DNA from: Candidatus Thermoplasmatota archaeon | GTDB lineage: Archaea; Thermoplasmatota; Thermoplasmata; UBA10834 | Reading direction: 5' to 3' | NCBI GenBank assembly: GCA_018814355.1 | Contig: JAHIZT010000082.1 | Span: forward strand, 1 to 50,458 | Length of the DNA: 50,458 nucleotides | Shown: positions 1 through 50,458 of the stretch, piece after piece | How the letters are laid out: every line of letters begins with the position of its first letter | Numbering within the stretch: position 1 is the stretch's first letter | The notes under the pieces: generated by a model | Databases searched by the model: none | Seen by the model: only the letters and a program-made list of their open reading frames with translations | What the model was told of the DNA's origin: nothing | Made by a program: the position numbers and the translations under genes

Positions 1-200
1 GACGCTCAGGTCACCTCTCCGATGCAACTCGTTCCATTCGGCTCCGACCGTGCGGCCATCGCTGGCTCGTATAGGATCATCATCACGTCATGCTGGAACG
101 CGCCGGGGTCGAACCGTAGACCCCCTGCCACCTCCAATCCCTTGGAGACGGCTGTCTGCAGCAGGTTGATGCTGGCGTTGATGTGCCTATCAAGGCGCCA
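1..200. repeat. Long direct repeat, copy A (TnpB 3' end)
   Basis: Bases 1-200 are nearly identical to 43251-43444, in the same orientation. The main difference is a 6-base indel that removes two codons (GLEVAGG versus GMAGG). The repeat covers the last third of the tnpB relic and runs past its stop codon to the window edge, so its left limit is unknown. The right limit lies near the GGCGCCA shared by both copies. Confidence 0.9.
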
Positions 201-389
201 TCCGCACTGGCATACGAACACCGCGCCCATTCGGGAATCTTGCATCCTCCCACACGTCGAGCGCGTTCTGCTGCTGTGCCTGGGATAGTCTTGGTCGACT
301 CGAAGGTACGACTCAAGGCTTGATACGACACCATTGACTGGCATCACCTCATTCACGGCGTTTCCTCTATTAAGACTCCGCCGCTGCAT
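1..389 (-). pseudogene. Decayed TnpB-type transposase/nuclease, C-terminal remnant (copy 1)
   Basis: The minus-strand reading frame that stops at 6-8 encodes the end of an IS200/IS605-family TnpB protein. Seen: a C-terminal zinc-ribbon half with the motif VCQCGWRLDRHINAS, matching the family's C-x-CG...DRD-x-NA signature that holds the last RuvC acidic residue, followed by a tail ending EPNGTSCIGEVT. The first zinc-ribbon cysteine looks lost: the expected SRTCSxCG reads SRTRSTCG. Upstream of about position 330 the frame no longer resembles TnpB, so the RuvC and N-terminal parts are missing. The same tail occurs at 43256-43440. Family knowledge: TnpB is an RNA-guided nuclease encoded in IS605-like transposons. 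Inference: a dead relic. The element probably continues beyond the left edge of the window. Confidence 0.75.
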
Positions 390-470
390 GTAGTGCTAGG
401 AAGTCAGGGCGTAACCGCTTCGATGTCCTAATCACCTGACTTGTCACAGAACGGCACTTTACTTGCACAA

Positions 471-503
471 CCTATTTATCCGGACTGCCCGCTAGGGCGG
501 AGG
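471..503 (+). promoter_or_regulatory. Promoter and Shine-Dalgarno of srp54
   Basis: A TATA-like element TATTTATC lies at 473-480. About 26 bp downstream a GGAGG at 499-503 precedes the ATG at 514 by 10 bases. This supports the ATG chosen for srp54 and a very short leader. Confidence 0.55.
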
Positions 504-513
504 CGCGACTAAC

Positions 514-1854
514 ATGGTTCTAGAAGGTCTCGGCCAGGCGCTCAGAGGGGCGATCAAGAAGATCGCCAACGCTTCCCACATCGACCAAAAACTGGTCAAG
601 GAAGTGGTCAAGGACATACAGAGGGCGCTCCTGCAGGCAGACGTCAATGTCAAACTGGTGCTCCAGATGACCAAGGAGCTAGAGGAGCGCGCCCTGACGG
701 AGAAGCCTCCCGCAGGCATGAGTTCCCGAGAGCATGTCATCAGGATCATCTACGAAGAGATGGTCAAGATCATCGGCAAGCCGAAGGAGATCCCCGCGAA
801 GCCTCAGCGGATCCTCATGGTTGGCCTTTACGGTCAGGGCAAGACGACTTCCGCAGGGAAACTGGCTCGGGACCTCCACAAAAGGGGCATGAAGGTCGGT
901 TTGGTTGCTGCGGATGTACACAGGCCCGCCGCGTACGACCAGCTGATGCAGATCGGCAAGAAGATTAATGTCCCAGTCTACGGGGACCCCAAGGAGAAGA
1001 ACGCGGTCAAGATAGCCAAGCACGCCATGAAGGAATTCGAGGGGTACGACGTCCTGATATTCGACACATCCGGGAGGCACTCGCTGGAGGACGACCTTAT
1101 CCAGGAGATCAAGGACATCGCGAAGGCGGTGGATGCTGAGAACAAGATACTGGTCCTAGACGCCCAGACGGGACAGCAGGCCGGACCTCAGGCCAAGGCG
1201 TTCCACGAGGCCGTCGGGCTCACGGGCGTGATACTCACCAAGATGGACGGGACCGCAAAGGGCGGAGGCGCGCTGAGCGCCATCGCGGAGACAGGAGCCC
1301 CGATATCATACATCGGAGTGGGCGAGCACCTGGAGGACCTTGAGAAGTTCGACCCTGACAGGTTCATCAGCCGTCTGCTGGGCATGGGAGACATCAAGTC
1401 CTTGATCGAATCGGCCTCCGAGGTGATGGACGAGGAGAAGGCCGAGGAGATCACCAAGAAGATGATGTCCGGGAAGTTCACTCTCAAGGAGATGTACGAG
1501 CAGATGGAGATGCTCCAGGGCATTGGCCCGCTCAAGAAGATCGCCGCGATGCTTCCTGGGCTGGGAGACAGGCTCCAGGAGCAGGACATGGAAGCCACTC
1601 AGGTCAGGCTGGCCAAATGGAGGGTCATCATGGACTCGATGACCGACGAGGAGCTCGAGAACCCCAAGGAGATCAAGTCATCGAGGGCAATGAGGATAGC
1701 CAGGGGGAGCGGCACCAGCCAGAGGGACGTCAGGGAGCTCCTTAAGCAATACAACATGTCCAAGAAGGCCATGAAGGGCTTCATGGGCAACCGCAAGATG
1801 AGACGTCAGTTGATGAAGCAGATATCAGGATCTGGCCTGGCCAAGGGAGGGTGA
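514..1854 (+). CDS. srp54: Signal recognition particle 54 kDa GTPase, SRP54
   Basis: SRP54 binds signal sequences emerging from the ribosome and, with SRP RNA, docks to the receptor FtsY for co-translational membrane targeting. At 446 aa it has the normal family length. Seen in order: an N-terminal helical bundle (about 1-95), the P-loop GLYGQGKTT at 104-112 (usual form GxxGxGKTT), DTSGRH at 184-189 (the G3 DTxGR motif), TKMDG at 242-246 (G4 base recognition), and a Met-rich M domain from about 300 that includes GIGPLKKIAAMLPG, which holds the signal-sequence groove and the RNA-binding helix-turn-helix. A GGAGG precedes the start. Its 3' end overlaps trmY. The RNA partner is encoded at about 8.9 kb in this window; no ftsY is present here. 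Confidence 0.97.
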   Translation: MVLEGLGQALRGAIKKIANASHIDQKLVKEVVKDIQRALLQADVNVKLVLQMTKELEERALTEKPPAGMSSREHVIRIIYEEMVKIIGKPKEIPAKPQRILMVGLYGQGKTTSAGKLARDLHKRGMKVGLVAADVHRPAAYDQLMQIGKKINVPVYGDPKEKNAVKIAKHAMKEFEGYDVLIFDTSGRHSLEDDLIQEIKDIAKAVDAENKILVLDAQTGQQAGPQAKAFHEAVGLTGVILTKMDGTAKGGGALSAIAETGAPISYIGVGEHLEDLEKFDPDRFISRLLGMGDIKSLIESASEVMDEEKAEEITKKMMSGKFTLKEMYEQMEMLQGIGPLKKIAAMLPGLGDRLQEQDMEATQVRLAKWRVIMDSMTDEELENPKEIKSSRAMRIARGSGTSQRDVRELLKQYNMSKKAMKGFMGNRKMRRQLMKQISGSGLAKGG

Positions 1855-2441
1855 TGTTTCTGAGGAGATACATAGTAATGGGCCACAGGGCAATCACGTC
1901 AGCTGAGTTCAAGCTGGACGACCTGTGCGGATCGACAGGCAGACTGGACATACTTCTTAGGTGTGTCAACTCGGCATTCTTCCTTTCCCACGGGATCAGG
2001 AGAGATGTCGAGATCGTGCTGATGCTCCTGGGAGAGCCGAACCCGCCCAAGACGATCAGGATAAACGGCTCTGAGGTGAAGTACCTCAACCCCGACGAGC
2101 GGAGCACTGCCGCGCTCATAAGAAACGCCCTGCTCCAGAAAGGCGAGGGCGAAAGGAAGTGCTCGCCTGGCATATACGTCTCTGAGCGCAGCTATAGCGA
2201 GGTCTTGTCCAACATGTCAAAGGAGTCCAAGATGTGCTACCTCCGCGAAGACGGCGAGGACATCAGGGTGGCCACTCTCGCACCTGACCCGACGTTCGTG
2301 CTTGGCGACGACCAGGACCTGACCAAAGAGGAGGAGGACATCCTCATGACCTACGAGCCCAAGAGGCTCTCCCTGGGGCCAGTCAGCTATCATGCGGACC
2401 ACTGCATAACGCTGGTCAACAACGAGCTCGACAGAAGATAG
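1854..2441 (+). CDS. trmY: tRNA (pseudouridine54-N1)-methyltransferase TrmY
   Basis: TrmY, a SPOUT-class methyltransferase (formerly DUF358), converts pseudouridine 54 in the archaeal tRNA T-loop to N1-methylpseudouridine. Seen: an N-terminus RRYIVMGHRAITS, then CGSTGRLDILLRCVNSAFF, SHGIRRDVE, GEPNPPKTI and LNPDERSTAALI, and a C-terminal knot segment SLGPVSYHADHCITLVNNE, all in the family's order. The length of about 195 aa is typical. The ATG at 1854 shares its A with the srp54 stop codon; the GTG at 1851 is an in-frame alternative. The GGAGGG just before it fits translational coupling to srp54. A later ATG at 1878 has its own GGAG but would remove the conserved first strand, so it is less likely. 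Confidence 0.93.
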   Translation: MFLRRYIVMGHRAITSAEFKLDDLCGSTGRLDILLRCVNSAFFLSHGIRRDVEIVLMLLGEPNPPKTIRINGSEVKYLNPDERSTAALIRNALLQKGEGERKCSPGIYVSERSYSEVLSNMSKESKMCYLREDGEDIRVATLAPDPTFVLGDDQDLTKEEEDILMTYEPKRLSLGPVSYHADHCITLVNNELDRR

Positions 2442-2447
2442 CTCTGC

Positions 2448-2828
2448 TCACTGGGCAGGGCTTGAGGACTCGCTCGGGACGACCGGCGCGACCTCAGAGC
2501 CTCCGTTCTCAGGTTCAGTGTCATACCTGACTACGAACCTCCCGTTGATGAACCTGAGTGTGGCGGAACGAAGTCGACACTTGTAGAGCCTGACCTTTCG
2601 GCCCTTGTAGACCTCTTTCTCCCTGTCGACACCGATCAGGCCAGCCAGCTCCAGTTCGTGTATCCTTCTGTAGCAGGCGGCGATTGGTATCTGGCAGATC
2701 TTGCTCAGCCGTTGGGCGGACATCGGGGAGGTGTAGGTGCTCACCAGTATCTTCTGTGAGTAATCGTCTGCGAGCAGCCTCGAGACGTCCTTGGCTTTAT
2801 GCTCTGAAGTCATTCCGCTCGCGTCCAA
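2448..2828 (-). CDS. Small winged-helix transcriptional regulator
   Basis: A 126-aa cytoplasmic protein (121 aa from the inner ATG at 2813). The middle, about residues 20-70, reads as an ArsR-like winged helix: DDYSQKILVSTYTS, then MSAQRLSKICQIPIAACYRRI as helix-turn-helix, then LELAGLIGVDREKEVYKGRK as the end of the recognition helix and the wing. The 30-residue tail is acidic and Ser/Pro-rich, so probably disordered. The gene converges on trmY with 6 bases between stop codons. Two palindromes just upstream (2864-2881 and 2916-2935) are candidate operators for autoregulation. The ligand and target genes cannot be told from sequence. Confidence 0.85.
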   Translation of the reverse strand: MDASGMTSEHKAKDVSRLLADDYSQKILVSTYTSPMSAQRLSKICQIPIAACYRRIHELELAGLIGVDREKEVYKGRKVRLYKCRLRSATLRFINGRFVVRYDTEPENGGSEVAPVVPSESSSPAQ

Positions 2829-2850
2829 CTAGGCGCTGACGGACTTAAGG

Positions 2851-2935
2851 CGGTTATTGTCAGGTTATCAGTGTTGATAACTCACTAGGCGTAGCCAGCC
2901 GGGTCGCGGTTTATTGTCAATTCCGGACGATTGAC
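2851..2935. promoter_or_regulatory. Operator-like palindromes upstream of the winged-helix gene
   Basis: GTTATCA-GTGT-TGATAAC (2864-2881) is a perfect 7-bp inverted repeat. GTCAAT and ATTGAC (2916-2921 and 2930-2935) form a second one. Each is next to a near-identical direct repeat, CGGTTATTGTCA at 2851 and CGGTTTATTGTCA at 2907. They lie 36-107 bp upstream of the regulator's start, where a TATA/BRE would be, which fits binding by that regulator. Confidence 0.5.
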
Positions 2936-3029
2936 GGTCAGCATGGGATCCTGCACATGCAGCTCCTGCGCTAGCACTGCGCGTAAACCCACAAGGAAGA
3001 AAAGAGTTTCATTGGAGAAGATCCACGAT

Positions 3030-3254
3030 CTAGTCTTTCTTCTTCTCCAAGGCTCCTGCGACTATGACGGCTCCAGTGACGATAGCGGCGGCTAGTACGC
3101 CCATACTGGCGCTGAGGTCGTCTGTGAACAACACATTCGCCGCTATCTTGATTACCAGGAGCGTCAGAGCGAAGTAGATCAGGCCCAATATGACCATCAT
3201 GATAGTGGCTATCAATGTCACTACAAGGACGTCAAGCTTCTGTTTCATTCCCAT
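3030..3254 (-). CDS. Small two-helix membrane protein
   Basis: A 74-aa protein starting MGMKQKLDVL. The start is set by a strong Shine-Dalgarno, GGAGGTGA, 5 bases before the ATG at 3254; the longer frame to 3278 would begin inside that ribosome-binding site. Two hydrophobic helices are visible: about residues 8-38 (VLVVTLIATIMMVILGLIYF and on) and about 50-68 (MGVLAAAIVTGAVIVAGA). A short acidic loop joins them and the tail is EKKKD, which suggests a cytoplasmic C-terminus. No family recognised. It stands alone between the winged-helix regulator and purB, so context gives no function. Confidence 0.75.
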   Translation of the reverse strand: MGMKQKLDVLVVTLIATIMMVILGLIYFALTLLVIKIAANVLFTDDLSASMGVLAAAIVTGAVIVAGALEKKKD

Positions 3255-3564
3255 TCCCTCACCTCCTCCTCGAATCATTATCGGGGCTACATCCGGAATG
3301 GGCTTGCGACGTATTTGGAGGTTATGGAATCATTCATCGACACCTGCCGTGTCAAGCAGTAGCATTTGGTGATTCAGTTCCATGAGGTTGGGAAATGGGA
3401 AAAGGGTCTGAGCAAGGCCATTAATCCGCGCCGATTGACCACATTCGACCTACTACTAGGCTCATCAACACATGTTGTCAGCGATGAGAACTCACAAATT
3501 GACCTGCACGCATCTCACGAAAGGATTAATCCAAGCATAGACATCTATCCCGGGGAGTTCCCAG
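3255..3564. other. Intergenic region with purB promoter
   Basis: No convincing gene. The only sizeable open frame (3366-3626) runs into purB in another frame. An ATTAATCC at 3525-3532, about 35 bp before the purB start, is the best TATA candidate for purB. Confidence 0.4.
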
Positions 3565-4902
3565 ATGACTGTCTGCCCGCTCGATTTCAGGTACGGCCGC
3601 CCAGGGATGAAGGCCGTGTTCGATGAGGAGAACCGCCTCCAGAGGATCTTGGACGTGGAGGCCGCTCTGGCCCAGGCTCAGGCAAAGGCAGGGAACATCA
3701 AGCAGGACCATGCGGACATCATCAAGAAGACGGCGAGCACCAGGTATGTCAAGTTGGACCGCGTCCGAGAGATAGACCAGAAGATCAACCACGAGATAAC
3801 GGCCATCATACGGGTACTGAGCGAGCAGTGCGGGGAGAGCGGGAAGTTCGTGCACGTGGGCGCGACCTCGAACGACATTCTCGACACTGGCGCGGCGTTG
3901 CAGATCAGGGACGCTATCAAGATCGTCGATGACGACCTGGGCAAGCTCAGGAAGACCCTGGCGATGCGGGCGAAGGAGCACAGGGACACCATCATGGTGG
4001 GCAGGACGCACGGGCAGTGGGCGCTTCCCATAACGTTCGGTCTCAAGCTGGCGAACTATTCGCTAGAGGTACACAGACATCAGCAGAGGCTGACGGAGTG
4101 CTCCGCCAGGATTCTGGTCGGGAAGATGAGCGGAGCTGTCGGGACGGGGGCCGGCTTCGGACCCAAGGCGCTGGAGATCCAGGCGAACGTCATGGAACAT
4201 CTCGGGCTCGGAGTCGAGGAAGGTCCGACCCAGATCGTGGCTCGAGACAGATACGTGGAACTCATCTCGGTTCTGGCCAACATATCGTGCTCCATCGAGA
4301 AGTTCGCCACCGAAGTGAGGAACCTCCAGAGAGGGGAGATAGCGGAGGTCTCGGAATTCTTCGATGATAGTGTCCAGGTCGGCAGCTCGACGATGGCCAA
4401 CAAGAGGAACCCGGTGACGGCTGAGAACATCTGCGGGTTGGCCAGGATCGTCAGGGGGTTCATGACGCCGGCCTATGAGAGCGCGATGCTGTGGCATGAG
4501 CGGGACCTGACCAACTCCTCGGCCGAGCGGTTCTTCGTCCCGCACTCGTTCATTCTGGTCGACGACATGCTCGCCAAGCTGGACAAGCTGTTCGAGACCC
4601 TGGTCGTGGATCCTGCTCAGATGGAGAGGAATCTGGCGAAGGCTGGGAGTGTCATAATGGCGGAGTCCGTCCTCCTTGCACTCGTGGGAAAAGGGATGGG
4701 CAGGCAGGAGGCCCATGAGCTCATCCGCAAGTGCAGCATGGAGTCGCAACACGCCTGCGAGGATTTCAAGAGCTACCTGATGGCCAACAAGGATGTCCGG
4801 GCGCTGCTCTCTGAGAAAGAGATTGATGCTGCCCTGGACCCAAGAGCATACCTCGGGAGCACAGGCGAGACCGTGGACCACATTCTGAAACTGGTTGCGT
4901 AG
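3565..4902 (+). CDS. purB: Adenylosuccinate lyase
   Basis: PurB releases fumarate from SAICAR and from adenylosuccinate in purine synthesis. The 445-aa protein has the fumarase/aspartase-superfamily layout. Seen: the opening PLDFRYGRPGMK, HVGATSNDILDT at about 97-108, GRTHGQ at 146-151 (catalytic His 149), and the family signature GSSTMANKRNPVTAE at 273-287, whose flexible loop carries the catalytic Ser. A GGGGAG seven bases before the ATG supports the start. No other purine gene is nearby. A tRNA-Ala gene follows. Confidence 0.96.
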   Translation: MTVCPLDFRYGRPGMKAVFDEENRLQRILDVEAALAQAQAKAGNIKQDHADIIKKTASTRYVKLDRVREIDQKINHEITAIIRVLSEQCGESGKFVHVGATSNDILDTGAALQIRDAIKIVDDDLGKLRKTLAMRAKEHRDTIMVGRTHGQWALPITFGLKLANYSLEVHRHQQRLTECSARILVGKMSGAVGTGAGFGPKALEIQANVMEHLGLGVEEGPTQIVARDRYVELISVLANISCSIEKFATEVRNLQRGEIAEVSEFFDDSVQVGSSTMANKRNPVTAENICGLARIVRGFMTPAYESAMLWHERDLTNSSAERFFVPHSFILVDDMLAKLDKLFETLVVDPAQMERNLAKAGSVIMAESVLLALVGKGMGRQEAHELIRKCSMESQHACEDFKSYLMANKDVRALLSEKEIDAALDPRAYLGSTGETVDHILKLVA

Positions 4903-4944
4903 CAAAGATAGAAATAGCACACTCTTTCTCATCGGCCTACCAAA

Positions 4945-5016
4945 GGGCCCTTAGATCAGTGGCAGATCGCTTCCTTCGCAAGGAAGAGGCCGTGGGTTCA
5001 AATCCCACAGGGTCCA
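4945..5016 (+). tRNA. tRNA-Ala (anticodon CGC)
   Basis: The cloverleaf folds fully: acceptor 4945-4951 with 5009-5015, D arm GATC/GATC, anticodon stem CTTCC/GGAAG around loop TTCGCAA (anticodon CGC at 4977-4979), and T arm GTGGG/CCCAC with TTCAAAT. The acceptor has the G3:U70 wobble pair (G at 4947, T at 5013), the identity element for AlaRS. The discriminator is A 5016. CCA is not encoded and no intron is present. Confidence 0.96.
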
Positions 5017-5115
5017 CTATGACCGTTTTCAACCTTTTCTCGTCAGATGTATTATCAACAACATCTGCAATAGCCAGAGAGTAGACGCCCTATTGATGGA
5101 ATGACGCGGAAATAA

Positions 5116-5349
5116 GTGCGGAGCGTGCATAGCACGGAAGAAGATCGTTTGAGCGGAACTGTGAAAGGATTCGCAATGGTCCTTCTCGGCATCGTCATAT
5201 GGATTGGGTGCGCGTACATCAGACCGAACTTCCTTGGGATTTCCGCGCCCGCAGCAGTAGGCGCCCTCATACTCGTGTTTCTCAGCGGTTTCGTGCTCGT
5301 CCTGAGCGGGACCGGGATTGTGATGGTAAAGAACGGCCTTTGGGACTAG
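5116..5349 (+). CDS. Small two-helix membrane protein
   Basis: A 77-aa frame with two clear hydrophobic helices: VKGFAMVLLGIVIWIGCAYI and a longer one from AAVGALILVFLSGFVLVL to GTGIVMV. It ends KNGLWD. The N-terminal 15 residues are charged. The start is uncertain: GTG 5116, GTG 5125, TTG 5149 or GTG 5161 would all keep both helices, and none has a good Shine-Dalgarno. No family recognised. It lies alone between tRNA-Ala and a gene-free stretch. The two well-formed helices make it more likely coding than chance. Confidence 0.55.
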   Translation: MRSVHSTEEDRLSGTVKGFAMVLLGIVIWIGCAYIRPNFLGISAPAAVGALILVFLSGFVLVLSGTGIVMVKNGLWD

Positions 5350-5711
5350 AGCGGTCGATGGATCTCTCGGAGTAGAGCTTGCTGGACAATTGATGACCCG
5401 GGTTACCTAGGATAGCGATGAATTGCTAGACTAACCAGCTAGCCAATTAACCAGCAAACCGCTGACCGGCCTAGAAACAAGGGCATTATCAACACACGGC
5501 TCGCACCAGTCGGGATTGCTCCCGACTTTCCCCCATTCTGCAGTGAGTTCCTGCTCACTCCATACATCCGATGCAACTGACCGAATATAAGAGTTACATT
5601 AGCCATGGACAGAATACATCGAAATCTGCTATGCGTGAGCGGCCCATGTCTTGCACAAAAGCAAAGACGGATGCTCGTGATGAATTTCTGCAACCCGAGT
5701 GAGCTCTTGGT
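5350..5711. other. Gene-free stretch
   Basis: No supported gene, RNA or repeat seen. A minus-strand frame at 5439-5693 has no Shine-Dalgarno and no recognisable domain. Confidence 0.4.
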
Positions 5712-6329
5712 TCATATCGTGCCGGGCAGTCGTTCAAGGAAGTGAACCAACCTCGTTCTAGCACGTCCGTAGAATGTGTCGGCTCCGGCAAATGACATCA
5801 TGAGGAGGGCGGTGAAGATCCCGAGGAGGGCTCCGAACAACACGTCGGACGGCCAGTGCAGTCCCAGATAAATGCGACTGACTGCTACGCACCCCGCCAG
5901 GGCGAAGCTGATCACATAGATTCTTGGGCCGCGGCCAAATGAGAGCAATGCCGCCACGGCGAAGGCCCTTGCCGCATGTCCGCTTGGGAAAGCAGGGCCT
6001 GACGCAGAGGTGAGTCCGAGCAACGAGATAGTGTTCACGTTCGGCAGCACATCGAACGGCCTTTGACGGTCCGTGACCATCTTTATGACCTCGGCCAAGA
6101 TGCTCGCGATAATGATCAACACAAGATAGTCGATCGCGAGATCCTTCCGCCTCCGCAACCAGAGTACTATCGCGAACGTCGCCATCACAAAGGAGATGCC
6201 CATGACCACCGTGAAGGTGGTCATCAGCGCGTCGAGAACGACATTAGAACCCGCTTGGTTGAGCGCATGGAATACTGATTCGTCCGCGCTCAGAATGATG
6301 TCCAACAGATGCACGGGCCCGTATCGCAC
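5712..6329 (-). CDS. PAP2-family membrane phosphatase
   Basis: A 205-aa integral membrane protein of the phosphatidic acid phosphatase type 2 family, which removes phosphate from lipid phosphates or polyprenyl (di)phosphates at the outer membrane face. All three active-site motifs are present: K83-x6-R90-P91 (KMVTDRQRP), PSGH at 115-118, and SR-x5-H-x3-D in SRIYLGLHWPSD at 151-162. Hydrophobic helices alternate around them (about 33-57, 66-85, 120-150, 163-185). The substrate is unknown; recycling of the archaeal polyprenyl carrier is possible. Its start faces, and its 3' end lies downstream of, the tup operon on the same strand, with only 24 bases between genes. Confidence 0.9.
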   Translation of the reverse strand: MRYGPVHLLDIILSADESVFHALNQAGSNVVLDALMTTFTVVMGISFVMATFAIVLWLRRRKDLAIDYLVLIIIASILAEVIKMVTDRQRPFDVLPNVNTISLLGLTSASGPAFPSGHAARAFAVAALLSFGRGPRIYVISFALAGCVAVSRIYLGLHWPSDVLFGALLGIFTALLMMSFAGADTFYGRARTRLVHFLERLPGTI

Positions 6330-6353
6330 GGTTCGTTATTCAACCTGCTGTGT

Positions 6354-7091
6354 TCAATAGACGAGTTCGCCCTTGACAAATGCGGCCGTGCGCTCATCGT
6401 CAGGGTTCTCAAAGAACTTCTTCTTGGTGGCCACCTCGACGATCTCTCCGCCCCACATCAGGGCTATCCTATCGCACATCCGCTTCGCCTGGAACAGATT
6501 GTGCGTCACAAGAACGATACTCCTTCTGCTGTCCTCCGCAGCGTACTGTCTTACACGCTCCTCGAGCAGAGCCACATTCGCCGGGTCCAGGTTGGCGGCG
6601 AACTCGTCCAAAAGCAGGATGTCAGGAGAATGGATCATGACCCTGGCGAAGCACAGCCTCTGCATCTCACCACCGGACAGAGTGCGAGCGTTCTTGTGCT
6701 TGCGGTCGACCAGCCCGAACCTATTCATCTCGGCTCGAACCCTGTCGACGACGTTGTTCTCGTCCCAGCCGCGTATCCTGAGGGCGTATGCGAGGTTGTT
6801 CTCAACGCTTCTGTTCAGGGCGACTGGCTTCTGGAGTACCATGCCGATGTTCCTTCTCAGCTCCGCAGCCTGTTTTGTGTTGACATCAACGGGCTTCTCG
6901 TGAATGACTACAGAACCAGAGTCCGGGGCTTCGAGAAGGTCAATCAAACGCAGGAGCGTGCTCTTGCCGGCCCCGCTCGGGCCCAGGATGCCTAGGACTT
7001 CGCCTTTCGAAGCGGACAGCGACACATCCCTGACGGCAGTGACATCGTTGTATCGCTTCGTGACCGCATCCAGTCTTATGGATTCGGTCAT
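6354..7091 (-). CDS. tupC: Tungstate-type ABC transporter, ATP-binding protein
   Basis: A 245-aa ABC ATPase that powers the adjacent permease. Seen: Walker A GPSGAGKST at 37-45, a Q-loop in MVLQKPV, the signature LSGGE at 138-142, Walker B ILLLDEF at 158-164 with the D-loop NLDP, and the switch His in VTHN. The start is the ATG at 7091, which overlaps the permease stop (CTATGACC), so translation is coupled; a longer frame to 7178 runs inside the permease gene. The tupA-tupB-tupC order and the binding protein's type give the specificity. Molybdate or a related oxyanion is an alternative. Confidence 0.88.
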   Translation of the reverse strand: MTESIRLDAVTKRYNDVTAVRDVSLSASKGEVLGILGPSGAGKSTLLRLIDLLEAPDSGSVVIHEKPVDVNTKQAAELRRNIGMVLQKPVALNRSVENNLAYALRIRGWDENNVVDRVRAEMNRFGLVDRKHKNARTLSGGEMQRLCFARVMIHSPDILLLDEFAANLDPANVALLEERVRQYAAEDSRRSIVLVTHNLFQAKRMCDRIALMWGGEIVEVATKKKFFENPDDERTAAFVKGELVY

Positions 7092-7714
7092 AGCATCTCC
7101 TTCTCCTGCAACAGCCTGAGGAAGAAGAACACAGCCATCGCCACAGACAATAGGACGGCCCCGAGCGCGATCGCCCATCCGAAGTTGCCCATCCTGGTCT
7201 CCAGCATGATCGCCGTGGTGAGGACCCTCGTCTTGCCCTCGATGTTACCTCCGACGAGATACGCTGCCCCAACCTCCGCTATGACTCTCCCGAACCCGAT
7301 CATGCACGCCATGACAAGCCCGACCCAGGCCTCCCTCATGATAGTAAGGGTGGTCTGGCGGGAGGTGGCTCCGAGCGCTCGTACCGTGTCCTTGACGGAC
7401 CGGTCGACCTCCATGACGGACGTTATCGTAACGCCCGTTACGAGCGGTATGACCAGGAGGGTCTCGGCCAGTATCATTGCAGTGGGGGTGAACAGAATCC
7501 CGAAAGATCCTAGGGGGCCGCTCCTCGAGAAGAGGTAGTAGATGAGCAGACCGGAGAGAACGGGAGGGAAGCCGTAGAGAGTGTAGGTGACTGTCTTGAC
7601 GGCCCCCTTCCCACCGAACTCCTTCAGACCGATGAGTGCGCCCAGAGGTATCCCTATGGCGGAGCCGAGGATCGTTGCAATGCCGGACACATAGAGCGAC
7701 AGCAGTGTTACCAA
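7088..7714 (-). CDS. tupB: Tungstate-type ABC transporter, permease
   Basis: A 208-aa membrane permease with about five helices. It has the cytoplasmic coupling motif of binding-protein-dependent permeases (the EAA-type loop), here VRALGATSRQTTLTIMREAW, followed by GFGRVIAEVGAAYLVGGN, which is characteristic of TupB/WtpB-like proteins. The start is not settled: the first usable in-frame codon is TTG at 7714, no ATG or GTG lies between it and the in-frame stop at 7742, and the GAGGTGG Shine-Dalgarno sits about 24 bases upstream, at the tupA stop. The protein is slightly short at its N-terminus compared with the family. Confidence 0.87.
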   Translation of the reverse strand: MVTLLSLYVSGIATILGSAIGIPLGALIGLKEFGGKGAVKTVTYTLYGFPPVLSGLLIYYLFSRSGPLGSFGILFTPTAMILAETLLVIPLVTGVTITSVMEVDRSVKDTVRALGATSRQTTLTIMREAWVGLVMACMIGFGRVIAEVGAAYLVGGNIEGKTRVLTTAIMLETRMGNFGWAIALGAVLLSVAMAVFFFLRLLQEKEML

Positions 7715-7741
7715 TAGGAGTTCGTTCGTGTGGGTTCCACC

Positions 7742-8734
7742 TCACATTTTCGAGACGTCTACGAGGGCAATCGGCTCAATTCTCCCGACCGACGCGCTGT
7801 TGCAGATGACCGTTCCGATCGGCATCCCTGGATGCAATTCGATTCCACGGCTCATGGTAGCCGGGATGTTTCTCGGTGCGTTGGGGAAGAACAGCTGGTG
7901 GTCGTACTTCACATAGCTGGCTATGAGGTCCTGTCCGTCGGTCGATGTGATCCAATCCTTGAAGTCGACAGCCAGCGTGTGGTTGACATGGGTCCACTTC
8001 GTCGCGTTGATCGGTATAGCGCTGTACTGGTTGAACAGCCCTGGGTCGCCCTGATAAGTGATGTTCAGATGGGGGATGAGGTTCACGCTCACCCGCTGAT
8101 AGTAGGTCGCATCATCCGAGAGAGTGTACGCGTTCATCTGCTCGCACATGTCAAGGACGGCGCCCATGCCCTGGCCAGCGCTCAGATACCATGAGTTCGA
8201 GAACTGGGATGCGTTGAATCCAGCCGAAGTCCACAGAGAGAGCTCTTTGGTGTTGGTCCCCGAGTTATCGCCTCGCGAAATGAACTTCGCGGAGCCCGCG
8301 GTGCCGCTGTCGTGTATCTTCACGAAAGCCTGAGTGGCGTTCCTCGATGAGTTGGTTCCCGCAACATCGCCCGATGGGCCTACGATTACGAAGTTGTTGT
8401 ACATGACGAGCGTTCGGCTCTCGCCGTAACCATCACTGACGAACTTGATCTCAGAAGCCGGAGAGTGCACAAGAAGGACGTCAACATCTCCGCTCTTGCC
8501 CATCTCAAGAGCCTGACCGGAGCCGACCGCTATCACATCGACTTCGCAGTTGTACTTCTCCTCGAAGTCGGGCAGTATGTAGCCCAGGAGCCCGGAGTCG
8601 TATGTGCTTGTGGTCGTCGCAAGTCGCAGGGTCTTCTTCTCATGACCCTGAGCAAGGACGAGATAGCCCACAGTCGCAACTACAAGCACAGCCACCACCG
8701 CAATGGCCGCCACAACCCTCCAATCTAGCTTCAT
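7742..8734 (-). CDS. tupA: Tungstate-binding extracellular protein
   Basis: The substrate-binding protein of the transporter, about 330 aa. An N-terminal hydrophobic segment (about 7-28) is a signal peptide or membrane anchor. The mature part opens LRLATTTSTYDSG with the TTTST oxyanion-binding motif at 40-44 (typical of TupA), followed by VGSGQALEMGKSGDVDVLLVHSP and RGDNSGT, all family landmarks. GGTGA 4 bases upstream favours the ATG at 8734; an ATG directly before it (8737) is an alternative. First gene of the operon, with a TATA box at 8772-8782. Confidence 0.9.
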   Translation of the reverse strand: MKLDWRVVAAIAVVAVLVVATVGYLVLAQGHEKKTLRLATTTSTYDSGLLGYILPDFEEKYNCEVDVIAVGSGQALEMGKSGDVDVLLVHSPASEIKFVSDGYGESRTLVMYNNFVIVGPSGDVAGTNSSRNATQAFVKIHDSGTAGSAKFISRGDNSGTNTKELSLWTSAGFNASQFSNSWYLSAGQGMGAVLDMCEQMNAYTLSDDATYYQRVSVNLIPHLNITYQGDPGLFNQYSAIPINATKWTHVNHTLAVDFKDWITSTDGQDLIASYVKYDHQLFFPNAPRNIPATMSRGIELHPGMPIGTVICNSASVGRIEPIALVDVSKM

Positions 8735-8771
8735 CATGTCACCGATATGCTTTGGCGAGCATAATGATAGG

Positions 8772-8782
8772 CCAGTATATAA
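8772..8782 (-). promoter_or_regulatory. TATA box of the tup operon
   Basis: On the minus strand this reads TTATATACTGG, about 40 bp before the tupA start. The identical 11-mer occurs at 43683-43693 (minus) and 43789-43799 (plus), next to tnpB and psmB. Confidence 0.6.
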
Positions 8783-8846
8783 CAATTATCGGCGAGAGAA
8801 ATGCCTTTGTCCGATGCCGAATGGGCTGAGAACCCCTGCACACTCC

Positions 8847-8853
8847 TTTTATA
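8847..8853 (+). promoter_or_regulatory. TATA box of the SRP RNA gene
   Basis: TTTTATA, centred about 26 bp before the predicted RNA 5' end at 8876: the canonical archaeal TBP spacing. Confidence 0.65.
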
Positions 8854-8875
8854 GTGGCCGTTCTATTGGAACAAC

Positions 8876-9184
8876 GCTAGGCTCGACCGGGACGTTCGGC
8901 GTGTCCTTGTACACCAAAACCGTCGTTAGTGGGGGTGACAGCTGGGGACGTCGTAACCGAACCGGCGCCGGTCCAGATACCAACTATGAGGCTCTGTCCG
9001 ATGGGGTCGAAGGTGGCTCTGAGGTCCAGCCGGAGGGCGGGATCACTTGTCTTCATTGCGGGGATCGGGTCAGACCCTGACGGGAGCAGCCTTACCGCGA
9101 ACTCTCAACGCTCAACGGGAAGCGGGGCCGAGAAGGTACCTGGGTAGCCGACGTCGGAGAGGTCGGCAACTCCAGTGGCCTAGC
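8876..9184 (+). ncRNA. ffs: 7S signal recognition particle RNA
   Basis: About 309 nt, the usual archaeal 7S size. The ends pair as helix 1: GCTAGGC (8876-8882) with GCCTAGC (9178-9184). The 5' domain GTTCGGCGTGTCC...ACCAAAACCG resembles the archaeal Alu domain. The conserved helix 8, where SRP54 binds, is clear: GGTCAG (9068-9073), then CCC-TGAC-GGG, then AGCAGCC (to 9091), matching the GGTCAGG...AGCAGCC core of E. coli 4.5S RNA. The apical tetraloop reads UGAC rather than the usual GGAA. A TATA box sits 26 bp upstream. No real protein frame covers the region. Ends are accurate to a few bases. The following 230 bases (to 9414) hold no gene that I can see. Confidence 0.93.
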
Positions 9185-9414
9185 ACTTCTCGCCACACCT
9201 TCAACGCGTCTGTGCATAGATAATAGTGAGTGAGATTGAGTAATACGTATTGGAGAAGAGAAAGAGAGAGAGTCGAGCACGGTGGGGGCCGCAGCGTGAC
9301 AGTCCCCTTTTACTAGCTCAACCTACCCCAGCGTATAGGCGCCCTCTGGGATTGGTTGCCAACCGCTGTGTTGCCGTGTTTCTCGCTCTCTAAACATCGA
9401 TAGGATAACCGACC

Positions 9415-10386
9415 TCATATCTTTTGTGGGAGAGCGCATCCGAGGGTGTCCTCTTTGAAATCGAAAAGCACTTTGCTGTCTCCGTCGAGCTGGAGCTCAA
9501 GGGAAGTGCCCTTGGTGACCTTGCCGCACACGGCAGCAGTTATGTCGGACCTTGCGAACTCATCGATCACTTGCTGCGTCCGCGCCTCCCTGCAGGTGAC
9601 TACGAACCCGCAGCCCTGGTAGGCCGTGAGCCATTGAAGGAGTTCCACTCCCTTCGGACGAGGGATCTTCGACACATCCACGACCGCTCCTTTTCTGCTC
9701 GTCTCGAGAAGCATTCCAAGGCATCCCAGCGCACCTGGGTTGCTGATGTCCTTCCCAGCGGTGAGGTATGGCGCGATCTTGTTCATGGTCCGGAGCTGCC
9801 GCCTCACGACCTCCCGGCTTTTCTTTGATGTCGTGTCCCAAGAATATGGCACGCCCTCCGTGAACTGGCCGTCGAGGTCCATGGCGAACACTATCGGGTC
9901 GCCTTCCGATGCGCCGCTGCTGAGAACAAGCCGCGACCTGTCGGTCTTCCCGAGTATGGCCACATCGACGGCCGAATAGGAAGTGTCAGGGTGCAGATGT
10001 CCGCCCACCATAGGCACGCCGAACTTGTCGCAGGCTGCCTTCATGCCCTCGACGATTCTAGCCCTGACCTCTTCGTCTGCGCACGAGAGCACATTCACCA
10101 TAGCTATGGATTGGCCTCCCATGGCGGCGATGTCATTGACATTGACCAGAACCGCGCAGTAGCCCGCCCAGTATGGATTCCTCTTCACGAGGTCCTGGAG
10201 TATCCCGTCGGCCGCCATGAGCAAGATCTCCCTGCCGCACTTGATGACAGCCGCGTCCTCTCCGTATGCTGCGAGCACATCCTCGATCTGGATCGGTATT
10301 AGGCCTGCGGCTACCGATGTTACGGGGCCCTTTCTGACGACGCCCCTGTACTCTCTGATGTGCTTGACAATCTCCTCCAGCTTCAC
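9415..10386 (-). CDS. AIR-synthase-like protein, related to methanogenesis marker 2
   Basis: A PurM/ThiL/HypE-superfamily protein of about 323 aa. These enzymes bind ATP in a dimeric alpha/beta cleft and activate a carboxyl, amide or phosphate. Seen: YGEDAAVIKCG and MAADGI (N-terminal ATP-binding part), NPYWAGYCAVLVNVNDIAAMGG, GGHLHPDTSYSAVDVAILG, and a C-terminal PurM-like half with GCGFVV. The NPYWAGYCAV/NVNDIAAMGG pattern is closest, as I recall it, to methanogenesis marker protein 2, whose reaction is unknown. The start is taken as GTG 10386 because a TATTTAT at 10411-10417 lies about 28 bp upstream (leaderless); TTG 10395 is an alternative. The neighbouring gene on the same strand encodes an unknown winged-helix protein. 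Confidence 0.8.
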   Translation of the reverse strand: MKLEEIVKHIREYRGVVRKGPVTSVAAGLIPIQIEDVLAAYGEDAAVIKCGREILLMAADGILQDLVKRNPYWAGYCAVLVNVNDIAAMGGQSIAMVNVLSCADEEVRARIVEGMKAACDKFGVPMVGGHLHPDTSYSAVDVAILGKTDRSRLVLSSGASEGDPIVFAMDLDGQFTEGVPYSWDTTSKKSREVVRRQLRTMNKIAPYLTAGKDISNPGALGCLGMLLETSRKGAVVDVSKIPRPKGVELLQWLTAYQGCGFVVTCREARTQQVIDEFARSDITAAVCGKVTKGTSLELQLDGDSKVLFDFKEDTLGCALPQKI

Positions 10387-10425
10387 GAGAACCAAATCCC
10401 AATCATGCAGATAAATACCTGTCCC

Positions 10426-11001
10426 TCAGAGCTTCGTCTGAGTGGTTTCCTTCTGATATGGCCGAGCGTTGAACCGCTCCACTATGACGTCCCCCAAGAC
10501 CTGGAGGAACTGCTTCTCGAGATCCTTCTCGACCACCGTGGGGATGTCGCTGTTGGGAACCTTGTAGCCCATCCTCGTCATTATGGACTTCGCATCGGCC
10601 CGCTCCTCGGCTGTGGCCTTCCTGCCATCGACAGTTCCTCCGACTCCACACCGCCTGACCTCCATGTCGAACACCGCCCTCTTGAACAGCCGCTGCAGGG
10701 AGTAGGCAGCGAGGGTAGCCCTCTCGTCGGCAGACTTCATGATCGATGACGAGCTCTCGCCTATCAGCTCATAGAGGTTCTTGTCCCTTGACGCCGAAGG
10801 GGAGAATACCTTGGAGGGCTTGATGTCCTTCTCTTTCAGGACATTCATGTCTGCCAGGGCCTTGAGGTAACCTGTGAGCTCAAGTCTGTGCAGCTTCACC
10901 CCCTTCGAGGCGAGCTCCCGACAGACCCCGCTGATCGACATCTGGTCCTTCTTCAGGATTTCCAGGACCAGCTCCTTCATGTCCTTCTGAGGAGAGAACA
11001 T
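10426..11001 (-). CDS. Uncharacterised protein with N-terminal winged-helix-like domain
   Basis: 191 aa, soluble. Residues about 7-60 (MKELVLEILKKDQMSISGVCRELASKG and on) look like a winged-helix or helix-turn-helix fold. The remainder is charged and alpha-helical, with RRCGVGGTVDGRKATAEERADA in the middle and a C-terminal EKQFLQVLGDVIVERFN. No family recognised with confidence. It sits 39 bases upstream of the marker-2-like gene on the same strand. A T-rich TATA candidate at about 11028-11038 would place transcription start near the ATG, so the message is probably near-leaderless. A joint role with the downstream ATP-grasping enzyme is inference only. Confidence 0.75.
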   Translation of the reverse strand: MFSPQKDMKELVLEILKKDQMSISGVCRELASKGVKLHRLELTGYLKALADMNVLKEKDIKPSKVFSPSASRDKNLYELIGESSSSIMKSADERATLAAYSLQRLFKRAVFDMEVRRCGVGGTVDGRKATAEERADAKSIMTRMGYKVPNSDIPTVVEKDLEKQFLQVLGDVIVERFNARPYQKETTQTKL

Positions 11002-11148
11002 TGCATCCGAATTGGTAACAGATTAGGTAATAAAAAACTATGCGTAGCCAGGCATGTGTTCCTTTCGGTGAATGGACAACTCTTCAATCCGAAGCTTGCG
11101 GCGCAACGTTTCGAGATAAATGAGAACCGAAGGGGTTTAGATCGAGCT

Positions 11149-13113
11149 TTATGTCTCTCGTGCAGTCGCAGTGACAACGATGTATGGCCTCATCATCTCG
11201 TTGTCCTCATGGTCCAGAATGTGGCAGTGCCAGACATAGCCCGGTCCAGAGGTCGCATCGAACGGATAGGATGGGCTACCATCGATGGGCGCGAACTTGA
11301 TCCTGATTATCGTCACCTCACCAGGATTCATCTGAACAGTGTCCTTCCAGCCCATCTCCTGGGGCTCCGCCATCTTCGGCTTCCCCTTCAGGTATCGAGC
11401 CACGTCTAACTCCTGCGGGGTCTCGTGGTGGAACGGCGGCTCGCCGTTAAGGGCGACCCAGTCCGCATAGTACTTGACGGTATCGAGCTTCTGCCTGCTC
11501 ACAAGCTGGAACTGAGTTAGGTGCAGGTGGATCGGGTGGGTGTCCATCGTAGGATTGACTATGATCCAATCCTCAGTGCTGCCTAGCACTGGTGTCTCAG
11601 AGATCGGTGCGTGCCATTTCTGGCCGTTCAGCAGGATTTCCAGCGGTCCTCCCATTCCCATGACCTCAGTCAGCACAAGAGTTCGCTTGGCATCGGCCAC
11701 GGTCAGGCTTGGGAAACCTGCGGTCAGAGTCGGATTGAGATACAATGGCAGACTCTTGGCTGCGAATCCGCTATTGCCCGTTACCGTGAACTGCATAATC
11801 TTGCCCGTTGACGCGCCGTTTGAGGGAATTCCTGATGGGTAGGGCGACTTCGCATTGTTCACGAGGAATACCTTCGTCCCTGGCGCAAGCCCGGAGAAAT
11901 CCACGAGAATGTCGTACCTCTCGCCTGGCGCGACCGTCAGTTTGGTCAACTTGGCTGCCGACGTCAAGTATCCTCCGTCAGTCCCGATCACAGTGAATGG
12001 CATCCTGTTGGAGAAGCTGAAGGTGTAGAATCTCGCATTTGAGCCATCAAGGAGCCGGAATCTGTACTGTCCCTGGTCCACGTCCATGTTCGGCCAGACG
12101 AGACCATTCACCATGATGGTGTTCCCAAAGAACTCGGGGGTCCAGTAGGGATGCATGTCTGGGTTGACTCCGACGTTGTCAAAGTAGAACGAGCCGTCCG
12201 TCTTGAACGTCCTGTCCTGGATCACGAGCGGCACCTCGTACTTCCCAGTTGGAAGCAACGGCGCAATCGTGTCAGCTGGATCCCTTAGAAGATAGAATCC
12301 CGCCAGTCCGGACATCACATTCGTTCTGGTCAGTCCAAGAGCGTGATCGTGATACCACAAGGTTGTTGCAGGCTGCGAGTTCGGATAGTGGTAAACAGCA
12401 GCGTTGGGGGTTGTCGACCTGTAAGTGTCGTAGGACATCCCCTGCTTTCCATCCCAGGTGAACCAAGCATCGGGTCCGCCGTCAGATGTCGACTGAACCT
12501 CAGCACCATGCAGGTGAGTCACCAGGGGGACGGGGCTCTGAGCCTCCTCGTAACCTGGCGGGAACGGGAGGAAGTCTTCCATCGGCATCTCCATGCCGTT
12601 CGGGTTTGCCCAGTGGAGAGTCGGGTCGACCGCGAACATGTGTGGGGTCTGTATGTCGTTCACCCACTCGACATTGACCGGTATCCCTTTGACAGACTCG
12701 AAGGATGGTCCTGGTGAGTTCGCTATCAGTCCCAGATATTCACCGGTGACGCTATCCTTTGCGTATCCGCTATATCCCCAGACATGTGTCTTCGGAAACG
12801 GAGCAGGAAGAACCTGTTGGTCCAACTCAGTCATCTCGACTCTGTAGTCCCACGAGACAAGCTGACCGTTTTCGTAGACGGGTGTGGGCACGTATACTGG
12901 AGGTGGACCGGATATCTGATTCACCCACTTCGGAATGCTCATTGGGTCCATTATGCCTTGAGGCACTGCAGCTGCTGTCGTATTAGCAGGTGCGACTCCT
13001 ACGGGAAGTACCAGCACCAGCATCACCAATGGGACAATGGCGATTGCCAGGGACCTCTTGCCCCTGCCTCTGCTCGCGGATTCACCAAACCAGCTTTCGA
13101 AGGTTGATTTCAA
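11149..13113 (-). CDS. Multicopper oxidase, CotA/bilirubin-oxidase-like
   Basis: A secreted laccase-type oxidase that couples substrate oxidation to O2 reduction. All four copper-ligand blocks are present (numbering from TTG 13113, 654 aa): HLHG at 200-203, WYHDH at 253-257, HPIHLHL near 525, and HCHILDHEDNEMM from 629, giving the type-1 Cys 630, His 635 and axial Met 640. The context THLHGAEVQSTSDGGPDAW and LWYHDHALGLTRTNVMSG is typical of CotA-like enzymes. An N-terminal Arg-rich stretch plus LAIAIVPLVMLVLVLPVG forms a signal peptide or anchor. Start choice: TTG 13113 has AGGAGGGG eight bases before it, and the TATA candidate TAGTTAAATC (13168-13177) predicts transcription starting near 13146, inside the longer ATG 13152 frame, so the longer start is less likely. 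Confidence 0.93.
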   Translation of the reverse strand: MKSTFESWFGESASRGRGKRSLAIAIVPLVMLVLVLPVGVAPANTTAAAVPQGIMDPMSIPKWVNQISGPPPVYVPTPVYENGQLVSWDYRVEMTELDQQVLPAPFPKTHVWGYSGYAKDSVTGEYLGLIANSPGPSFESVKGIPVNVEWVNDIQTPHMFAVDPTLHWANPNGMEMPMEDFLPFPPGYEEAQSPVPLVTHLHGAEVQSTSDGGPDAWFTWDGKQGMSYDTYRSTTPNAAVYHYPNSQPATTLWYHDHALGLTRTNVMSGLAGFYLLRDPADTIAPLLPTGKYEVPLVIQDRTFKTDGSFYFDNVGVNPDMHPYWTPEFFGNTIMVNGLVWPNMDVDQGQYRFRLLDGSNARFYTFSFSNRMPFTVIGTDGGYLTSAAKLTKLTVAPGERYDILVDFSGLAPGTKVFLVNNAKSPYPSGIPSNGASTGKIMQFTVTGNSGFAAKSLPLYLNPTLTAGFPSLTVADAKRTLVLTEVMGMGGPLEILLNGQKWHAPISETPVLGSTEDWIIVNPTMDTHPIHLHLTQFQLVSRQKLDTVKYYADWVALNGEPPFHHETPQELDVARYLKGKPKMAEPQEMGWKDTVQMNPGEVTIIRIKFAPIDGSPSYPFDATSGPGYVWHCHILDHEDNEMMRPYIVVTATARET

Positions 13114-13249
13114 TTCCTGCCCCCTCCTTTCTCTATTCCTGACTTCGTGCATTTAACACTGTCATACGATTTAACTATTGAGCCGGACGCTGAGGCAGTC
13201 GGTGCGCGGGAAACAGGCCGACTTGACGCTCAGGAAACTCTCTGAGTCG

Positions 13250-13444
13250 TTAAGCCCATTGTGTGCAGGGGAGAATGGAGAATTCGAGGGGGATCTCAGA
13301 GGGATAATGCATTGTCACCTTCGGCGTCGGCTTCTTCATCCCATTCGTATCATTCAAACACATGGCCGCCATTCCAGAGAAACAGTATGGCTCGTTCCCT
13401 TCTCCAATCGGCGTGCCAGACATTGTTAGTTTGATCTTCGGCAT
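13250..13444 (-). CDS. Tiny uncharacterised protein
   Basis: A 64-aa soluble protein starting MPKIKLTMSGTPIGEG. Its start is well supported: AGGTGAGG lies 4 bases before the ATG at 13444. It contains three cysteines (one in YCFSGMAAMC) and a short HYPSEIPLEF stretch near the end; no membrane helix. It lies between the site-2 protease (64 bases upstream) and the multicopper oxidase (about 100 bases downstream), all on the minus strand, so the three could be co-transcribed. No family recognised. Confidence 0.65.
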   Translation of the reverse strand: MPKIKLTMSGTPIGEGNEPYCFSGMAAMCLNDTNGMKKPTPKVTMHYPSEIPLEFSILPCTQWA

Positions 13445-13507
13445 CGTGCCTCACCTTTTCATGAGGATCGACGAGCCAGTCTAGGTGAGCAACAACACTC
13501 CCTGAGC

Positions 13508-15103
13508 TCAAAGGGCAGGCCCGACTATCTGCCAGACTATCAGAGCTAACACGAGGAAGGCGAACGCGAGCACTATCGAACCCACCACTTTGTCCTTCTG
13601 CTCCTTGGTATACGTCCTGCCAGTCTTGCTGAGAACATAGTCGATGGCATCCCGGAAGATGTGGCCGCCGTCGAGAGGTACCGCGGGAAGAACGTTCGTC
13701 AGGCCGATCATCAGGTTCAACCAGAATATCCAATAGAGGGAATTGGTGACGATCCAGAATGCTGAGTCTGGCATCCACGAGAGTCCACCAGATGGGTGGT
13801 AGAGGTCCGTCACCGGAGATCTCAGAGGAGCGAGGTCCAGGAATGGCAAGGCGATCAGTCTCAGCCATGACATTGAGAAGTCATTCAGGTTGCTATCGCC
13901 CGTGAACGGATTGGCCAGGATATTCGAGTAGTAGCTCACGTCATCGACCCGCAGGCCCAGCTCGAGAAATCCTCCTCCGAGGTAGGCCACACCAAGGTAG
14001 CTCGGATCGTTATTCGAAGGGTCGTATTCCTGATAGTAGTCCCATTTGTCAGAGAGAGTTATCCGGGAGATGCTGGTGTCCACGGCGAAGACGCCAGAGG
14101 GCGACTTGCTCATCACGGTGATGTTCACGGTCTGCCTGGCGTGAGCGAGCGCCATCGCGTCCGAAAGAGCAGTCATGTTGCCGATACGCGTATCGTTAAT
14201 TGACACGAGAACCATGCCTGCCTCCAATCCAGTATCATAGGCGGCGAAACCCTTGGCGGCGTAGGCTATGACTACGCCGTCGGTGAACTGGGTCGACTTC
14301 AACTGCCCCTTATAGAAGTAACCCACGCTGACGTTCGAGCCCGGCGCTTCGGACATGCGCTCGTTGAACTCCGCTCCGTTCTTGACAGTGACACCATTCA
14401 CCGAGACGACGACGCAACTCGGCGTCAGCCCTGCCTGCGAAGCAGGGGAGCCTTCCACGACGCCGAGGGTTAGCGCCCCCTCGTGCGAAGACTCCACGGA
14501 GGACATCATCACGCCCGAGAAAAGGGCTAGCACAACCATGGCCAGGATGATGTTGGTGGCGGGCCCGACTGCAAAGACCTTCGACCGCTTGCTGCGCGTA
14601 GTCGCCAGGAGCTCCTTCTCGTCCGGCTCTACGAATGCTCCGATCGGAATGACCATGAACACGAGGCCGATCGACTGGACCTTGATATCTCCTACTCTTG
14701 TGAGGATGCCGTGCGCGAACTCGTGCACGACGATGGCGACCACTAACGCGAGGATTCCATATCCGAGAGGGATCACGGGGTTGATGCCAGGAATCCCGAG
14801 GATAAGTTCAGGTGAAGGGGGGTTCTCGATCTGAGGGACTATCGTGGCCTCCCAGAGAAGAAGCAGCATGATGAGCAACATCGAACCCGCGCAGATCCAG
14901 AGAGACACCTTGCCATAGAAGTTCCAGAAACGCTTTCTGGAGGCCAGCCTCTCGATGAACTTCCTGCCCCGGCGGGTCCTCCACATGATCATGGGACCCA
15001 TGAGGCTCATGCTGTGCCTCTCGAACCACTTCGTCCTGTTGAGGACATAGATGAGGCCCACGTACGCCAAGAATACGATGAGTGCTATCAGGTAACCGTT
15101 CAT
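13508..15103 (-). CDS. Site-2-protease-like membrane metalloprotease (M50) with PDZ domains
   Basis: A 531-aa intramembrane zinc protease. Seen: N-terminal helices (about 3-22 and 65-88), the zinc motif HEFAH at 127-131 inside a membrane helix, helix EVxPxG-type continuation, then an extracytoplasmic region of about 200-350 with two PDZ-like repeats (GVVEGSPASQAGL with VNG, then GLEAGMVLVSIND), and the second active-site motif NVLPAVPLDGGH at 470-481, which supplies the Asp ligand. A C-terminal helix follows. Such enzymes release membrane-tethered regulators. The substrate here is unknown; no anti-sigma-like partner applies in archaea. A TATA-like ATTAATAG lies about 40 bp upstream of the start. 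Confidence 0.93.
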   Translation of the reverse strand: MNGYLIALIVFLAYVGLIYVLNRTKWFERHSMSLMGPMIMWRTRRGRKFIERLASRKRFWNFYGKVSLWICAGSMLLIMLLLLWEATIVPQIENPPSPELILGIPGINPVIPLGYGILALVVAIVVHEFAHGILTRVGDIKVQSIGLVFMVIPIGAFVEPDEKELLATTRSKRSKVFAVGPATNIILAMVVLALFSGVMMSSVESSHEGALTLGVVEGSPASQAGLTPSCVVVSVNGVTVKNGAEFNERMSEAPGSNVSVGYFYKGQLKSTQFTDGVVIAYAAKGFAAYDTGLEAGMVLVSINDTRIGNMTALSDAMALAHARQTVNITVMSKSPSGVFAVDTSISRITLSDKWDYYQEYDPSNNDPSYLGVAYLGGGFLELGLRVDDVSYYSNILANPFTGDSNLNDFSMSWLRLIALPFLDLAPLRSPVTDLYHPSGGLSWMPDSAFWIVTNSLYWIFWLNLMIGLTNVLPAVPLDGGHIFRDAIDYVLSKTGRTYTKEQKDKVVGSIVLAFAFLVLALIVWQIVGPAL

Positions 15104-15141
15104 CTGGACAGACCCGCGCTCAGCTCATATCGGTTCCGCTA

Positions 15142-15576
15142 TTAATGGGTTTCATTGTTCCTGGGCGGGTTCCCAGATGTCGGGTCTCCGGAGGACATCT
15201 TGTGTCTCGACCATTCCTCATCGGATACCTGGTCGTAGACGTCCGCTGCCTCGTCCTTCGCCTCAATCCCCTCATCGTCCGTCTGGGCAAGCCTGATGAT
15301 CTGATCCTTCTTGAGTATCCAGTAGTGGATCCTCCAAAGCTTTCCCTTCTTGAGCAGGACCTCCTCCTGAGTGGATGTGAGGAGGCCTTCCTCTTCCAGC
15401 ATGTAGAATACGTCGCGATCCTCGGAGGTGAGCCGGTTGTCGATGACTTCGTCCGTGTATCCGAAGAAGCTCATGAGATAGTCAGCCAGGTTCTTGACCT
15501 CTCCATCGGACATGCCCTTCTTGCCGACGGTCCTCTTCAGAGCTTTCTCAACCTGTTGCATGGTTACAACAGTCAT
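15142..15576 (-). CDS. Conserved archaeal protein of unknown function (DUF6015-like)
   Basis: 144 aa, soluble. Seen: an N-terminal helical part (QQVEKALKRTVGKKGMSDGEVKNLADYLMSFFGYTDE), the core NRLTSEDRDVFYMLEEEGLL, and KKGKLWRIHYWILKK, followed by a 45-residue acidic, probably disordered tail. The EDRDVFYMLEEEGLL to WRxHYWIL pattern looks to me like the uncharacterised DUF6015 family, by memory and not checked. The start is at ATG 15576, with ATG 15561 as alternative. It lies 38 bases upstream of the site-2 protease gene on the same strand. Confidence 0.75.
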   Translation of the reverse strand: MTVVTMQQVEKALKRTVGKKGMSDGEVKNLADYLMSFFGYTDEVIDNRLTSEDRDVFYMLEEEGLLTSTQEEVLLKKGKLWRIHYWILKKDQIIRLAQTDDEGIEAKDEAADVYDQVSDEEWSRHKMSSGDPTSGNPPRNNETH

Positions 15577-15639
15577 CCCAATCCCGGAAAGGCAACTGTA
15601 TTCACAGCTAAAAACATGTCGAAGATATGGTCCGCAGAC

Positions 15640-16320
15640 TCATCCAACTTCCTCACTAGCGGGAAGGAGTCTGGCACCTTCCTGCGCCAGTACATCAAGG
15701 ACTACCTTGGCCCATCTGAGCTTGCGCAGCTTCACCTCTCTGCTCTTCCCCTCCTTGTCCGAAGGATGCTCGAAATCGAATCCCGTTAAGAATATCTTCT
15801 TCGCGCCCAGCTCCGCGGCTATGCAAGCGGCTCGATCTCCATCTGTGAAACCTCCGAAGTTGAAGATCCCGGGAGGAGGAGGACACTGGCAAGTCCCGAC
15901 AAGAGGTCCCGTGAATTGTCCAGTATATCGTGTCAGGGCCTTCATGTTGTCTCCGTGGGCATGGACAAACACAACCGCGCCTCGACCATTCGCGTCTATC
16001 TGGTCCTCAACGATGCCGTCGAGGTCGGTAACGATCATATCGACCTGCACGTTCGCATCCATCAGCACCGTCGCAGCGCTGTCTGCGGCGATCACATATC
16101 CTTTGATCGTGAGAGAGGAAAGCTCATCAGCAAGTCCAGGACCTCCACCGCAAACCAGTACCGATTGTGGAAAATCTCTCCTGGTCTGCTCGAGTGCGCG
16201 GGCCCCGCTTTCTCCCATCTGAGAGGCCAGCCATCGAGCGCTCTCGAGATCCTTGAACTTGTCGAATCCAAAATCATCGCATATCCTAGCGTACATCGGG
16301 AGCCAGGTCTCGAGCTTCAA
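15640..16320 (-). CDS. mptE: 6-hydroxymethylpterin pyrophosphokinase, MptE-like
   Basis: The archaeal MptE/DUF115 enzyme transfers pyrophosphate from ATP to 6-hydroxymethyl-7,8-dihydropterin in folate or methanopterin synthesis. The 226-aa protein opens MKLETWLPMY as the family does, then VCGGGPGL, VIAADSAA, VTDLDG (the Asp-rich metal site), VHAHGDN, NFGGFTDGDRA and KKIFLTGFDFEH. The start is TTG 16320, 4 bases after the stop of the DUF373 gene, so translational coupling is likely; ATG 16296 would remove the conserved opening. Coupling of these two genes suggests a shared role, unproven. Confidence 0.88.
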   Translation of the reverse strand: MKLETWLPMYARICDDFGFDKFKDLESARWLASQMGESGARALEQTRRDFPQSVLVCGGGPGLADELSSLTIKGYVIAADSAATVLMDANVQVDMIVTDLDGIVEDQIDANGRGAVVFVHAHGDNMKALTRYTGQFTGPLVGTCQCPPPPGIFNFGGFTDGDRAACIAAELGAKKIFLTGFDFEHPSDKEGKSREVKLRKLRWAKVVLDVLAQEGARLLPASEEVG

Positions 16321-16324
16321 GGGG

Positions 16325-17476
16325 TCACGCCCCCTGAGGTGCTCCCGGCTGCCGGGCCGCCTCGCTCCTCAGCGACGCGTTCAGAAGCGAGCCGAATATT
16401 GCCAAGAGGATACCAGTAATCATCTCCGCGATGATTATGACAAGGTCGGCCTCGCCATACGATACGAAGAACTGAAGGGCGTCCACGGCTCCCTGAATTA
16501 TGAAGCCCGTGGCGAGGACGGAGACCATCATCACGATGAAGGACCATCTTATCTTACCAGTCTGCAAGAAGGCGGTCACAGACTTGCCGGTCTCGTATGC
16601 GAACACGCCGAACACGATGAACCACACTGCCCCGGAGATGAAGAGCAATATCGATATGGACAAGCTTCTCTCCTCGGGGAGCAGGCCCTGTCTATAGACT
16701 GCCAACATGTCGTAGCCCACAAGCATTCCGAAGACAACAAGTGCGAACGAAACAAGCGCAAATGGTATCACGAGGCTGCCCTGCCGAAGGGCACGCTTCG
16801 TCCTCTCGACCCGCAGGTGTAGCGATGCCGTCCATCTGTACGCCCATCCAATGAGGTAGAAGCCCAATACAACACCAATAACGCCAGGAGCCATCTCTGA
16901 CAGCAGTGCGATGTCATCGAAGTTGCCCTCCGAGAATCTGATGATCTTGGTGAACAGTGAGAGGAGCCCCCATATTATCAGTACGAGAGAAAGCGGGACT
17001 ATCCACTTTCTCCTCATCTTTTCGTCTTGGAGCGTCCTGATGATCATGTAGTATGTGCCTTCGATACTTCTGCTCTGCTTGACATAGACCCGTCTGACCG
17101 AGTCGATCTTGATCCTGGAGGAGATCACGGGATAGATCGACTCGTCCTCGGCGCCGTCGCTTACTAGGATCGCCCTGTCGGGCTTGACCACCTCAAGAAC
17201 ATTCTCCAGCTGGTTCGTCAGAATGAGGTCGGACTGGAACCCGACGTGCGAGTCTCCAGATATAATGGCGATCTCCGCCTCCATCCCCCGTTTCACGAGG
17301 TCGTCATACAGTTGCACGCCCGCTAGGATCGTGTTAGTGTCCACGTCTTCGGGGTCGGCCAGGCCAAGCGCGATGCTTGCCTTAAGGTTCTCATCTCTCC
17401 CTATGACCGGCCCGTTGATGCCCGCTTTTGTGCCCAGGTCGTCGTCCCTGTCTACACACAGCACTAGAGTCTTCAT
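16325..17476 (-). CDS. DUF373-family membrane protein
   Basis: 383 aa. The N-terminal 150 residues are a soluble alpha/beta domain (MKTLVLCVDRDDDLG, GLADPEDVDTN, AEIAIISGD, AILVSDGAEDE), followed by about seven hydrophobic helices up to the C-terminus. The Asp-rich CVDRDDD and SDGAEDE loops could bind metal or nucleotide, but no activity is known for DUF373. Start: ATG 17476, with GGAGG 7 bases before it; a longer frame to 17545 has no such support. Coupled to mptE downstream and divergent from the zinc-ribbon gene. Confidence 0.87.
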   Translation of the reverse strand: MKTLVLCVDRDDDLGTKAGINGPVIGRDENLKASIALGLADPEDVDTNTILAGVQLYDDLVKRGMEAEIAIISGDSHVGFQSDLILTNQLENVLEVVKPDRAILVSDGAEDESIYPVISSRIKIDSVRRVYVKQSRSIEGTYYMIIRTLQDEKMRRKWIVPLSLVLIIWGLLSLFTKIIRFSEGNFDDIALLSEMAPGVIGVVLGFYLIGWAYRWTASLHLRVERTKRALRQGSLVIPFALVSFALVVFGMLVGYDMLAVYRQGLLPEERSLSISILLFISGAVWFIVFGVFAYETGKSVTAFLQTGKIRWSFIVMMVSVLATGFIIQGAVDALQFFVSYGEADLVIIIAEMITGILLAIFGSLLNASLRSEAARQPGAPQGA

Positions 17477-17559
17477 TACGGGCCTCCTAATGCCCCAGGG
17501 ATGTATTTGAGCCTCGTCATTGTAGTACTGACTAGTATTCTTCACCGCATCAACAACTC

Positions 17560-17569
17560 TTATATAATG
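17560..17569 (+). promoter_or_regulatory. TATA box of the zinc-ribbon gene
   Basis: TTATATAATG, centred 26 bp before the ATG at 17590, predicts a leaderless transcript. It lies in the 113-bp divergent space shared with the DUF373 gene. Confidence 0.65.
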
Positions 17570-17589
17570 ACCTGAGAATTATCTCTGCA

Positions 17590-18132
17590 ATGGGCAAGAA
17601 GATTGACGAGACAGAAGTCAAGAAAGAATGCCCGAGCTGCGGACTCGGAGTTGCCCTGGATTCTTCAATCTGCGAATTCTGTGGTTGGGATTTCGAAGAG
17701 GAGGACGAGTGGATCCTCCAGATAGAGAAGCTCGAGCGCGACCTCATGCTTGAGAAACAGAGGTTCGAGCCAGGATCCGTGAACCAAAGAATCGAATCGA
17801 CCCTTCACGCACCTGCATTGGGGCGGAAGGAGACCGCAAAGGCGGCCCCGAGGACGATGGAGCCCGTGCAGGCGAGAGAGACAAGACCCGCGCCCAAGCC
17901 AGCTCCGCCGGTGGCCCGCGATGAACATGTTCTGAGACGGGCGAGGCCTTCAGAGGTCAGACCTCAGGAAGTCCCACCGCCAGTGGTGGCCAAGGAAGAG
18001 GCTGCCGATGCCAAGAAGGTCAGACGGGTCCGCACAGTGAAGGCGGCTCCGACGGCCGAGGCGGTTCCTCAGGCCTCTGATCAAGGAGAGACGACCATGA
18101 GAACCCGGGTCGTGCGAAAAGTCAAGCAATGA
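17590..18132 (+). CDS. Zinc-ribbon protein with disordered basic tail
   Basis: 180 aa. The N-terminus carries a single zinc ribbon, CPSCG at 14-18 and CEFCGWDF at 28-35, followed by a short coiled-coil-like helix (EDEWILQIEKLERDLMLEKQ). The remainder, about 60-180, is low-complexity, rich in Ala, Pro, Arg and Val (PAPKPAPPVA; VRRVRTVKAAPTAE; RTRVVRKVKQ), with regular basic clusters suited to contact with nucleic acid or membrane lipids. No enzyme motif. Leaderless promoter 26 bp upstream. Function unknown. Confidence 0.82.
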   Translation: MGKKIDETEVKKECPSCGLGVALDSSICEFCGWDFEEEDEWILQIEKLERDLMLEKQRFEPGSVNQRIESTLHAPALGRKETAKAAPRTMEPVQARETRPAPKPAPPVARDEHVLRRARPSEVRPQEVPPPVVAKEEAADAKKVRRVRTVKAAPTAEAVPQASDQGETTMRTRVVRKVKQ

Positions 18133-18246
18133 TCTCCGGACTTCCAATAGCCGACCATTGCGCAACTGCCTCACACGAAGCCTGATCTGACCGTTTGTGT
18201 TAAGTAACGTGTTGCGGATTACTTCCATCCCCGGGGCGCCGATAAG

Positions 18247-18888
18247 TTGCGAATAAGATGGCATGGTCACGCTTGTTTTGAGGTCGGTGGGAGCGTCAAG
18301 GTGGTGACCGACCCCCATGACGGGAAATCACTGGGAATCGCTCCTCCCAAGGTCAAGGGCGACTTGGTCCTTGTCTCGCACGATCACTTCGACCACAACT
18401 GCGCTAGACTCGTCCAGGGAGACGATTCAAGCATAATCACCAAGCCGGTCATGACCGTCGAGAAGGGAGTGAGGATAGAAGGCTTCACGGCCGACCATGA
18501 CAGCGATGGAGGCGCAAAGAGGGGGCACATAACCCTGTTCAGGTTCGAGCTCGACGGGACCTCGTTCTGTCACTTGGGAGATCTTGGGCACAGACTTGAC
18601 GATTCGCAGGTGGACGAGATATCACCTGTCGATTTCCTCTTTGTCCCTGTTGGGGACGTGTTCACGATCGGCCCCGAGGCCGCGAAGGACGTCATAGCCA
18701 GGGTTGCCCCGAAGGTGGCCATACCGATGCACTACAGGGTCCCTGGCCTGGGACTCGCGATCCAGCCTGTGCAGAACTTCCTCAAGATGTACGACCAGAA
18801 ACAGATCGTCAGGGTTGGGAACGAGGTGGAGTTCACCCGAGAGGACCTGCCAGAAACAGGCACGGAGATATGGCTGTTCTCGAAATGA
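18247..18888 (+). CDS. MBL-fold metal-dependent hydrolase
   Basis: A 213-aa metallo-beta-lactamase-fold protein of the COG2220/UlaG-like group. Seen: the opening MRIRWHGHACFE, TDPHDG, the metal motif HDHFDH at 45-50, then TADHDSDGG, FCHLGDLGH (metal-bridging Asp) and the late PMHYR. This set fits a phosphodiesterase or lactonase-type hydrolase; the substrate is not evident. The start is TTG 18247, which gives exactly the family opening RIRWHGHA; no in-frame ATG lies before the conserved residues. It converges on eif6 with 7 bases between stop codons. Confidence 0.9.
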   Translation: MRIRWHGHACFEVGGSVKVVTDPHDGKSLGIAPPKVKGDLVLVSHDHFDHNCARLVQGDDSSIITKPVMTVEKGVRIEGFTADHDSDGGAKRGHITLFRFELDGTSFCHLGDLGHRLDDSQVDEISPVDFLFVPVGDVFTIGPEAAKDVIARVAPKVAIPMHYRVPGLGLAIQPVQNFLKMYDQKQIVRVGNEVEFTREDLPETGTEIWLFSK

Positions 18889-18895
18889 GCAATGG

Positions 18896-19555
18896 TCAAT
18901 AGAGAGCGAGCCCGTCCTCAAGCCTGCCAAGCTCGATTGGCGTCGACCTCGAACCGACGAAGGCGCCCTTGCTGTTCGCAACCGCGCACGCGCCCAAATA
19001 TGGCGTGCCGTAGTTCAGAGTGGCGACGCTCGAAGGGACCTTGAACAGCTCCGAGAGCCACTTGAGCTCATATTCCGTGGTCCTAGGATGGCACACAATC
19101 CCCTTGGCCGTGGCCATGCAGGCCGAACCGACCGTGTCTATGCCTGCCACTCTGCCCCTCTGGACCTCAACTCCAAGAACATCCTCAAGGAGCTTGAGCG
19201 TCCGGCCAGATGCAGCCGGGTGAACGAGGGCGGCATAGTCATTGACCAGGAGGTTGTTGCCGGCGGCGTTGATCTTCTCCTCCATCTTCGAGACCCTGAT
19301 ATCTTGGGGCAAGTGAGTAAGCTCGCTCTTCTCAGCGAAGTTTGAGACAATGATCCCATTCGAGTTCATTGCCACAAGGCAGCCCACGATCGTGCTCCCC
19401 GCGATGTTGGTCACAATAACCTGGACATCGAGAATCCGCCCTATCTCTTTGACCTCTTTCGGATGTGCAGAATTCGGAACGATGGCCAGCTTCTCGCTCG
19501 CGGCGCAGTAGACCCCCACGTATGGGTTTCCGTCAATATCGCTCAGTCTGATCAT
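18896..19555 (-). CDS. eif6: Translation initiation factor aIF6
   Basis: aIF6 binds the large ribosomal subunit and prevents early joining with the small one. The 219-aa protein has the five-fold repeated pentein fold; the internal near-repeats are visible (GVYCAASEKLAIVP, GCLVAMNSNGIIV, AALVHPAASG, SACMATAKGIVCHP, GACAVANSKGAFVG). Last gene of the ribosomal operon: it starts 21 bases after the rpl31e stop, with GAGGTAGGGG upstream. Confidence 0.96.
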   Translation of the reverse strand: MIRLSDIDGNPYVGVYCAASEKLAIVPNSAHPKEVKEIGRILDVQVIVTNIAGSTIVGCLVAMNSNGIIVSNFAEKSELTHLPQDIRVSKMEEKINAAGNNLLVNDYAALVHPAASGRTLKLLEDVLGVEVQRGRVAGIDTVGSACMATAKGIVCHPRTTEYELKWLSELFKVPSSVATLNYGTPYLGACAVANSKGAFVGSRSTPIELGRLEDGLALY

Positions 19556-19576
19556 TCAACCCCTACCTCGGGAAAC

Positions 19577-19873
19577 TCACTCCTCCGGCAGGGAGACCTC
19601 GATGAGGCCGTCTTCGAACCTGATGACCTTGACGCGGACCTTGCTCGGCGGGTGTTCGATCCCGCGAGACCAGATCAGCTCATTCAACCTGTAGTCGACC
19701 CAGACATCCTTCGCCTCGGCATCATCATCGCCCTTCACGGACGTCTTCTCCATCATGTGCTTGCGCACGAACTCCTTAATTTCCTTGATGGCTCTGGGCG
19801 CCCTCTTGGTCCTGGGGACCCGCTTCGTGACAGTCAGCGGGATCGTGTAGACCCTCTCTAGCTCCTCGACCAT
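19577..19873 (-). CDS. rpl31e: Large-subunit ribosomal protein L31e
   Basis: 98 aa. Opening VEELERVYTIPLTVTKRVPRTKRAPRAIKEIKEFVRKHM and the later VDYRLNELIWSRGIEHPPSKVRVKV match L31e closely. GAGGT lies 7 bases before the ATG. Situated between rpl39e and eif6, as in many archaea. Confidence 0.97.
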   Translation of the reverse strand: MVEELERVYTIPLTVTKRVPRTKRAPRAIKEIKEFVRKHMMEKTSVKGDDDAEAKDVWVDYRLNELIWSRGIEHPPSKVRVKVIRFEDGLIEVSLPEE

Positions 19874-19882
19874 GGTAAGACC

Positions 19883-20038
19883 TCACACCTTCAGTTTCGT
19901 CCTTCTCCAGTGCCGCCTCTTCGGATGCCTCAAGAAGGACCTATTCGTCCTCATCATGACCCAAGCGGGGACCCTCCTGTTGCTCTTGGTCGCCGCCATC
20001 AATCTGAGCTTCCTCGCATGTGGCTTGTGTTTAGCCAT
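19883..20038 (-). CDS. rpl39e: Large-subunit ribosomal protein L39e
   Basis: A 51-aa gene read directly from the minus strand, ATG at 20038 and TGA at 19883. The translation opens [20 protein letters not shown], continues [15 protein letters not shown] and ends [11 protein letters not shown]: the basic, unstructured L39e that lines the peptide exit tunnel. It starts 4 bases after the pdcd5 stop and ends 9 bases before rpl31e, fitting the operon. Confidence 0.96.
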
Positions 20039-20042
20039 CCGG

Positions 20043-20375
20043 TCATCTCCTCTCGATCTTGATCTCCCGCTTCGTGGGGACTATCTTGCGCAGGATCTGT
20101 CTCAGCGTGTAGTCGTCTATCTGCTGGTTTATCCTGCCCGACTGGACCAGCATGATGAGCTGGTTCTCGACGGATTCCACGACATCTGGGCGTGTCATGC
20201 GCAGATTCGCGAGCCGTTCCCTCGCCTCCGGCGTCAGCAACTGCCGCATGAGCATCTGCTTCTGCGCGTCCTGCTGCTTCGTCTGCTCCTGGGCCATGGC
20301 CTCCTGCTGCGCCCTCATCTGGAGTTCCTGCAGTTTCCTCTGCCTCAGAGCATCTAGCTCTTCCTGTTCAGCCAT
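20043..20375 (-). CDS. DNA-binding protein, PDCD5/TFAR19 family
   Basis: 110 aa. A long Gln/Glu-rich N-terminal helix ([20 protein letters not shown]) is followed by the compact PDCD5 helical core [37 protein letters not shown] and [11 protein letters not shown], ending in a basic tail. The archaeal members bind nucleic acid in vitro and always travel with rps19e; the biological role is unclear. It starts 10 bases after the rps19e stop. Confidence 0.95.
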
Positions 20376-20385
20376 GTCCGCCCAC

Positions 20386-20841
20386 TCAGAGGTACTTCGT
20401 GAGTTCAGGGTTCTGCGCCGCCATGTCCTTCAAGATCTGTGTAGACATCTGGTCTATCATCTTCCTGGCCTTGGCGGTCACGTCCCTGCCTCCGTCCTTT
20501 TGTTTCTGAACCAGCTGGCTCTTCTCCAGCTGCTGGACAGTCATACGTGATATCGATCTGGAGCCGCGGACCGCCTTGTTCGGCTTAGAGCCTCTGTCCG
20601 CCCTGCCCCCGTACATCGCCGCCAGTCTGGTCGTCCCGACCGGACCTTCGATGTATATCTTCCTCAGGACCGCGGCTGTTCGGGTGTGCCACCAATCGTT
20701 GTTGACAGGGCTCTTCTCCCTGTGCCTGCCGGTCTTGACAAAGGCTGCCCAGTCGGGCGGAGCGATCGTCTCGATCTTCTTCAGCTCATCCGCTATCTTC
20801 GGGATGAGCTTTTCAGCGGGCACATCGTACGCGGTAGCCAT
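20386..20841 (-). CDS. rps19e: Small-subunit ribosomal protein S19e
   Basis: 151 aa. [77 protein letters not shown] and the C-terminal [12 protein letters not shown] are the conserved blocks of S19e, needed for late small-subunit maturation. First gene of the operon. GAGGAAT precedes the ATG. Its leader of about 65 nt contains a GCCACC/GGTGGC hairpin. Confidence 0.97.
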
Positions 20842-20886
20842 TGAGATTCCTCAGTCAAATGCGACTTTTCAATCGGCTGGATTGGT

Positions 20887-20901
20887 GCCACCAAGGGTGG
20901 C
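20887..20901 (-). promoter_or_regulatory. Hairpin in the leader of the ribosomal operon
   Basis: GCCACC-CTT-GGTGGC is a perfect 6-bp inverted repeat located between the TATA candidate ATTTAAATAC (about 20926-20935) and the rps19e start. It could be a protein-binding site for feedback control; unproven. Confidence 0.4.
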
Positions 20902-21049
20902 AAATCGCGGATAAGATGCTACTCGTATTTAAATGCTTCTCGGCTAGAGAGCAGGCCAGGAATGCACCCAGATTGTTGCATCATGGCACAAACGCATGCC
21001 TGTCGGAAGGGGAAGAGTATTTTGTCCGGATGGTCCTTCTGCAGCCCCG

Positions 21050-21643
21050 ATGATGACTGTCGTGGGCATAACAGGGGCCTCAGGGACCATCTACGGAGTG
21101 CGCCTCCTGGAGAGGCTCCCAGGGAGGAGGGCCGTGATCATCTCCTCAGATGCTTCCAAGATAGCCAGAATAGAGCTGGGCATGTCGAAGAGAAGCATCG
21201 AGGCACGGGCGGACGTTCGTTATGGGAACGACGACATGCACTCCCCTCTTGCATCTGGCTCGGTGAGATTCGATTCCATGGTGATAGCTCCGTGCAGCAC
21301 ATCGACCATGTCCAAGATCGCGTGCGGAATCGCAGACAACCTAATCACCAGAGTCGCAGCAGTCGCACTCAAGGAGCGCCGGAAGCTCGTGCTGCTGACC
21401 AGGGAAACCCCCCTGTCGAGCATCCATCTGTCCAACATGGAACGGCTGTCCCTAGCGGGTGCGACCATCATGCCCGCGAGCCCTGCATTCTATCCCATGC
21501 CCAAGGACGTAGACGACATGGTGAACTTCGTGGTCGGCCGCGTATTGGATGAGCTGGGCATGGACAACGACCTTTACATGAGATGGTCTGGCGCCGCCGA
21601 CAAGACTACTGGTAATCGTGGATCTCGTCGAACTCATCGCTGA
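21050..21643 (+). CDS. ubiX: Flavin prenyltransferase, UbiX family
   Basis: UbiX joins a dimethylallyl group to FMN to make the prenylated flavin cofactor of UbiD decarboxylases. Seen: TVVGITGASGTIYGVRLLE (FMN-binding glycine loop), IISSDASKIA, MVIAPCSTSTMSKIACGIADNL, LKERRKLVLLTRETPLSSIHLSNM and MPASPAFYPMP, in family order. The start is ATG 21050 (or the adjacent ATG 21053), because the longer frame to 20996 lacks any family match. The last 17 residues overlap the next gene's end on the opposite strand and look non-conserved. No UbiD partner is in the window. Confidence 0.93.
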   Translation: MMTVVGITGASGTIYGVRLLERLPGRRAVIISSDASKIARIELGMSKRSIEARADVRYGNDDMHSPLASGSVRFDSMVIAPCSTSTMSKIACGIADNLITRVAAVALKERRKLVLLTRETPLSSIHLSNMERLSLAGATIMPASPAFYPMPKDVDDMVNFVVGRVLDELGMDNDLYMRWSGAADKTTGNRGSRRTHR

Positions 21644-23435
21644 TTGATTTGAACTGGTCCTGAGCAACCGTCTTCTTGTTGATGGACAGGATTATCGTGG
21701 ACCGATGGATGGCCGCAAGGTCGTTCAGCCTCTTCACAAAGGCCAGCACCTTGTCGAACCCGTTCATCTCTATCAACGATTCGATGCCGTCCAGAAGCAC
21801 TCCGGCCTCCTTTGTGGTCATGAGGAATGTTGAGACGAGCTCCATCGAGTCACCGTCTAGGTTCTTCGGGTTAACGTTGTCAATGTCCGTCGAGCTCTCG
21901 GACAGCCATTTGACCTGCACATTGCCGAGGTCGTACTCGGAGCGTATCTTGCCCGGGAACTGGACTGTGAGGCACATGGTGGGCCGTTCCGAGAGTGACA
22001 TCACTCGGATCATCATGAAGGCGTTCCTCGGGTCCTCGTCCACGACCAGGTAGTTCTTCCCTGCTTTGATCTCCTCCTGGAACGCCCCGCACTTGGCGCA
22101 CTGGATGGAGTACGGGTCCGCTCTCCCTGAGTAGAGGAAGGTCTCACCGCAGGACCTGCATTGGATCGACCTTGTGCGCTGCGGGAACAACATCTCCCCG
22201 CAGGACGGGCAGGTCTGCACCTTCTCCGCGCATTCGACGTGCATCGTGAAGCCACAATTGCACTGGAATATCTCCAGTCCGGCCTCTATCGGCTTGTAGC
22301 ATACCTTGCACAATATCTCCCCCTCGCCCTCCTCCGGCTGTATGAGGGCTTGCTTGACCTCGATTATCGATTCATCAGGTATCGAGATGGCTGCCTTGTT
22401 GTAGATTCCTTTGGAGAAGAAATACTCCCCTATTATTGCCACTGGCACCAACAGGTAGAGGTAGGCGGCATAGAACATCGCGCTTTTTGAGACGAACGAG
22501 AACAGGAACGGGAAAAGGTACAGCACGACCAGCACGGCTGCCAGGACGTACGCCGAGATCCTGACAGACATGAGCGGCTTCGCGTACTTTCTGAATTTCC
22601 TCGGGTGCAGCTTCGCGAATTTGTCGAAATTCTTCCCTGGCATCCTCAGTATCATCAGGCAGCCTATGAACAGCACAGCGAACGAGATCTGCTGGTTCTC
22701 CATTATGGAGAAACTCGAGTATGCTATCTGGTCATCTGCGGTCACCCTTGAGGACACAGGGCCTTCGAATGAGTACCAGATCACGTCCCCGAAAGGCGCC
22801 CTCAGCTCGGTGATGTCGCCGTCGGCGATTTCCGGATTGGTGAAGCTTCCTATTACAAAGGAGGTCACCCTGTGCTTCAGGACCAGCGTGCCATTGAACC
22901 TGAAGTCGGTGCAGTCGAACACAGCCGCTCCAAAGGCATTGTATGCTCCCTGTGCGGTCTCGATCATCTTCGTGGCGCCCAAGCCTTTGCCCTCGAACCC
23001 GATCTTGAACATCACGGGCGCGGTCGAGGACCACTGAGATTGCACAAGGCCGCTCGTGTGACTTGTGATGTATTCCTTGGATTTGGTGGTGAAATTCGTC
23101 GCGGACTTGACCGTGATGCCCCAGTACGACTTCCCGACGAGGTAGTGAGACACTCCGTTCACGAAGTCCCTTGTCTCGTTGACGTCCATCCACTGGTCGC
23201 CGTTCTTATCGAATCCGCGGAAGATCGCTAGACGCAGAACTGACGCAGCGTTCCCAGTGTACGTTATCTCGGCACTGCCAGTCCCGCTCAGATCTCCCAA
23301 TCCGGAAATGACCATCTTGGAATCCACATGCATCGCATCTCCCGTGACCGGTTGAGATGAGACACTAGGGGCATTGAGGGTGATTACCATCACAGCTATG
23401 ACAAAGACCGACAAAAGAGCTGTCTTGCGTCGCAT
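21606..23435 (-). CDS. Membrane protein with RING-like zinc cluster and DUF835 domain
   Basis: 609 aa. Seen in order: a signal peptide (1-27); an extracytoplasmic domain to about 255; three or more membrane helices (SFAVLFIGCLMIL; VRISAYVLAAVLVVLYLFPF; AAYLYLLVPVAIIGEYFF) to about 345; a cytoplasmic zinc region with CKVC, CNCGFTMHVEC and CPSCG (RING/PHD-like spacing), then CRSCG and CAKCG (a zinc ribbon); and a C-terminal DUF835 domain (NYLVVDEDPRNAF, KWLSESS, GVLLDGIESLIEMNGFDKVL). DUF835 resembles an ATPase/KaiC-like core without its P-loop; its function is unknown. A second DUF835 protein is at 42.0 kb. A sensor linking an outer domain to a cytoplasmic partner is inference. Confidence 0.85.
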   Translation of the reverse strand: MRRKTALLSVFVIAVMVITLNAPSVSSQPVTGDAMHVDSKMVISGLGDLSGTGSAEITYTGNAASVLRLAIFRGFDKNGDQWMDVNETRDFVNGVSHYLVGKSYWGITVKSATNFTTKSKEYITSHTSGLVQSQWSSTAPVMFKIGFEGKGLGATKMIETAQGAYNAFGAAVFDCTDFRFNGTLVLKHRVTSFVIGSFTNPEIADGDITELRAPFGDVIWYSFEGPVSSRVTADDQIAYSSFSIMENQQISFAVLFIGCLMILRMPGKNFDKFAKLHPRKFRKYAKPLMSVRISAYVLAAVLVVLYLFPFLFSFVSKSAMFYAAYLYLLVPVAIIGEYFFSKGIYNKAAISIPDESIIEVKQALIQPEEGEGEILCKVCYKPIEAGLEIFQCNCGFTMHVECAEKVQTCPSCGEMLFPQRTRSIQCRSCGETFLYSGRADPYSIQCAKCGAFQEEIKAGKNYLVVDEDPRNAFMMIRVMSLSERPTMCLTVQFPGKIRSEYDLGNVQVKWLSESSTDIDNVNPKNLDGDSMELVSTFLMTTKEAGVLLDGIESLIEMNGFDKVLAFVKRLNDLAAIHRSTIILSINKKTVAQDQFKSISDEFDEIHDYQ

Positions 23436-23468
23436 AGTACCAGGTGATGATATCTGGTCAGCCTTGTC

Positions 23469-26393
23469 TTAATGATTTCGTGACTTTTCCTCGCGCCTGA
23501 CACGTTGCAGCCTGCCCGGGGCATACCAGTTCCACTTCTCCAGCAGGAGCATGATCGCCGGGACCAGGTAGATCCTGAGGATCATTGCGTCGAGAAGGAT
23601 GGCGAATGCCAGACCGAACCCGAACTCCCTCAGCAAAACAGTCGTGGACAGCATCATGGATCCGAATGCACCAGCCATCACCAATCCGCAGGCAGTGATG
23701 ATGCCCCCCGTGCGCTCCACAGCGGTCGTGATGGCCTTCGCGTCGCTCTTGCCCTTCAAGACCTCCTCCCTTATCCTCGTCGTTAGGAATATGTCGTAGT
23801 CCATGCCGAGGCCCATCGCGACCACGAACAGAATCAAAGGCATCATCCAGAGCACAGGACTGCCGTACCCGTACTGGAAGATGAGCATGGTCATTGCTAT
23901 GGTCCATGTAACGTTCAGCAGAACAGTCATTATCAGCCTGAACGGGATCAGCAGCGAGCCAAGGACAAGCATCAGGACGATGTATATCCCCACCAGGACG
24001 ACTATCCTCATCGTCAGGAAGTCGTGAGACACCGTCCCGGAAACATCCAACATGCTCGCGGTGGACCCGCCGACGAGGACTGTTGCGCTGTCGTGGAAGA
24101 TATCGGTCTTCGCTTGCGAGTTCAGCGACCTGATATCGTCTATCGAATGGATCGAGTTCGTTGTGAATGGCTCGTCCTGTAGGACGACGGTCAACATGAC
24201 TGTCCGGTTGTCTCTGCCGATTGTGTTGGCAATGGCCATCTCATAAGTCGCTAGTTCGACGGGGGGGAGCGACTGGAGATACGTGTTGTTCACCGGCTCC
24301 CCGAAAGGCCTCGTAGGCCCGGAGACCGTCCTTATGTTGCTATGACCGCCTACTAATGATGAATACTGCTCGAGCTGCGAGCCAGCCGTGAGATCCAGAG
24401 AGCCGTTAGAGTCGCGTATCGATTGGTCGAATTGGATCACTATGTAGGTGGGCATTATCGTGCCCTCTCCGAAACCGGACCCCAGGGCGTCGATGCCTCT
24501 CTTGCTCTCGGCGTTTGGCAAGCTGGCCATGAAATCGTAGCTCGGCTCGAGCGCGAAATAGAAATAGACGGCCGGCACCGAGATGACGAGAGCGGCCAAC
24601 ACGATCGCCTTCGAGTGTTTCAACGAGAACTCAACGCTCTTCCTGAAGTAGCCTCCGCCTCTCTCATCAAGAGCCTTCGCCCTCTCAGTCGCCTTGGCCA
24701 TCGTGTTTGGCCAGAACACCCTGTCCCCGAAGAACATCAGCAGCGACGGCAACATGGTGAGAGCAAACAGCAGCGTAATTCCTATGGCAACCACGAGAGC
24801 CATGCCCATGGACCGAATCATGCTGTACTCGCTTATCATGAGCGAGCCGAACCCTATCATGACCGTGGCCCCGCTCGTCGCAATGCTCTCGCCTGCCCAC
24901 ATGAGGCTGGTCTTGACAGATTCCTCCTTGGACCTTCCTGCGACGCGCTCCTCCCTGTATCGGGACATGATGAAAATGCAGTAGTCAGTGCCCGCACCGA
25001 GCATCACGACTAGTATGAGCATGGTCACGCTGTAGTGAATCGCCATCACATATGTGCCTAGAATGTAGATGACAGCCGTGGTGACGAGGTAGGCCATGCC
25101 TATGGTGATCAACGGGATCCAAGGACTGATGAGCGACCTGAAGAACAGGCCGACCAGAAGAACGACTAGGATCACAGTTACCGGGTCGACCCTGCTCGTG
25201 TCCTGAGCGACCGCGTCCATGGTGTCGACCTCGAGCGCCGCGTCGCCGCTCACGAAAACCTCGTAGCCAGAACCGATGACGTTCAGCTCCTGCTTCACGA
25301 GGTCGCGGATGTCCCTGACATCGTTTTGCGCTTCGTGGGACGAGCCGGCGACCGAGAGCGAAACCGCCATCAGCATGGTAGTGTTAGCGGTTCCCGAGAT
25401 GGGGTCAGTGTTTATGAACCGCGAAATGAAGACCTTCGGGATTCTGATGGGGATCTGGTCGATTGTGTAGTTGAATACCGCCCCGTGGGCGAGGGCCGTG
25501 ATGCCAGCCGCCGATGGGTGCGGTCCAAGGTTCCAGATCTCCGACACGAATGTTGCGTTTGCCTCGATCTGGGCGGATGTCAAGTTGATGACGAATCCCT
25601 CCAGCATAGCCTCCTGTTGCTGAGTCGTCATGAGACGGTAGAATTGCACACTGAACGAGTGGGCGACCATGATGGCGAACTCACTCGTCTGGCCAGGGAT
25701 CGAGCTGAAGTACGAGTCTGCCGCGGCGACGATGGTCGTCTGCAACTCCGCAGAGACGTTCGTGTGTGTGACCAACCATGCAGCATAGAATGTCTGGTTG
25801 GCATAGCCAATCACGAAATCGATCATCGTGGCGTCCATTCCGTTGGAGAGCAGCTGCGCCGTCAGGCCCTGGATGGTCAGGTTTCTCGCCTCATCATCAG
25901 TGTAGCCGACCGCAGTCAGCTGCAGATGGCTGTCGACGATATCGAGCGGCACCTTGTAGACTATCTGCACGATCTGGCCGACCTGGTCATGCAGATCGTA
26001 CATCCCGGGACCGCTCTGTGCAACAACACCAGCTATGTATGACTCAAGGACGCTGTACACGTAATCCACGCTGATGACTCCTTGGATCGCGCCATCCTGA
26101 CGGATGTCGTTGTAAAGATTGGTCGAGAATTCCCGTGCCTGGGGAGATGTCACATCCGAGTTCTGGATCACGATCGTGATGGTGCTATTCGCGATCTGGC
26201 CAGGGAATTTCTCATCGATGAGATTCTGGGCTTGGATGGCCTCGAGCTTGTTCAGACCGACTTCTGTCTCGGTGTACATGACGACATCGTTTATCTTGAA
26301 GATCAGAGGGAAGGCGTAGAAAAGGAGGACGAGCCAGACGACTATGACAAACTTGTAGTGTTTGATGATGAAATCGGCTAGCTTGTTGAACAT
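23469..26393 (-). CDS. RND-superfamily MMPL-type membrane exporter
   Basis: 974 aa, normal for a full-length RND protein. Two similar halves are visible, each with one helix, a large outer loop, then five helices: half 1 opens at FVIVVWLVLLFYAFPLIF (about 14-31) with its helix bundle about 395-560; half 2 opens at AIVLAALVISVPAVYFYF with its bundle in the last 200 residues. GMALVVAIGITLLFALTMLPSLL and MGLGMDYDIFLTTRIREE are typical MMPL/HpnN-like motifs; the Asp in the latter fits proton coupling. Cargo (lipid or drug) unknown. On the same strand, 33 bases upstream of the RING/DUF835 gene. Confidence 0.92.
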   Translation of the reverse strand: MFNKLADFIIKHYKFVIVVWLVLLFYAFPLIFKINDVVMYTETEVGLNKLEAIQAQNLIDEKFPGQIANSTITIVIQNSDVTSPQAREFSTNLYNDIRQDGAIQGVISVDYVYSVLESYIAGVVAQSGPGMYDLHDQVGQIVQIVYKVPLDIVDSHLQLTAVGYTDDEARNLTIQGLTAQLLSNGMDATMIDFVIGYANQTFYAAWLVTHTNVSAELQTTIVAAADSYFSSIPGQTSEFAIMVAHSFSVQFYRLMTTQQQEAMLEGFVINLTSAQIEANATFVSEIWNLGPHPSAAGITALAHGAVFNYTIDQIPIRIPKVFISRFINTDPISGTANTTMLMAVSLSVAGSSHEAQNDVRDIRDLVKQELNVIGSGYEVFVSGDAALEVDTMDAVAQDTSRVDPVTVILVVLLVGLFFRSLISPWIPLITIGMAYLVTTAVIYILGTYVMAIHYSVTMLILVVMLGAGTDYCIFIMSRYREERVAGRSKEESVKTSLMWAGESIATSGATVMIGFGSLMISEYSMIRSMGMALVVAIGITLLFALTMLPSLLMFFGDRVFWPNTMAKATERAKALDERGGGYFRKSVEFSLKHSKAIVLAALVISVPAVYFYFALEPSYDFMASLPNAESKRGIDALGSGFGEGTIMPTYIVIQFDQSIRDSNGSLDLTAGSQLEQYSSLVGGHSNIRTVSGPTRPFGEPVNNTYLQSLPPVELATYEMAIANTIGRDNRTVMLTVVLQDEPFTTNSIHSIDDIRSLNSQAKTDIFHDSATVLVGGSTASMLDVSGTVSHDFLTMRIVVLVGIYIVLMLVLGSLLIPFRLIMTVLLNVTWTIAMTMLIFQYGYGSPVLWMMPLILFVVAMGLGMDYDIFLTTRIREEVLKGKSDAKAITTAVERTGGIITACGLVMAGAFGSMMLSTTVLLREFGFGLAFAILLDAMILRIYLVPAIMLLLEKWNWYAPGRLQRVRREEKSRNH

Positions 26394-26502
26394 TAACCAA
26401 TCACCAGAGTCACGGAAAGTGGAGGAACTGAGGGATGTAGAATCGGGAATATGCTCTCGGTCTATATGTTTTTCGATATGACTCTCGCGGCAACTACGCG
26501 CC

Positions 26503-29385
26503 TCATTCCAAGTACACTGCCGGCCGGCCAGGTTTCGCGAACCTCGCCTTCCCCTTCGGGTCTACCCTAGCGGGATCGTCCGCGGAGAACACTTCGACCC
26601 GACACGAGAACTCCGTCTCCAAGAACGATTTCGCATTGCTTAGAACAGCGAGCTCGTCCACAACCACGGACATGAGGTTTCTGCCATCGGCAGATGTCTT
26701 TGTCAGCTCAGCCACCACTTCTTTCGCGAATGCTGGTATCTCCTTCTTCGCGTCAGGCCCCTGCGCCTTCGCCATGCTGGTCTTTATGAGCGACGATATG
26801 TCCGACTTACCTCTGGGCTGAGAAAGCGCCGCCGCCAGCAATTCCTGCTTCCAGATCGGAGCCGTCATCACGATGATACGCTTCGGCTTGATCTCGGTCA
26901 CCTTCAAGATCTCGGCAACGTCCGACAACAGGGACTCGAGCAGCCGCTCCTTGGCCTCCTCAATCGCAGACGCCGCCCCTATGACAGGCGATCCGAGCTG
27001 CACCTGAGAAACGAACGGCTTCTTTCCGAGCGCTTGCCACATCTCCTCTGCGACATGCGGAGTGACAGGAGCCATCAGCGGTACCCATTTCTCGAGGGCG
27101 CCCAGAATCACGGCCCTGTTCTTTCCGCCCCTCCTCAGGTACCATCTGAAATCCTGCGGCATCTCGAAGTAAACGTCGTTCGAATATGACCTAAGGTCAT
27201 AGTCCTCCATGTACCCATGGATTCTCGCCAGCCTGGCCTCCATCCTTGCAAGGAGCCAAGCATCGATATCAGTTGGTTCGCCTTCATTGACGGACATGAG
27301 CTCCTGCGACATCTTCCAGAGACGTTCGAGCCGGTCCCTGTATCCCTCAACCTTCTCATCCTCCCAAGCGACGTCGACGTACAGGGAGGCGATGTGGGCG
27401 TAGAACAACCTCATGGCGTCGACGCCGAACCTCTCGGCTGCATCGGGTATCGGCTGCGCTCCCCCCTTTGACTTGGATATCTTGCCGCCGGTTGCGGTGA
27501 TGTACCAGTTCACCAGTATGCCCCGGGGCCAATGCTGAGGGCGCAGGACAGCAACATGGTTCATCAAGAACACGGGGAAGTGCACGGTCATATGCTCCTT
27601 TCCTCCGAGGTTGATGTCCAGCGGATACCAGTATTCGAACTCCGCTCTGATCGACTCTAGGACTTGTCTGGAGAAACCTGATTTCTCTGAGACAGAGTTG
27701 GCGTCACCCTTGCCCAGCAGAACATAGTCGAAGAACGCTTCGTCCATGCCATCAGGCTTGATCAGGCCCTCGTTCGCATATCTAGATATCACATAGTACA
27801 CAGGATATAGCGTGCTGTCCGCGATTGCCTCGACGATCCACTTCTGATCGAAAGGAAATCTGGTGCCGAGCCAGTTCCCCATGCGCACGCATGCCCGCTC
27901 CCGATACCATTCCAGGACGCCCTGTATGTTCTCGTAGTATTCTTTGGGAAGGATCTTCATAGCCCGCGCGTGCTCTTTTGAACGTGCTGTGAGCGCTGGA
28001 TTGGAGTAGTCAATGAACCACTGGTCGGGGATCTTCTTGATGAATACCTTCTCTCCGCACCTGCACAGGACCTCCTCTGACAGGTCGTGGAAGAGGTCTG
28101 CCTGGCCTTTTGCGAGCATCTCCTGACGCATGACGTCCTTGGCTCGCTCGACCGGCTGGCCTGCGAACTCGCCGCAGGACTTGTTCATGACTCCTTTGTG
28201 GAAGCCGCTCTTGTAGACCTCCTTCGTCGCCTCGTCGAGCTTCGGGTCCGTCAGTGAGTCGATGCCCATCCTCTTGGTGATCTCGACGGCCGGCAGAGGA
28301 CCCCAGCCAGGAGTATCTATGATGGGTGTCGGTCTGGCATGCTCCATCATCTCGTCCGTTATTCCGTATCGAGATCGCGTGGCGTTGTCCCTCGAGAGTT
28401 CTACGAGGCCGATCCAGTCGACTGGGGCATCGGAGGGCACGCTCATGACAAGCCCTGACCCCACGTTGGGGTCGCACAGGGTGGATGGGAATATGGGGAT
28501 CATCTTCCCGGTGTACGGCGCCCTGCACCGCTTGCCCATCAACGACGCGCCATTGGCAGAGCCTATGATCTCGACTCTGTCCCTCTGGTACCCGAGCTTC
28601 TCAGCCGCCTGCCTGCTTACGACCCAGATCTCTCCGTCCACCCGTGCGTCTACGTATTCTACCTCAGGGTTGACCCAGAAGTTCGTAAGGCCGAATACCG
28701 TCTCGGGCCTCAGGGTTGCGGCCACCAGCTTCCGGCCGTCCTCGAAGTCGAACTTCAGCATAGAGTACTCAAGAACCTCTGCGTTCCCGCCCTTCGAGAT
28801 GTCGGTCTCGGAGGCGTCTATGGCCACCGGACCGTGCTCGATGCACGCGGCCGCGAAGTACGGCTTCTGTATGAGCAGGCCTTCGGCCATCAGTTTGCGC
28901 ATCTGCCACTCGATGAACTTGGAGTAGTCAGGGTAAATCGTGCAAGTGAACCTGCGCCAGTCGGACATGAATCCGAAACGCTTCCAATAATCATTCACGT
29001 AGACGCCGTTGAAGAATCTGACAACCTCTTGCGGATCAGCCAGCAATCTGATCTTGAGTTCTGAGCAACCGTTCGCGCTGAGCATCTCGATCGTCGCCGG
29101 ATCCCGCCTCTCGACCTTCTTCGCGAAGCTGATGGCTCCGTTGCCAGTCGCGTGCGTTCCCATCGGGAAGAGGACGGAGTGCCCGGTCATCATCTTGTAC
29201 CGCACGATCGCATCGGAGAAGGTGTACCCGCGCATGTGGCCGACGTGCAGGTATCCGGTCACACCTGGGTATGCGAATATCATGAAGAACTTCTTCTTGC
29301 TGGGGTCAGGGGTGGACTCGTTTATCTTGGCATCGTACCACGCCTTTCGCCATTTGGCCTCTATGTCGGAGAAGTTGAGAGCCAT
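26503..29385 (-). CDS. leuS: Leucyl-tRNA synthetase, archaeal type
   Basis: 960 aa, a class I synthetase charging tRNA-Leu. Seen: the HIGH-type motif HVGH at 47-50 in GYLHVGHMRGYTFSD, an editing (CP1) domain with TLRPETVFGLTN and the SVPSDAPVDW region, and the KMSKS-type motif KISKSKGGAQP. Archaeal features include the C-terminal region after the anticodon-binding domain. Start: ATG 29385 (MALNFSDIEAKWRKAW); the longer frame to 29451 lies above the TATA candidate CTTTTATTAG at 29421-29430. The tRNA-Leu at 36.1 kb is a natural substrate. Confidence 0.97.
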   Translation of the reverse strand: MALNFSDIEAKWRKAWYDAKINESTPDPSKKKFFMIFAYPGVTGYLHVGHMRGYTFSDAIVRYKMMTGHSVLFPMGTHATGNGAISFAKKVERRDPATIEMLSANGCSELKIRLLADPQEVVRFFNGVYVNDYWKRFGFMSDWRRFTCTIYPDYSKFIEWQMRKLMAEGLLIQKPYFAAACIEHGPVAIDASETDISKGGNAEVLEYSMLKFDFEDGRKLVAATLRPETVFGLTNFWVNPEVEYVDARVDGEIWVVSRQAAEKLGYQRDRVEIIGSANGASLMGKRCRAPYTGKMIPIFPSTLCDPNVGSGLVMSVPSDAPVDWIGLVELSRDNATRSRYGITDEMMEHARPTPIIDTPGWGPLPAVEITKRMGIDSLTDPKLDEATKEVYKSGFHKGVMNKSCGEFAGQPVERAKDVMRQEMLAKGQADLFHDLSEEVLCRCGEKVFIKKIPDQWFIDYSNPALTARSKEHARAMKILPKEYYENIQGVLEWYRERACVRMGNWLGTRFPFDQKWIVEAIADSTLYPVYYVISRYANEGLIKPDGMDEAFFDYVLLGKGDANSVSEKSGFSRQVLESIRAEFEYWYPLDINLGGKEHMTVHFPVFLMNHVAVLRPQHWPRGILVNWYITATGGKISKSKGGAQPIPDAAERFGVDAMRLFYAHIASLYVDVAWEDEKVEGYRDRLERLWKMSQELMSVNEGEPTDIDAWLLARMEARLARIHGYMEDYDLRSYSNDVYFEMPQDFRWYLRRGGKNRAVILGALEKWVPLMAPVTPHVAEEMWQALGKKPFVSQVQLGSPVIGAASAIEEAKERLLESLLSDVAEILKVTEIKPKRIIVMTAPIWKQELLAAALSQPRGKSDISSLIKTSMAKAQGPDAKKEIPAFAKEVVAELTKTSADGRNLMSVVVDELAVLSNAKSFLETEFSCRVEVFSADDPARVDPKGKARFAKPGRPAVYLE

Positions 29386-29447
29386 CTTGCACAGCCAGCT
29401 ACAACACTGAATACCTGTGACTAATAAAAGGTTTCTCGATGGCAGAC

Positions 29448-29756
29448 TCATCTCACAACGAGGTCTCTGCTCCGCATCACTGAGACCGCCGGACCCACAG
29501 TCGCGATGACTACGCCTGCCAGGCTTGTCATGATGCCGGCGAGGACAAACTTGTCAGCTTCTCCCCCGAAGCGCTCCTTATCGACTGAGAGGGGCACACC
29601 TGATCCGTCGTGCAATCCTCTGACATTCGTCTGAGAGAAAGAAGCGACTGTTACGAGGAAACCGGTAATGAAGAGCGCGATCCCTACTAATACCATCAGA
29701 AAGCGAGCTTTTGGCGCTCTGCTAGCCCCCAACCTGATCTTGCGATCTGCTGCCAT
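29448..29756 (-). CDS. Small two-helix membrane protein
   Basis: 102 aa starting MAADRKIRLGASRAPKARF, a basic N-terminus followed by helix 1 (LMVLVGIALFITGFLVTVASF), an outer or periplasm-side loop of about 30 residues (VPLSVDKERFGGEADKF), and helix 2 (LAGIMTSLAGVVIATVGPAV). The longer frame to 29912 adds a non-conserved-looking stretch. No family recognised. It lies 62 bases upstream of leuS on the same strand, but leuS has its own promoter. Confidence 0.65.
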   Translation of the reverse strand: MAADRKIRLGASRAPKARFLMVLVGIALFITGFLVTVASFSQTNVRGLHDGSGVPLSVDKERFGGEADKFVLAGIMTSLAGVVIATVGPAVSVMRSRDLVVR

Positions 29757-29932
29757 AACTTGAGGATGCCCCAGCTGAAGGATGCAGGAGAGCGCACCCT
29801 TGGATAAACCTTCCTGCACGGATTCGGGCGTGTGCGCGATAGCCCTAGAACATCGCCCAGAGCCCCTTGACGGGCATATTCGACGACCGAGCCAGTATAG
29901 CGAGTATGACAATTGCCGACGAAATGAGACAT

Positions 29933-29952
29933 TTTACATATTAATATATACC
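29933..29952 (+). promoter_or_regulatory. TATA box of the cdrS-ftsZ-like operon
   Basis: An AT-rich element containing ACATATTAATATATA. Transcription is predicted to start near 29972, leaving a leader of about 30 nt before the ATG at 30005. Confidence 0.55.
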
Positions 29953-30004
29953 TTCGGCTGACATATGTTCCTTTTGCGTCAACAAATCGGGATGGGATGC
30001 ACAC

Positions 30005-30385
30005 ATGTCCGACCCTTTGGAGAGCGAACGGATAACAATTCGGCTCGATGCCGAGGACCTCAAAATGATCGACGATTTCATCGCCGACAGCAACGAGTTC
30101 TCCAACAGGTCGCAACTGGCCCGTGCAGCCGTTCGCGCGTACATAGAAATGCGCGCGGGCGGCTCTGAAGGGACGAACAGCAAGCCGAACGAGATCGTGG
30201 TGGTTCTTCCGTCGCTTGTGCTTGACACAATCAAGCAGCTCGTGGCGGAAGGAGTGTACAGCTCGATTTCAGAGGCTGTAGCCGATTCGGCGCGTCATGA
30301 GTTCCTACACGAGGAGCACGTGGAAGGGCTCAAGAAGGACGCGAACAAGCAGGGAACCGGCTTTAAGCTCGTCCCCGGAGCATAG
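30005..30385 (+). CDS. Ribbon-helix-helix regulator, CdrS-like
   Basis: 126 aa with two ribbon-helix-helix units. Unit 1: ERITIRLDAEDLKMIDDFIADSNEFSNRSQLARAAVRAYI (about 8-48). Unit 2: NEIVVVLPSLVLDTIKQLVAEGVYSSISEAVADSARHEFL (about 61-100). The C-terminal 26 residues are basic. It lies 91 bases upstream of the ftsZ-like gene, same strand. In haloarchaea a short RHH protein, CdrS, is co-transcribed with ftsZ2 and controls cell-division genes; the same neighbourhood here supports that role by context, not by direct evidence. Symbol left blank because this one is longer than haloarchaeal CdrS. Confidence 0.85.
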   Translation: MSDPLESERITIRLDAEDLKMIDDFIADSNEFSNRSQLARAAVRAYIEMRAGGSEGTNSKPNEIVVVLPSLVLDTIKQLVAEGVYSSISEAVADSARHEFLHEEHVEGLKKDANKQGTGFKLVPGA

Positions 30386-30476
30386 GCACCGTTTGTGGGC
30401 GCCCTGGGTGGAAAGGAGGGGACTCTGATAGGGGGTCTTCTCTCGACTGGCCAGGGAGAGGACGGAGGCCAAAGGG

Positions 30477-31262
30477 ATGACGACGGAAAGGAGCAGGACG
30501 GAAGAGATAATCAATGCGATAGGGACCAGCCTCGGTGAGCCGACAGTCGCAGTAGTCGGCTGCGGAGGAGCTGGTTCGAACATCGTCCACGGGATCTACT
30601 GGAAGTCCAACCGTGTTGAGACCGTGGCTGTGAACACTGACGAGGAACACCTCAGAAAGGTTGACGCCCACAAGAAGATCCTGATCGGGAAGGATGTCTC
30701 CTTCGGACGGGACGCGGGCGGGTTTCCCGAGATAGGGGAGCACTGCGCCGACAAGGCTAGGAATGTCATCAAAGAGGCGATCAAGGGATACGACATCGTC
30801 TTCGTCGTCGCGGGCATGGGTGGCGGAACGGGCACAGGCGTTGCCCCAGTCGTCGCGAGCGTCGCACGCGAGATGAACGCAATCACATTCGCGCTGCCAA
30901 TACTACCATTCGACATCGAGGGCGAGGCACGGAGAAAGACGGCAAATGAAGGGGTCGCCAAGCTGAAGGACCAGGCGAACTTCACCATCGTCCTAGACAA
31001 CAACAAGCTCATGAGCATCGGCTCGGAACTCCCGATGGCCGAGGCGCTCAAGGTAGTTGATAGGAGCGTATTGAGAATCGTGGACTCGGTGTGCCACCAG
31101 ACGAGTTCGTACGTCAGCAGCATGATGGAGGACATCATGGGCTACGGCGAAGAACTGGCTGAGCCAGCACCTGAGCCGCCGGCGGAGATGAGGGAGACCC
31201 AGTTGGTGCACGCCGACCTGGACCCGATGTTCAGTGGGTTTGGCCCGAGCATGTTCGGGTGA
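30477..31262 (+). CDS. FtsZ-like GTPase, truncated before the T7 loop
   Basis: 261 aa, against about 350-400 for FtsZ. Seen: VGCGGAGSN at 27-35 (G-loop 1), NTDEEHL at 53-59, and the tubulin signature GMGGGTGTG at 113-121, then LPFDIEGEARRKTANEG, TIVLDNNKLMSIG, and helix 7 AEALKVVDRSVLRIVDSV. The sequence then departs: where FtsZ has the T7 loop with its catalytic acidic residues (PSLVNLDYADVK-type), this protein reads HQTSSYVSSMMEDIMGYG. The C-terminal tubulin domain is absent. A Pro/Glu-rich linker and a short tail (DLDPMFSGFGPSMFG) follow. GGAGG precedes the ATG by 8 bases. No sign of frameshift. It should bind GTP but may not complete a neighbour's active site; its job is unknown. Confidence 0.9.
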   Translation: MTTERSRTEEIINAIGTSLGEPTVAVVGCGGAGSNIVHGIYWKSNRVETVAVNTDEEHLRKVDAHKKILIGKDVSFGRDAGGFPEIGEHCADKARNVIKEAIKGYDIVFVVAGMGGGTGTGVAPVVASVAREMNAITFALPILPFDIEGEARRKTANEGVAKLKDQANFTIVLDNNKLMSIGSELPMAEALKVVDRSVLRIVDSVCHQTSSYVSSMMEDIMGYGEELAEPAPEPPAEMRETQLVHADLDPMFSGFGPSMFG

Positions 31263-31427
31263 GCCTGGGAAGCAACTCGCCATAAAGCTGACGCCCATAG
31301 AGTCTGACCGGAACAAGGGCCTCCGTGGCTCGAAGTGCGTCGGCTTGAAACCATTTCCTTCCAATTCTCAAAGCGATTCGGACGGCGAGGCAAATCATTT
31401 CTAACAGATAACGACCTCATGTGACCC

Positions 31428-32528
31428 GTGAGAGTAGGCTTCGTCGTGAATCCGATAGCCGGCATGGGAGGCTCTGTCGGACTGAAGGGCACCGATGGGG
31501 ATGACATCCTCAGGGAGGCGGAGAAGAGAGGCGCAAAGAGGCTCTCTCCGGAGAGGGCGAAGAAGGCGCTCGCAGGCTTTAGCTCCAGGAAGGTACACGT
31601 CGAGTTCTTGACCTGTTCTGGAGACATGGGCAAGTCCGAGCTCGATTCAGTAGGCATACCAGCGGAGGTCGTGTTCGAGCCGGGCGCGGTGACAACTCGT
31701 CAAGATACGGCCAGAGCCGTCAGGGAGTTTGTCAAACGCGATGTGGATCTCATTCTGTTCGCAGGGGGCGACGGCACTGCTAGAGACATTCTCGAGATTG
31801 CCGGTCAGAAGGTGCCCATCGTCGGCATACCGACAGGGGTGAAGATGCATTCGGCAGTGTTCGCGTACACGCCCGAGGATGTGGTCGACCTTGTGCGGAC
31901 TTACGAGGACAGACGGTCGACCAAGGATGCAGATGTGATGGATGTCGACGAGGAGAGCTTCAGAGCTGGAAGGCTGAGAGCGAAGCTGTTCGGCGTCGCC
32001 AGAGTGCCCGATGACCCTGTCCACATGCAATCAGGCAAGGCTGTCTACCATTCAGGGAGCGCAGAGGACGAGCTCGTTGAGCTCGGTCAGTACGTTGCGG
32101 AGACGATGGAGAAAGGGGTGATGTACGTCCTGGGTCCAGGAAGCACGACCGAGGCGGTCACCAAACACCTCGGTCTGAAGAAGACCCTTCTAGGTGTTGA
32201 TGTCGTTCTCGACTTCAAGATGATCCTACGCGATGCCTCGGAGATGGACCTCCTTGAACTCTTGGCGGACCAAAGAGCTGCGAAGATACTGGTCTCACCC
32301 ATCGGCTCTCAGGGATTGTTCTTTGGACGTGGGAACCAACAGCTATCCCCCAGCGTGATCAGAGCGGTCGGGCGAGACAATGTGACCATCATCTCCACAC
32401 CATCTAAGTTGAAGGGGACCCCGGTTCTGAGATCGGATACAGGGGATTCTGAGCTCGACTTGGAGTTCAAGGGGCGGATCAAGGTCATCACTGGCTACAA
32501 ACGCAGGAAGCTGGTGACTGTGGAATAG
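31428..32528 (+). CDS. ATP-NAD-kinase-family protein
   Basis: 366 aa of the NAD kinase / diacylglycerol kinase superfamily (COG3199 group). Seen: the opening RVGFVVNPIAGMGG, the kinase motif GGDGTARD at 113-120, VPIVGIPTGVKMHSAVFA, then a C-terminal half with YVLGPGSTTEAVTKHLG and KILVSPIGSQGLFFGRGNQQ. The GGDGT and NPxAG motifs bind ATP in this superfamily. Whether it phosphorylates NAD(P) or another acceptor is not shown by sequence. Start GTG 31428, giving the family opening exactly. Confidence 0.88.
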   Translation: MRVGFVVNPIAGMGGSVGLKGTDGDDILREAEKRGAKRLSPERAKKALAGFSSRKVHVEFLTCSGDMGKSELDSVGIPAEVVFEPGAVTTRQDTARAVREFVKRDVDLILFAGGDGTARDILEIAGQKVPIVGIPTGVKMHSAVFAYTPEDVVDLVRTYEDRRSTKDADVMDVDEESFRAGRLRAKLFGVARVPDDPVHMQSGKAVYHSGSAEDELVELGQYVAETMEKGVMYVLGPGSTTEAVTKHLGLKKTLLGVDVVLDFKMILRDASEMDLLELLADQRAAKILVSPIGSQGLFFGRGNQQLSPSVIRAVGRDNVTIISTPSKLKGTPVLRSDTGDSELDLEFKGRIKVITGYKRRKLVTVE

Positions 32529-32537
32529 AGCCGCCTT

Positions 32538-33431
32538 TCAGGTCCCTGACGATTCCTTGAGAAGCAGCATGATCCAGTTGTCGTCCACTATCTTCTGCAT
32601 AGAGGAGATCTCCGGCTCCGTCAAATGCTGGAACCTCCCCTGGACCTTCAGGTAGTCCACGATAGGCAGTCCCTTGCCCTTCCTCGTGATGTGCACCTTT
32701 CCCTCGTCTATCTCGTAGAGAGGAAACACTCTGGCGTCCACGGCTAGCCTGGCAATCTCGACGCTCAGGGACGGGTTCGTCTTCCAGCCAGGCGGACAGG
32801 GAGACAGAGCGTGAATGAACTTGAAGCCCTTGGTCCTCTTCGCCTTCTCGATCTTCTTGACGAAGTCCTCTGGGAAAGCCGGTGACACGGTTGCAGCATA
32901 CGGTATCTTGTGTGCCTGCATGATCGCCATGATGTCCTTCTTGGATTCGTGCTTGAACCCGTGGCTCGTCCCCACGGGCGTGGTTGTGGTCCACGCGCCC
33001 CAGGGGGTGGAGCCGCTCCTCTGTATGCCGGTGTTCATGTAGGCCTCGTTGTCGTACATGACGTAAATCGCGTCCGTGCGCCTCTCGGCTGCACCCGACA
33101 ACGCCTGGAGGCCAATGTCGACAGTCCCACCGTCCCCAGCGAATCCGACGACGGTGACATCCTCGACGCCTTTCACATCCAGAGCTGCCCTCAGCCCAGA
33201 GATGGCTGCGCCCGTGGCTTCGAACGCACAGTAGAGCAATGGCACCTTGAGGCAGTTGCTGGGCCAGTATCCCGGCATGACAGCCCAACAGCAAGCGGGG
33301 ATTGTCACTATCGTTCGCTCGCCCAAAGCCTTGAGCATGTATCTCATCACGAGATTGGCTCCGCATCCGGGGCAGCCAGTGCTCCCGGGATAGGCGAACT
33401 CCTCGACTGGAATGGTGGTCTTGGTCATCAT
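32538..33431 (-). CDS. porB: Pyruvate:ferredoxin oxidoreductase, beta subunit
   Basis: About 297 aa. PorB binds thiamine diphosphate and an iron-sulfur cluster; with PorA it splits pyruvate to acetyl-CoA and CO2 while reducing ferredoxin. Seen: GCPGCGANL (Cys 20 and 23), PACCWAVMPGYWP (Cys 47/48), GFAGDGGTVDIGLQAL (the GDG-N type ThDP site), YDNEAYMNTGIQRS and SPCPPGW. Start at ATG 33431 with GGAGGTGG upstream, overlapping the porA stop as ATGA; a longer frame to 33848 lies inside porA. A branched-chain 2-oxoacid substrate (Vor) is the alternative. Confidence 0.93.
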   Translation of the reverse strand: MMTKTTIPVEEFAYPGSTGCPGCGANLVMRYMLKALGERTIVTIPACCWAVMPGYWPSNCLKVPLLYCAFEATGAAISGLRAALDVKGVEDVTVVGFAGDGGTVDIGLQALSGAAERRTDAIYVMYDNEAYMNTGIQRSGSTPWGAWTTTTPVGTSHGFKHESKKDIMAIMQAHKIPYAATVSPAFPEDFVKKIEKAKRTKGFKFIHALSPCPPGWKTNPSLSVEIARLAVDARVFPLYEIDEGKVHITRKGKGLPIVDYLKVQGRFQHLTEPEISSMQKIVDDNWIMLLLKESSGT

Positions 33432-34615
33432 CGCCACCTCCTCGGCAACCCCGCTACATCGACCCATTCGACCTCGTCCTCCGCGCCGCGCTTTGATACG
33501 ACCAGCATGTCCTCGAAGATCTTCTCCAGTATCTTCGGAGTTATGTCCCTTCCTCCCAACCCTGCGATGTAGTTCTTGACGACCGGGCGTTTCTGGCACG
33601 AGTAGATGGACGACTTGACCTCGGTGAACATCGCTCCCGCCGCCCCAAATGTGAAGCTCCTGTCGAGGACCGCGATCCCCTCGGTCTTTCCAGCCAGTGA
33701 ACGGAACTCCTCGTGCGGGAACGGTCTGAATGCCCGGATCCTCGCAAGCCCGACGCGCATGCCTTTCGCACGCATTGCGTCGACGACATCCATCGCGGTT
33801 GCTGCGACCGAGCCAGCTGCCGCCATGATCACATCTGCATCGGCGCACTTGTACAGATCGAGCAGACCCCCGTGCTCTCTACCGAAGATGTGCTTGAACT
33901 CCTGCTCGACCCTTAGGATTCTCTCGCGGGCCTCCTTCATTCCCAGCATGGCCTTGTACCTGAACTCCATGTACTGGTCGGGTTTGACAAGGGAGCCGAA
34001 ACCCATTGGTTTTCCCACCTCTATCTTGAGCTCGGGTGAATAGGCTGGCAAAAAGGAGTCGACCAGGGCCTGTTCAGGCACATCGACGGGTTCGGATGTG
34101 TGCGAGAGTATGAACGCGTCCTCCACTATCATCGCCGGGAGCATCACGCCGCTGGTCTCGCATATCTTGTAGGCCATGATGATTGTGTCGAGCACCTCCT
34201 GGTTGCTTCTGCAGAAGAACTGGAGCCAACCAGTGTCCCTCTGGGCGACCGTGTCCATGTGATCCGCCCAGACGTTCCACGGAGGGGCCATAGCCCGGCT
34301 GACGTTGGTCATGACTATAGGGAGCCGCGCCCCGGATGCCCACATCAGGACCTCGTGCATGAGCGTGAGCCCTTGCGAGCTTGTCGCAGTGTACGTCCTG
34401 GCTCCCGCTGTCTGGGCAGCGATGCATGCGGCCATCGCGCTGTGCTCACTCTCGACCGGGATGAACTTCGCCTTCAGTTCCCCGCTGGACACGAATTCCG
34501 CCAGCTTCTCCACGATCGAGGTCTGGGGCGTTATTGGGTATGCCGCAATGACCTCGGCCCTTGCCAGCTTCGCGCCGTACGCGGACGCGTAGTTGCCGGT
34601 CATGACCATCCTCAT
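33428..34615 (-). CDS. porA: Pyruvate:ferredoxin oxidoreductase, alpha subunit
   Basis: 395 aa. Seen: the opening GNYASAYGAKLARAEVIAAYPITPQT, EFVSSGELKAKFIPVESEHSA, RTYTATSSQGL, and a C-terminal domain with VGLARIRAFRPFPHEEF and VLDRSFTFGAAGAMF, all typical of PorA. Its pyrimidine-binding and interface residues complete the ThDP site with PorB. GGAGGGTGA lies just before the ATG, which overlaps the porD stop as ATGA. Confidence 0.95.
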   Translation of the reverse strand: MRMVMTGNYASAYGAKLARAEVIAAYPITPQTSIVEKLAEFVSSGELKAKFIPVESEHSAMAACIAAQTAGARTYTATSSQGLTLMHEVLMWASGARLPIVMTNVSRAMAPPWNVWADHMDTVAQRDTGWLQFFCRSNQEVLDTIIMAYKICETSGVMLPAMIVEDAFILSHTSEPVDVPEQALVDSFLPAYSPELKIEVGKPMGFGSLVKPDQYMEFRYKAMLGMKEARERILRVEQEFKHIFGREHGGLLDLYKCADADVIMAAAGSVAATAMDVVDAMRAKGMRVGLARIRAFRPFPHEEFRSLAGKTEGIAVLDRSFTFGAAGAMFTEVKSSIYSCQKRPVVKNYIAGLGGRDITPKILEKIFEDMLVVSKRGAEDEVEWVDVAGLPRRWR

Positions 34616-34884
34616 TGTTCACCCTCCTTGACCATGATGATGCACTTGGACGGGCACTCGAAGGCGCATATCCCGCAGCCCTTGCAGTACCTGAGATCGA
34701 CGATCGGCTCGCCGTCCACGAGAGTTATGGCTGCATCTGGGCAGAACTTCCAGCAGATCGTGCACTTCTTGCACTTCTCCTTGTCCACGACCGGCTTGAC
34801 CACCCTCCAGAGGCCAGTGATGTTCATTGTACTCGGAGTGTCCGAAATCGGCGTCAGGGTGATCTCTTCATGACTCTTGGTCAT
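34612..34884 (-). CDS. porD: Pyruvate:ferredoxin oxidoreductase, delta subunit (2[4Fe-4S] ferredoxin)
   Basis: 90 aa. Two complete 4Fe-4S motifs: CKKCTICWKFCP (Cys 38, 41, 44, 48) and CKGCGICAFECP (67, 70, 73, 77). It carries electrons from the active site to free ferredoxin. Starts at ATG 34884, overlapping the porG stop as ATGA; the longer frame to 35004 is inside porG. Its 37-residue N-terminal extension is usual for PorD. Confidence 0.95.
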   Translation of the reverse strand: MTKSHEEITLTPISDTPSTMNITGLWRVVKPVVDKEKCKKCTICWKFCPDAAITLVDGEPIVDLRYCKGCGICAFECPSKCIIMVKEGEQ

Positions 34885-35435
34885 ATTGTTGCCTCGACCG
34901 TTCGCTGGTACGCTTCCTTCGCAGCGGCCACGTTCTCCTCTTCCTTGACTGGGGCCTCCTCTCGGATGCTGTCGAGGATCGCCTCCAGGCTGACTGTATC
35001 GCACATTCTAGCGAACCCTCCCATGATGGCCGTGTTTACGATCGGTGCCGTCTGAGAGCCAATCCCGTGGGACGCAGCGACCGACGTTGCGTCGATGACG
35101 AAATACTTGAACCTGGGCGGAAGGTTCTCCAGCTTCTTCCCCTCCGGATAGTTGATAAGTACGCGGCCCTCCGGTTTCAGTCCTTCGAGAATGTCCACAC
35201 CTCTCAACAGAGAATTGTCGAGCACGACCACGTAGTCAGGTTCGTAGATGCTGGACTTGATTCGTATCGGCTTGTCATCTATGCGCGCGTATGCGGTCAC
35301 CGGGGCGCCCCGGCGCTCGACGCCGAAGAATGGGAATGCGGAAACCTCGAACCCCATCTTGAACGCTGCCTTCGCCAGGACCTCAGAGGCGATGACCACC
35401 CCTTGGCCACCTCTCCCATGGAACCTGACTTCCAT
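34881..35435 (-). CDS. porG: Pyruvate:ferredoxin oxidoreductase, gamma subunit
   Basis: 184 aa. Opens MEVRFHGRGGQGVVIASEVLAKA, with the family's GRGGQG motif, then FGVERRGAPVTAYARID, VVVLDNSLL and a C-terminal helix set that includes GGFARM. It binds CoA in this enzyme class. First gene of the porGDAB operon. Start: ATG 35435, because 31 residues of the longer frame (to 35528) precede any conserved residue and the TATA candidate CTTAATATGT (35471-35480) sits above it. Confidence 0.94.
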   Translation of the reverse strand: MEVRFHGRGGQGVVIASEVLAKAAFKMGFEVSAFPFFGVERRGAPVTAYARIDDKPIRIKSSIYEPDYVVVLDNSLLRGVDILEGLKPEGRVLINYPEGKKLENLPPRFKYFVIDATSVAASHGIGSQTAPIVNTAIMGGFARMCDTVSLEAILDSIREEAPVKEEENVAAAKEAYQRTVEATI

Positions 35436-35590
35436 CAATGGAAACACCGATTGACGCGATAGAAGGTCTGACATATTAAGTGTTGACCAACCTACCATGC
35501 GTGGTGAAGGTTGCGGCAGGTCTGGCATCTTCGGGTGAACATTGCCTCCCCCGCACGTAGTTACATATCCTGTATGCCTCTATTCCCTGC

Positions 35591-36070
35591 GTGAAGAAGC
35601 TGTTCATTGGGCTCTACGCACGGACGTTCTGCCACACGACAGAGGATCTGGCGAAGGTCAAGGAAGCCATGACAAACGTCCTTGGAGATTTCGAGCTGAG
35701 AATCTCAAAGACCGAGGGACATCACGGGAACCCCATCACTGTCATCGAGTCCACTGTCGACAAAATGAATGGCATATCCGGGTTCTTCGCCAAGGTCGAT
35801 GATCACGACCTTTCTTTGATAGAGGATACGCTGGCAACTCGTGTTGATGACGGCTGCAACCTCTTCCTCAAGATTGACAAACAGGAGGCTTTTCTCGGCA
35901 AGGTGAAGCTGGGTCATGAAGACGACGTCATCTCTCTGAGGATACGCGTGGCCGCGTTCCCGGCAACGTGCGAGGTCGCTCAGAACAATATCAGAGAATA
36001 CTTGGCCCTGGAACGAGCGAGGAGAGGCGGAACAGCGACTACTTCCAGCACAAGCCACGTAGACGATTGA
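35591..36070 (+). CDS. Exosome-associated RNA-binding protein (COG1325-like)
   Basis: 159 aa. KKLFIGLYARTFCHTTEDLAKVKEAM at the start, TEGHHGNPITVIEST, and LFLKIDKQEAFLGKVKLGHEDDVISLRIRVAAFP match the archaeal RNA-binding family annotated as exosome subunit (COG1325). Ser/Thr-rich tail. The start is GTG 35591: TTACATATCC at 35561-35570 is centred 26 bp upstream, implying a leaderless message. A role with the RNA exosome is family knowledge; no exosome gene is adjacent. Confidence 0.8.
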   Translation: MKKLFIGLYARTFCHTTEDLAKVKEAMTNVLGDFELRISKTEGHHGNPITVIESTVDKMNGISGFFAKVDDHDLSLIEDTLATRVDDGCNLFLKIDKQEAFLGKVKLGHEDDVISLRIRVAAFPATCEVAQNNIREYLALERARRGGTATTSSTSHVDD

Positions 36071-36107
36071 TTATTATAATGAGGACACGTCTGCGGGAAT
36101 CGCACGT

Positions 36108-36195
36108 GCAGGGGTAGCCAAGTCCGGTCAACGGCGCAAGGCTTAGGACCTTGTCCAGCAGTGGTTCCGCGGTTCGAATCCGCGCCCCTGCACCA
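36108..36195 (+). tRNA. tRNA-Leu (anticodon TAG), CCA encoded
   Basis: Acceptor GCAGGGG (36108-36114) pairs with CCCCTGC (36185-36191). Anticodon stem CAAGG/CCTTG encloses CTTAGGA, anticodon TAG at 36144-36146. A long variable arm with a CCA/TGG stem marks a class II tRNA. T arm CGCGG/CCGCG. Discriminator A 36192 is followed by an encoded CCA (36193-36195), unlike the tRNA-Ala of this window. TTATTATAAT at 36071-36080 is a fitting TATA box. Confidence 0.95.
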
Positions 36196-36485
36196 TTGCC
36201 TATCCCTTCTTCTTCAAGAACAACTCACAGCCTGAAGCATACTCCTCAGGTGAAAGCCATTTCCGGTACTTTCCATCTGGGAAGCAACCTCGATGGTTCC
36301 CGCGCGCAGAGTACCATTTCGCAGGTACTGCAGGTTCTGCCCGTGTTACGCCTAAGAGATGCGAGTATGATCATCTCCTCGCGAGTGTAGCCTTCCGCTG
36401 GATGCTTCTGATTGACCTTCACGGAGTGGGAATCCCTCAACTCGCTATTTCATTTTTCGCGCGCGAGCGCAGGTCGGAGATATAT

Positions 36486-36851
36486 ATGGCCCACGCGTTT
36501 CCCTCGCCCGTGAAGTACCTATACTGCCCGCAATGCAAGGAGCTCAGAGTGAAGAGCTGGTATCAGGTCAGAAATGTGTGCTCCAGGTGCTTCAGTGTTG
36601 CGACCGCGATCGAGATTCCTAGGAATTGGATGACATACGTCTCGTACGTTCTCTATGTCGTCGTCCCAGCACTAATAGGCGCAAATCGAATCACTGGCTC
36701 AGCAACATATCTCCGGCTGGCAATCATAGGCCTCGTTGTGATGTTGATCGTCTCATATATGAACATAGTGCGTGGGGAGAAGTTCGCAAGGACCAAGATC
36801 AAAGTAGCCGGCTCGAACCTAGACCAGTTCAGGAAGAAGGGTTGGGCATAG
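36486..36851 (+). CDS. Zinc-ribbon membrane protein
   Basis: 121 aa from ATG 36486, preceded by GGAG at a spacing of 7; the longer frame to 36402 has no such site. Seen: a single zinc ribbon (YCPQCKEL and CSRCFSV), then two hydrophobic helices (YVSYVLYVVVPALIG and LRLAIIGLVVMLIVSYMNIV), and a basic tail. No family recognised. It converges on, and overlaps by 33 bases, the end of a pilin-like gene, next to the pilus-like locus. Confidence 0.78.
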   Translation: MAHAFPSPVKYLYCPQCKELRVKSWYQVRNVCSRCFSVATAIEIPRNWMTYVSYVLYVVVPALIGANRITGSATYLRLAIIGLVVMLIVSYMNIVRGEKFARTKIKVAGSNLDQFRKKGWA

Positions 36852-37376
36852 GATGAGTTCGGCAAGGTAGACCATTGCGCCTGACCCCGGGATTTCGGTC
36901 GAACTCGCATAGGCGTTCTTGGTCGCCTCAGGCACGCATGGAATCGAAAGCACCGGTCCAGAGAGGTCATCGCCCATTTCAAGCACCAGCAGGTAGGGTT
37001 CGAATGCTGGGTTGCACACAGCCCTCAGCATGTCACAGATGAGGCTGTTCAGACGATTGAATTGCATCATGTCATGTCCGGCCTCCAGCGCACGCAGCTC
37101 GATGGCGAGAGACTCGGCAGCAGTCGTGCGGTCGTCCATGTAGAATGGTTGACCGAGATCCACGACAACGGATTCGCACAACGATGTCGCAAGGAACGTC
37201 CGCAGGATTTCCGCGGGGTCTGTGTCGCCGCCAATACTGTTCCCCTGGGAGTGATTGGGGAGGGGTGTGACGTAGGACATGAGAATGTTTGAAACCAAAA
37301 CGGCCCCGATGAAGAAGATGATTGCGTCCATTACCGCCAGCTGAGCACTGATCTCACCATCGGATCTACCACACAA
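36819..37376 (-). CDS. Pilin-like membrane-anchored protein (pilus-like locus)
   Basis: 185 aa, or 170 aa from ATG 37331. The N-terminus has one hydrophobic helix, MDAIIFFIGAVLVSNILMSYV, followed by an extracytoplasmic domain with four cysteines (C in SLCES, LICDM, AVCNP, SIPCV and one in ILCPT near the end). That architecture fits a Tad/class-III-pilin-associated protein; the DAIIFF start resembles haloarchaeal pilus-locus proteins, though I cannot name a family. It overlaps the preceding gene by 11 bases if the longer start is used; the shorter start avoids this. Function inferred from location. Confidence 0.7.
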   Translation of the reverse strand: MCGRSDGEISAQLAVMDAIIFFIGAVLVSNILMSYVTPLPNHSQGNSIGGDTDPAEILRTFLATSLCESVVVDLGQPFYMDDRTTAAESLAIELRALEAGHDMMQFNRLNSLICDMLRAVCNPAFEPYLLVLEMGDDLSGPVLSIPCVPEATKNAYASSTEIPGSGAMVYLAELILCPTLLPELV

Positions 37377-37824
37377 CCGATCTCACCTCGAGCATGATAG
37401 TCCTTCCATAACCGTCAAGGACGTTGAGCAGTCGAGAACAGTATCCGGTGGTATTCGGTTGCGCTGTGTCGTTGTCGGACCCGGTATTCAACCAGGTGTA
37501 GGATGGATATCTGGAAATGATGGCAATCAGGTAATGCCTCTCACCAACGACCCTACTTGCGATGTCAGAGATGTCGACGTTCTGCGCTGATGATACAGAC
37601 GGCATCAGGCCTGGCGTTTCCGGCCTGAGCAACCGAGACATGACGCTGTTCACCAGATCCTCAGCTAGGGAGTCAAGCTCCTCCTGGACCTGGACAGCAT
37701 TCAGATTCCGGGAAACCCACGTTCCACAGAGGACTAGAGTCGCCACCCCCACAAGGACGAACATGAGGACGGGAAGGTCCTCGAAGAAGCCCGCGACTCC
37801 TGCGTCATCTGCCTTCATGATCAT
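37366..37824 (-). CDS. Pilin-like membrane-anchored protein (pilus-like locus)
   Basis: 152 aa. Short N-terminal stretch, then one hydrophobic helix (LPVLMFVLVGVATLVLCGTWV, about 18-38), then an extracytoplasmic domain of about 110 residues with SQ/DN-rich loops (SGSDNDTAQPN, written here in part). No cleavage site certain. The single helix followed by an outer domain matches minor-pilin or anchor subunits. It is the first gene on the minus side of the divergent pilus-like locus. No family recognised by name. Confidence 0.68.
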   Translation of the reverse strand: MIMKADDAGVAGFFEDLPVLMFVLVGVATLVLCGTWVSRNLNAVQVQEELDSLAEDLVNSVMSRLLRPETPGLMPSVSSAQNVDISDIASRVVGERHYLIAIISRYPSYTWLNTGSDNDTAQPNTTGYCSRLLNVLDGYGRTIMLEVRSVVW

Positions 37825-37857
37825 CCGGAGCGTCGGTGATGGTTGGCTTCATAGTCA

Positions 37858-37920
37858 CTACATGTAGCCTACGACCGTGGAATCCGTAGAAGAACCGCAC
37901 ATGCCATGCTTCATGGCATG
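37858..37920. promoter_or_regulatory. Divergent control region with two perfect palindromes
   Basis: CTACATGTAG at 37858-37867 is a 10-bp palindrome. CATGCCATG-CTT-CATGGCATG at 37900-37920 is a perfect 9-bp inverted repeat. They lie between the divergent halves of the pilus-like locus. The longer one covers the first two ATGs of the Cys-rich gene, so it may be an operator or a leader hairpin. Confidence 0.55.
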
Positions 37921-38451
37921 AGACACCGCCAAGGACCCGCCAAGAAACTGGCTCCGAGCATGAGCCCCGAATCGATCTGCCCACACAACTACACTGAAGA
38001 GGAGGCGCTCCAGCTGGAGATCGACTGCGGTTCGTGCACAGGCGCGAACGACCTCATGAACAACAGATGTTTGACGGGCGTGATGAACATCATCGCGGCC
38101 GGGGCGGTGCCGGAGGCGATTATCCTCAAGAGGTTCATCCACAAGAGGTACAGAGGGGACGCTGTGAAATTGGCAGCACTGGCGGCGCGGGAGCTGGCCA
38201 CACTGAACAGAGCAATCGCATCAGCAGAGACGCCGTCTGACAAGAAGTGTCGGACATGTCCTTCTAGCAAGGAGCTGGCGATGATTGCGATGAGGCGCAG
38301 GCTGCTCTCGAGCCCAATCAAGTACATGCCCGGGAAAGGGGTAGACCCATCACAGCTTGCGGAAGAACTGACGGTCGAAGGCTGTCCGATGGCTCGCAGA
38401 TGCGTGGACGAGGCGCTCGCGGTGAGCGTGCTCCTATCAGGGGGGGAATGA
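37906..38451 (+). CDS. Cys-rich protein of the pilus-like locus, unknown function
   Basis: Up to 181 aa. Twelve or so cysteines in pairs: SICPHN, DCGSCTG, NRCL, KKCRTCPSS, EGCPMARRC. Helical segments lie between them and no membrane helix is seen. The CGSC and CRTCP pairs could bind zinc or an iron-sulfur cluster. Three starts are possible: ATG 37906 and ATG 37918 lie inside the 37900-37920 palindrome; ATG 37960 (MSPESICPHNY) would leave the palindrome in the leader and is perhaps the best. Its stop is immediately followed by the ATPase start, so the two are coupled. I recognise no family. Confidence 0.75.
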   Translation: MLHGMRHRQGPAKKLAPSMSPESICPHNYTEEEALQLEIDCGSCTGANDLMNNRCLTGVMNIIAAGAVPEAIILKRFIHKRYRGDAVKLAALAARELATLNRAIASAETPSDKKCRTCPSSKELAMIAMRRRLLSSPIKYMPGKGVDPSQLAEELTVEGCPMARRCVDEALAVSVLLSGGE

Positions 38452-40206
38452 GTGTTGTCGAGGCCTCCTCCTCCGAAGATCGTGCATGGCGGACGGCCAC
38501 CCATCCAAGGGACGCAGACGCCGGTCCTGGTGCTAAAGCCCACTCCCAAACCCTCCCTGTCGGTAGCGCAGTTCGAGACACGACCGTGCTTCGCATCATC
38601 CTGGGTAGAGTCCAAGGCCGCAATTGAGAGCGAAGTCGTAGCGCGATACGAGATATCGGGAGTCGGCGTGACCATATCGTCCCCTGAGAGTTCCAGCTGC
38701 GGACTCTACACAATCGATCCTCCTGAGTACAAGCTCAATCCATTACAGCTGCAGGCCCTAGCAGGCGCGATATCCGAGGTCACGCGGGCAGCTCCAGCCG
38801 ACCTGGAGGTGAGCTCCTTGGGGACCGTCAGACCGTACATCAAGGCTAGGGCGAAGGACTTCATATTCTCACAACTCGCCAGGAGATCCAGAGAAGAGAC
38901 TGTTGGAATGGTCCTCGACAGAGAGGCAGACCATCTGTCAGAGCTTCTATGCAAGTACACCGCAGGCTACGGAGTCCTGGAGACGCTGTTGGAGGACCGA
39001 CTCATACAGGATATCTACGTCGACGCGCCCTCGAGCCAGACGCCGGTACAGGTGGTCCTTCGGTCGGATGCGGGGCCGCGCGTCAGACAGAAGTGTCGGA
39101 CGAACATATTGGTGGGCAGGAAAGACATCCAGGGTTTCGTCTCCCGCATCAAGCTTGAGACCGGGCTGCCGTTCTCAGAGGCACATCCTGTCCTCGAGGC
39201 AGACATAAAACGCTTGGGGGCACGGGTCACCCTCGTCGGGCCTCCCTTGAGTGAGAAAGGGGTTTCCGTTGCGATCAGGAAGCATTCTACCAACCTGTGG
39301 ACAATTCCAAGGTTGATCGCCAACGGCTCGCTCTCTCCCCTGCTTGCGAGCTTCCTGTGGGCATGCGTGATCGGCCGAAGGACTGTCCTCGTAGCTGGCA
39401 GCAGAGGGGCTGGCAAGACCACCCTACTTGGAGCGATAATGCTCGAGTTCCCCCTGTCCCAGAGGATAATCCTGATAGAAGACACACCTGAGCTCTCGGT
39501 CCCGCGCATGCAAGAGCTGGGGTACGATGTGCAGACGCTGAGGTTTTCCGGAGCCAGTGAGGAGGGTGTCGCGTCGGCACAGGAGGCACTCAGAGTCAGC
39601 CTCAGGATGGGAGAGAGCGCGATCGTGATTGGGGAGGTCAGGGGCGCAGAGGCCAAAGTGCTCTACGAGAGCATGCGCGCGGGGAGTGCGGGGTCGTCGG
39701 TCCTCGGGACCATCCATGGCAACTCCGCCAAGGGCGTTCTGGACCGAGCGGTCGAGGACCTGGGGGTCTCGGAGAGGGCCTTCTCGTCAACCGACATAGT
39801 CGTCGTGATAGGCCTCGTGCGGTCTCCTGACGGTTCGAGGTTCAACAGGCGGGTCGTAGAGGTCGCCGAGGTGAGGGAGAGAGGCCAGAGCGTAGAGCTT
39901 GTCAGTCTTTTCACGACGGAGGCGGGCTGCACATGCGCAAAGCCGACTTCGGACTTCTCGCCTGACTGCAAGACCATCAAAGGCATCGCGTATGCGTTGG
40001 ACATCAGTCCAGTGACGATCATGGACATCATCAGGGCGAGGGCACATGCTGACCAGCTCGTGTCAGAGGCCGATGGTGTCTGGGGAGAGGACGAGGCCAG
40101 AGTCCGGTCGAACGAGGTGCTCACGAGGTGCCTGTTCGGGAATGACGGCCCGGAGACGGGCCTCAGAGAATGGAGGAGTTGGCTCGATGCAAGGATGTCG
40201 AGATGA
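38452..40206 (+). CDS. Type II/IV secretion-type (Tad/pilus) ATPase
   Basis: 584 aa. The hexameric motor that drives pilus assembly or secretion. Seen: an N-terminal region of about 130 residues with a Pro-rich start, the N2 domain EDRLIQDIYVDAP (about 181-193), Walker A GSRGAGKTT at 316-324, the Asp box ILIEDTPEL at 340-348, Walker B IVIGEVRGAEA at 391-401, and the His box GTIHGNSA at 419-426. A C-terminal Cys pair (GCTCAKP) follows. GTG 38452 starts directly at the previous gene's stop codon. The next gene, a TadC-like membrane protein, overlaps its 3' end. Confidence 0.93.
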   Translation: MLSRPPPPKIVHGGRPPIQGTQTPVLVLKPTPKPSLSVAQFETRPCFASSWVESKAAIESEVVARYEISGVGVTISSPESSSCGLYTIDPPEYKLNPLQLQALAGAISEVTRAAPADLEVSSLGTVRPYIKARAKDFIFSQLARRSREETVGMVLDREADHLSELLCKYTAGYGVLETLLEDRLIQDIYVDAPSSQTPVQVVLRSDAGPRVRQKCRTNILVGRKDIQGFVSRIKLETGLPFSEAHPVLEADIKRLGARVTLVGPPLSEKGVSVAIRKHSTNLWTIPRLIANGSLSPLLASFLWACVIGRRTVLVAGSRGAGKTTLLGAIMLEFPLSQRIILIEDTPELSVPRMQELGYDVQTLRFSGASEEGVASAQEALRVSLRMGESAIVIGEVRGAEAKVLYESMRAGSAGSSVLGTIHGNSAKGVLDRAVEDLGVSERAFSSTDIVVVIGLVRSPDGSRFNRRVVEVAEVRERGQSVELVSLFTTEAGCTCAKPTSDFSPDCKTIKGIAYALDISPVTIMDIIRARAHADQLVSEADGVWGEDEARVRSNEVLTRCLFGNDGPETGLREWRSWLDARMSR

Positions 40207-42016
40207 TCAGCAAGCTCACATGCTCTTCGTGTCCTTATGCGTTCGATTGGAGCGACTAGGTTCGAAACTGGGAATCGGAGCTAGAAGCTCGCCGAAAGGA
40301 ATTGCACGACGGGCCAGAGGAACGAGGACATTACTGGACGTCAGGGCGAAGCTGGACCTTGCGGGGATCGATGTTCCGCCAGGAACAGTTCTCGCCGCGG
40401 CAAAGACCCTTGCCGTCCTGATGGGCTTATCTCTGGCGGTCTTCGCGGTTGCCGTTCTCCTCGTAGGGGCACACTCTTACCTCATCCCCTCGGTCTTCCT
40501 GGGGGCTATCGCGCCTCTTGTGTCAAGGGAGGTCCTTCTCTCATATCCTGGGAGCGCAGCGAACAAACGCGCGTCTGAGGTCCTCAAAGGGTCTCCGGAA
40601 GCCGCGAACCTCATGATCATGAGCCTGAGGCACGAGCCCTCGCTGTCTAAGGCGATCAGGTTCGCCTCCAAGAGGAGCAACGCATTCTCACAAGAACTTG
40701 GCAACTGCATCTGGTACGTGGTGATGGGCAAGCATGCGAGCTTTGAGGAGTCACTACAGGAGCTTGGGGGCAGGTGGGCTGCATACGGGAACGAGCTCAA
40801 AGCCTCTCTGAACGCGATGGTCACTGCATCGTGCGAAGCGACCGAGGACGGCAAGAGGAGGGCCCTCGACAGGGCCAATCATTCCATGATATCGGGAGCG
40901 AAGAGAAGGATCGAAGAGTACGCGCTCTCGCTGTCCGCCCCCAGCATGATGATGTTCGGGCTCGGGATCCTCCTGCCGCTGATGGTCGGTTCGTTCCTGC
41001 CGATGCTGTCATGGAACCTCTGGTCTCCCGAGACCGTCGGAGAGGGTTCGCTTTTGCAGGATCAAGGACAGGCGACGCTCGAGACCGTCTTCCTGATGAA
41101 TGTCATGTTCCCGGCGATAGCCGCGCTTGTTGCCACGAGCGCTGCATCGCGTCATCCCATTGAGACCCACAGTAGGCATGTATCCAGGAAGGGGCTCGTC
41201 ACGGCATCCAGGGCGCTCCCTGTCCTCGCACTGAGCGGGGCTGCATGCGTCCTTTCGGTGATTCTCCTGGAGGGTATGCAGATGTCGCTTGCACTCCTCC
41301 TCAGCTCGATCGCGCCCCCGTCCGCCATCATGATGCTCATCGGGAGGGAGGGACCGCAGGCGGGGTCGAAGCTTGCTGAAGGTGATGTGGAGGACGCATT
41401 GTTCAAGACCGGCGCCCGGATGCTAGAGGGAGAGAATTTCGAGGCTGCGCTGAGCAAGGCCGGGCTGGAGATGCACGGGCCCGCAGGAGATCGAGTAAGA
41501 CGGCTCTCATTCGGCTCGATAGTCTCTGGCAGAGATACTGCTGTTATGGAAATGGAGGACAAGGCGGAAGAACCTGGCCAGAACGCGCTCGATGGCATCA
41601 GGGTCGTCAAGGAAGCTGCCTCCAAGGACGAGCGCGCGGCCGGAGTATTGGCCATGGACCTCGCAGCCTACCTCAAGGATCTGCACGACCTCGAAACCAC
41701 CTTGAAGAACCGACTGAAGCCCACCATCTCGATGATGAGGCTAACGGCATACGCGCTCGGCCCCATAGTCCTGGGCGTAACATTCGCGATATACATGTCC
41801 CTAGCGGGAATGATGGGATCTGGCTCCGCGGGAATCTCCGCTGAAATCTTCTTCCTGGTGCTCGGCGTGTTCCTGGCAGAGACGAACGCAGTCGTAGCGT
41901 ACTTCGTCTGGGGGATCGAGGGCAAGAGGGACAGGAGAGAGCTTCTTCGTTCGCTGGGTGCGTACATACTGGTGTCTGGGCTCGTATATAGCGCGACAGC
42001 GATGATCGTAGCTTGA
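40187..42016 (+). CDS. TadC/T2SSF-like pilus-assembly membrane protein
   Basis: About 609 aa. The membrane platform partner of the secretion ATPase. Two T2SSF-like units are visible, each with a cytoplasmic helical domain (SLRHEPSLSKAIRFASKRSNAF; and a later GARMLEGENFEAALSKAGLEM) flanked by membrane helices (LAVLMGLSLAVFAVAVLLVG; MMMFGLGILLPLMVGSF; VLALSGAACVLSVILLEG; YALGPIVLGVTFAIYMSL; LGAYILVSGLVYSATAMIV). Start at ATG 40187, with GGAG 8 bases upstream, overlaps the ATPase by 20 bases; ATG 40220 is an alternative without a Shine-Dalgarno. Likely translationally coupled. Confidence 0.87.
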   Translation: MQGCRDDQQAHMLFVSLCVRLERLGSKLGIGARSSPKGIARRARGTRTLLDVRAKLDLAGIDVPPGTVLAAAKTLAVLMGLSLAVFAVAVLLVGAHSYLIPSVFLGAIAPLVSREVLLSYPGSAANKRASEVLKGSPEAANLMIMSLRHEPSLSKAIRFASKRSNAFSQELGNCIWYVVMGKHASFEESLQELGGRWAAYGNELKASLNAMVTASCEATEDGKRRALDRANHSMISGAKRRIEEYALSLSAPSMMMFGLGILLPLMVGSFLPMLSWNLWSPETVGEGSLLQDQGQATLETVFLMNVMFPAIAALVATSAASRHPIETHSRHVSRKGLVTASRALPVLALSGAACVLSVILLEGMQMSLALLLSSIAPPSAIMMLIGREGPQAGSKLAEGDVEDALFKTGARMLEGENFEAALSKAGLEMHGPAGDRVRRLSFGSIVSGRDTAVMEMEDKAEEPGQNALDGIRVVKEAASKDERAAGVLAMDLAAYLKDLHDLETTLKNRLKPTISMMRLTAYALGPIVLGVTFAIYMSLAGMMGSGSAGISAEIFFLVLGVFLAETNAVVAYFVWGIEGKRDRRELLRSLGAYILVSGLVYSATAMIVA

Positions 42017-42033
42017 CAGAACAAGCGCCGGGA

Positions 42034-42603
42034 CTACTTCGCGGGCTTGACCTTGCTCGAGAGCTTCTCCAAGTTCCTCTCCAGGAGGGCCAGCTCCTTC
42101 GTGTCAAAGGCTCTCGGGTCGACTGGTATGATCATAATAGCCGTGCTCTGGGATATGTGGTCGTTCACCTGGTCTATGACTCTGAGGACCTTGTTGAAAT
42201 CGTTGTTGGAGACCAGATACTCCAGGCCGTCCAACAGTATCACGCCGCAAGGGTTCTGCTCAATGAACTGTATGAGGGTATGGGTCAAGATGCCGAGGTT
42301 GGTCGGGGAAATGACATCCTGTCCCGTCCGCGTCGCCAGCCAGTACAAAGGAGTCTGCTCCAGACCGTACTTCTGCTTGATCATGTCCGGGTGCTGCCGG
42401 CTAATTGCCAGACCGACGGCCTTTACGGAGTGGTCTCCGGAGCTCGTTGATATTATGTTCACGAACGCGTCGAAGCTGATATCTGGCGGAGACTCCTCGA
42501 CGACATAGGATTTGCCACCGGCCAGGTTGTACTTCCTGGTTATTCCGAGGCCTTTATCCTCACTCGCCTTGTCGAACCTGGGCCTCTTTGAAAAGAGGCC
42601 CAT
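42034..42603 (-). CDS. DUF835-family protein
   Basis: 189 aa. A stand-alone DUF835 domain: KSYVVEESPPDISFDAFVNI, GLAISRQHPDMIKQKYGL, LYWLATRTGQDVISPTNLGILTHTL, GVILLDGLEYLVSNNDFNKVL and IIPVDPRAFDTKEL. The ILLDGLEYL segment resembles a Walker-B strand of KaiC/RecA-like ATPases, but no P-loop is seen. It starts directly after the response-regulator stop codon (GGAG 8 bases upstream), so the two form an operon. The membrane RING protein at 21.6-23.4 kb carries a paralogous domain. Function unknown; a signalling partner is inferred. Confidence 0.88.
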   Translation of the reverse strand: MGLFSKRPRFDKASEDKGLGITRKYNLAGGKSYVVEESPPDISFDAFVNIISTSSGDHSVKAVGLAISRQHPDMIKQKYGLEQTPLYWLATRTGQDVISPTNLGILTHTLIQFIEQNPCGVILLDGLEYLVSNNDFNKVLRVIDQVNDHISQSTAIMIIPVDPRAFDTKELALLERNLEKLSSKVKPAK

Positions 42604-42969
42604 CTAATCACTCCACATGGCCAGCGTGGAGCTTAGCGCGATCTCATTTGTCGGTTTAAGGAGAAAATCCTTTGCTCCCGCGTCCATGCTCTCGCGTATC
42701 ATCTTCTTGTTGATTATGGAGCTCATTGCCACAATCGTTGCCGTAGGGTCGATCTCAAACATCGCTTTCGTGAGCTCAACTCCTGACTTACCTGGCAGGA
42801 TCATGTCGATGAAAGATATATTGGGCTTCTCCCGCTTGAAGACCTCGATTCCTTCGTCGAAGTCCTTCGCCTCGACGACATCATGGAATCCCACCCTGAC
42901 CAGGAGTTCGATCATTACCTTCCTGAAGGCCTCAGAATCGTCGACAACAAGTATCCTCATGTCAATCAC
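42604..42969 (-). CDS. Response-regulator receiver-domain protein
   Basis: 121 aa, a REC domain with no output domain. Seen: MRILVVDDSEAF (acidic pair Asp 10/11), the phospho-acceptor Asp 55 in FIDMILPGKSG, Ser 83 in AMSS, and Lys 105 in LLKP, so all active-site positions are present. Lacking a DNA-binding domain, it must signal by protein contact, like CheY or Spo0F. The most likely partner is the DUF835 protein translated directly after it. No histidine kinase is in the window. GATAAATACC at about 43000 is a TATA candidate. Confidence 0.93.
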   Translation of the reverse strand: MIDMRILVVDDSEAFRKVMIELLVRVGFHDVVEAKDFDEGIEVFKREKPNISFIDMILPGKSGVELTKAMFEIDPTATIVAMSSIINKKMIRESMDAGAKDFLLKPTNEIALSSTLAMWSD

Positions 42970-43250
42970 GGAACTTCAGTTCGTTATTGTCTGAGATGGT
43001 ATTTATCGTTGGCTGAAGAACAAGGGGAGATGGGCAGGCAATTAGCTTCCTGACGCAATGCCCTTCCTCCGATTCCTTTTGGAGCACGACGTCCATTCAA
43101 GGTTGCGTGCGTACAGGGAAGGGACTTAGATGCTACCCATCTCGGATATTCATGTGTCGGCCTAGGTCATAAATCTATCCCCTACTGTAAGTGAGAACAT
43201 CTGCTCGTCGACGCTTTGATGAGGACGGTTCTATTGCATCATAGGGTGGT
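42970..43250. other. Intergenic region left of the second TnpB relic
   Basis: No gene seen in 281 bases. On the minus strand this lies downstream of the tnpB relic's stop, so it may hold the transposon's right end. The boundary cannot be placed because copy A runs off the window. Confidence 0.3.
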
Positions 43251-43444
43251 GACGCTCAGGTCGCCTCTCCGATGCAACTCGTTCCATTCGGCTCCGACCG
43301 TGCGGCCATCTCTGGCTCGCATAGAATCATCATCACGTCATGCTGGAACGCGCCGGGGTCGAACCGTAGACCCCCTGCCATCCCGTTCGAGATGGCTGTC
43401 TGCAGCAGGTTTAGACTGGCATTGACATGTCTATCGAGGCGCCA
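43251..43444. repeat. Long direct repeat, copy B (TnpB 3' end)
   Basis: Nearly identical to 1-200, same orientation, with a 6-base indel. It includes the TnpB C-terminal codons and the stop at 43256-43258. Confidence 0.9.
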
Positions 43445-43665
43445 GCCACCTCGAACGCCGATACAAGATGCTTGGCATACATTCTGGGATGTTCTTGGCG
43501 ATAATCCTTGTACGTGAGTGTGACCAAGGCGTTTCTCGAGGTCACTCTCGCCTGGAGACCGACTCTGACCGCGTTGTTGACGGCCAATCTGAAGTCCTCG
43601 AGAAGGTATTTCGCCTCCGATGGAAGGTCCGTATCCAACCGGAAGACGACTCCCTTGATCAGCAT
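43256..43665 (-). pseudogene. TnpB relic with internal deletion (copy 2)
   Basis: The 5' part (start ATG 43665) encodes a TnpB N-terminus: MLIKGVVFRLDTDLPSEAK, then LEDFRLAVNNAVRVGLQARVTSRNALVTLTYKDYRQEHP and HLVSAFEVAG, to about residue 75. At about 43440 it jumps, one frame out, into the C-terminal end GGWRLDRHVNASLNLL...EPNGTSCIGEAT. Roughly 250-300 residues, including most of the RuvC nuclease and half the zinc ribbon, are missing. The N-terminal frame terminates shortly after (at 43411). The protein cannot be active. A TATA element TTATATACTGG lies 18 bp upstream of the start. The two retained ends flank a clean deletion. Confidence 0.82.
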
Positions 43666-43682
43666 CTCGTCCTTGACGATGA

Positions 43683-43799
43683 CCAGTATATAACACTTCT
43701 CCGATTACATGTAGCAATTGGGGACCGTGGCTACGCTTTCTGACGTCTTCATCACCCGAATTGCTCCAGAACCAATGAGGACAAACAATTATATACTGG
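43683..43799. promoter_or_regulatory. Facing TATA elements between the tnpB relic and psmB
   Basis: CCAGTATATAA at 43683-43693 and its reverse complement TTATATACTGG at 43789-43799 form an inverted pair 95 bp apart. The first, read on the minus strand, suits the tnpB relic; the second, on the plus strand, could serve psmB about 65 bp downstream. The same 11-mer heads the tup operon. Confidence 0.45.
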
Positions 43800-43858
43800 C
43801 ACGAGGATTCTTTGAAAACGCCTTTTAGTAGATTAGTTTTCAATGACGGTGTTCATTA

Positions 43859-44497
43859 ATGACGGACATTGAGGAAGTCAAGACCGGGACTACGACCATA
43901 GGTGTAGTGTGCAAAGACGGCGTCGTCATGGCGACGGAGATGCGGGCAACGATGGGCACTCTCATCGCCCATAAGACGACCCAGAAACTGTTCAAGATCG
44001 ATGACAACATAGGGCTCACAGTGGCCGGTGTTGTCGGGGATGCACAGACCCTTGCGAGATACATCGGCGCAGAGGTGGAGCTGTACAAGCTGAAGAGAGG
44101 TCAGCCCATGACGGTCAGATCAGCCGCCACTCTGACATCGAACATCCTGGCTGGTAGCAGGTTCTACCCGTACTACGTGGGCCTTATCCTTGGAGGTATC
44201 GATAGGGATGGCGGGCATGTCTATGCCCTAGACATGGTAGGTGGCGCAATCCCGGATGATTACGTGACCACGGGCTCCGGATCTCCGTTCGTCTATGGTG
44301 TTCTCGAAGATCACTACGAGAAGGGCATGTCCGTAAGTGACGGCATGGACCTGGCCATACGGGCCCTTCACGCAGCCATGAGAAGGGATTCCGCTTCCGG
44401 CGACGGCTACGCTGTCGCTTCCATCACGAACGAGGGCTTCGTGATATTGGACGAGAAGGATGTCCAGAAGCGACTCGCGAAGATGAAGCTGACCTGA
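43859..44497 (+). CDS. psmB: Proteasome beta subunit
   Basis: 212 aa. An Ntn hydrolase forming the catalytic inner rings of the 20S proteasome. A 10-residue propeptide ends in Gly before the nucleophile Thr 11 (KTG-TTTIG). Glu 27 and Lys 43 occupy the positions of the other catalytic residues (17 and 33 in mature numbering). LILGGIDRDGGHVYALDMVGG and TTGSGSPFVYGVLEDHY are typical. The alpha subunit is not in the window. Confidence 0.96.
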   Translation: MTDIEEVKTGTTTIGVVCKDGVVMATEMRATMGTLIAHKTTQKLFKIDDNIGLTVAGVVGDAQTLARYIGAEVELYKLKRGQPMTVRSAATLTSNILAGSRFYPYYVGLILGGIDRDGGHVYALDMVGGAIPDDYVTTGSGSPFVYGVLEDHYEKGMSVSDGMDLAIRALHAAMRRDSASGDGYAVASITNEGFVILDEKDVQKRLAKMKLT

Positions 44498-44563
44498 CCA
44501 GCGCAGTATCGTCTATGAAGGCATTTCTGCCGACAACCTATTCAATTCAGCTGAGTGAAATAG

Positions 44564-46477
44564 ATGGGCATTGAGAAGATTCTAGAAGAGGCAAGAGAGG
44601 CGGTCAAGAAGACCATCCCTTCAAACATCGAAGTCACGGATGTCGATTTCGAGGGTCCGGTCATAGTCATCTACACCAAGAACCTGGAGGAGTTCGCCCA
44701 CAACAACGACCTCGTGAGGCAACTAGCCCAGAGCCTGAGAAGAAGAGTCGCGATCAGGCCGGACCCGACAATGCTGGCAAAGACCGAGGACGCCGAGGAG
44801 CGGATCCGTAGGATCATTCCTGAGGAGGCAAAGATCACCAACATCTACTTCGACGACGACACAGGCGAGGTAACGATAGAGGCGATCTCGCCAGGACTGG
44901 TCATCGGAAAGCACGGTGTTGTGCTGAATGAGATCAAGAAGGAGATCGGCTGGGCGCCGAAGGTCGTGCGCGCGCCTCCGATCCCGTCGAAGACAGTCAG
45001 CGAGATCAGGAGCTACCTCAGAAAGATGCAGGACGAGCGCAAGGAGTTCCTCAAGAAGGTTGGCAGGAAACTCATGCGGCCCAGACTGAACGATGAGACC
45101 TGGCTGAGGATCACATCTCTGGGTGGCTACAGGGAGGTCGGAAGGAGCGCCACGCTCATGATGACCAGGGAGAGCAAGGTGCTCATCGATTGCGGTGTCG
45201 CGGTATCCGCAGAAGATGGCGGTTCGACGCCGTACCTTAGCGCTCCGGAACTGCAACCTATGGATTCGATAGACGCAGTTGTCATCACACACGCTCACCT
45301 CGACCACTGCGGGCTTCTGCCAGTTCTATTCAAGTATGGCTACGAAGGGCCAGTATACTGCACCACGCCCACCAGGGATATGATGTCGCTTCTGCAGCTG
45401 GACTTCATCAAAGTCGCCGTAGGGGAGGCCAAGAAGCCCCCGTACGAATCATCGCATATCAGAGAGGCGGTCATGCACTGCATACCGCTCAAGTACGGCG
45501 AGACCACGGACATCTCGCCCGATGTGAGGCTGACATTGCAGAACGCTGGACACATCCTCGGTTCGTCCATAGCACACTTCCATGTGGGCGACGGGCTCTA
45601 CAACGTCGCATTCACCGGCGACATGAAGTTCGAGAAGTCGTGGCTGTTCAACGCCTGCGTCAACAAGTTCCCGAGACTGGAGACCCTGGTGATAGAGGCT
45701 ACGTACGGTGGGTACCACGACATGCAGCCCAGCAGACAGGACGCTGGAAACCAGCTGAGGGAGATCGTCAGGGCAACACTGAGTCGCGGCGGCAAGGTCC
45801 TCGTACCTGTGTTCGCGGTCGGGAGATCTCAAGAGGTCATGCTGGTTCTTGAGGACTTGATGAGGAACCATCAGATCCAGAAGGCACCCATATACCTCGA
45901 CGGGATGATCTGGGAGGCGACGGCGATCCACACAGCCTACCCTGAATACCTCAACAGCCAGCTGAGGACGCAGATCTTCCAGATGGGAGAGAACCCGTTC
46001 CTGTCCGATATATTCAAGCGGGTCGACAGCGCGGACATGAGGGAGACCATCTGCAACGATCCGGAGCCGTGCATCGTTCTCGCCACGAGTGGCATGATGA
46101 ACGGAGGGCCCGTGATGGAGTACTTCAAAGCCTGGTGTGACAACGAACTCAGCACTATAACCTTCGTCGGTTACCAGGCGGAGGGGACGATGGGCAGGAA
46201 GATCCAGAAGGGCTGGGGGGAAATCAATCTCAACGACAGAGGCAAACAGATCACCTTGCACATGAAGATGGACGTCGAGACCGTCGACGGCTTCTCAGGA
46301 CACTCCGACAGACGTCAGTTGATCAACTATGTCAGCACACTCGAGCCGCGCCCCGAGAGGATAGTGATATGCCATGGTGAAGATTTCAAATGCTCAGACC
46401 TGGCAAGCACGCTTTATAAGAAGTTCGGCATAGAAACTCGTGCTCCCCTGAACCTGGAGACGATACGGCTGAAGTGA
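44564..46477 (+). CDS. Beta-CASP ribonuclease aCPSF1 / transcription termination factor FttA
   Basis: 637 aa, full length for aCPSF1. Two N-terminal KH domains (to about 140; GxxG loop GLVIGKHG at 111-118), then the metallo-beta-lactamase core with HAHLDH at 243-248 and LGSSIAHFHVGD, the beta-CASP cap (VPVFAVGRSQEVM; LATSGMMNGGPVMEYF), and HGE/FSGHSDRRQL near the end. The family cleaves nascent RNA at U-rich sites to terminate transcription in archaea (FttA). Located 66 bases after psmB, same strand. Confidence 0.96.
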   Translation: MGIEKILEEAREAVKKTIPSNIEVTDVDFEGPVIVIYTKNLEEFAHNNDLVRQLAQSLRRRVAIRPDPTMLAKTEDAEERIRRIIPEEAKITNIYFDDDTGEVTIEAISPGLVIGKHGVVLNEIKKEIGWAPKVVRAPPIPSKTVSEIRSYLRKMQDERKEFLKKVGRKLMRPRLNDETWLRITSLGGYREVGRSATLMMTRESKVLIDCGVAVSAEDGGSTPYLSAPELQPMDSIDAVVITHAHLDHCGLLPVLFKYGYEGPVYCTTPTRDMMSLLQLDFIKVAVGEAKKPPYESSHIREAVMHCIPLKYGETTDISPDVRLTLQNAGHILGSSIAHFHVGDGLYNVAFTGDMKFEKSWLFNACVNKFPRLETLVIEATYGGYHDMQPSRQDAGNQLREIVRATLSRGGKVLVPVFAVGRSQEVMLVLEDLMRNHQIQKAPIYLDGMIWEATAIHTAYPEYLNSQLRTQIFQMGENPFLSDIFKRVDSADMRETICNDPEPCIVLATSGMMNGGPVMEYFKAWCDNELSTITFVGYQAEGTMGRKIQKGWGEINLNDRGKQITLHMKMDVETVDGFSGHSDRRQLINYVSTLEPRPERIVICHGEDFKCSDLASTLYKKFGIETRAPLNLETIRLK

Positions 46478-46481
46478 TCGA

Positions 46482-47411
46482 TCATTCTCTGACACTGAGC
46501 CTCGACCCCTTCTTTCCCAGCAACACGACTCGGCTGTCCTCCCTTTCTCTCAGTATGTCCAGACCGAGTCTCTGACCTAGCCTCGCGGAGAACTCCTTGA
46601 CGGAGGCGTGCGGCGGCATGTTATCCGCGGTCATCCTCGTTCTCGAATCTCCGACAAACACATATCCTTTGGGTTCGATGAAAACAGGCTGGGCCGTTCC
46701 GTCCAACTTGGCGTACTCGTCCTCCCAGCCGAGGTTCCAGTCCTTGACCAGCGTGTGCCTGATGACCGTCCTTGTCGAAAGGGAAGGGAGAAGCCTGAGG
46801 GTATCCATGAGATTCTCCCATGCTCGTGGGAACTGGGGCACACAGAGCCTTTCAAAGACCTCCTTGTTGGGAGCCGCCACAGTCACATAGAGCTGGGTCG
46901 GCAGAGGCGAGAGATCCTCAAGCACCTTGGGAACTGAGCCGTTCGTCACAAGGAAAGTAGTCATCCCGCGACGCTTGCACAGCTCGATAAACTCCCCAAG
47001 CTTGGGATAAAGGGTCGGTTCTCCTGAGAGCGAGATGGCCACCTGGTTTGGGTTCCGGGCCTCCTCCCAAAGCCGCGCATCACACCTGGGATCACCCTTG
47101 AAGCCGGACACTAGTAGCCTCTGCTCCTGAAGGCACTTCTCTAGGAGTTCTTCGGGCTCTGGGTATCCAGAATTCTTGAAGCCGGTCATGCCGTGGTACC
47201 TCCAGCAGAACAGGCACCTGAAGTTGCAAACGTTCACGGCAGGGGTCATCTGTAGGCATCTGTGGGACTCGATCCCGTAGAACTCCTCTTTGTAGCACGG
47301 CCTGCCGTGTATCATCTTCTGGCTCATCCAGTGGCAGAGCTTCACGGCTCCGCTCTGGCCAATTATCCGGTACTGCTGCCTCTCCAGATGCTCCCTCGTT
47401 CTCGAATCCAA
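46482..47411 (-). CDS. taw1: tRNA 4-demethylwyosine synthase Taw1 (TYW1), radical SAM
   Basis: 309 aa, typical for archaeal Taw1. It builds the tricyclic 4-demethylwyosine at G37 of tRNA-Phe from N1-methylguanosine and pyruvate. The radical SAM motif C-x3-C-x2-C is CNFRCLFC with Cys 62, 66 and 69; upstream Cys 26, 39 and 52 fit the second cluster. Other landmarks: AISLSGEPTLYPKLGEF, TFLVTNGS, and VFIEPKGYVFVGDSR. The start is TTG 47411, preceded by GAGAGGT at 8 bases; no ATG is available nearby. Its gene follows rfcL on the same strand, 13 bases apart. Confidence 0.94.
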   Translation of the reverse strand: MDSRTREHLERQQYRIIGQSGAVKLCHWMSQKMIHGRPCYKEEFYGIESHRCLQMTPAVNVCNFRCLFCWRYHGMTGFKNSGYPEPEELLEKCLQEQRLLVSGFKGDPRCDARLWEEARNPNQVAISLSGEPTLYPKLGEFIELCKRRGMTTFLVTNGSVPKVLEDLSPLPTQLYVTVAAPNKEVFERLCVPQFPRAWENLMDTLRLLPSLSTRTVIRHTLVKDWNLGWEDEYAKLDGTAQPVFIEPKGYVFVGDSRTRMTADNMPPHASVKEFSARLGQRLGLDILREREDSRVVLLGKKGSRLSVRE

Positions 47412-47424
47412 ACCACACGACCTC

Positions 47425-48810
47425 TCAGTGATGCGTTGTGTGCCTCTTGCCCGAGCTTGATCTCGAGGGGCTCTTCCTCCCGGTCACAGACTGTGTCTTC
47501 ATGTCATCGCCTGTCATCCTGGCAATCTCCTGGACCACGCGTGAGTCCGGATCGACTCCCAACAAATACGCCAGGTCGCCCTCATCGAGCGCCAGTTCCT
47601 TGGAGAGCGCAATCAGAAGATCCCGATCATTCCTCACCATTGATGAAACCAGAGGTAGAGTCGATTCGTTGATGCACCGCCTTGAAGTATGCATGTGTGC
47701 TGCCAGCTTGCCAGAGACTGAATCCCGAGTTCCCCGCGAACCCTTGGATCTGGACATCAGAACGAAGTAGCTCGGGAAACGGTATTCGTAGACGCTCGGC
47801 CTCGGGCCATGCTTCCTCGACAGAGCGACTCCCCCTGTCATCAGCTCCTTGGCGTACGCCCAGAGGCCGTAAGACTGCAGTATCCTGGTCCTTCCTAGAT
47901 ACATGTCTGATATGGACAACGCATTGAATGCGTCGGCAAGATCTCTAGGATGACGCATCTCAAGAGGTATGTTCTCCTCAACCCATTTCTCAAGTTCGTC
48001 CGGCGTCATGTCGAGGTCAAACGTTGCGTCACGCGCCTCACGGGCCGTTTTGGCGCCGAAAACTGCCCGCAGCGCCGCATCAATCTCCTTCTTCTGGTTC
48101 CTCTTACCCATAGCGTCCGAATCCACCATACTTAGCTCGATCTTCCCCTCGACCATCATCTGGAGATCGTTCACGGCGGCACGCATATCCCCACCAGCGT
48201 TCTCCGCGATGCGATCGAGAATCGGGTCTGGAACCTGGACCTCCTCACGGCCGGCGATGGTCTTCAAGACCTTCACGACCGATCTGGAATCAAGTCTCCT
48301 GAACGTGACCTTCTCGGCAAGGGTCTTGATCGCAGGAGCTTTGCGAGTCAGCTCGTAGAAGTTGTTAACTATCAGGATGATTGGCTGGGAGGAGGCCTTG
48401 ATGGTATCCACAATCGCCTTCGCACCGCCGTAGTCCTCCCTACCGAAGAGGTTGTCTGCCTCGTCCAGGATCACAAGCTTCCTCCTCCCTTTTGAGGAGG
48501 ACAGGAACTCTCCATCAAGCGAAAAGGTCTGGCTCACAGAACCCGCTCCGGCGACCTTCCTAATGGAGGCGGCGTTCCTGTGATCGGATGCGTTCATCTC
48601 GATGCAATCCCAGTTCATGTCCTTGGCCAAGGCGAGAGCAGCGCTGGTCTTGCCTGTTCCCGGCTCACCCCTCAGGACAACCGCTTTCAGCCGAGGAATA
48701 CAGTCAGCCCAGGAATCGCCCCAATTCCTCAATGCGTGAGCGGCTGCCTCATTCCCAATGATCTCTTTCAAGGATTTGGGGCGGTACTTCTCGGTCCACG
48801 CGTCTTGCAT
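47425..48810 (-). CDS. rfcL: Replication factor C large subunit
   Basis: 461 aa. The clamp loader's large subunit. AAA+ motifs: Walker A GEPGTGKTS at 48-56 and Walker B LVILDEADN at 112-120, with the opening MQDAWTEKYRPKSLKEIIGNE and the sensor-2 region GGDMRAAVNDLQ. A DNA-clamp-interaction (PIP-type) box usual at the C-terminus of archaeal RfcL is not seen; the tail is Ser/Arg/His-rich. Start ATG 48810, with TATAATAC at 48834-48841 about 27 bp upstream (leaderless). The small subunit is not in the window. Confidence 0.95.
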   Translation of the reverse strand: MQDAWTEKYRPKSLKEIIGNEAAAHALRNWGDSWADCIPRLKAVVLRGEPGTGKTSAALALAKDMNWDCIEMNASDHRNAASIRKVAGAGSVSQTFSLDGEFLSSSKGRRKLVILDEADNLFGREDYGGAKAIVDTIKASSQPIILIVNNFYELTRKAPAIKTLAEKVTFRRLDSRSVVKVLKTIAGREEVQVPDPILDRIAENAGGDMRAAVNDLQMMVEGKIELSMVDSDAMGKRNQKKEIDAALRAVFGAKTAREARDATFDLDMTPDELEKWVEENIPLEMRHPRDLADAFNALSISDMYLGRTRILQSYGLWAYAKELMTGGVALSRKHGPRPSVYEYRFPSYFVLMSRSKGSRGTRDSVSGKLAAHMHTSRRCINESTLPLVSSMVRNDRDLLIALSKELALDEGDLAYLLGVDPDSRVVQEIARMTGDDMKTQSVTGRKSPSRSSSGKRHTTHH

Positions 48811-48833
48811 CAGGAATGAAAGCAATCCTCGCG

Positions 48834-48841
48834 TATTATAG
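48834..48841 (-). promoter_or_regulatory. TATA box of rfcL
   Basis: TATAATAC on the minus strand, centred about 27 bp before the ATG at 48810. It supports that start over the longer frame to 48882. Confidence 0.6.
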
Positions 48842-48957
48842 ACTAATTGTATGCAGTGCAGAAAATGCTCGAGAAAACGCAACTATTGACTTCGTTGAGC
48901 ATAGAAGTATAATAAAATAGTTTGAAGATGTCTTTGGAATACTTGTTTAGTTATTAG

Positions 48958-49614
48958 CTATACATCATTCGAGAGCACGAAGGAGCTAGTGTGATTCGCA
49001 GCGGCTGGCGTCTCGGAGAGGTTCTCCGTACCTGCCGTCTCTGAATGGACGCTCTCTGTCTCACCCATCCCAGGCAACGGGTGCTTCGAGTACTCTTCCT
49101 TTCTGTCGTCGATGTCCATTGTGAGATATATGGCCGTGACTTCGATGCTTGAATGGCCAAGATTCTGCTGCAGAGTCCTGATGTCTATGCCAGATTTAAG
49201 CGCATACACCGCATGCGTGTGCCTCAAGACATGTGGATGCCTCTTGTCCTTGTCCAGGCCGATTCTCGTCCCATAGTTGTTAATCAGACGTTCGACCTGG
49301 CGTCTGGACAGCTGGCCTCGCTTGTTTGATACGAAGAGCGGGTCCTTTCGGTTCTTGCGTGTCCCGACATAGTCACGCAGCATCGTCTTGGTCCAGCTGT
49401 TCACGAGAGGGACCTTGCGTCCTTCCTCATGTCGCTTCGCCTCCTGAATCGTGATCTCCCCCGCTTCGAGATCTACGTCACCGATTGTCAAGGCGGTTAG
49501 CTCGCCGACTCTAATCCCCGTTTCGTACAGAAGTTTGATAATGAGACGATCTCTCATTCGCTTAGGTTCCTCTAGCAGGGCTTTGAGCTCATCCTGCTTG
49601 AGATACTTTCGCAT
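48958..49614 (-). CDS. Minimal tyrosine recombinase (catalytic domain only)
   Basis: 218 aa from ATG 49614 (MRKYLKQDELKALLEE). All catalytic residues can be seen: Arg 35 in TGIRVGEL, Lys near 60-67, His 128 and Arg 131 in HVLRH, His 154 in LGHSS, and Tyr 163 in AIYL. The N-terminal core-binding (SAM-like) domain of Xer/phage integrases, usually about 90-100 residues, is absent. The start is set by the TATA element (49671-49680): a longer frame to 49689 begins upstream of it. The C-terminal 50 residues are Ser/Glu-rich. It may resolve or integrate an element here, or be a housekeeping XerA-like enzyme; the flanks are AT-rich and gene-poor. Confidence 0.85.
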   Translation of the reverse strand: MRKYLKQDELKALLEEPKRMRDRLIIKLLYETGIRVGELTALTIGDVDLEAGEITIQEAKRHEEGRKVPLVNSWTKTMLRDYVGTRKNRKDPLFVSNKRGQLSRRQVERLINNYGTRIGLDKDKRHPHVLRHTHAVYALKSGIDIRTLQQNLGHSSIEVTAIYLTMDIDDRKEEYSKHPLPGMGETESVHSETAGTENLSETPAAANHTSSFVLSNDV

Positions 49615-49636
49615 GCTGAATCCCCATCCCTTGTCT

Positions 49637-49680
49637 TCGGACGATTGTCCGACAAAGCATTGGTTTGTGCCTATATAAAA
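49637..49680 (-). promoter_or_regulatory. Promoter and operator-like palindrome of the recombinase
   Basis: TTTTATATAG (49671-49680 on the minus strand) is a TATA box. Transcription should start near 49650, inside TCGGAC-GATT-GTCCGA (49637-49652), a perfect 6-bp inverted repeat placed between TATA and the ATG at 49614. A repressor bound here would block the gene. Confidence 0.6.
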
Positions 49681-49689
49681 ATGTCGCAT

Positions 49690-50458
49690 TTTGGGTCATA
49701 ACTGCCCTCAGACGATCTGCGCGGTTCCGGTGCCTCTCAAAAGCGTCAACAAATACCCTATTTGTCGCCGTTTTCCATGGAAGGCCTTACGGATAGCGTT
49801 CTCCCAGATAGCAAGGGCGTTCGTTTGCATGACAATATATAGCACGGCTCCTGCTAAAACCCGAAAAACACCATGACTTCTTCTGGAGAATTTCGGTTTC
49901 GTGAGCTCGGATCGCATATTGCCCCCGTAGGGGGCAACAGAACGACCACTATTTTAGCTACTTAGTATACTAGTCAATACAATATCAATATCTCGCTTAC
50001 ATATGTATCATTTACCGATAATTTCGTCCGACAGCGGCGGACAGCATGATACTCAATGACACGGTACGCATCTATGTCACGTCATGACATGACATGCGTG
50101 GACACATTTTCGAGGCGGATCTTAAGCGTGTCATCATAGATTCCTCGGACGAAGCTCGCGTGCAGCGCCTGATTTCGCACCAGATCCCACACCAACGCCA
50201 GGCATTAGCCAGATAGTAAGATTGGCAGCCGTCTTGCTCTCCATTTCGTAGTCAGTTATTGAAGCACAGATAACCAATTCGACCCCGGTCTGGAATTTCC
50301 AAGAACAGAACCCGTTATATGTCCGACACTATATAATTAGATGAATTATCTATAATTGATAGTATTAGATATCTCCGAGCAATACAATGCGAAAACAGAA
50401 CACCAAATGATGCAAAATACTGAAAGTCTAGCAGCGAGATTCCCTTTCAGAAACAGCA
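49690..50458. other. AT-rich, gene-poor region
   Basis: No gene supported in 769 bases. Contains a hairpin TTGCCCCC-GTA-GGGGGCAA (49919-49937); GTCCGACA at 50026-50033 (with CGGAC at 50038, an imperfect inverted repeat) and again at 50321-50328 directly before a TATATAAT; and a TCGGAC half-site at 50145-50150. CATGACATGACATG near 50084 is a short tandem repeat. Confidence 0.5.

Follow-up and report, generated by a model that had tools for sequence, protein, structure and literature searches.

A short, conserved FtsZ homolog without T7 loop or C-terminal domain in the archaeal class Thermoplasmata

Analysis of a 50,458-nucleotide contig of a Candidatus Thermoplasmatota archaeon (JAHIZT010000082.1, referred to in its full length as the window) revealed a gene for a short FtsZ, ftsZS (positions 30477-31262, forward strand, 261 aa). 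We confirmed that its product consists of the N-terminal GTPase domain and helix H7 of FtsZ, and lacks the T7 loop and the C-terminal domain. FtsZS represents a well-supported, real and ancient family of single origin, and its features suggest that it works without building normal filaments. We propose that it acts as a polymer-independent, GTP-dependent switch or adaptor in the control of cell division, a reading to which, judging from sequence, we give a probability of about 0.5.

The ftsZS ORF starts with ATG, immediately preceded by a GGAGG Shine-Dalgarno-like sequence. The Pfam Tubulin domain (PF00091) matches residues 24-181 with 139.4 bits, and the NCBIfam FtsZ model TIGR00065 matches residues 21-204 only, with 202.2 bits, below its equivalog cut-off of 295.2. 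The GTPase domain (30543-31031, forward strand), defined by PF00091 and modeled confidently by AlphaFold2, contains the T1 (GCGGAGSN), T2 (NTD), T4 (GMGGGTGTG), T5 (PFDIEGE) and T6 (LDNNKL) motifs, so the complete GTP-binding half described in the original prediction is present; the G-box and NTD motifs diagnostic of tubulin/FtsZ GTPase domains are invariant. Neither the T7 synergy loop (N-[LIV]-D-[FY]-x-D) nor the FtsZ_C domain (PF12327) was found in the 30477-31262 ORF, which bears out the claim that the protein ends before T7. The best PDB matches were all FtsZ, with alignments ending at about residues 190-212. PDB entries 4b45 and 4b46, which we take to be CetZ-type, gave E-values of 8.5e-12 and 1.4e-7 against 2e-42 for FtsZ, and FtsZS was not assigned to CetZ, a family not included in our tree.

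The sequence at the position of the T7 loop had been called unrelated. The AlphaFold2 model, computed for the monomer only, corrects this: it shows the FtsZ fold with residues 187-227 (31035-31157, forward strand; helical by DSSP) as one unbroken H7 helix of conserved amphipathic pattern, the extension of which, from residue 205, stands in place of the T7 loop and the C-terminal domain. Its hydrophobic stripe (residues 205, 209, 212, 216, 220 and 223) is kept across 60 family members, which fits a surface for docking or for a coiled coil. In a Foldseek search with the model, the best 50 matches were FtsZ only, and S. aureus FtsZ structures superposed at ~1.1 Å across 185 residues. The helix is followed by a Pro/Glu-rich linker (residues 228-243; 31158-31205, forward strand), disordered with pLDDT < 50, and by a conserved C-terminal tail, VHADLDPMFSGFGPSMFG (residues 244-261; 31206-31259, forward strand), itself disordered in the monomer model; both had been anticipated. 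A member from family f6, a family of methanogens discussed below, has the same architecture, with H7 at residues 177-203.

Within the genus, pN/pS was lowest in the GTPase domain (0.19), followed by the last 18 residues (0.25) and by H7 with its extension (0.30), and highest in the linker (0.55). The low value for the tail indicates purifying selection, and the tail is therefore functional. Across 55 short forms, f6 members among them, the residues of T1, T2, T4, T5 and T6 that contact the nucleotide show little or no variation. In S. aureus FtsZ, R67 and G72 of the T3 loop contact the next subunit or help to hold the catalytic water (PMC8936486). The equivalent positions are unconserved in short forms, both within and outside f6, even where a full-length FtsZ is encoded beside them. 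The equivalent of S. aureus R143, which aids catalysis, is retained in 48 of the 55. The archaeal SepF-binding GID motif was absent from all 75 short forms searched; as a control, a relaxed version of the motif was found in 23 of 31 FtsZ1 sequences, and the control was weak for FtsZ2 (1-2 of 14).

The short FtsZs of one f6 genus (L175, L108, L107, L110 and L096) share a conserved hydrophobic C-terminal peptide, SPI[CF]AF[IT][NS]A, with related endings of the form [FYL]PI..L.S[AT]; the tail in the window's family, FGPSMFG, is different. This peptide is likely a partner-binding motif.

To determine the distribution of the short form, profile searches covered 300 genomes from the class and 390 from the phylum. 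In the window's family (f1), an ortholog with 62-80% identity is present in 17 of 18 other genomes, and the single genome without one is 55% complete. Sixteen of the 17 orthologs are intact through the tail, one of these beginning at a contig edge; the remaining one, in G006, ends abnormally, apparently through an assembly fault. Among the matches listed, short open frames occur in at least 15 families of the class (f1, f2, f6, f8, f12, f13, f15, f16, f20, f22, f23, f29, f30, f32 and f33), some of them in complete single-contig genomes, and none was confirmed outside the class. Two candidates from outside the class were rejected, one (G376) being a gene interrupted by the contig end and the other (G486) a frameshifted, T7-bearing FtsZ2. 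A frameshift or assembly error near 31.1 kb, or the lack of any relative sharing the short form, would have undermined the original prediction. The relatives described above dispose of the latter, and the former is ruled out by the 16 intact family orthologs together with the gap between ftsZS and the gene that follows: this gap is 165 bp, too small for an FtsZ C-terminal domain of roughly 150 aa, so that no frameshift could restore the missing half.

Phylogenetic trees were built from the GTPase domain and the beginning of H7 only, with the C-terminal columns excluded. In the first tree, 55 short forms fell on one side of a single branch (SH-aLRT 97). In a more careful tree, 39 short forms were united in one clade with support of 100/98, on the side of FtsZ2; FtsZ1 formed a group of its own (100/99), and the FtsZ2-type sequences lay between the two. 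Given the great age of the FtsZ1/FtsZ2 duplication (PMC8178401), the root falls outside the short clade. Repeated independent C-terminal losses were ruled out, since the short forms make up one clade even without the C-terminal columns, and a recent truncation of the family's own FtsZ2 was rejected (p-AU 0.0025 for grouping the f1 short form with it). Every full-length FtsZ1- or FtsZ2-type sequence examined has the T7 motif, and no short form does. A single, ancient origin of FtsZS from FtsZ2 is well supported by the sequences. Probably an RHH-ftsZ2 (cdrS-ftsZ2) operon was duplicated in an ancestor belonging to the class, and one copy then lost its C-terminal half.

The gene context is consistent with such an origin. 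Directly upstream of ftsZS, on the same strand, lies a gene for a 126-aa CdrS-like protein with tandem ribbon-helix-helix (RHH) domains (30005-30385, forward strand; PF17723/PF01402), in agreement with the regulator originally predicted there. The arrangement matches the archaeal cdrS-ftsZ2 operon, in which CdrS regulates division genes (PMC7439475). CdrS itself is a single short RHH, in contrast to the tandem protein of the window, which scored 36.5 bits against the CdrS model NF058555, short of the equivalog cut-off of 100. An RHH gene lies directly 5' of every short ftsZ, and 5' of every full-length FtsZ2-type gene, for which upstream sequence is available; none was found 5' of an FtsZ1-type gene. 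Co-expression of ftsZS with its RHH regulator is part of the reading proposed here. The window also encodes a leucyl-tRNA synthetase-like protein divergently on the 5' side (26503-29451, reverse strand) and an ATP-NAD kinase-like protein on the 3' side (31428-32528, forward strand; PF01513/PF20143). A leuS-like gene occupies the former position, on the opposite strand, at 54 of 71 short-ftsZ loci, including most of those in the f6 methanogens, and a NAD kinase-like gene the latter at 34 of 75.

Upstream of the RHH-ftsZS pair, a TATA-like box, TTAATATATA (29941-29950, forward strand), is strongly conserved in an alignment of 14 family orthologs and is a putative promoter element. TGACA-type repeats around it (at 29907, 29926 and 29959) were also seen in the aligned family orthologs; these conserved TGACAT-type repeats, flanking the box within 29900-29965, form a candidate RHH operator. 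A further conserved element, GGGATGGGATGC (29989-30000, forward strand), lies immediately 5' of the RHH start. It has 4 exact copies in the 2.06 Mb genome (0 for the reversed control), one of them before the RHH-ftsZS operon, one before an smc-like gene, one directly after a small RHH gene and one that is unassigned. In other families it is found 58-160 bp ahead of the short ftsZ start, and in other classes it also precedes FtsZ2-type genes. This element may mark a cell-cycle regulon. No known RNA family was found around the operon.

The original prediction had called for a search for a second, full-length ftsZ in the same genome. The genome encodes six further tubulin-family proteins; T7 is intact in five of them, and the sixth is degenerate. 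Three full-length ftsZ genes are clustered within ~7 kb (G000:C46:20356-27577): a tandem pair of FtsZ1 type, and one of FtsZ2 type that is accompanied by a tandem RHH of its own. Another non-canonical FtsZ, likewise conserved and ~300-330 aa long (G000:C116:27128-27523, or L007; L081, L076 and L078; and a single weak PF00091 match in each genome of a further set), apparently one per genome, keeps the C-terminal domain and is degenerate in T7 and part of the nucleotide site.

Family f6 presents a different situation. The methane-production marker mcrA was found in all 15 f6 genomes tested, and f6 very likely corresponds to Methanomethylophilaceae, which are probably gut-dwelling methane producers. 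The short form is present in 25 of 25 f6 genomes, all at least 92% complete and several in a single contig, which had been selected among genomes with an earlier match or listing. At a stricter cut-off, three additional genomes of the family, all fragmented (G211, G237 and G264), gave no match. No FtsZ_C domain (PF12327) was found in 24 of the 25, ruling out for these a separate gene that supplies the missing C-terminal domain, and the other had one sub-threshold match. Ten near-complete f6 genomes contain no PF00091 or tubulin-family gene besides the short form, and SepF was not detectable in any of these ten. A PF03357 search found no ESCRT-III in f6, with a sensitivity so low that the Sulfolobus control also fell under the cut-off. 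Some f6 genomes contain a second, degenerate and T7-less FtsZ, with an RHH gene just 5' in most cases read, apparently a decaying ftsZ2 operon. Other mcrA-bearing families (f20, f29, f30 and f32) have the short form alongside several full-length FtsZs. Five near-complete genomes of another family, f18 (G051, G067, G112, G123 and G042), gave no match to PF00091, FtsZ_C or SepF, and two of them (G051 and G067) gave none to ESCRT-III either.

The evidence slightly favors the view that canonical FtsZ has disappeared from f6, as has SepF from many of its members, and that the family keeps an FtsZ of the N-terminal domain only, functioning either independently of polymers, as a GTP switch, or through an unknown mode of assembly; the gene in the window would then be the same ortholog in an FtsZ-bearing relative.

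In the switch or adaptor that we propose, the GTPase domain would bind GTP and read nucleotide state, the H7 extension would dock or dimerise, and the tail would bind a partner. Hydrolysis of the bound GTP could be slow at best, or could depend on a T7-like loop contributed by another protein. Canonical FtsZ filaments are not expected because the bottom face is missing, and, as far as the known FtsZ interface allows prediction, FtsZS would form no head-to-tail protofilaments and offer no catalytic loop to a neighbor, as originally suggested. Where full-length FtsZ is present, FtsZS may also touch its filaments, which would not be a universal role. ARC3, an FtsZ-like regulator of plants, was considered as a possible analogue and set aside. 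Loss of T7 and the C-terminal domain, the near-invariant pocket, the amphipathic H7, the conserved tail, the RHH linkage and survival without any other FtsZ all point towards such a switch. Against it, the near-invariant GTP pocket is equally expected of a capper or a heteropolymer subunit, retention of the R143 equivalent hints that GTP hydrolysis could still be of importance within a composite site, and f6 could be a special case with an altered role. The part in division control assigned to the gene at the outset is reasonable, given the RHH linkage and the full-length FtsZs elsewhere in the genome.

It had also been proposed that FtsZS caps, seeds or regulates another FtsZ. A capper or terminator would dock, GTP-bound, through its nucleotide face on the T7/C-terminal face of a full-length FtsZ filament and, having no bottom face of its own, block the next subunit. 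Filaments grow at this T7-exposing end, which is the usual target of the inhibitors MciZ, SulA and MinC (PMC8936486; PMC11938149), and FtsZ mutations in the bottom face are toxic (PMC8936486). FtsZS has kept the nucleotide face and lost the C-terminal polymerisation face, and would present a face with which it could bind at that end, although MciZ, SulA and MinC are unrelated folds acting on FtsZ and FtsZS persists where FtsZ is gone. An FtsZ bearing T7 and the C-terminal domain is available in the window's genome, where capping is possible, but not in most f6 genomes. Capping is attractive as a mechanism, but ftsZS persists in f6 genomes without FtsZ_C, so that capping, seeding or regulating another FtsZ is unlikely to be its conserved function; the lack of conservation at the T3 contact positions, even in FtsZ-bearing lineages, likewise counts against capping, and we regard it as an unlikely explanation for the family.

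Alternatively, FtsZS could self-assemble through another interface, such as the extended H7, and itself be the division cytoskeleton of the methanogen family. Its position as sole FtsZ homolog in f6 genomes without detectable SepF or ESCRT-III and the long amphipathic H7 extension would fit such a polymer. However, the canonical longitudinal contact is impossible, no second conserved interface besides H7 is apparent, and the insensitive ESCRT-III search reduces the weight of that absence. Genomes of genus g32 in f18 also lack FtsZ, indicating that FtsZ-free division exists nearby. We consider a new polymer quite unlikely. Very unlikely, in our view, is a GTP-bound FtsZS that binds the tandem RHH protein and passes nucleotide or FtsZ status to division-gene transcription. 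An RHH linkage that holds without exception in all families, f6 among them, the known regulatory role of CdrS (PMC7439475) and the DNA element common to the operon, the smc-like gene and FtsZ2-type genes agree with it, but the linkage is as strong for polymerising FtsZ2 and alone implies no physical contact. That ftsZS is a decayed duplicate or assembly artefact, as half a protein missing and the aberrant end in G006 might imply, is already refuted by conservation: a single ancient clade, conserved synteny, occurrence in complete single-contig genomes and purifying selection on domain and tail.

Among the archaeal FtsZ relatives already described are FtsZ1 and FtsZ2 (PMC8178401), CetZ, FtsZl1 and FtsZl2 (PMC2875224), and a Culexarchaeia clade with Thermoplasmata members (PMC9723716). 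FtsZ2, the nearest branch in the N-terminal-domain tree, shares the GTPase domain and the upstream RHH gene with FtsZS, but has the T7 loop, the C-terminal domain and full GTPase and polymer function; FtsZS lacks the loop and the domain and presumably the function as well. FtsZ1 (M. jannaschii FtsZ, PDB 1FSZ/1W5A) has a similar fold in its N-terminal half, with ~40% identity; unlike FtsZ1, FtsZS lacks T7, the C-terminal domain and a GID-type SepF-binding tail, and its operon differs. FtsZl1 and FtsZl2 (Makarova and Koonin 2010, PMC2875224) are also non-canonical, and FtsZl1 has no recognisable FtsZ C-terminal domain. FtsZl1, however, is missing T6-H7 and has other C-terminal regions and vWA operons, whereas FtsZS keeps T6 and H7 in an RHH operon, with no vWA neighbor in the gene lists examined around it. 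The Culexarchaeia clade is likewise non-canonical and near FtsZ2, but is not described as lacking the C-terminal domain (PMC9723716). In the open-access literature we found no description of an FtsZ ortholog without C-terminal domain, or of the FtsZ status of Methanomethylophilaceae or Methanomassiliicoccales.

Proteins of the tubulin superfamily are understood as polymers, each subunit completing the GTPase site of its neighbor. Our findings raise the question of how the f6 methanogens, some of them gut species already in culture if f6 has been assigned correctly, divide when no canonical FtsZ, SepF or ESCRT-III can be detected in them. If the proposed reading is true, the GTPase domain of FtsZ can serve a cell without filaments.

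Follow-up and report, generated by a model that had tools for sequence, protein, structure and literature searches.

A stand-alone form of the cysteine-rich domain of archaeal pilus ATPases in a Tad-like locus of uncultured Thermoplasmata

Introduction

Among the archaeal pilus systems described so far, those of subclade 4F have ATPases for which an N-terminal cysteine-rich domain was noted (Makarova et al., 2016; PMC4858521). A tetracysteine zinc domain is also known from the ATPase EpsE/GspE, where it is essential for type II secretion (PMC5061722). Within the Thermoplasmata, a pilus with an ATPase and a platform protein, CdiP, has been described from Cuniculiplasma divulgatum (Thermoplasmatales); the word cysteine is absent from the main text of that paper (PMC12448462).

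Here we describe a locus in a stretch of 50,458 nucleotides from a Candidatus Thermoplasmatota archaeon (contig JAHIZT010000082.1, assembly GCA_018814355.1), hereafter the window. A first-pass annotation, made from the sequence alone, had seen in it a Tad-like pilus locus with a cysteine-rich partner protein unlike any known pilus component. We compared the genes of this locus with those of related archaea and with known secretion and pilus machines.

Layout and conservation of the locus

Three genes on the plus strand encode, in order, a cysteine-rich protein of 177 amino acids (37918..38451), a VirB11/TadA-type secretion ATPase of 584 amino acids (38452..40206; PF00437, 6.6e-23) and a TadC/GspF-like membrane platform protein of about 600 amino acids (40187..42016, with a start at 40187 or 40220). 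This order had been given correctly by the first-pass annotation, as had the stop/start coupling of the three genes: the TGA of the cysteine-rich gene (38449-38451) directly abuts the GTG start of the ATPase (38452), and the end of the ATPase gene overlaps the TadC-like gene by about 20 nt if the latter begins at 40187. The two single-helix anchor proteins reported on the minus strand are likewise present. Anch152 (152 amino acids; 37366..37818, start probably at 37818) and Anch185 (185 amino acids; 36819..37376, its start overlapping the end of Anch152) are both pilin-like and are discussed below.

Converging with Anch185 is a plus-strand gene for a zinc-ribbon and membrane-helix protein of about 121 amino acids (36486..36851), the start of which was set by the length of its relatives (122-126 amino acids). 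It is syntenic in the family, and its membership in the pilus system is uncertain. Zn-ribbon membrane proteins (arCOG07264) also occur at Sulfolobus bindosome loci (PMC4858521), which does not imply kinship with the protein described here. On the other flank, a minus-strand gene for a DUF835 protein (42034..42603; PF05763, 3.1e-34) adjoins the TadC-like gene throughout the family and is paired with one for a single-domain, CheY-like response regulator (42604..42969, minus strand; PF00072, 1.3e-21). The DUF835 protein is possibly a regulator, and it is uncertain whether it or the response regulator belongs to the pilus system; their position beside the TadC-like gene might reflect a signalling input to the pilus. 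A protein of 84 amino acids (43411-43665, minus strand), without a match in Pfam or NCBIfam, lies between the response regulator and a proteasome gene.

The same arrangement recurs throughout the window's own family of uncultured Thermoplasmata as far as the contigs reach, from the neighbour at 35591 through the zinc-ribbon membrane protein, Anch185, Anch152, the cysteine-rich protein, the ATPase, the TadC-like protein, the DUF835 protein and the response regulator to the proteasome gene. Since order and orientation are kept across the family and the cysteine-rich proteins within it are 37-53% identical, the five genes for the anchors, the cysteine-rich protein, the ATPase and the platform are coding; that the cysteine-rich gene might be non-coding, as the first-pass annotation had allowed, does not fit this conservation. 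An Rfam search of the region gave no match.

The ATPase, the platform and other pilus genes of the genome

The ATPase has intact Walker A (GSRGAGKTT), Walker B (AIVIGEVRG) and His box (GTIHGN) motifs, which are conserved in the aligned relatives. Together with the TadC-like platform, it bears out the earlier assignment to a Tad-like pilus locus. Its nearest solved relatives are GspE2 of Archaeoglobus fulgidus (PDB 2OAP; 1.1e-39) and the CpaF structures (about 1e-37). A C-terminal CxC...C motif (GCTCAKPTSDFSPDC) is found in part of the ATPase's own family and not in the other aligned families of the class. In the ATPase tree the protein groups with one haloarchaeal and one Diapherotrites ATPase, apart from the two PilB3-like ATPases of its own genome. 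The TadC-like gene directly follows the ATPase at related loci. The window's protein itself has no Pfam match, PF00482 included; the label is nonetheless justified at the family level, because 14 of 28 family members match PF00482 (best 2.2e-8).

A second, PilB3-like pilus system is encoded elsewhere in the genome (C53:37500-44000, locus L072), with two PF00437 ATPases, two T2SSF proteins and a DUF7289-like protein, the last a weak match below the curated cut-off. No archaellin (PF01917) was found in the genome at E<=1, and an archaellum was rejected on that ground. The earlier statement that no prepilin peptidase accompanies the locus holds for the locus itself but not for the genome: contig C125 carries a PibD-type peptidase, a single open frame of 304 amino acids with both PF01478 (A24) and PF06847 (archaeal PepC_II).

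Sequence and spread of the cysteine-rich protein

The start of the cysteine-rich protein was placed at 37918 rather than 37906 on the basis of congeneric relatives, which start there with similar residues (such as MRHRQG and MKHRQG). It contains eight cysteines, fewer than the dozen or so first reported, in two sets: C21/C37/C40/C51 and C111/C114/C156/C162. Seven of them (C37, C40, C51, C111, C114, C156 and C162), along with Y78, are invariant over the 38 sequences of a class-level alignment. Homologs were found in 41 of 100 relatives, and in a phylum-wide sample of 395 Thermoplasmatota genomes, each at least 85% complete, the domain is present in 139 and the ATPase of the clade in 154. Pfam offered no identity for the protein, its matches being at chance level (such as WhiB at 0.07) or confined to single members of the protein family.

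Fusion to and separation from the ATPase

With the ATPase alignment as query, 80 loci were recovered from named genome contigs. Most belong to uncultured Thermoplasmata, among them members of the DHVE2 group and of Methanomassiliicoccales, and one is a Diapherotrites record. Four of the loci end too near the ATPase, leaving 76 testable ones. In 60 of them the cysteine-rich domain is encoded by a separate gene directly upstream, in 14 it is fused to the ATPase, and in two (L121 and L145) it is absent; this count and the synteny count are not independent, since the 80 loci share genomes with the earlier relatives. In the phylum-wide sample, the domain lies directly upstream on the same strand for 127 of the 150 ATPase rows listed; the 23 exceptions come mostly from genomes without any match to the cysteine profile, so that divergence and true absence are indistinguishable among them. 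The coupling of this gene to the ATPase, claimed from the single locus, thus extends well beyond it: with the domain adjoining or fused in 74 of the 76 testable loci, the absence from this ATPase family elsewhere that would have spoken against it is not seen. In L121, the ATPase N-terminus has a plain double-CxxC zinc ribbon in place of the domain (L121:5554-5680). Such ribbons also occur on the ATPase N-termini of L138 (5470-5560) and L139 (5338-5440), both of which have the separate cysteine-rich gene as well.

Fused and split forms are interleaved in the ATPase tree (for example, the fused L035 stands beside the split L040 and L096), which indicates that fusion or fission has happened repeatedly. 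Such a pattern typically marks proteins that act in contact with each other. Read-through of the stop codon, as a way of joining the two proteins, was ruled out by the mixed stops (46 TGA, 15 TAG, 7 TAA) and mixed frame offsets (32/23/13, with 23 in frame) of 68 split pairs, a pattern that instead points to ordinary tight coupling of the two genes. At L054:3290-3370, the ATPase frame has no ATG, GTG or TTG for 75 nt past the TAG stop of the cysteine-rich gene.

Outside Thermoplasmatota, a relative of the domain was found in two Haloterrigena secretion ATPases (WP_339106410.1 and WP_012945992.1), the best plasmid matches to the window ATPase, with 39-40% identity over the core. Their N-terminal region matches the cysteine profile in hmmsearch (at residues 38-111; 3e-6, in a 14-protein set) and again in hhalign (probability 90.6, E 1.3e-6). 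The match is limited to the first half of the domain, and the two sequences behind it resemble each other. The belonging of a cysteine-rich domain to the ATPase N-terminus, a trait of subclade 4F, is also seen here, in the homologous domain of the 14 fused loci. By sequence, the cysteine-rich protein is the N-terminal domain that such archaeal Tad-like/type IV pilus ATPases can carry, here detached and encoded on its own. It is not, as had been proposed, unlike any pilus component: the fused loci, the haloarchaeal relative and the published subclade 4F domain (PMC4858521) all place it with the pilus ATPase N-terminus.

Predicted fold and proposed metal sites

The structure prediction suggested by the first-pass annotation gave a confident AlphaFold2 model of the cysteine-rich protein (65 sequences; mean pLDDT 83.6, pTM 0.77), in which blocks from residue 21 to 100 average above 90. 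In the model, a beta-beta-alpha-beta-beta-alpha arrangement precedes a second half that is helical. Foldseek found no match to this model in the PDB (best E 1.1, probability at most 0.11), nor did a sequence search of the PDB (best E 0.17). The fused form at L105 was also modelled well (pLDDT 87.9), with lower confidence in the linker between the cysteine-rich domain and the ATPase.

Across 65 sequences, the second cysteine set (C111, C114, C156 and a partner) is always complete, and the first (C21, C37, C40, C51) is complete in 57, with piecemeal losses confined to that set. Because the two sets vary independently, we read them as two separate sites, and the sequences suggest that each is a Cys4 metal site. 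The metal is most likely zinc.

Alternatively, the domain could be a redox or metal sensor, holding an Fe-S cluster or reversible disulfides and switching the motor on and off, rather than a structural zinc fold. Eight cysteines in two four-cysteine sets with CxxC spacing would suit such a sensor, the stand-alone form would permit regulated association with the ATPase, and the family has genes for a response regulator and a DUF835 protein next to the locus. The C-x2-C...C-x2-C spacing, however, also fits ordinary structural zinc sites, some lineages keep the system after partial loss of the first set, and the adjacent regulators are conserved only in the window's own family; we regard a sensor as unlikely. 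Disulfide bridges have been suggested for methanomicrobial relatives (Makarova et al., 2016; PMC4858521). In our case they seem very improbable: CxxC pairs like these are typically found at metal sites, and the cysteines should lie in a reducing compartment, because 14 loci have the domain joined to a cytoplasmic ATPase and its sequence shows no evident signal peptide or membrane segment.

The anchor proteins as candidate pilins

Many relatives of the two anchors have a short leader, a cleavage motif of the G/A type and a hydrophobic helix. The relatives of Anch185 share (R/K/E)(G/A)|QLALMDA and those of Anch152 share RG|VAGFFE(D/E)xP, each running into the helix. The motif is degenerate: a FlaFind-type pattern occurs near the helix in only 15 of 30 Anch185 relatives and 15 of 26 Anch152 relatives. 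In the window, Anch152 fails this pattern, and Anch185 passes through a nearby match that is not at the cleavage-like site. Relatives of the anchor pair also recur close to the ATPase at loci of other families; at some of these both are present in the same orientation, at others the arrangement is divergent as in the window. The two proteins look like divergent pilins, of which the window copies are weak examples of the class III signal. The earlier statement that no pilin gene accompanies the locus is not supported, as the N-termini of many relatives of both anchors resemble class III prepilin signals. We propose the two families as candidate pilins of the system; ordinary annotation would miss them, because neither anchor matches a family in Pfam or NCBIfam.

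It could also be argued that the locus has lost its part in building a surface filament and now works in some other form of secretion or DNA handling, the anchors being unrelated membrane proteins. The lack of Pfam and NCBIfam matches for either anchor and the lack of an archaellin in the genome would be in line with this. We consider it distinctly unlikely in view of the prepilin-like N-termini among the anchor relatives, the conserved pairing of the anchors at ATPase loci of other families and the PibD-type peptidase in the genome.

Discussion

The locus probably encodes the motor and the platform of an archaeal Tad-like type IV filament, along with two divergent pilin-like subunits; the cysteine-rich protein is a separate N-terminal domain of the motor and probably a metal-held adaptor. 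In this machine, the cysteine-rich protein would fold around its two Cys4 sites, most likely with zinc, and attach in the cytoplasm to the N-terminal part of the hexameric ATPase. There it would serve as an adaptor, either structural or regulatory, that resembles the EpsE zinc domain in role and not in ancestry (PMC5061722). The hexamer would drive the TadC-like platform, which in turn may extract Anch152 and Anch185, and perhaps pilins encoded elsewhere, into the filament, after the PibD-type peptidase of contig C125 has trimmed them. One could speculate that the detachable domain works as a clutch for the pilus motor, responding to metal or redox state and having a fold unseen in solved structures, and that the recurrent fusion and fission mirrors a regulated association with the hexamer; we think this rather unlikely. 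The module is directly testable through its metal content, its binding to the ATPase and a knock-out.

Compared with bacterial machines, the ATPase core is homologous to that of the Tad pilus ATPase CpaF/TadA. The protein nonetheless scores 135.7 bits against the TadA family TIGR03819, below the cut-off of 373.15, and the window module is without a recognisable Flp pilin. The likeness to EpsE/GspE lies in a metal module of four cysteines linked to a secretion ATPase and is a functional parallel at most (PMC5061722): the EpsE/GspE zinc domain lies within the ATPase polypeptide, and we saw no sequence relation between it and the cysteine-rich protein. A. fulgidus GspE2 is close to the window system in its ATPase and not in the cysteine-rich domain, which had no PDB match by sequence.

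Among archaea, the CdiP operon, with two ATPases and two platform proteins, resembles the PilB3-like system on contig C53 and differs from the window system (PMC12448462). The Haloterrigena ATPases share a related N-terminal cysteine domain, and the gene after them is annotated as a secretion system protein; unlike in the window, the domain is fused and lacks the second half with its four cysteines. The systems of subclade 4F have in common with the window a VirB11-family ATPase, an adjacent TadC, an N-terminal cysteine-rich module and divergent pilin families, those of the window being candidates, whereas their module sits on the ATPase N-terminus and that of the window is a separate gene (PMC4858521). 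The module is thus known in outline, from the haloarchaeal N-terminal match and the published 4F domain; what is added here is its stand-alone form and its extent, so that a variable cysteine-rich extension of certain archaeal pilus ATPases, touched on briefly in the literature, becomes a defined domain that is widespread, either fused or stand-alone. Because related archaea carry the cysteine-rich part fused to the motor, the locus is a variant of a known machine and not a new one: a real, conserved and slightly under-described form of the archaeal pilus.
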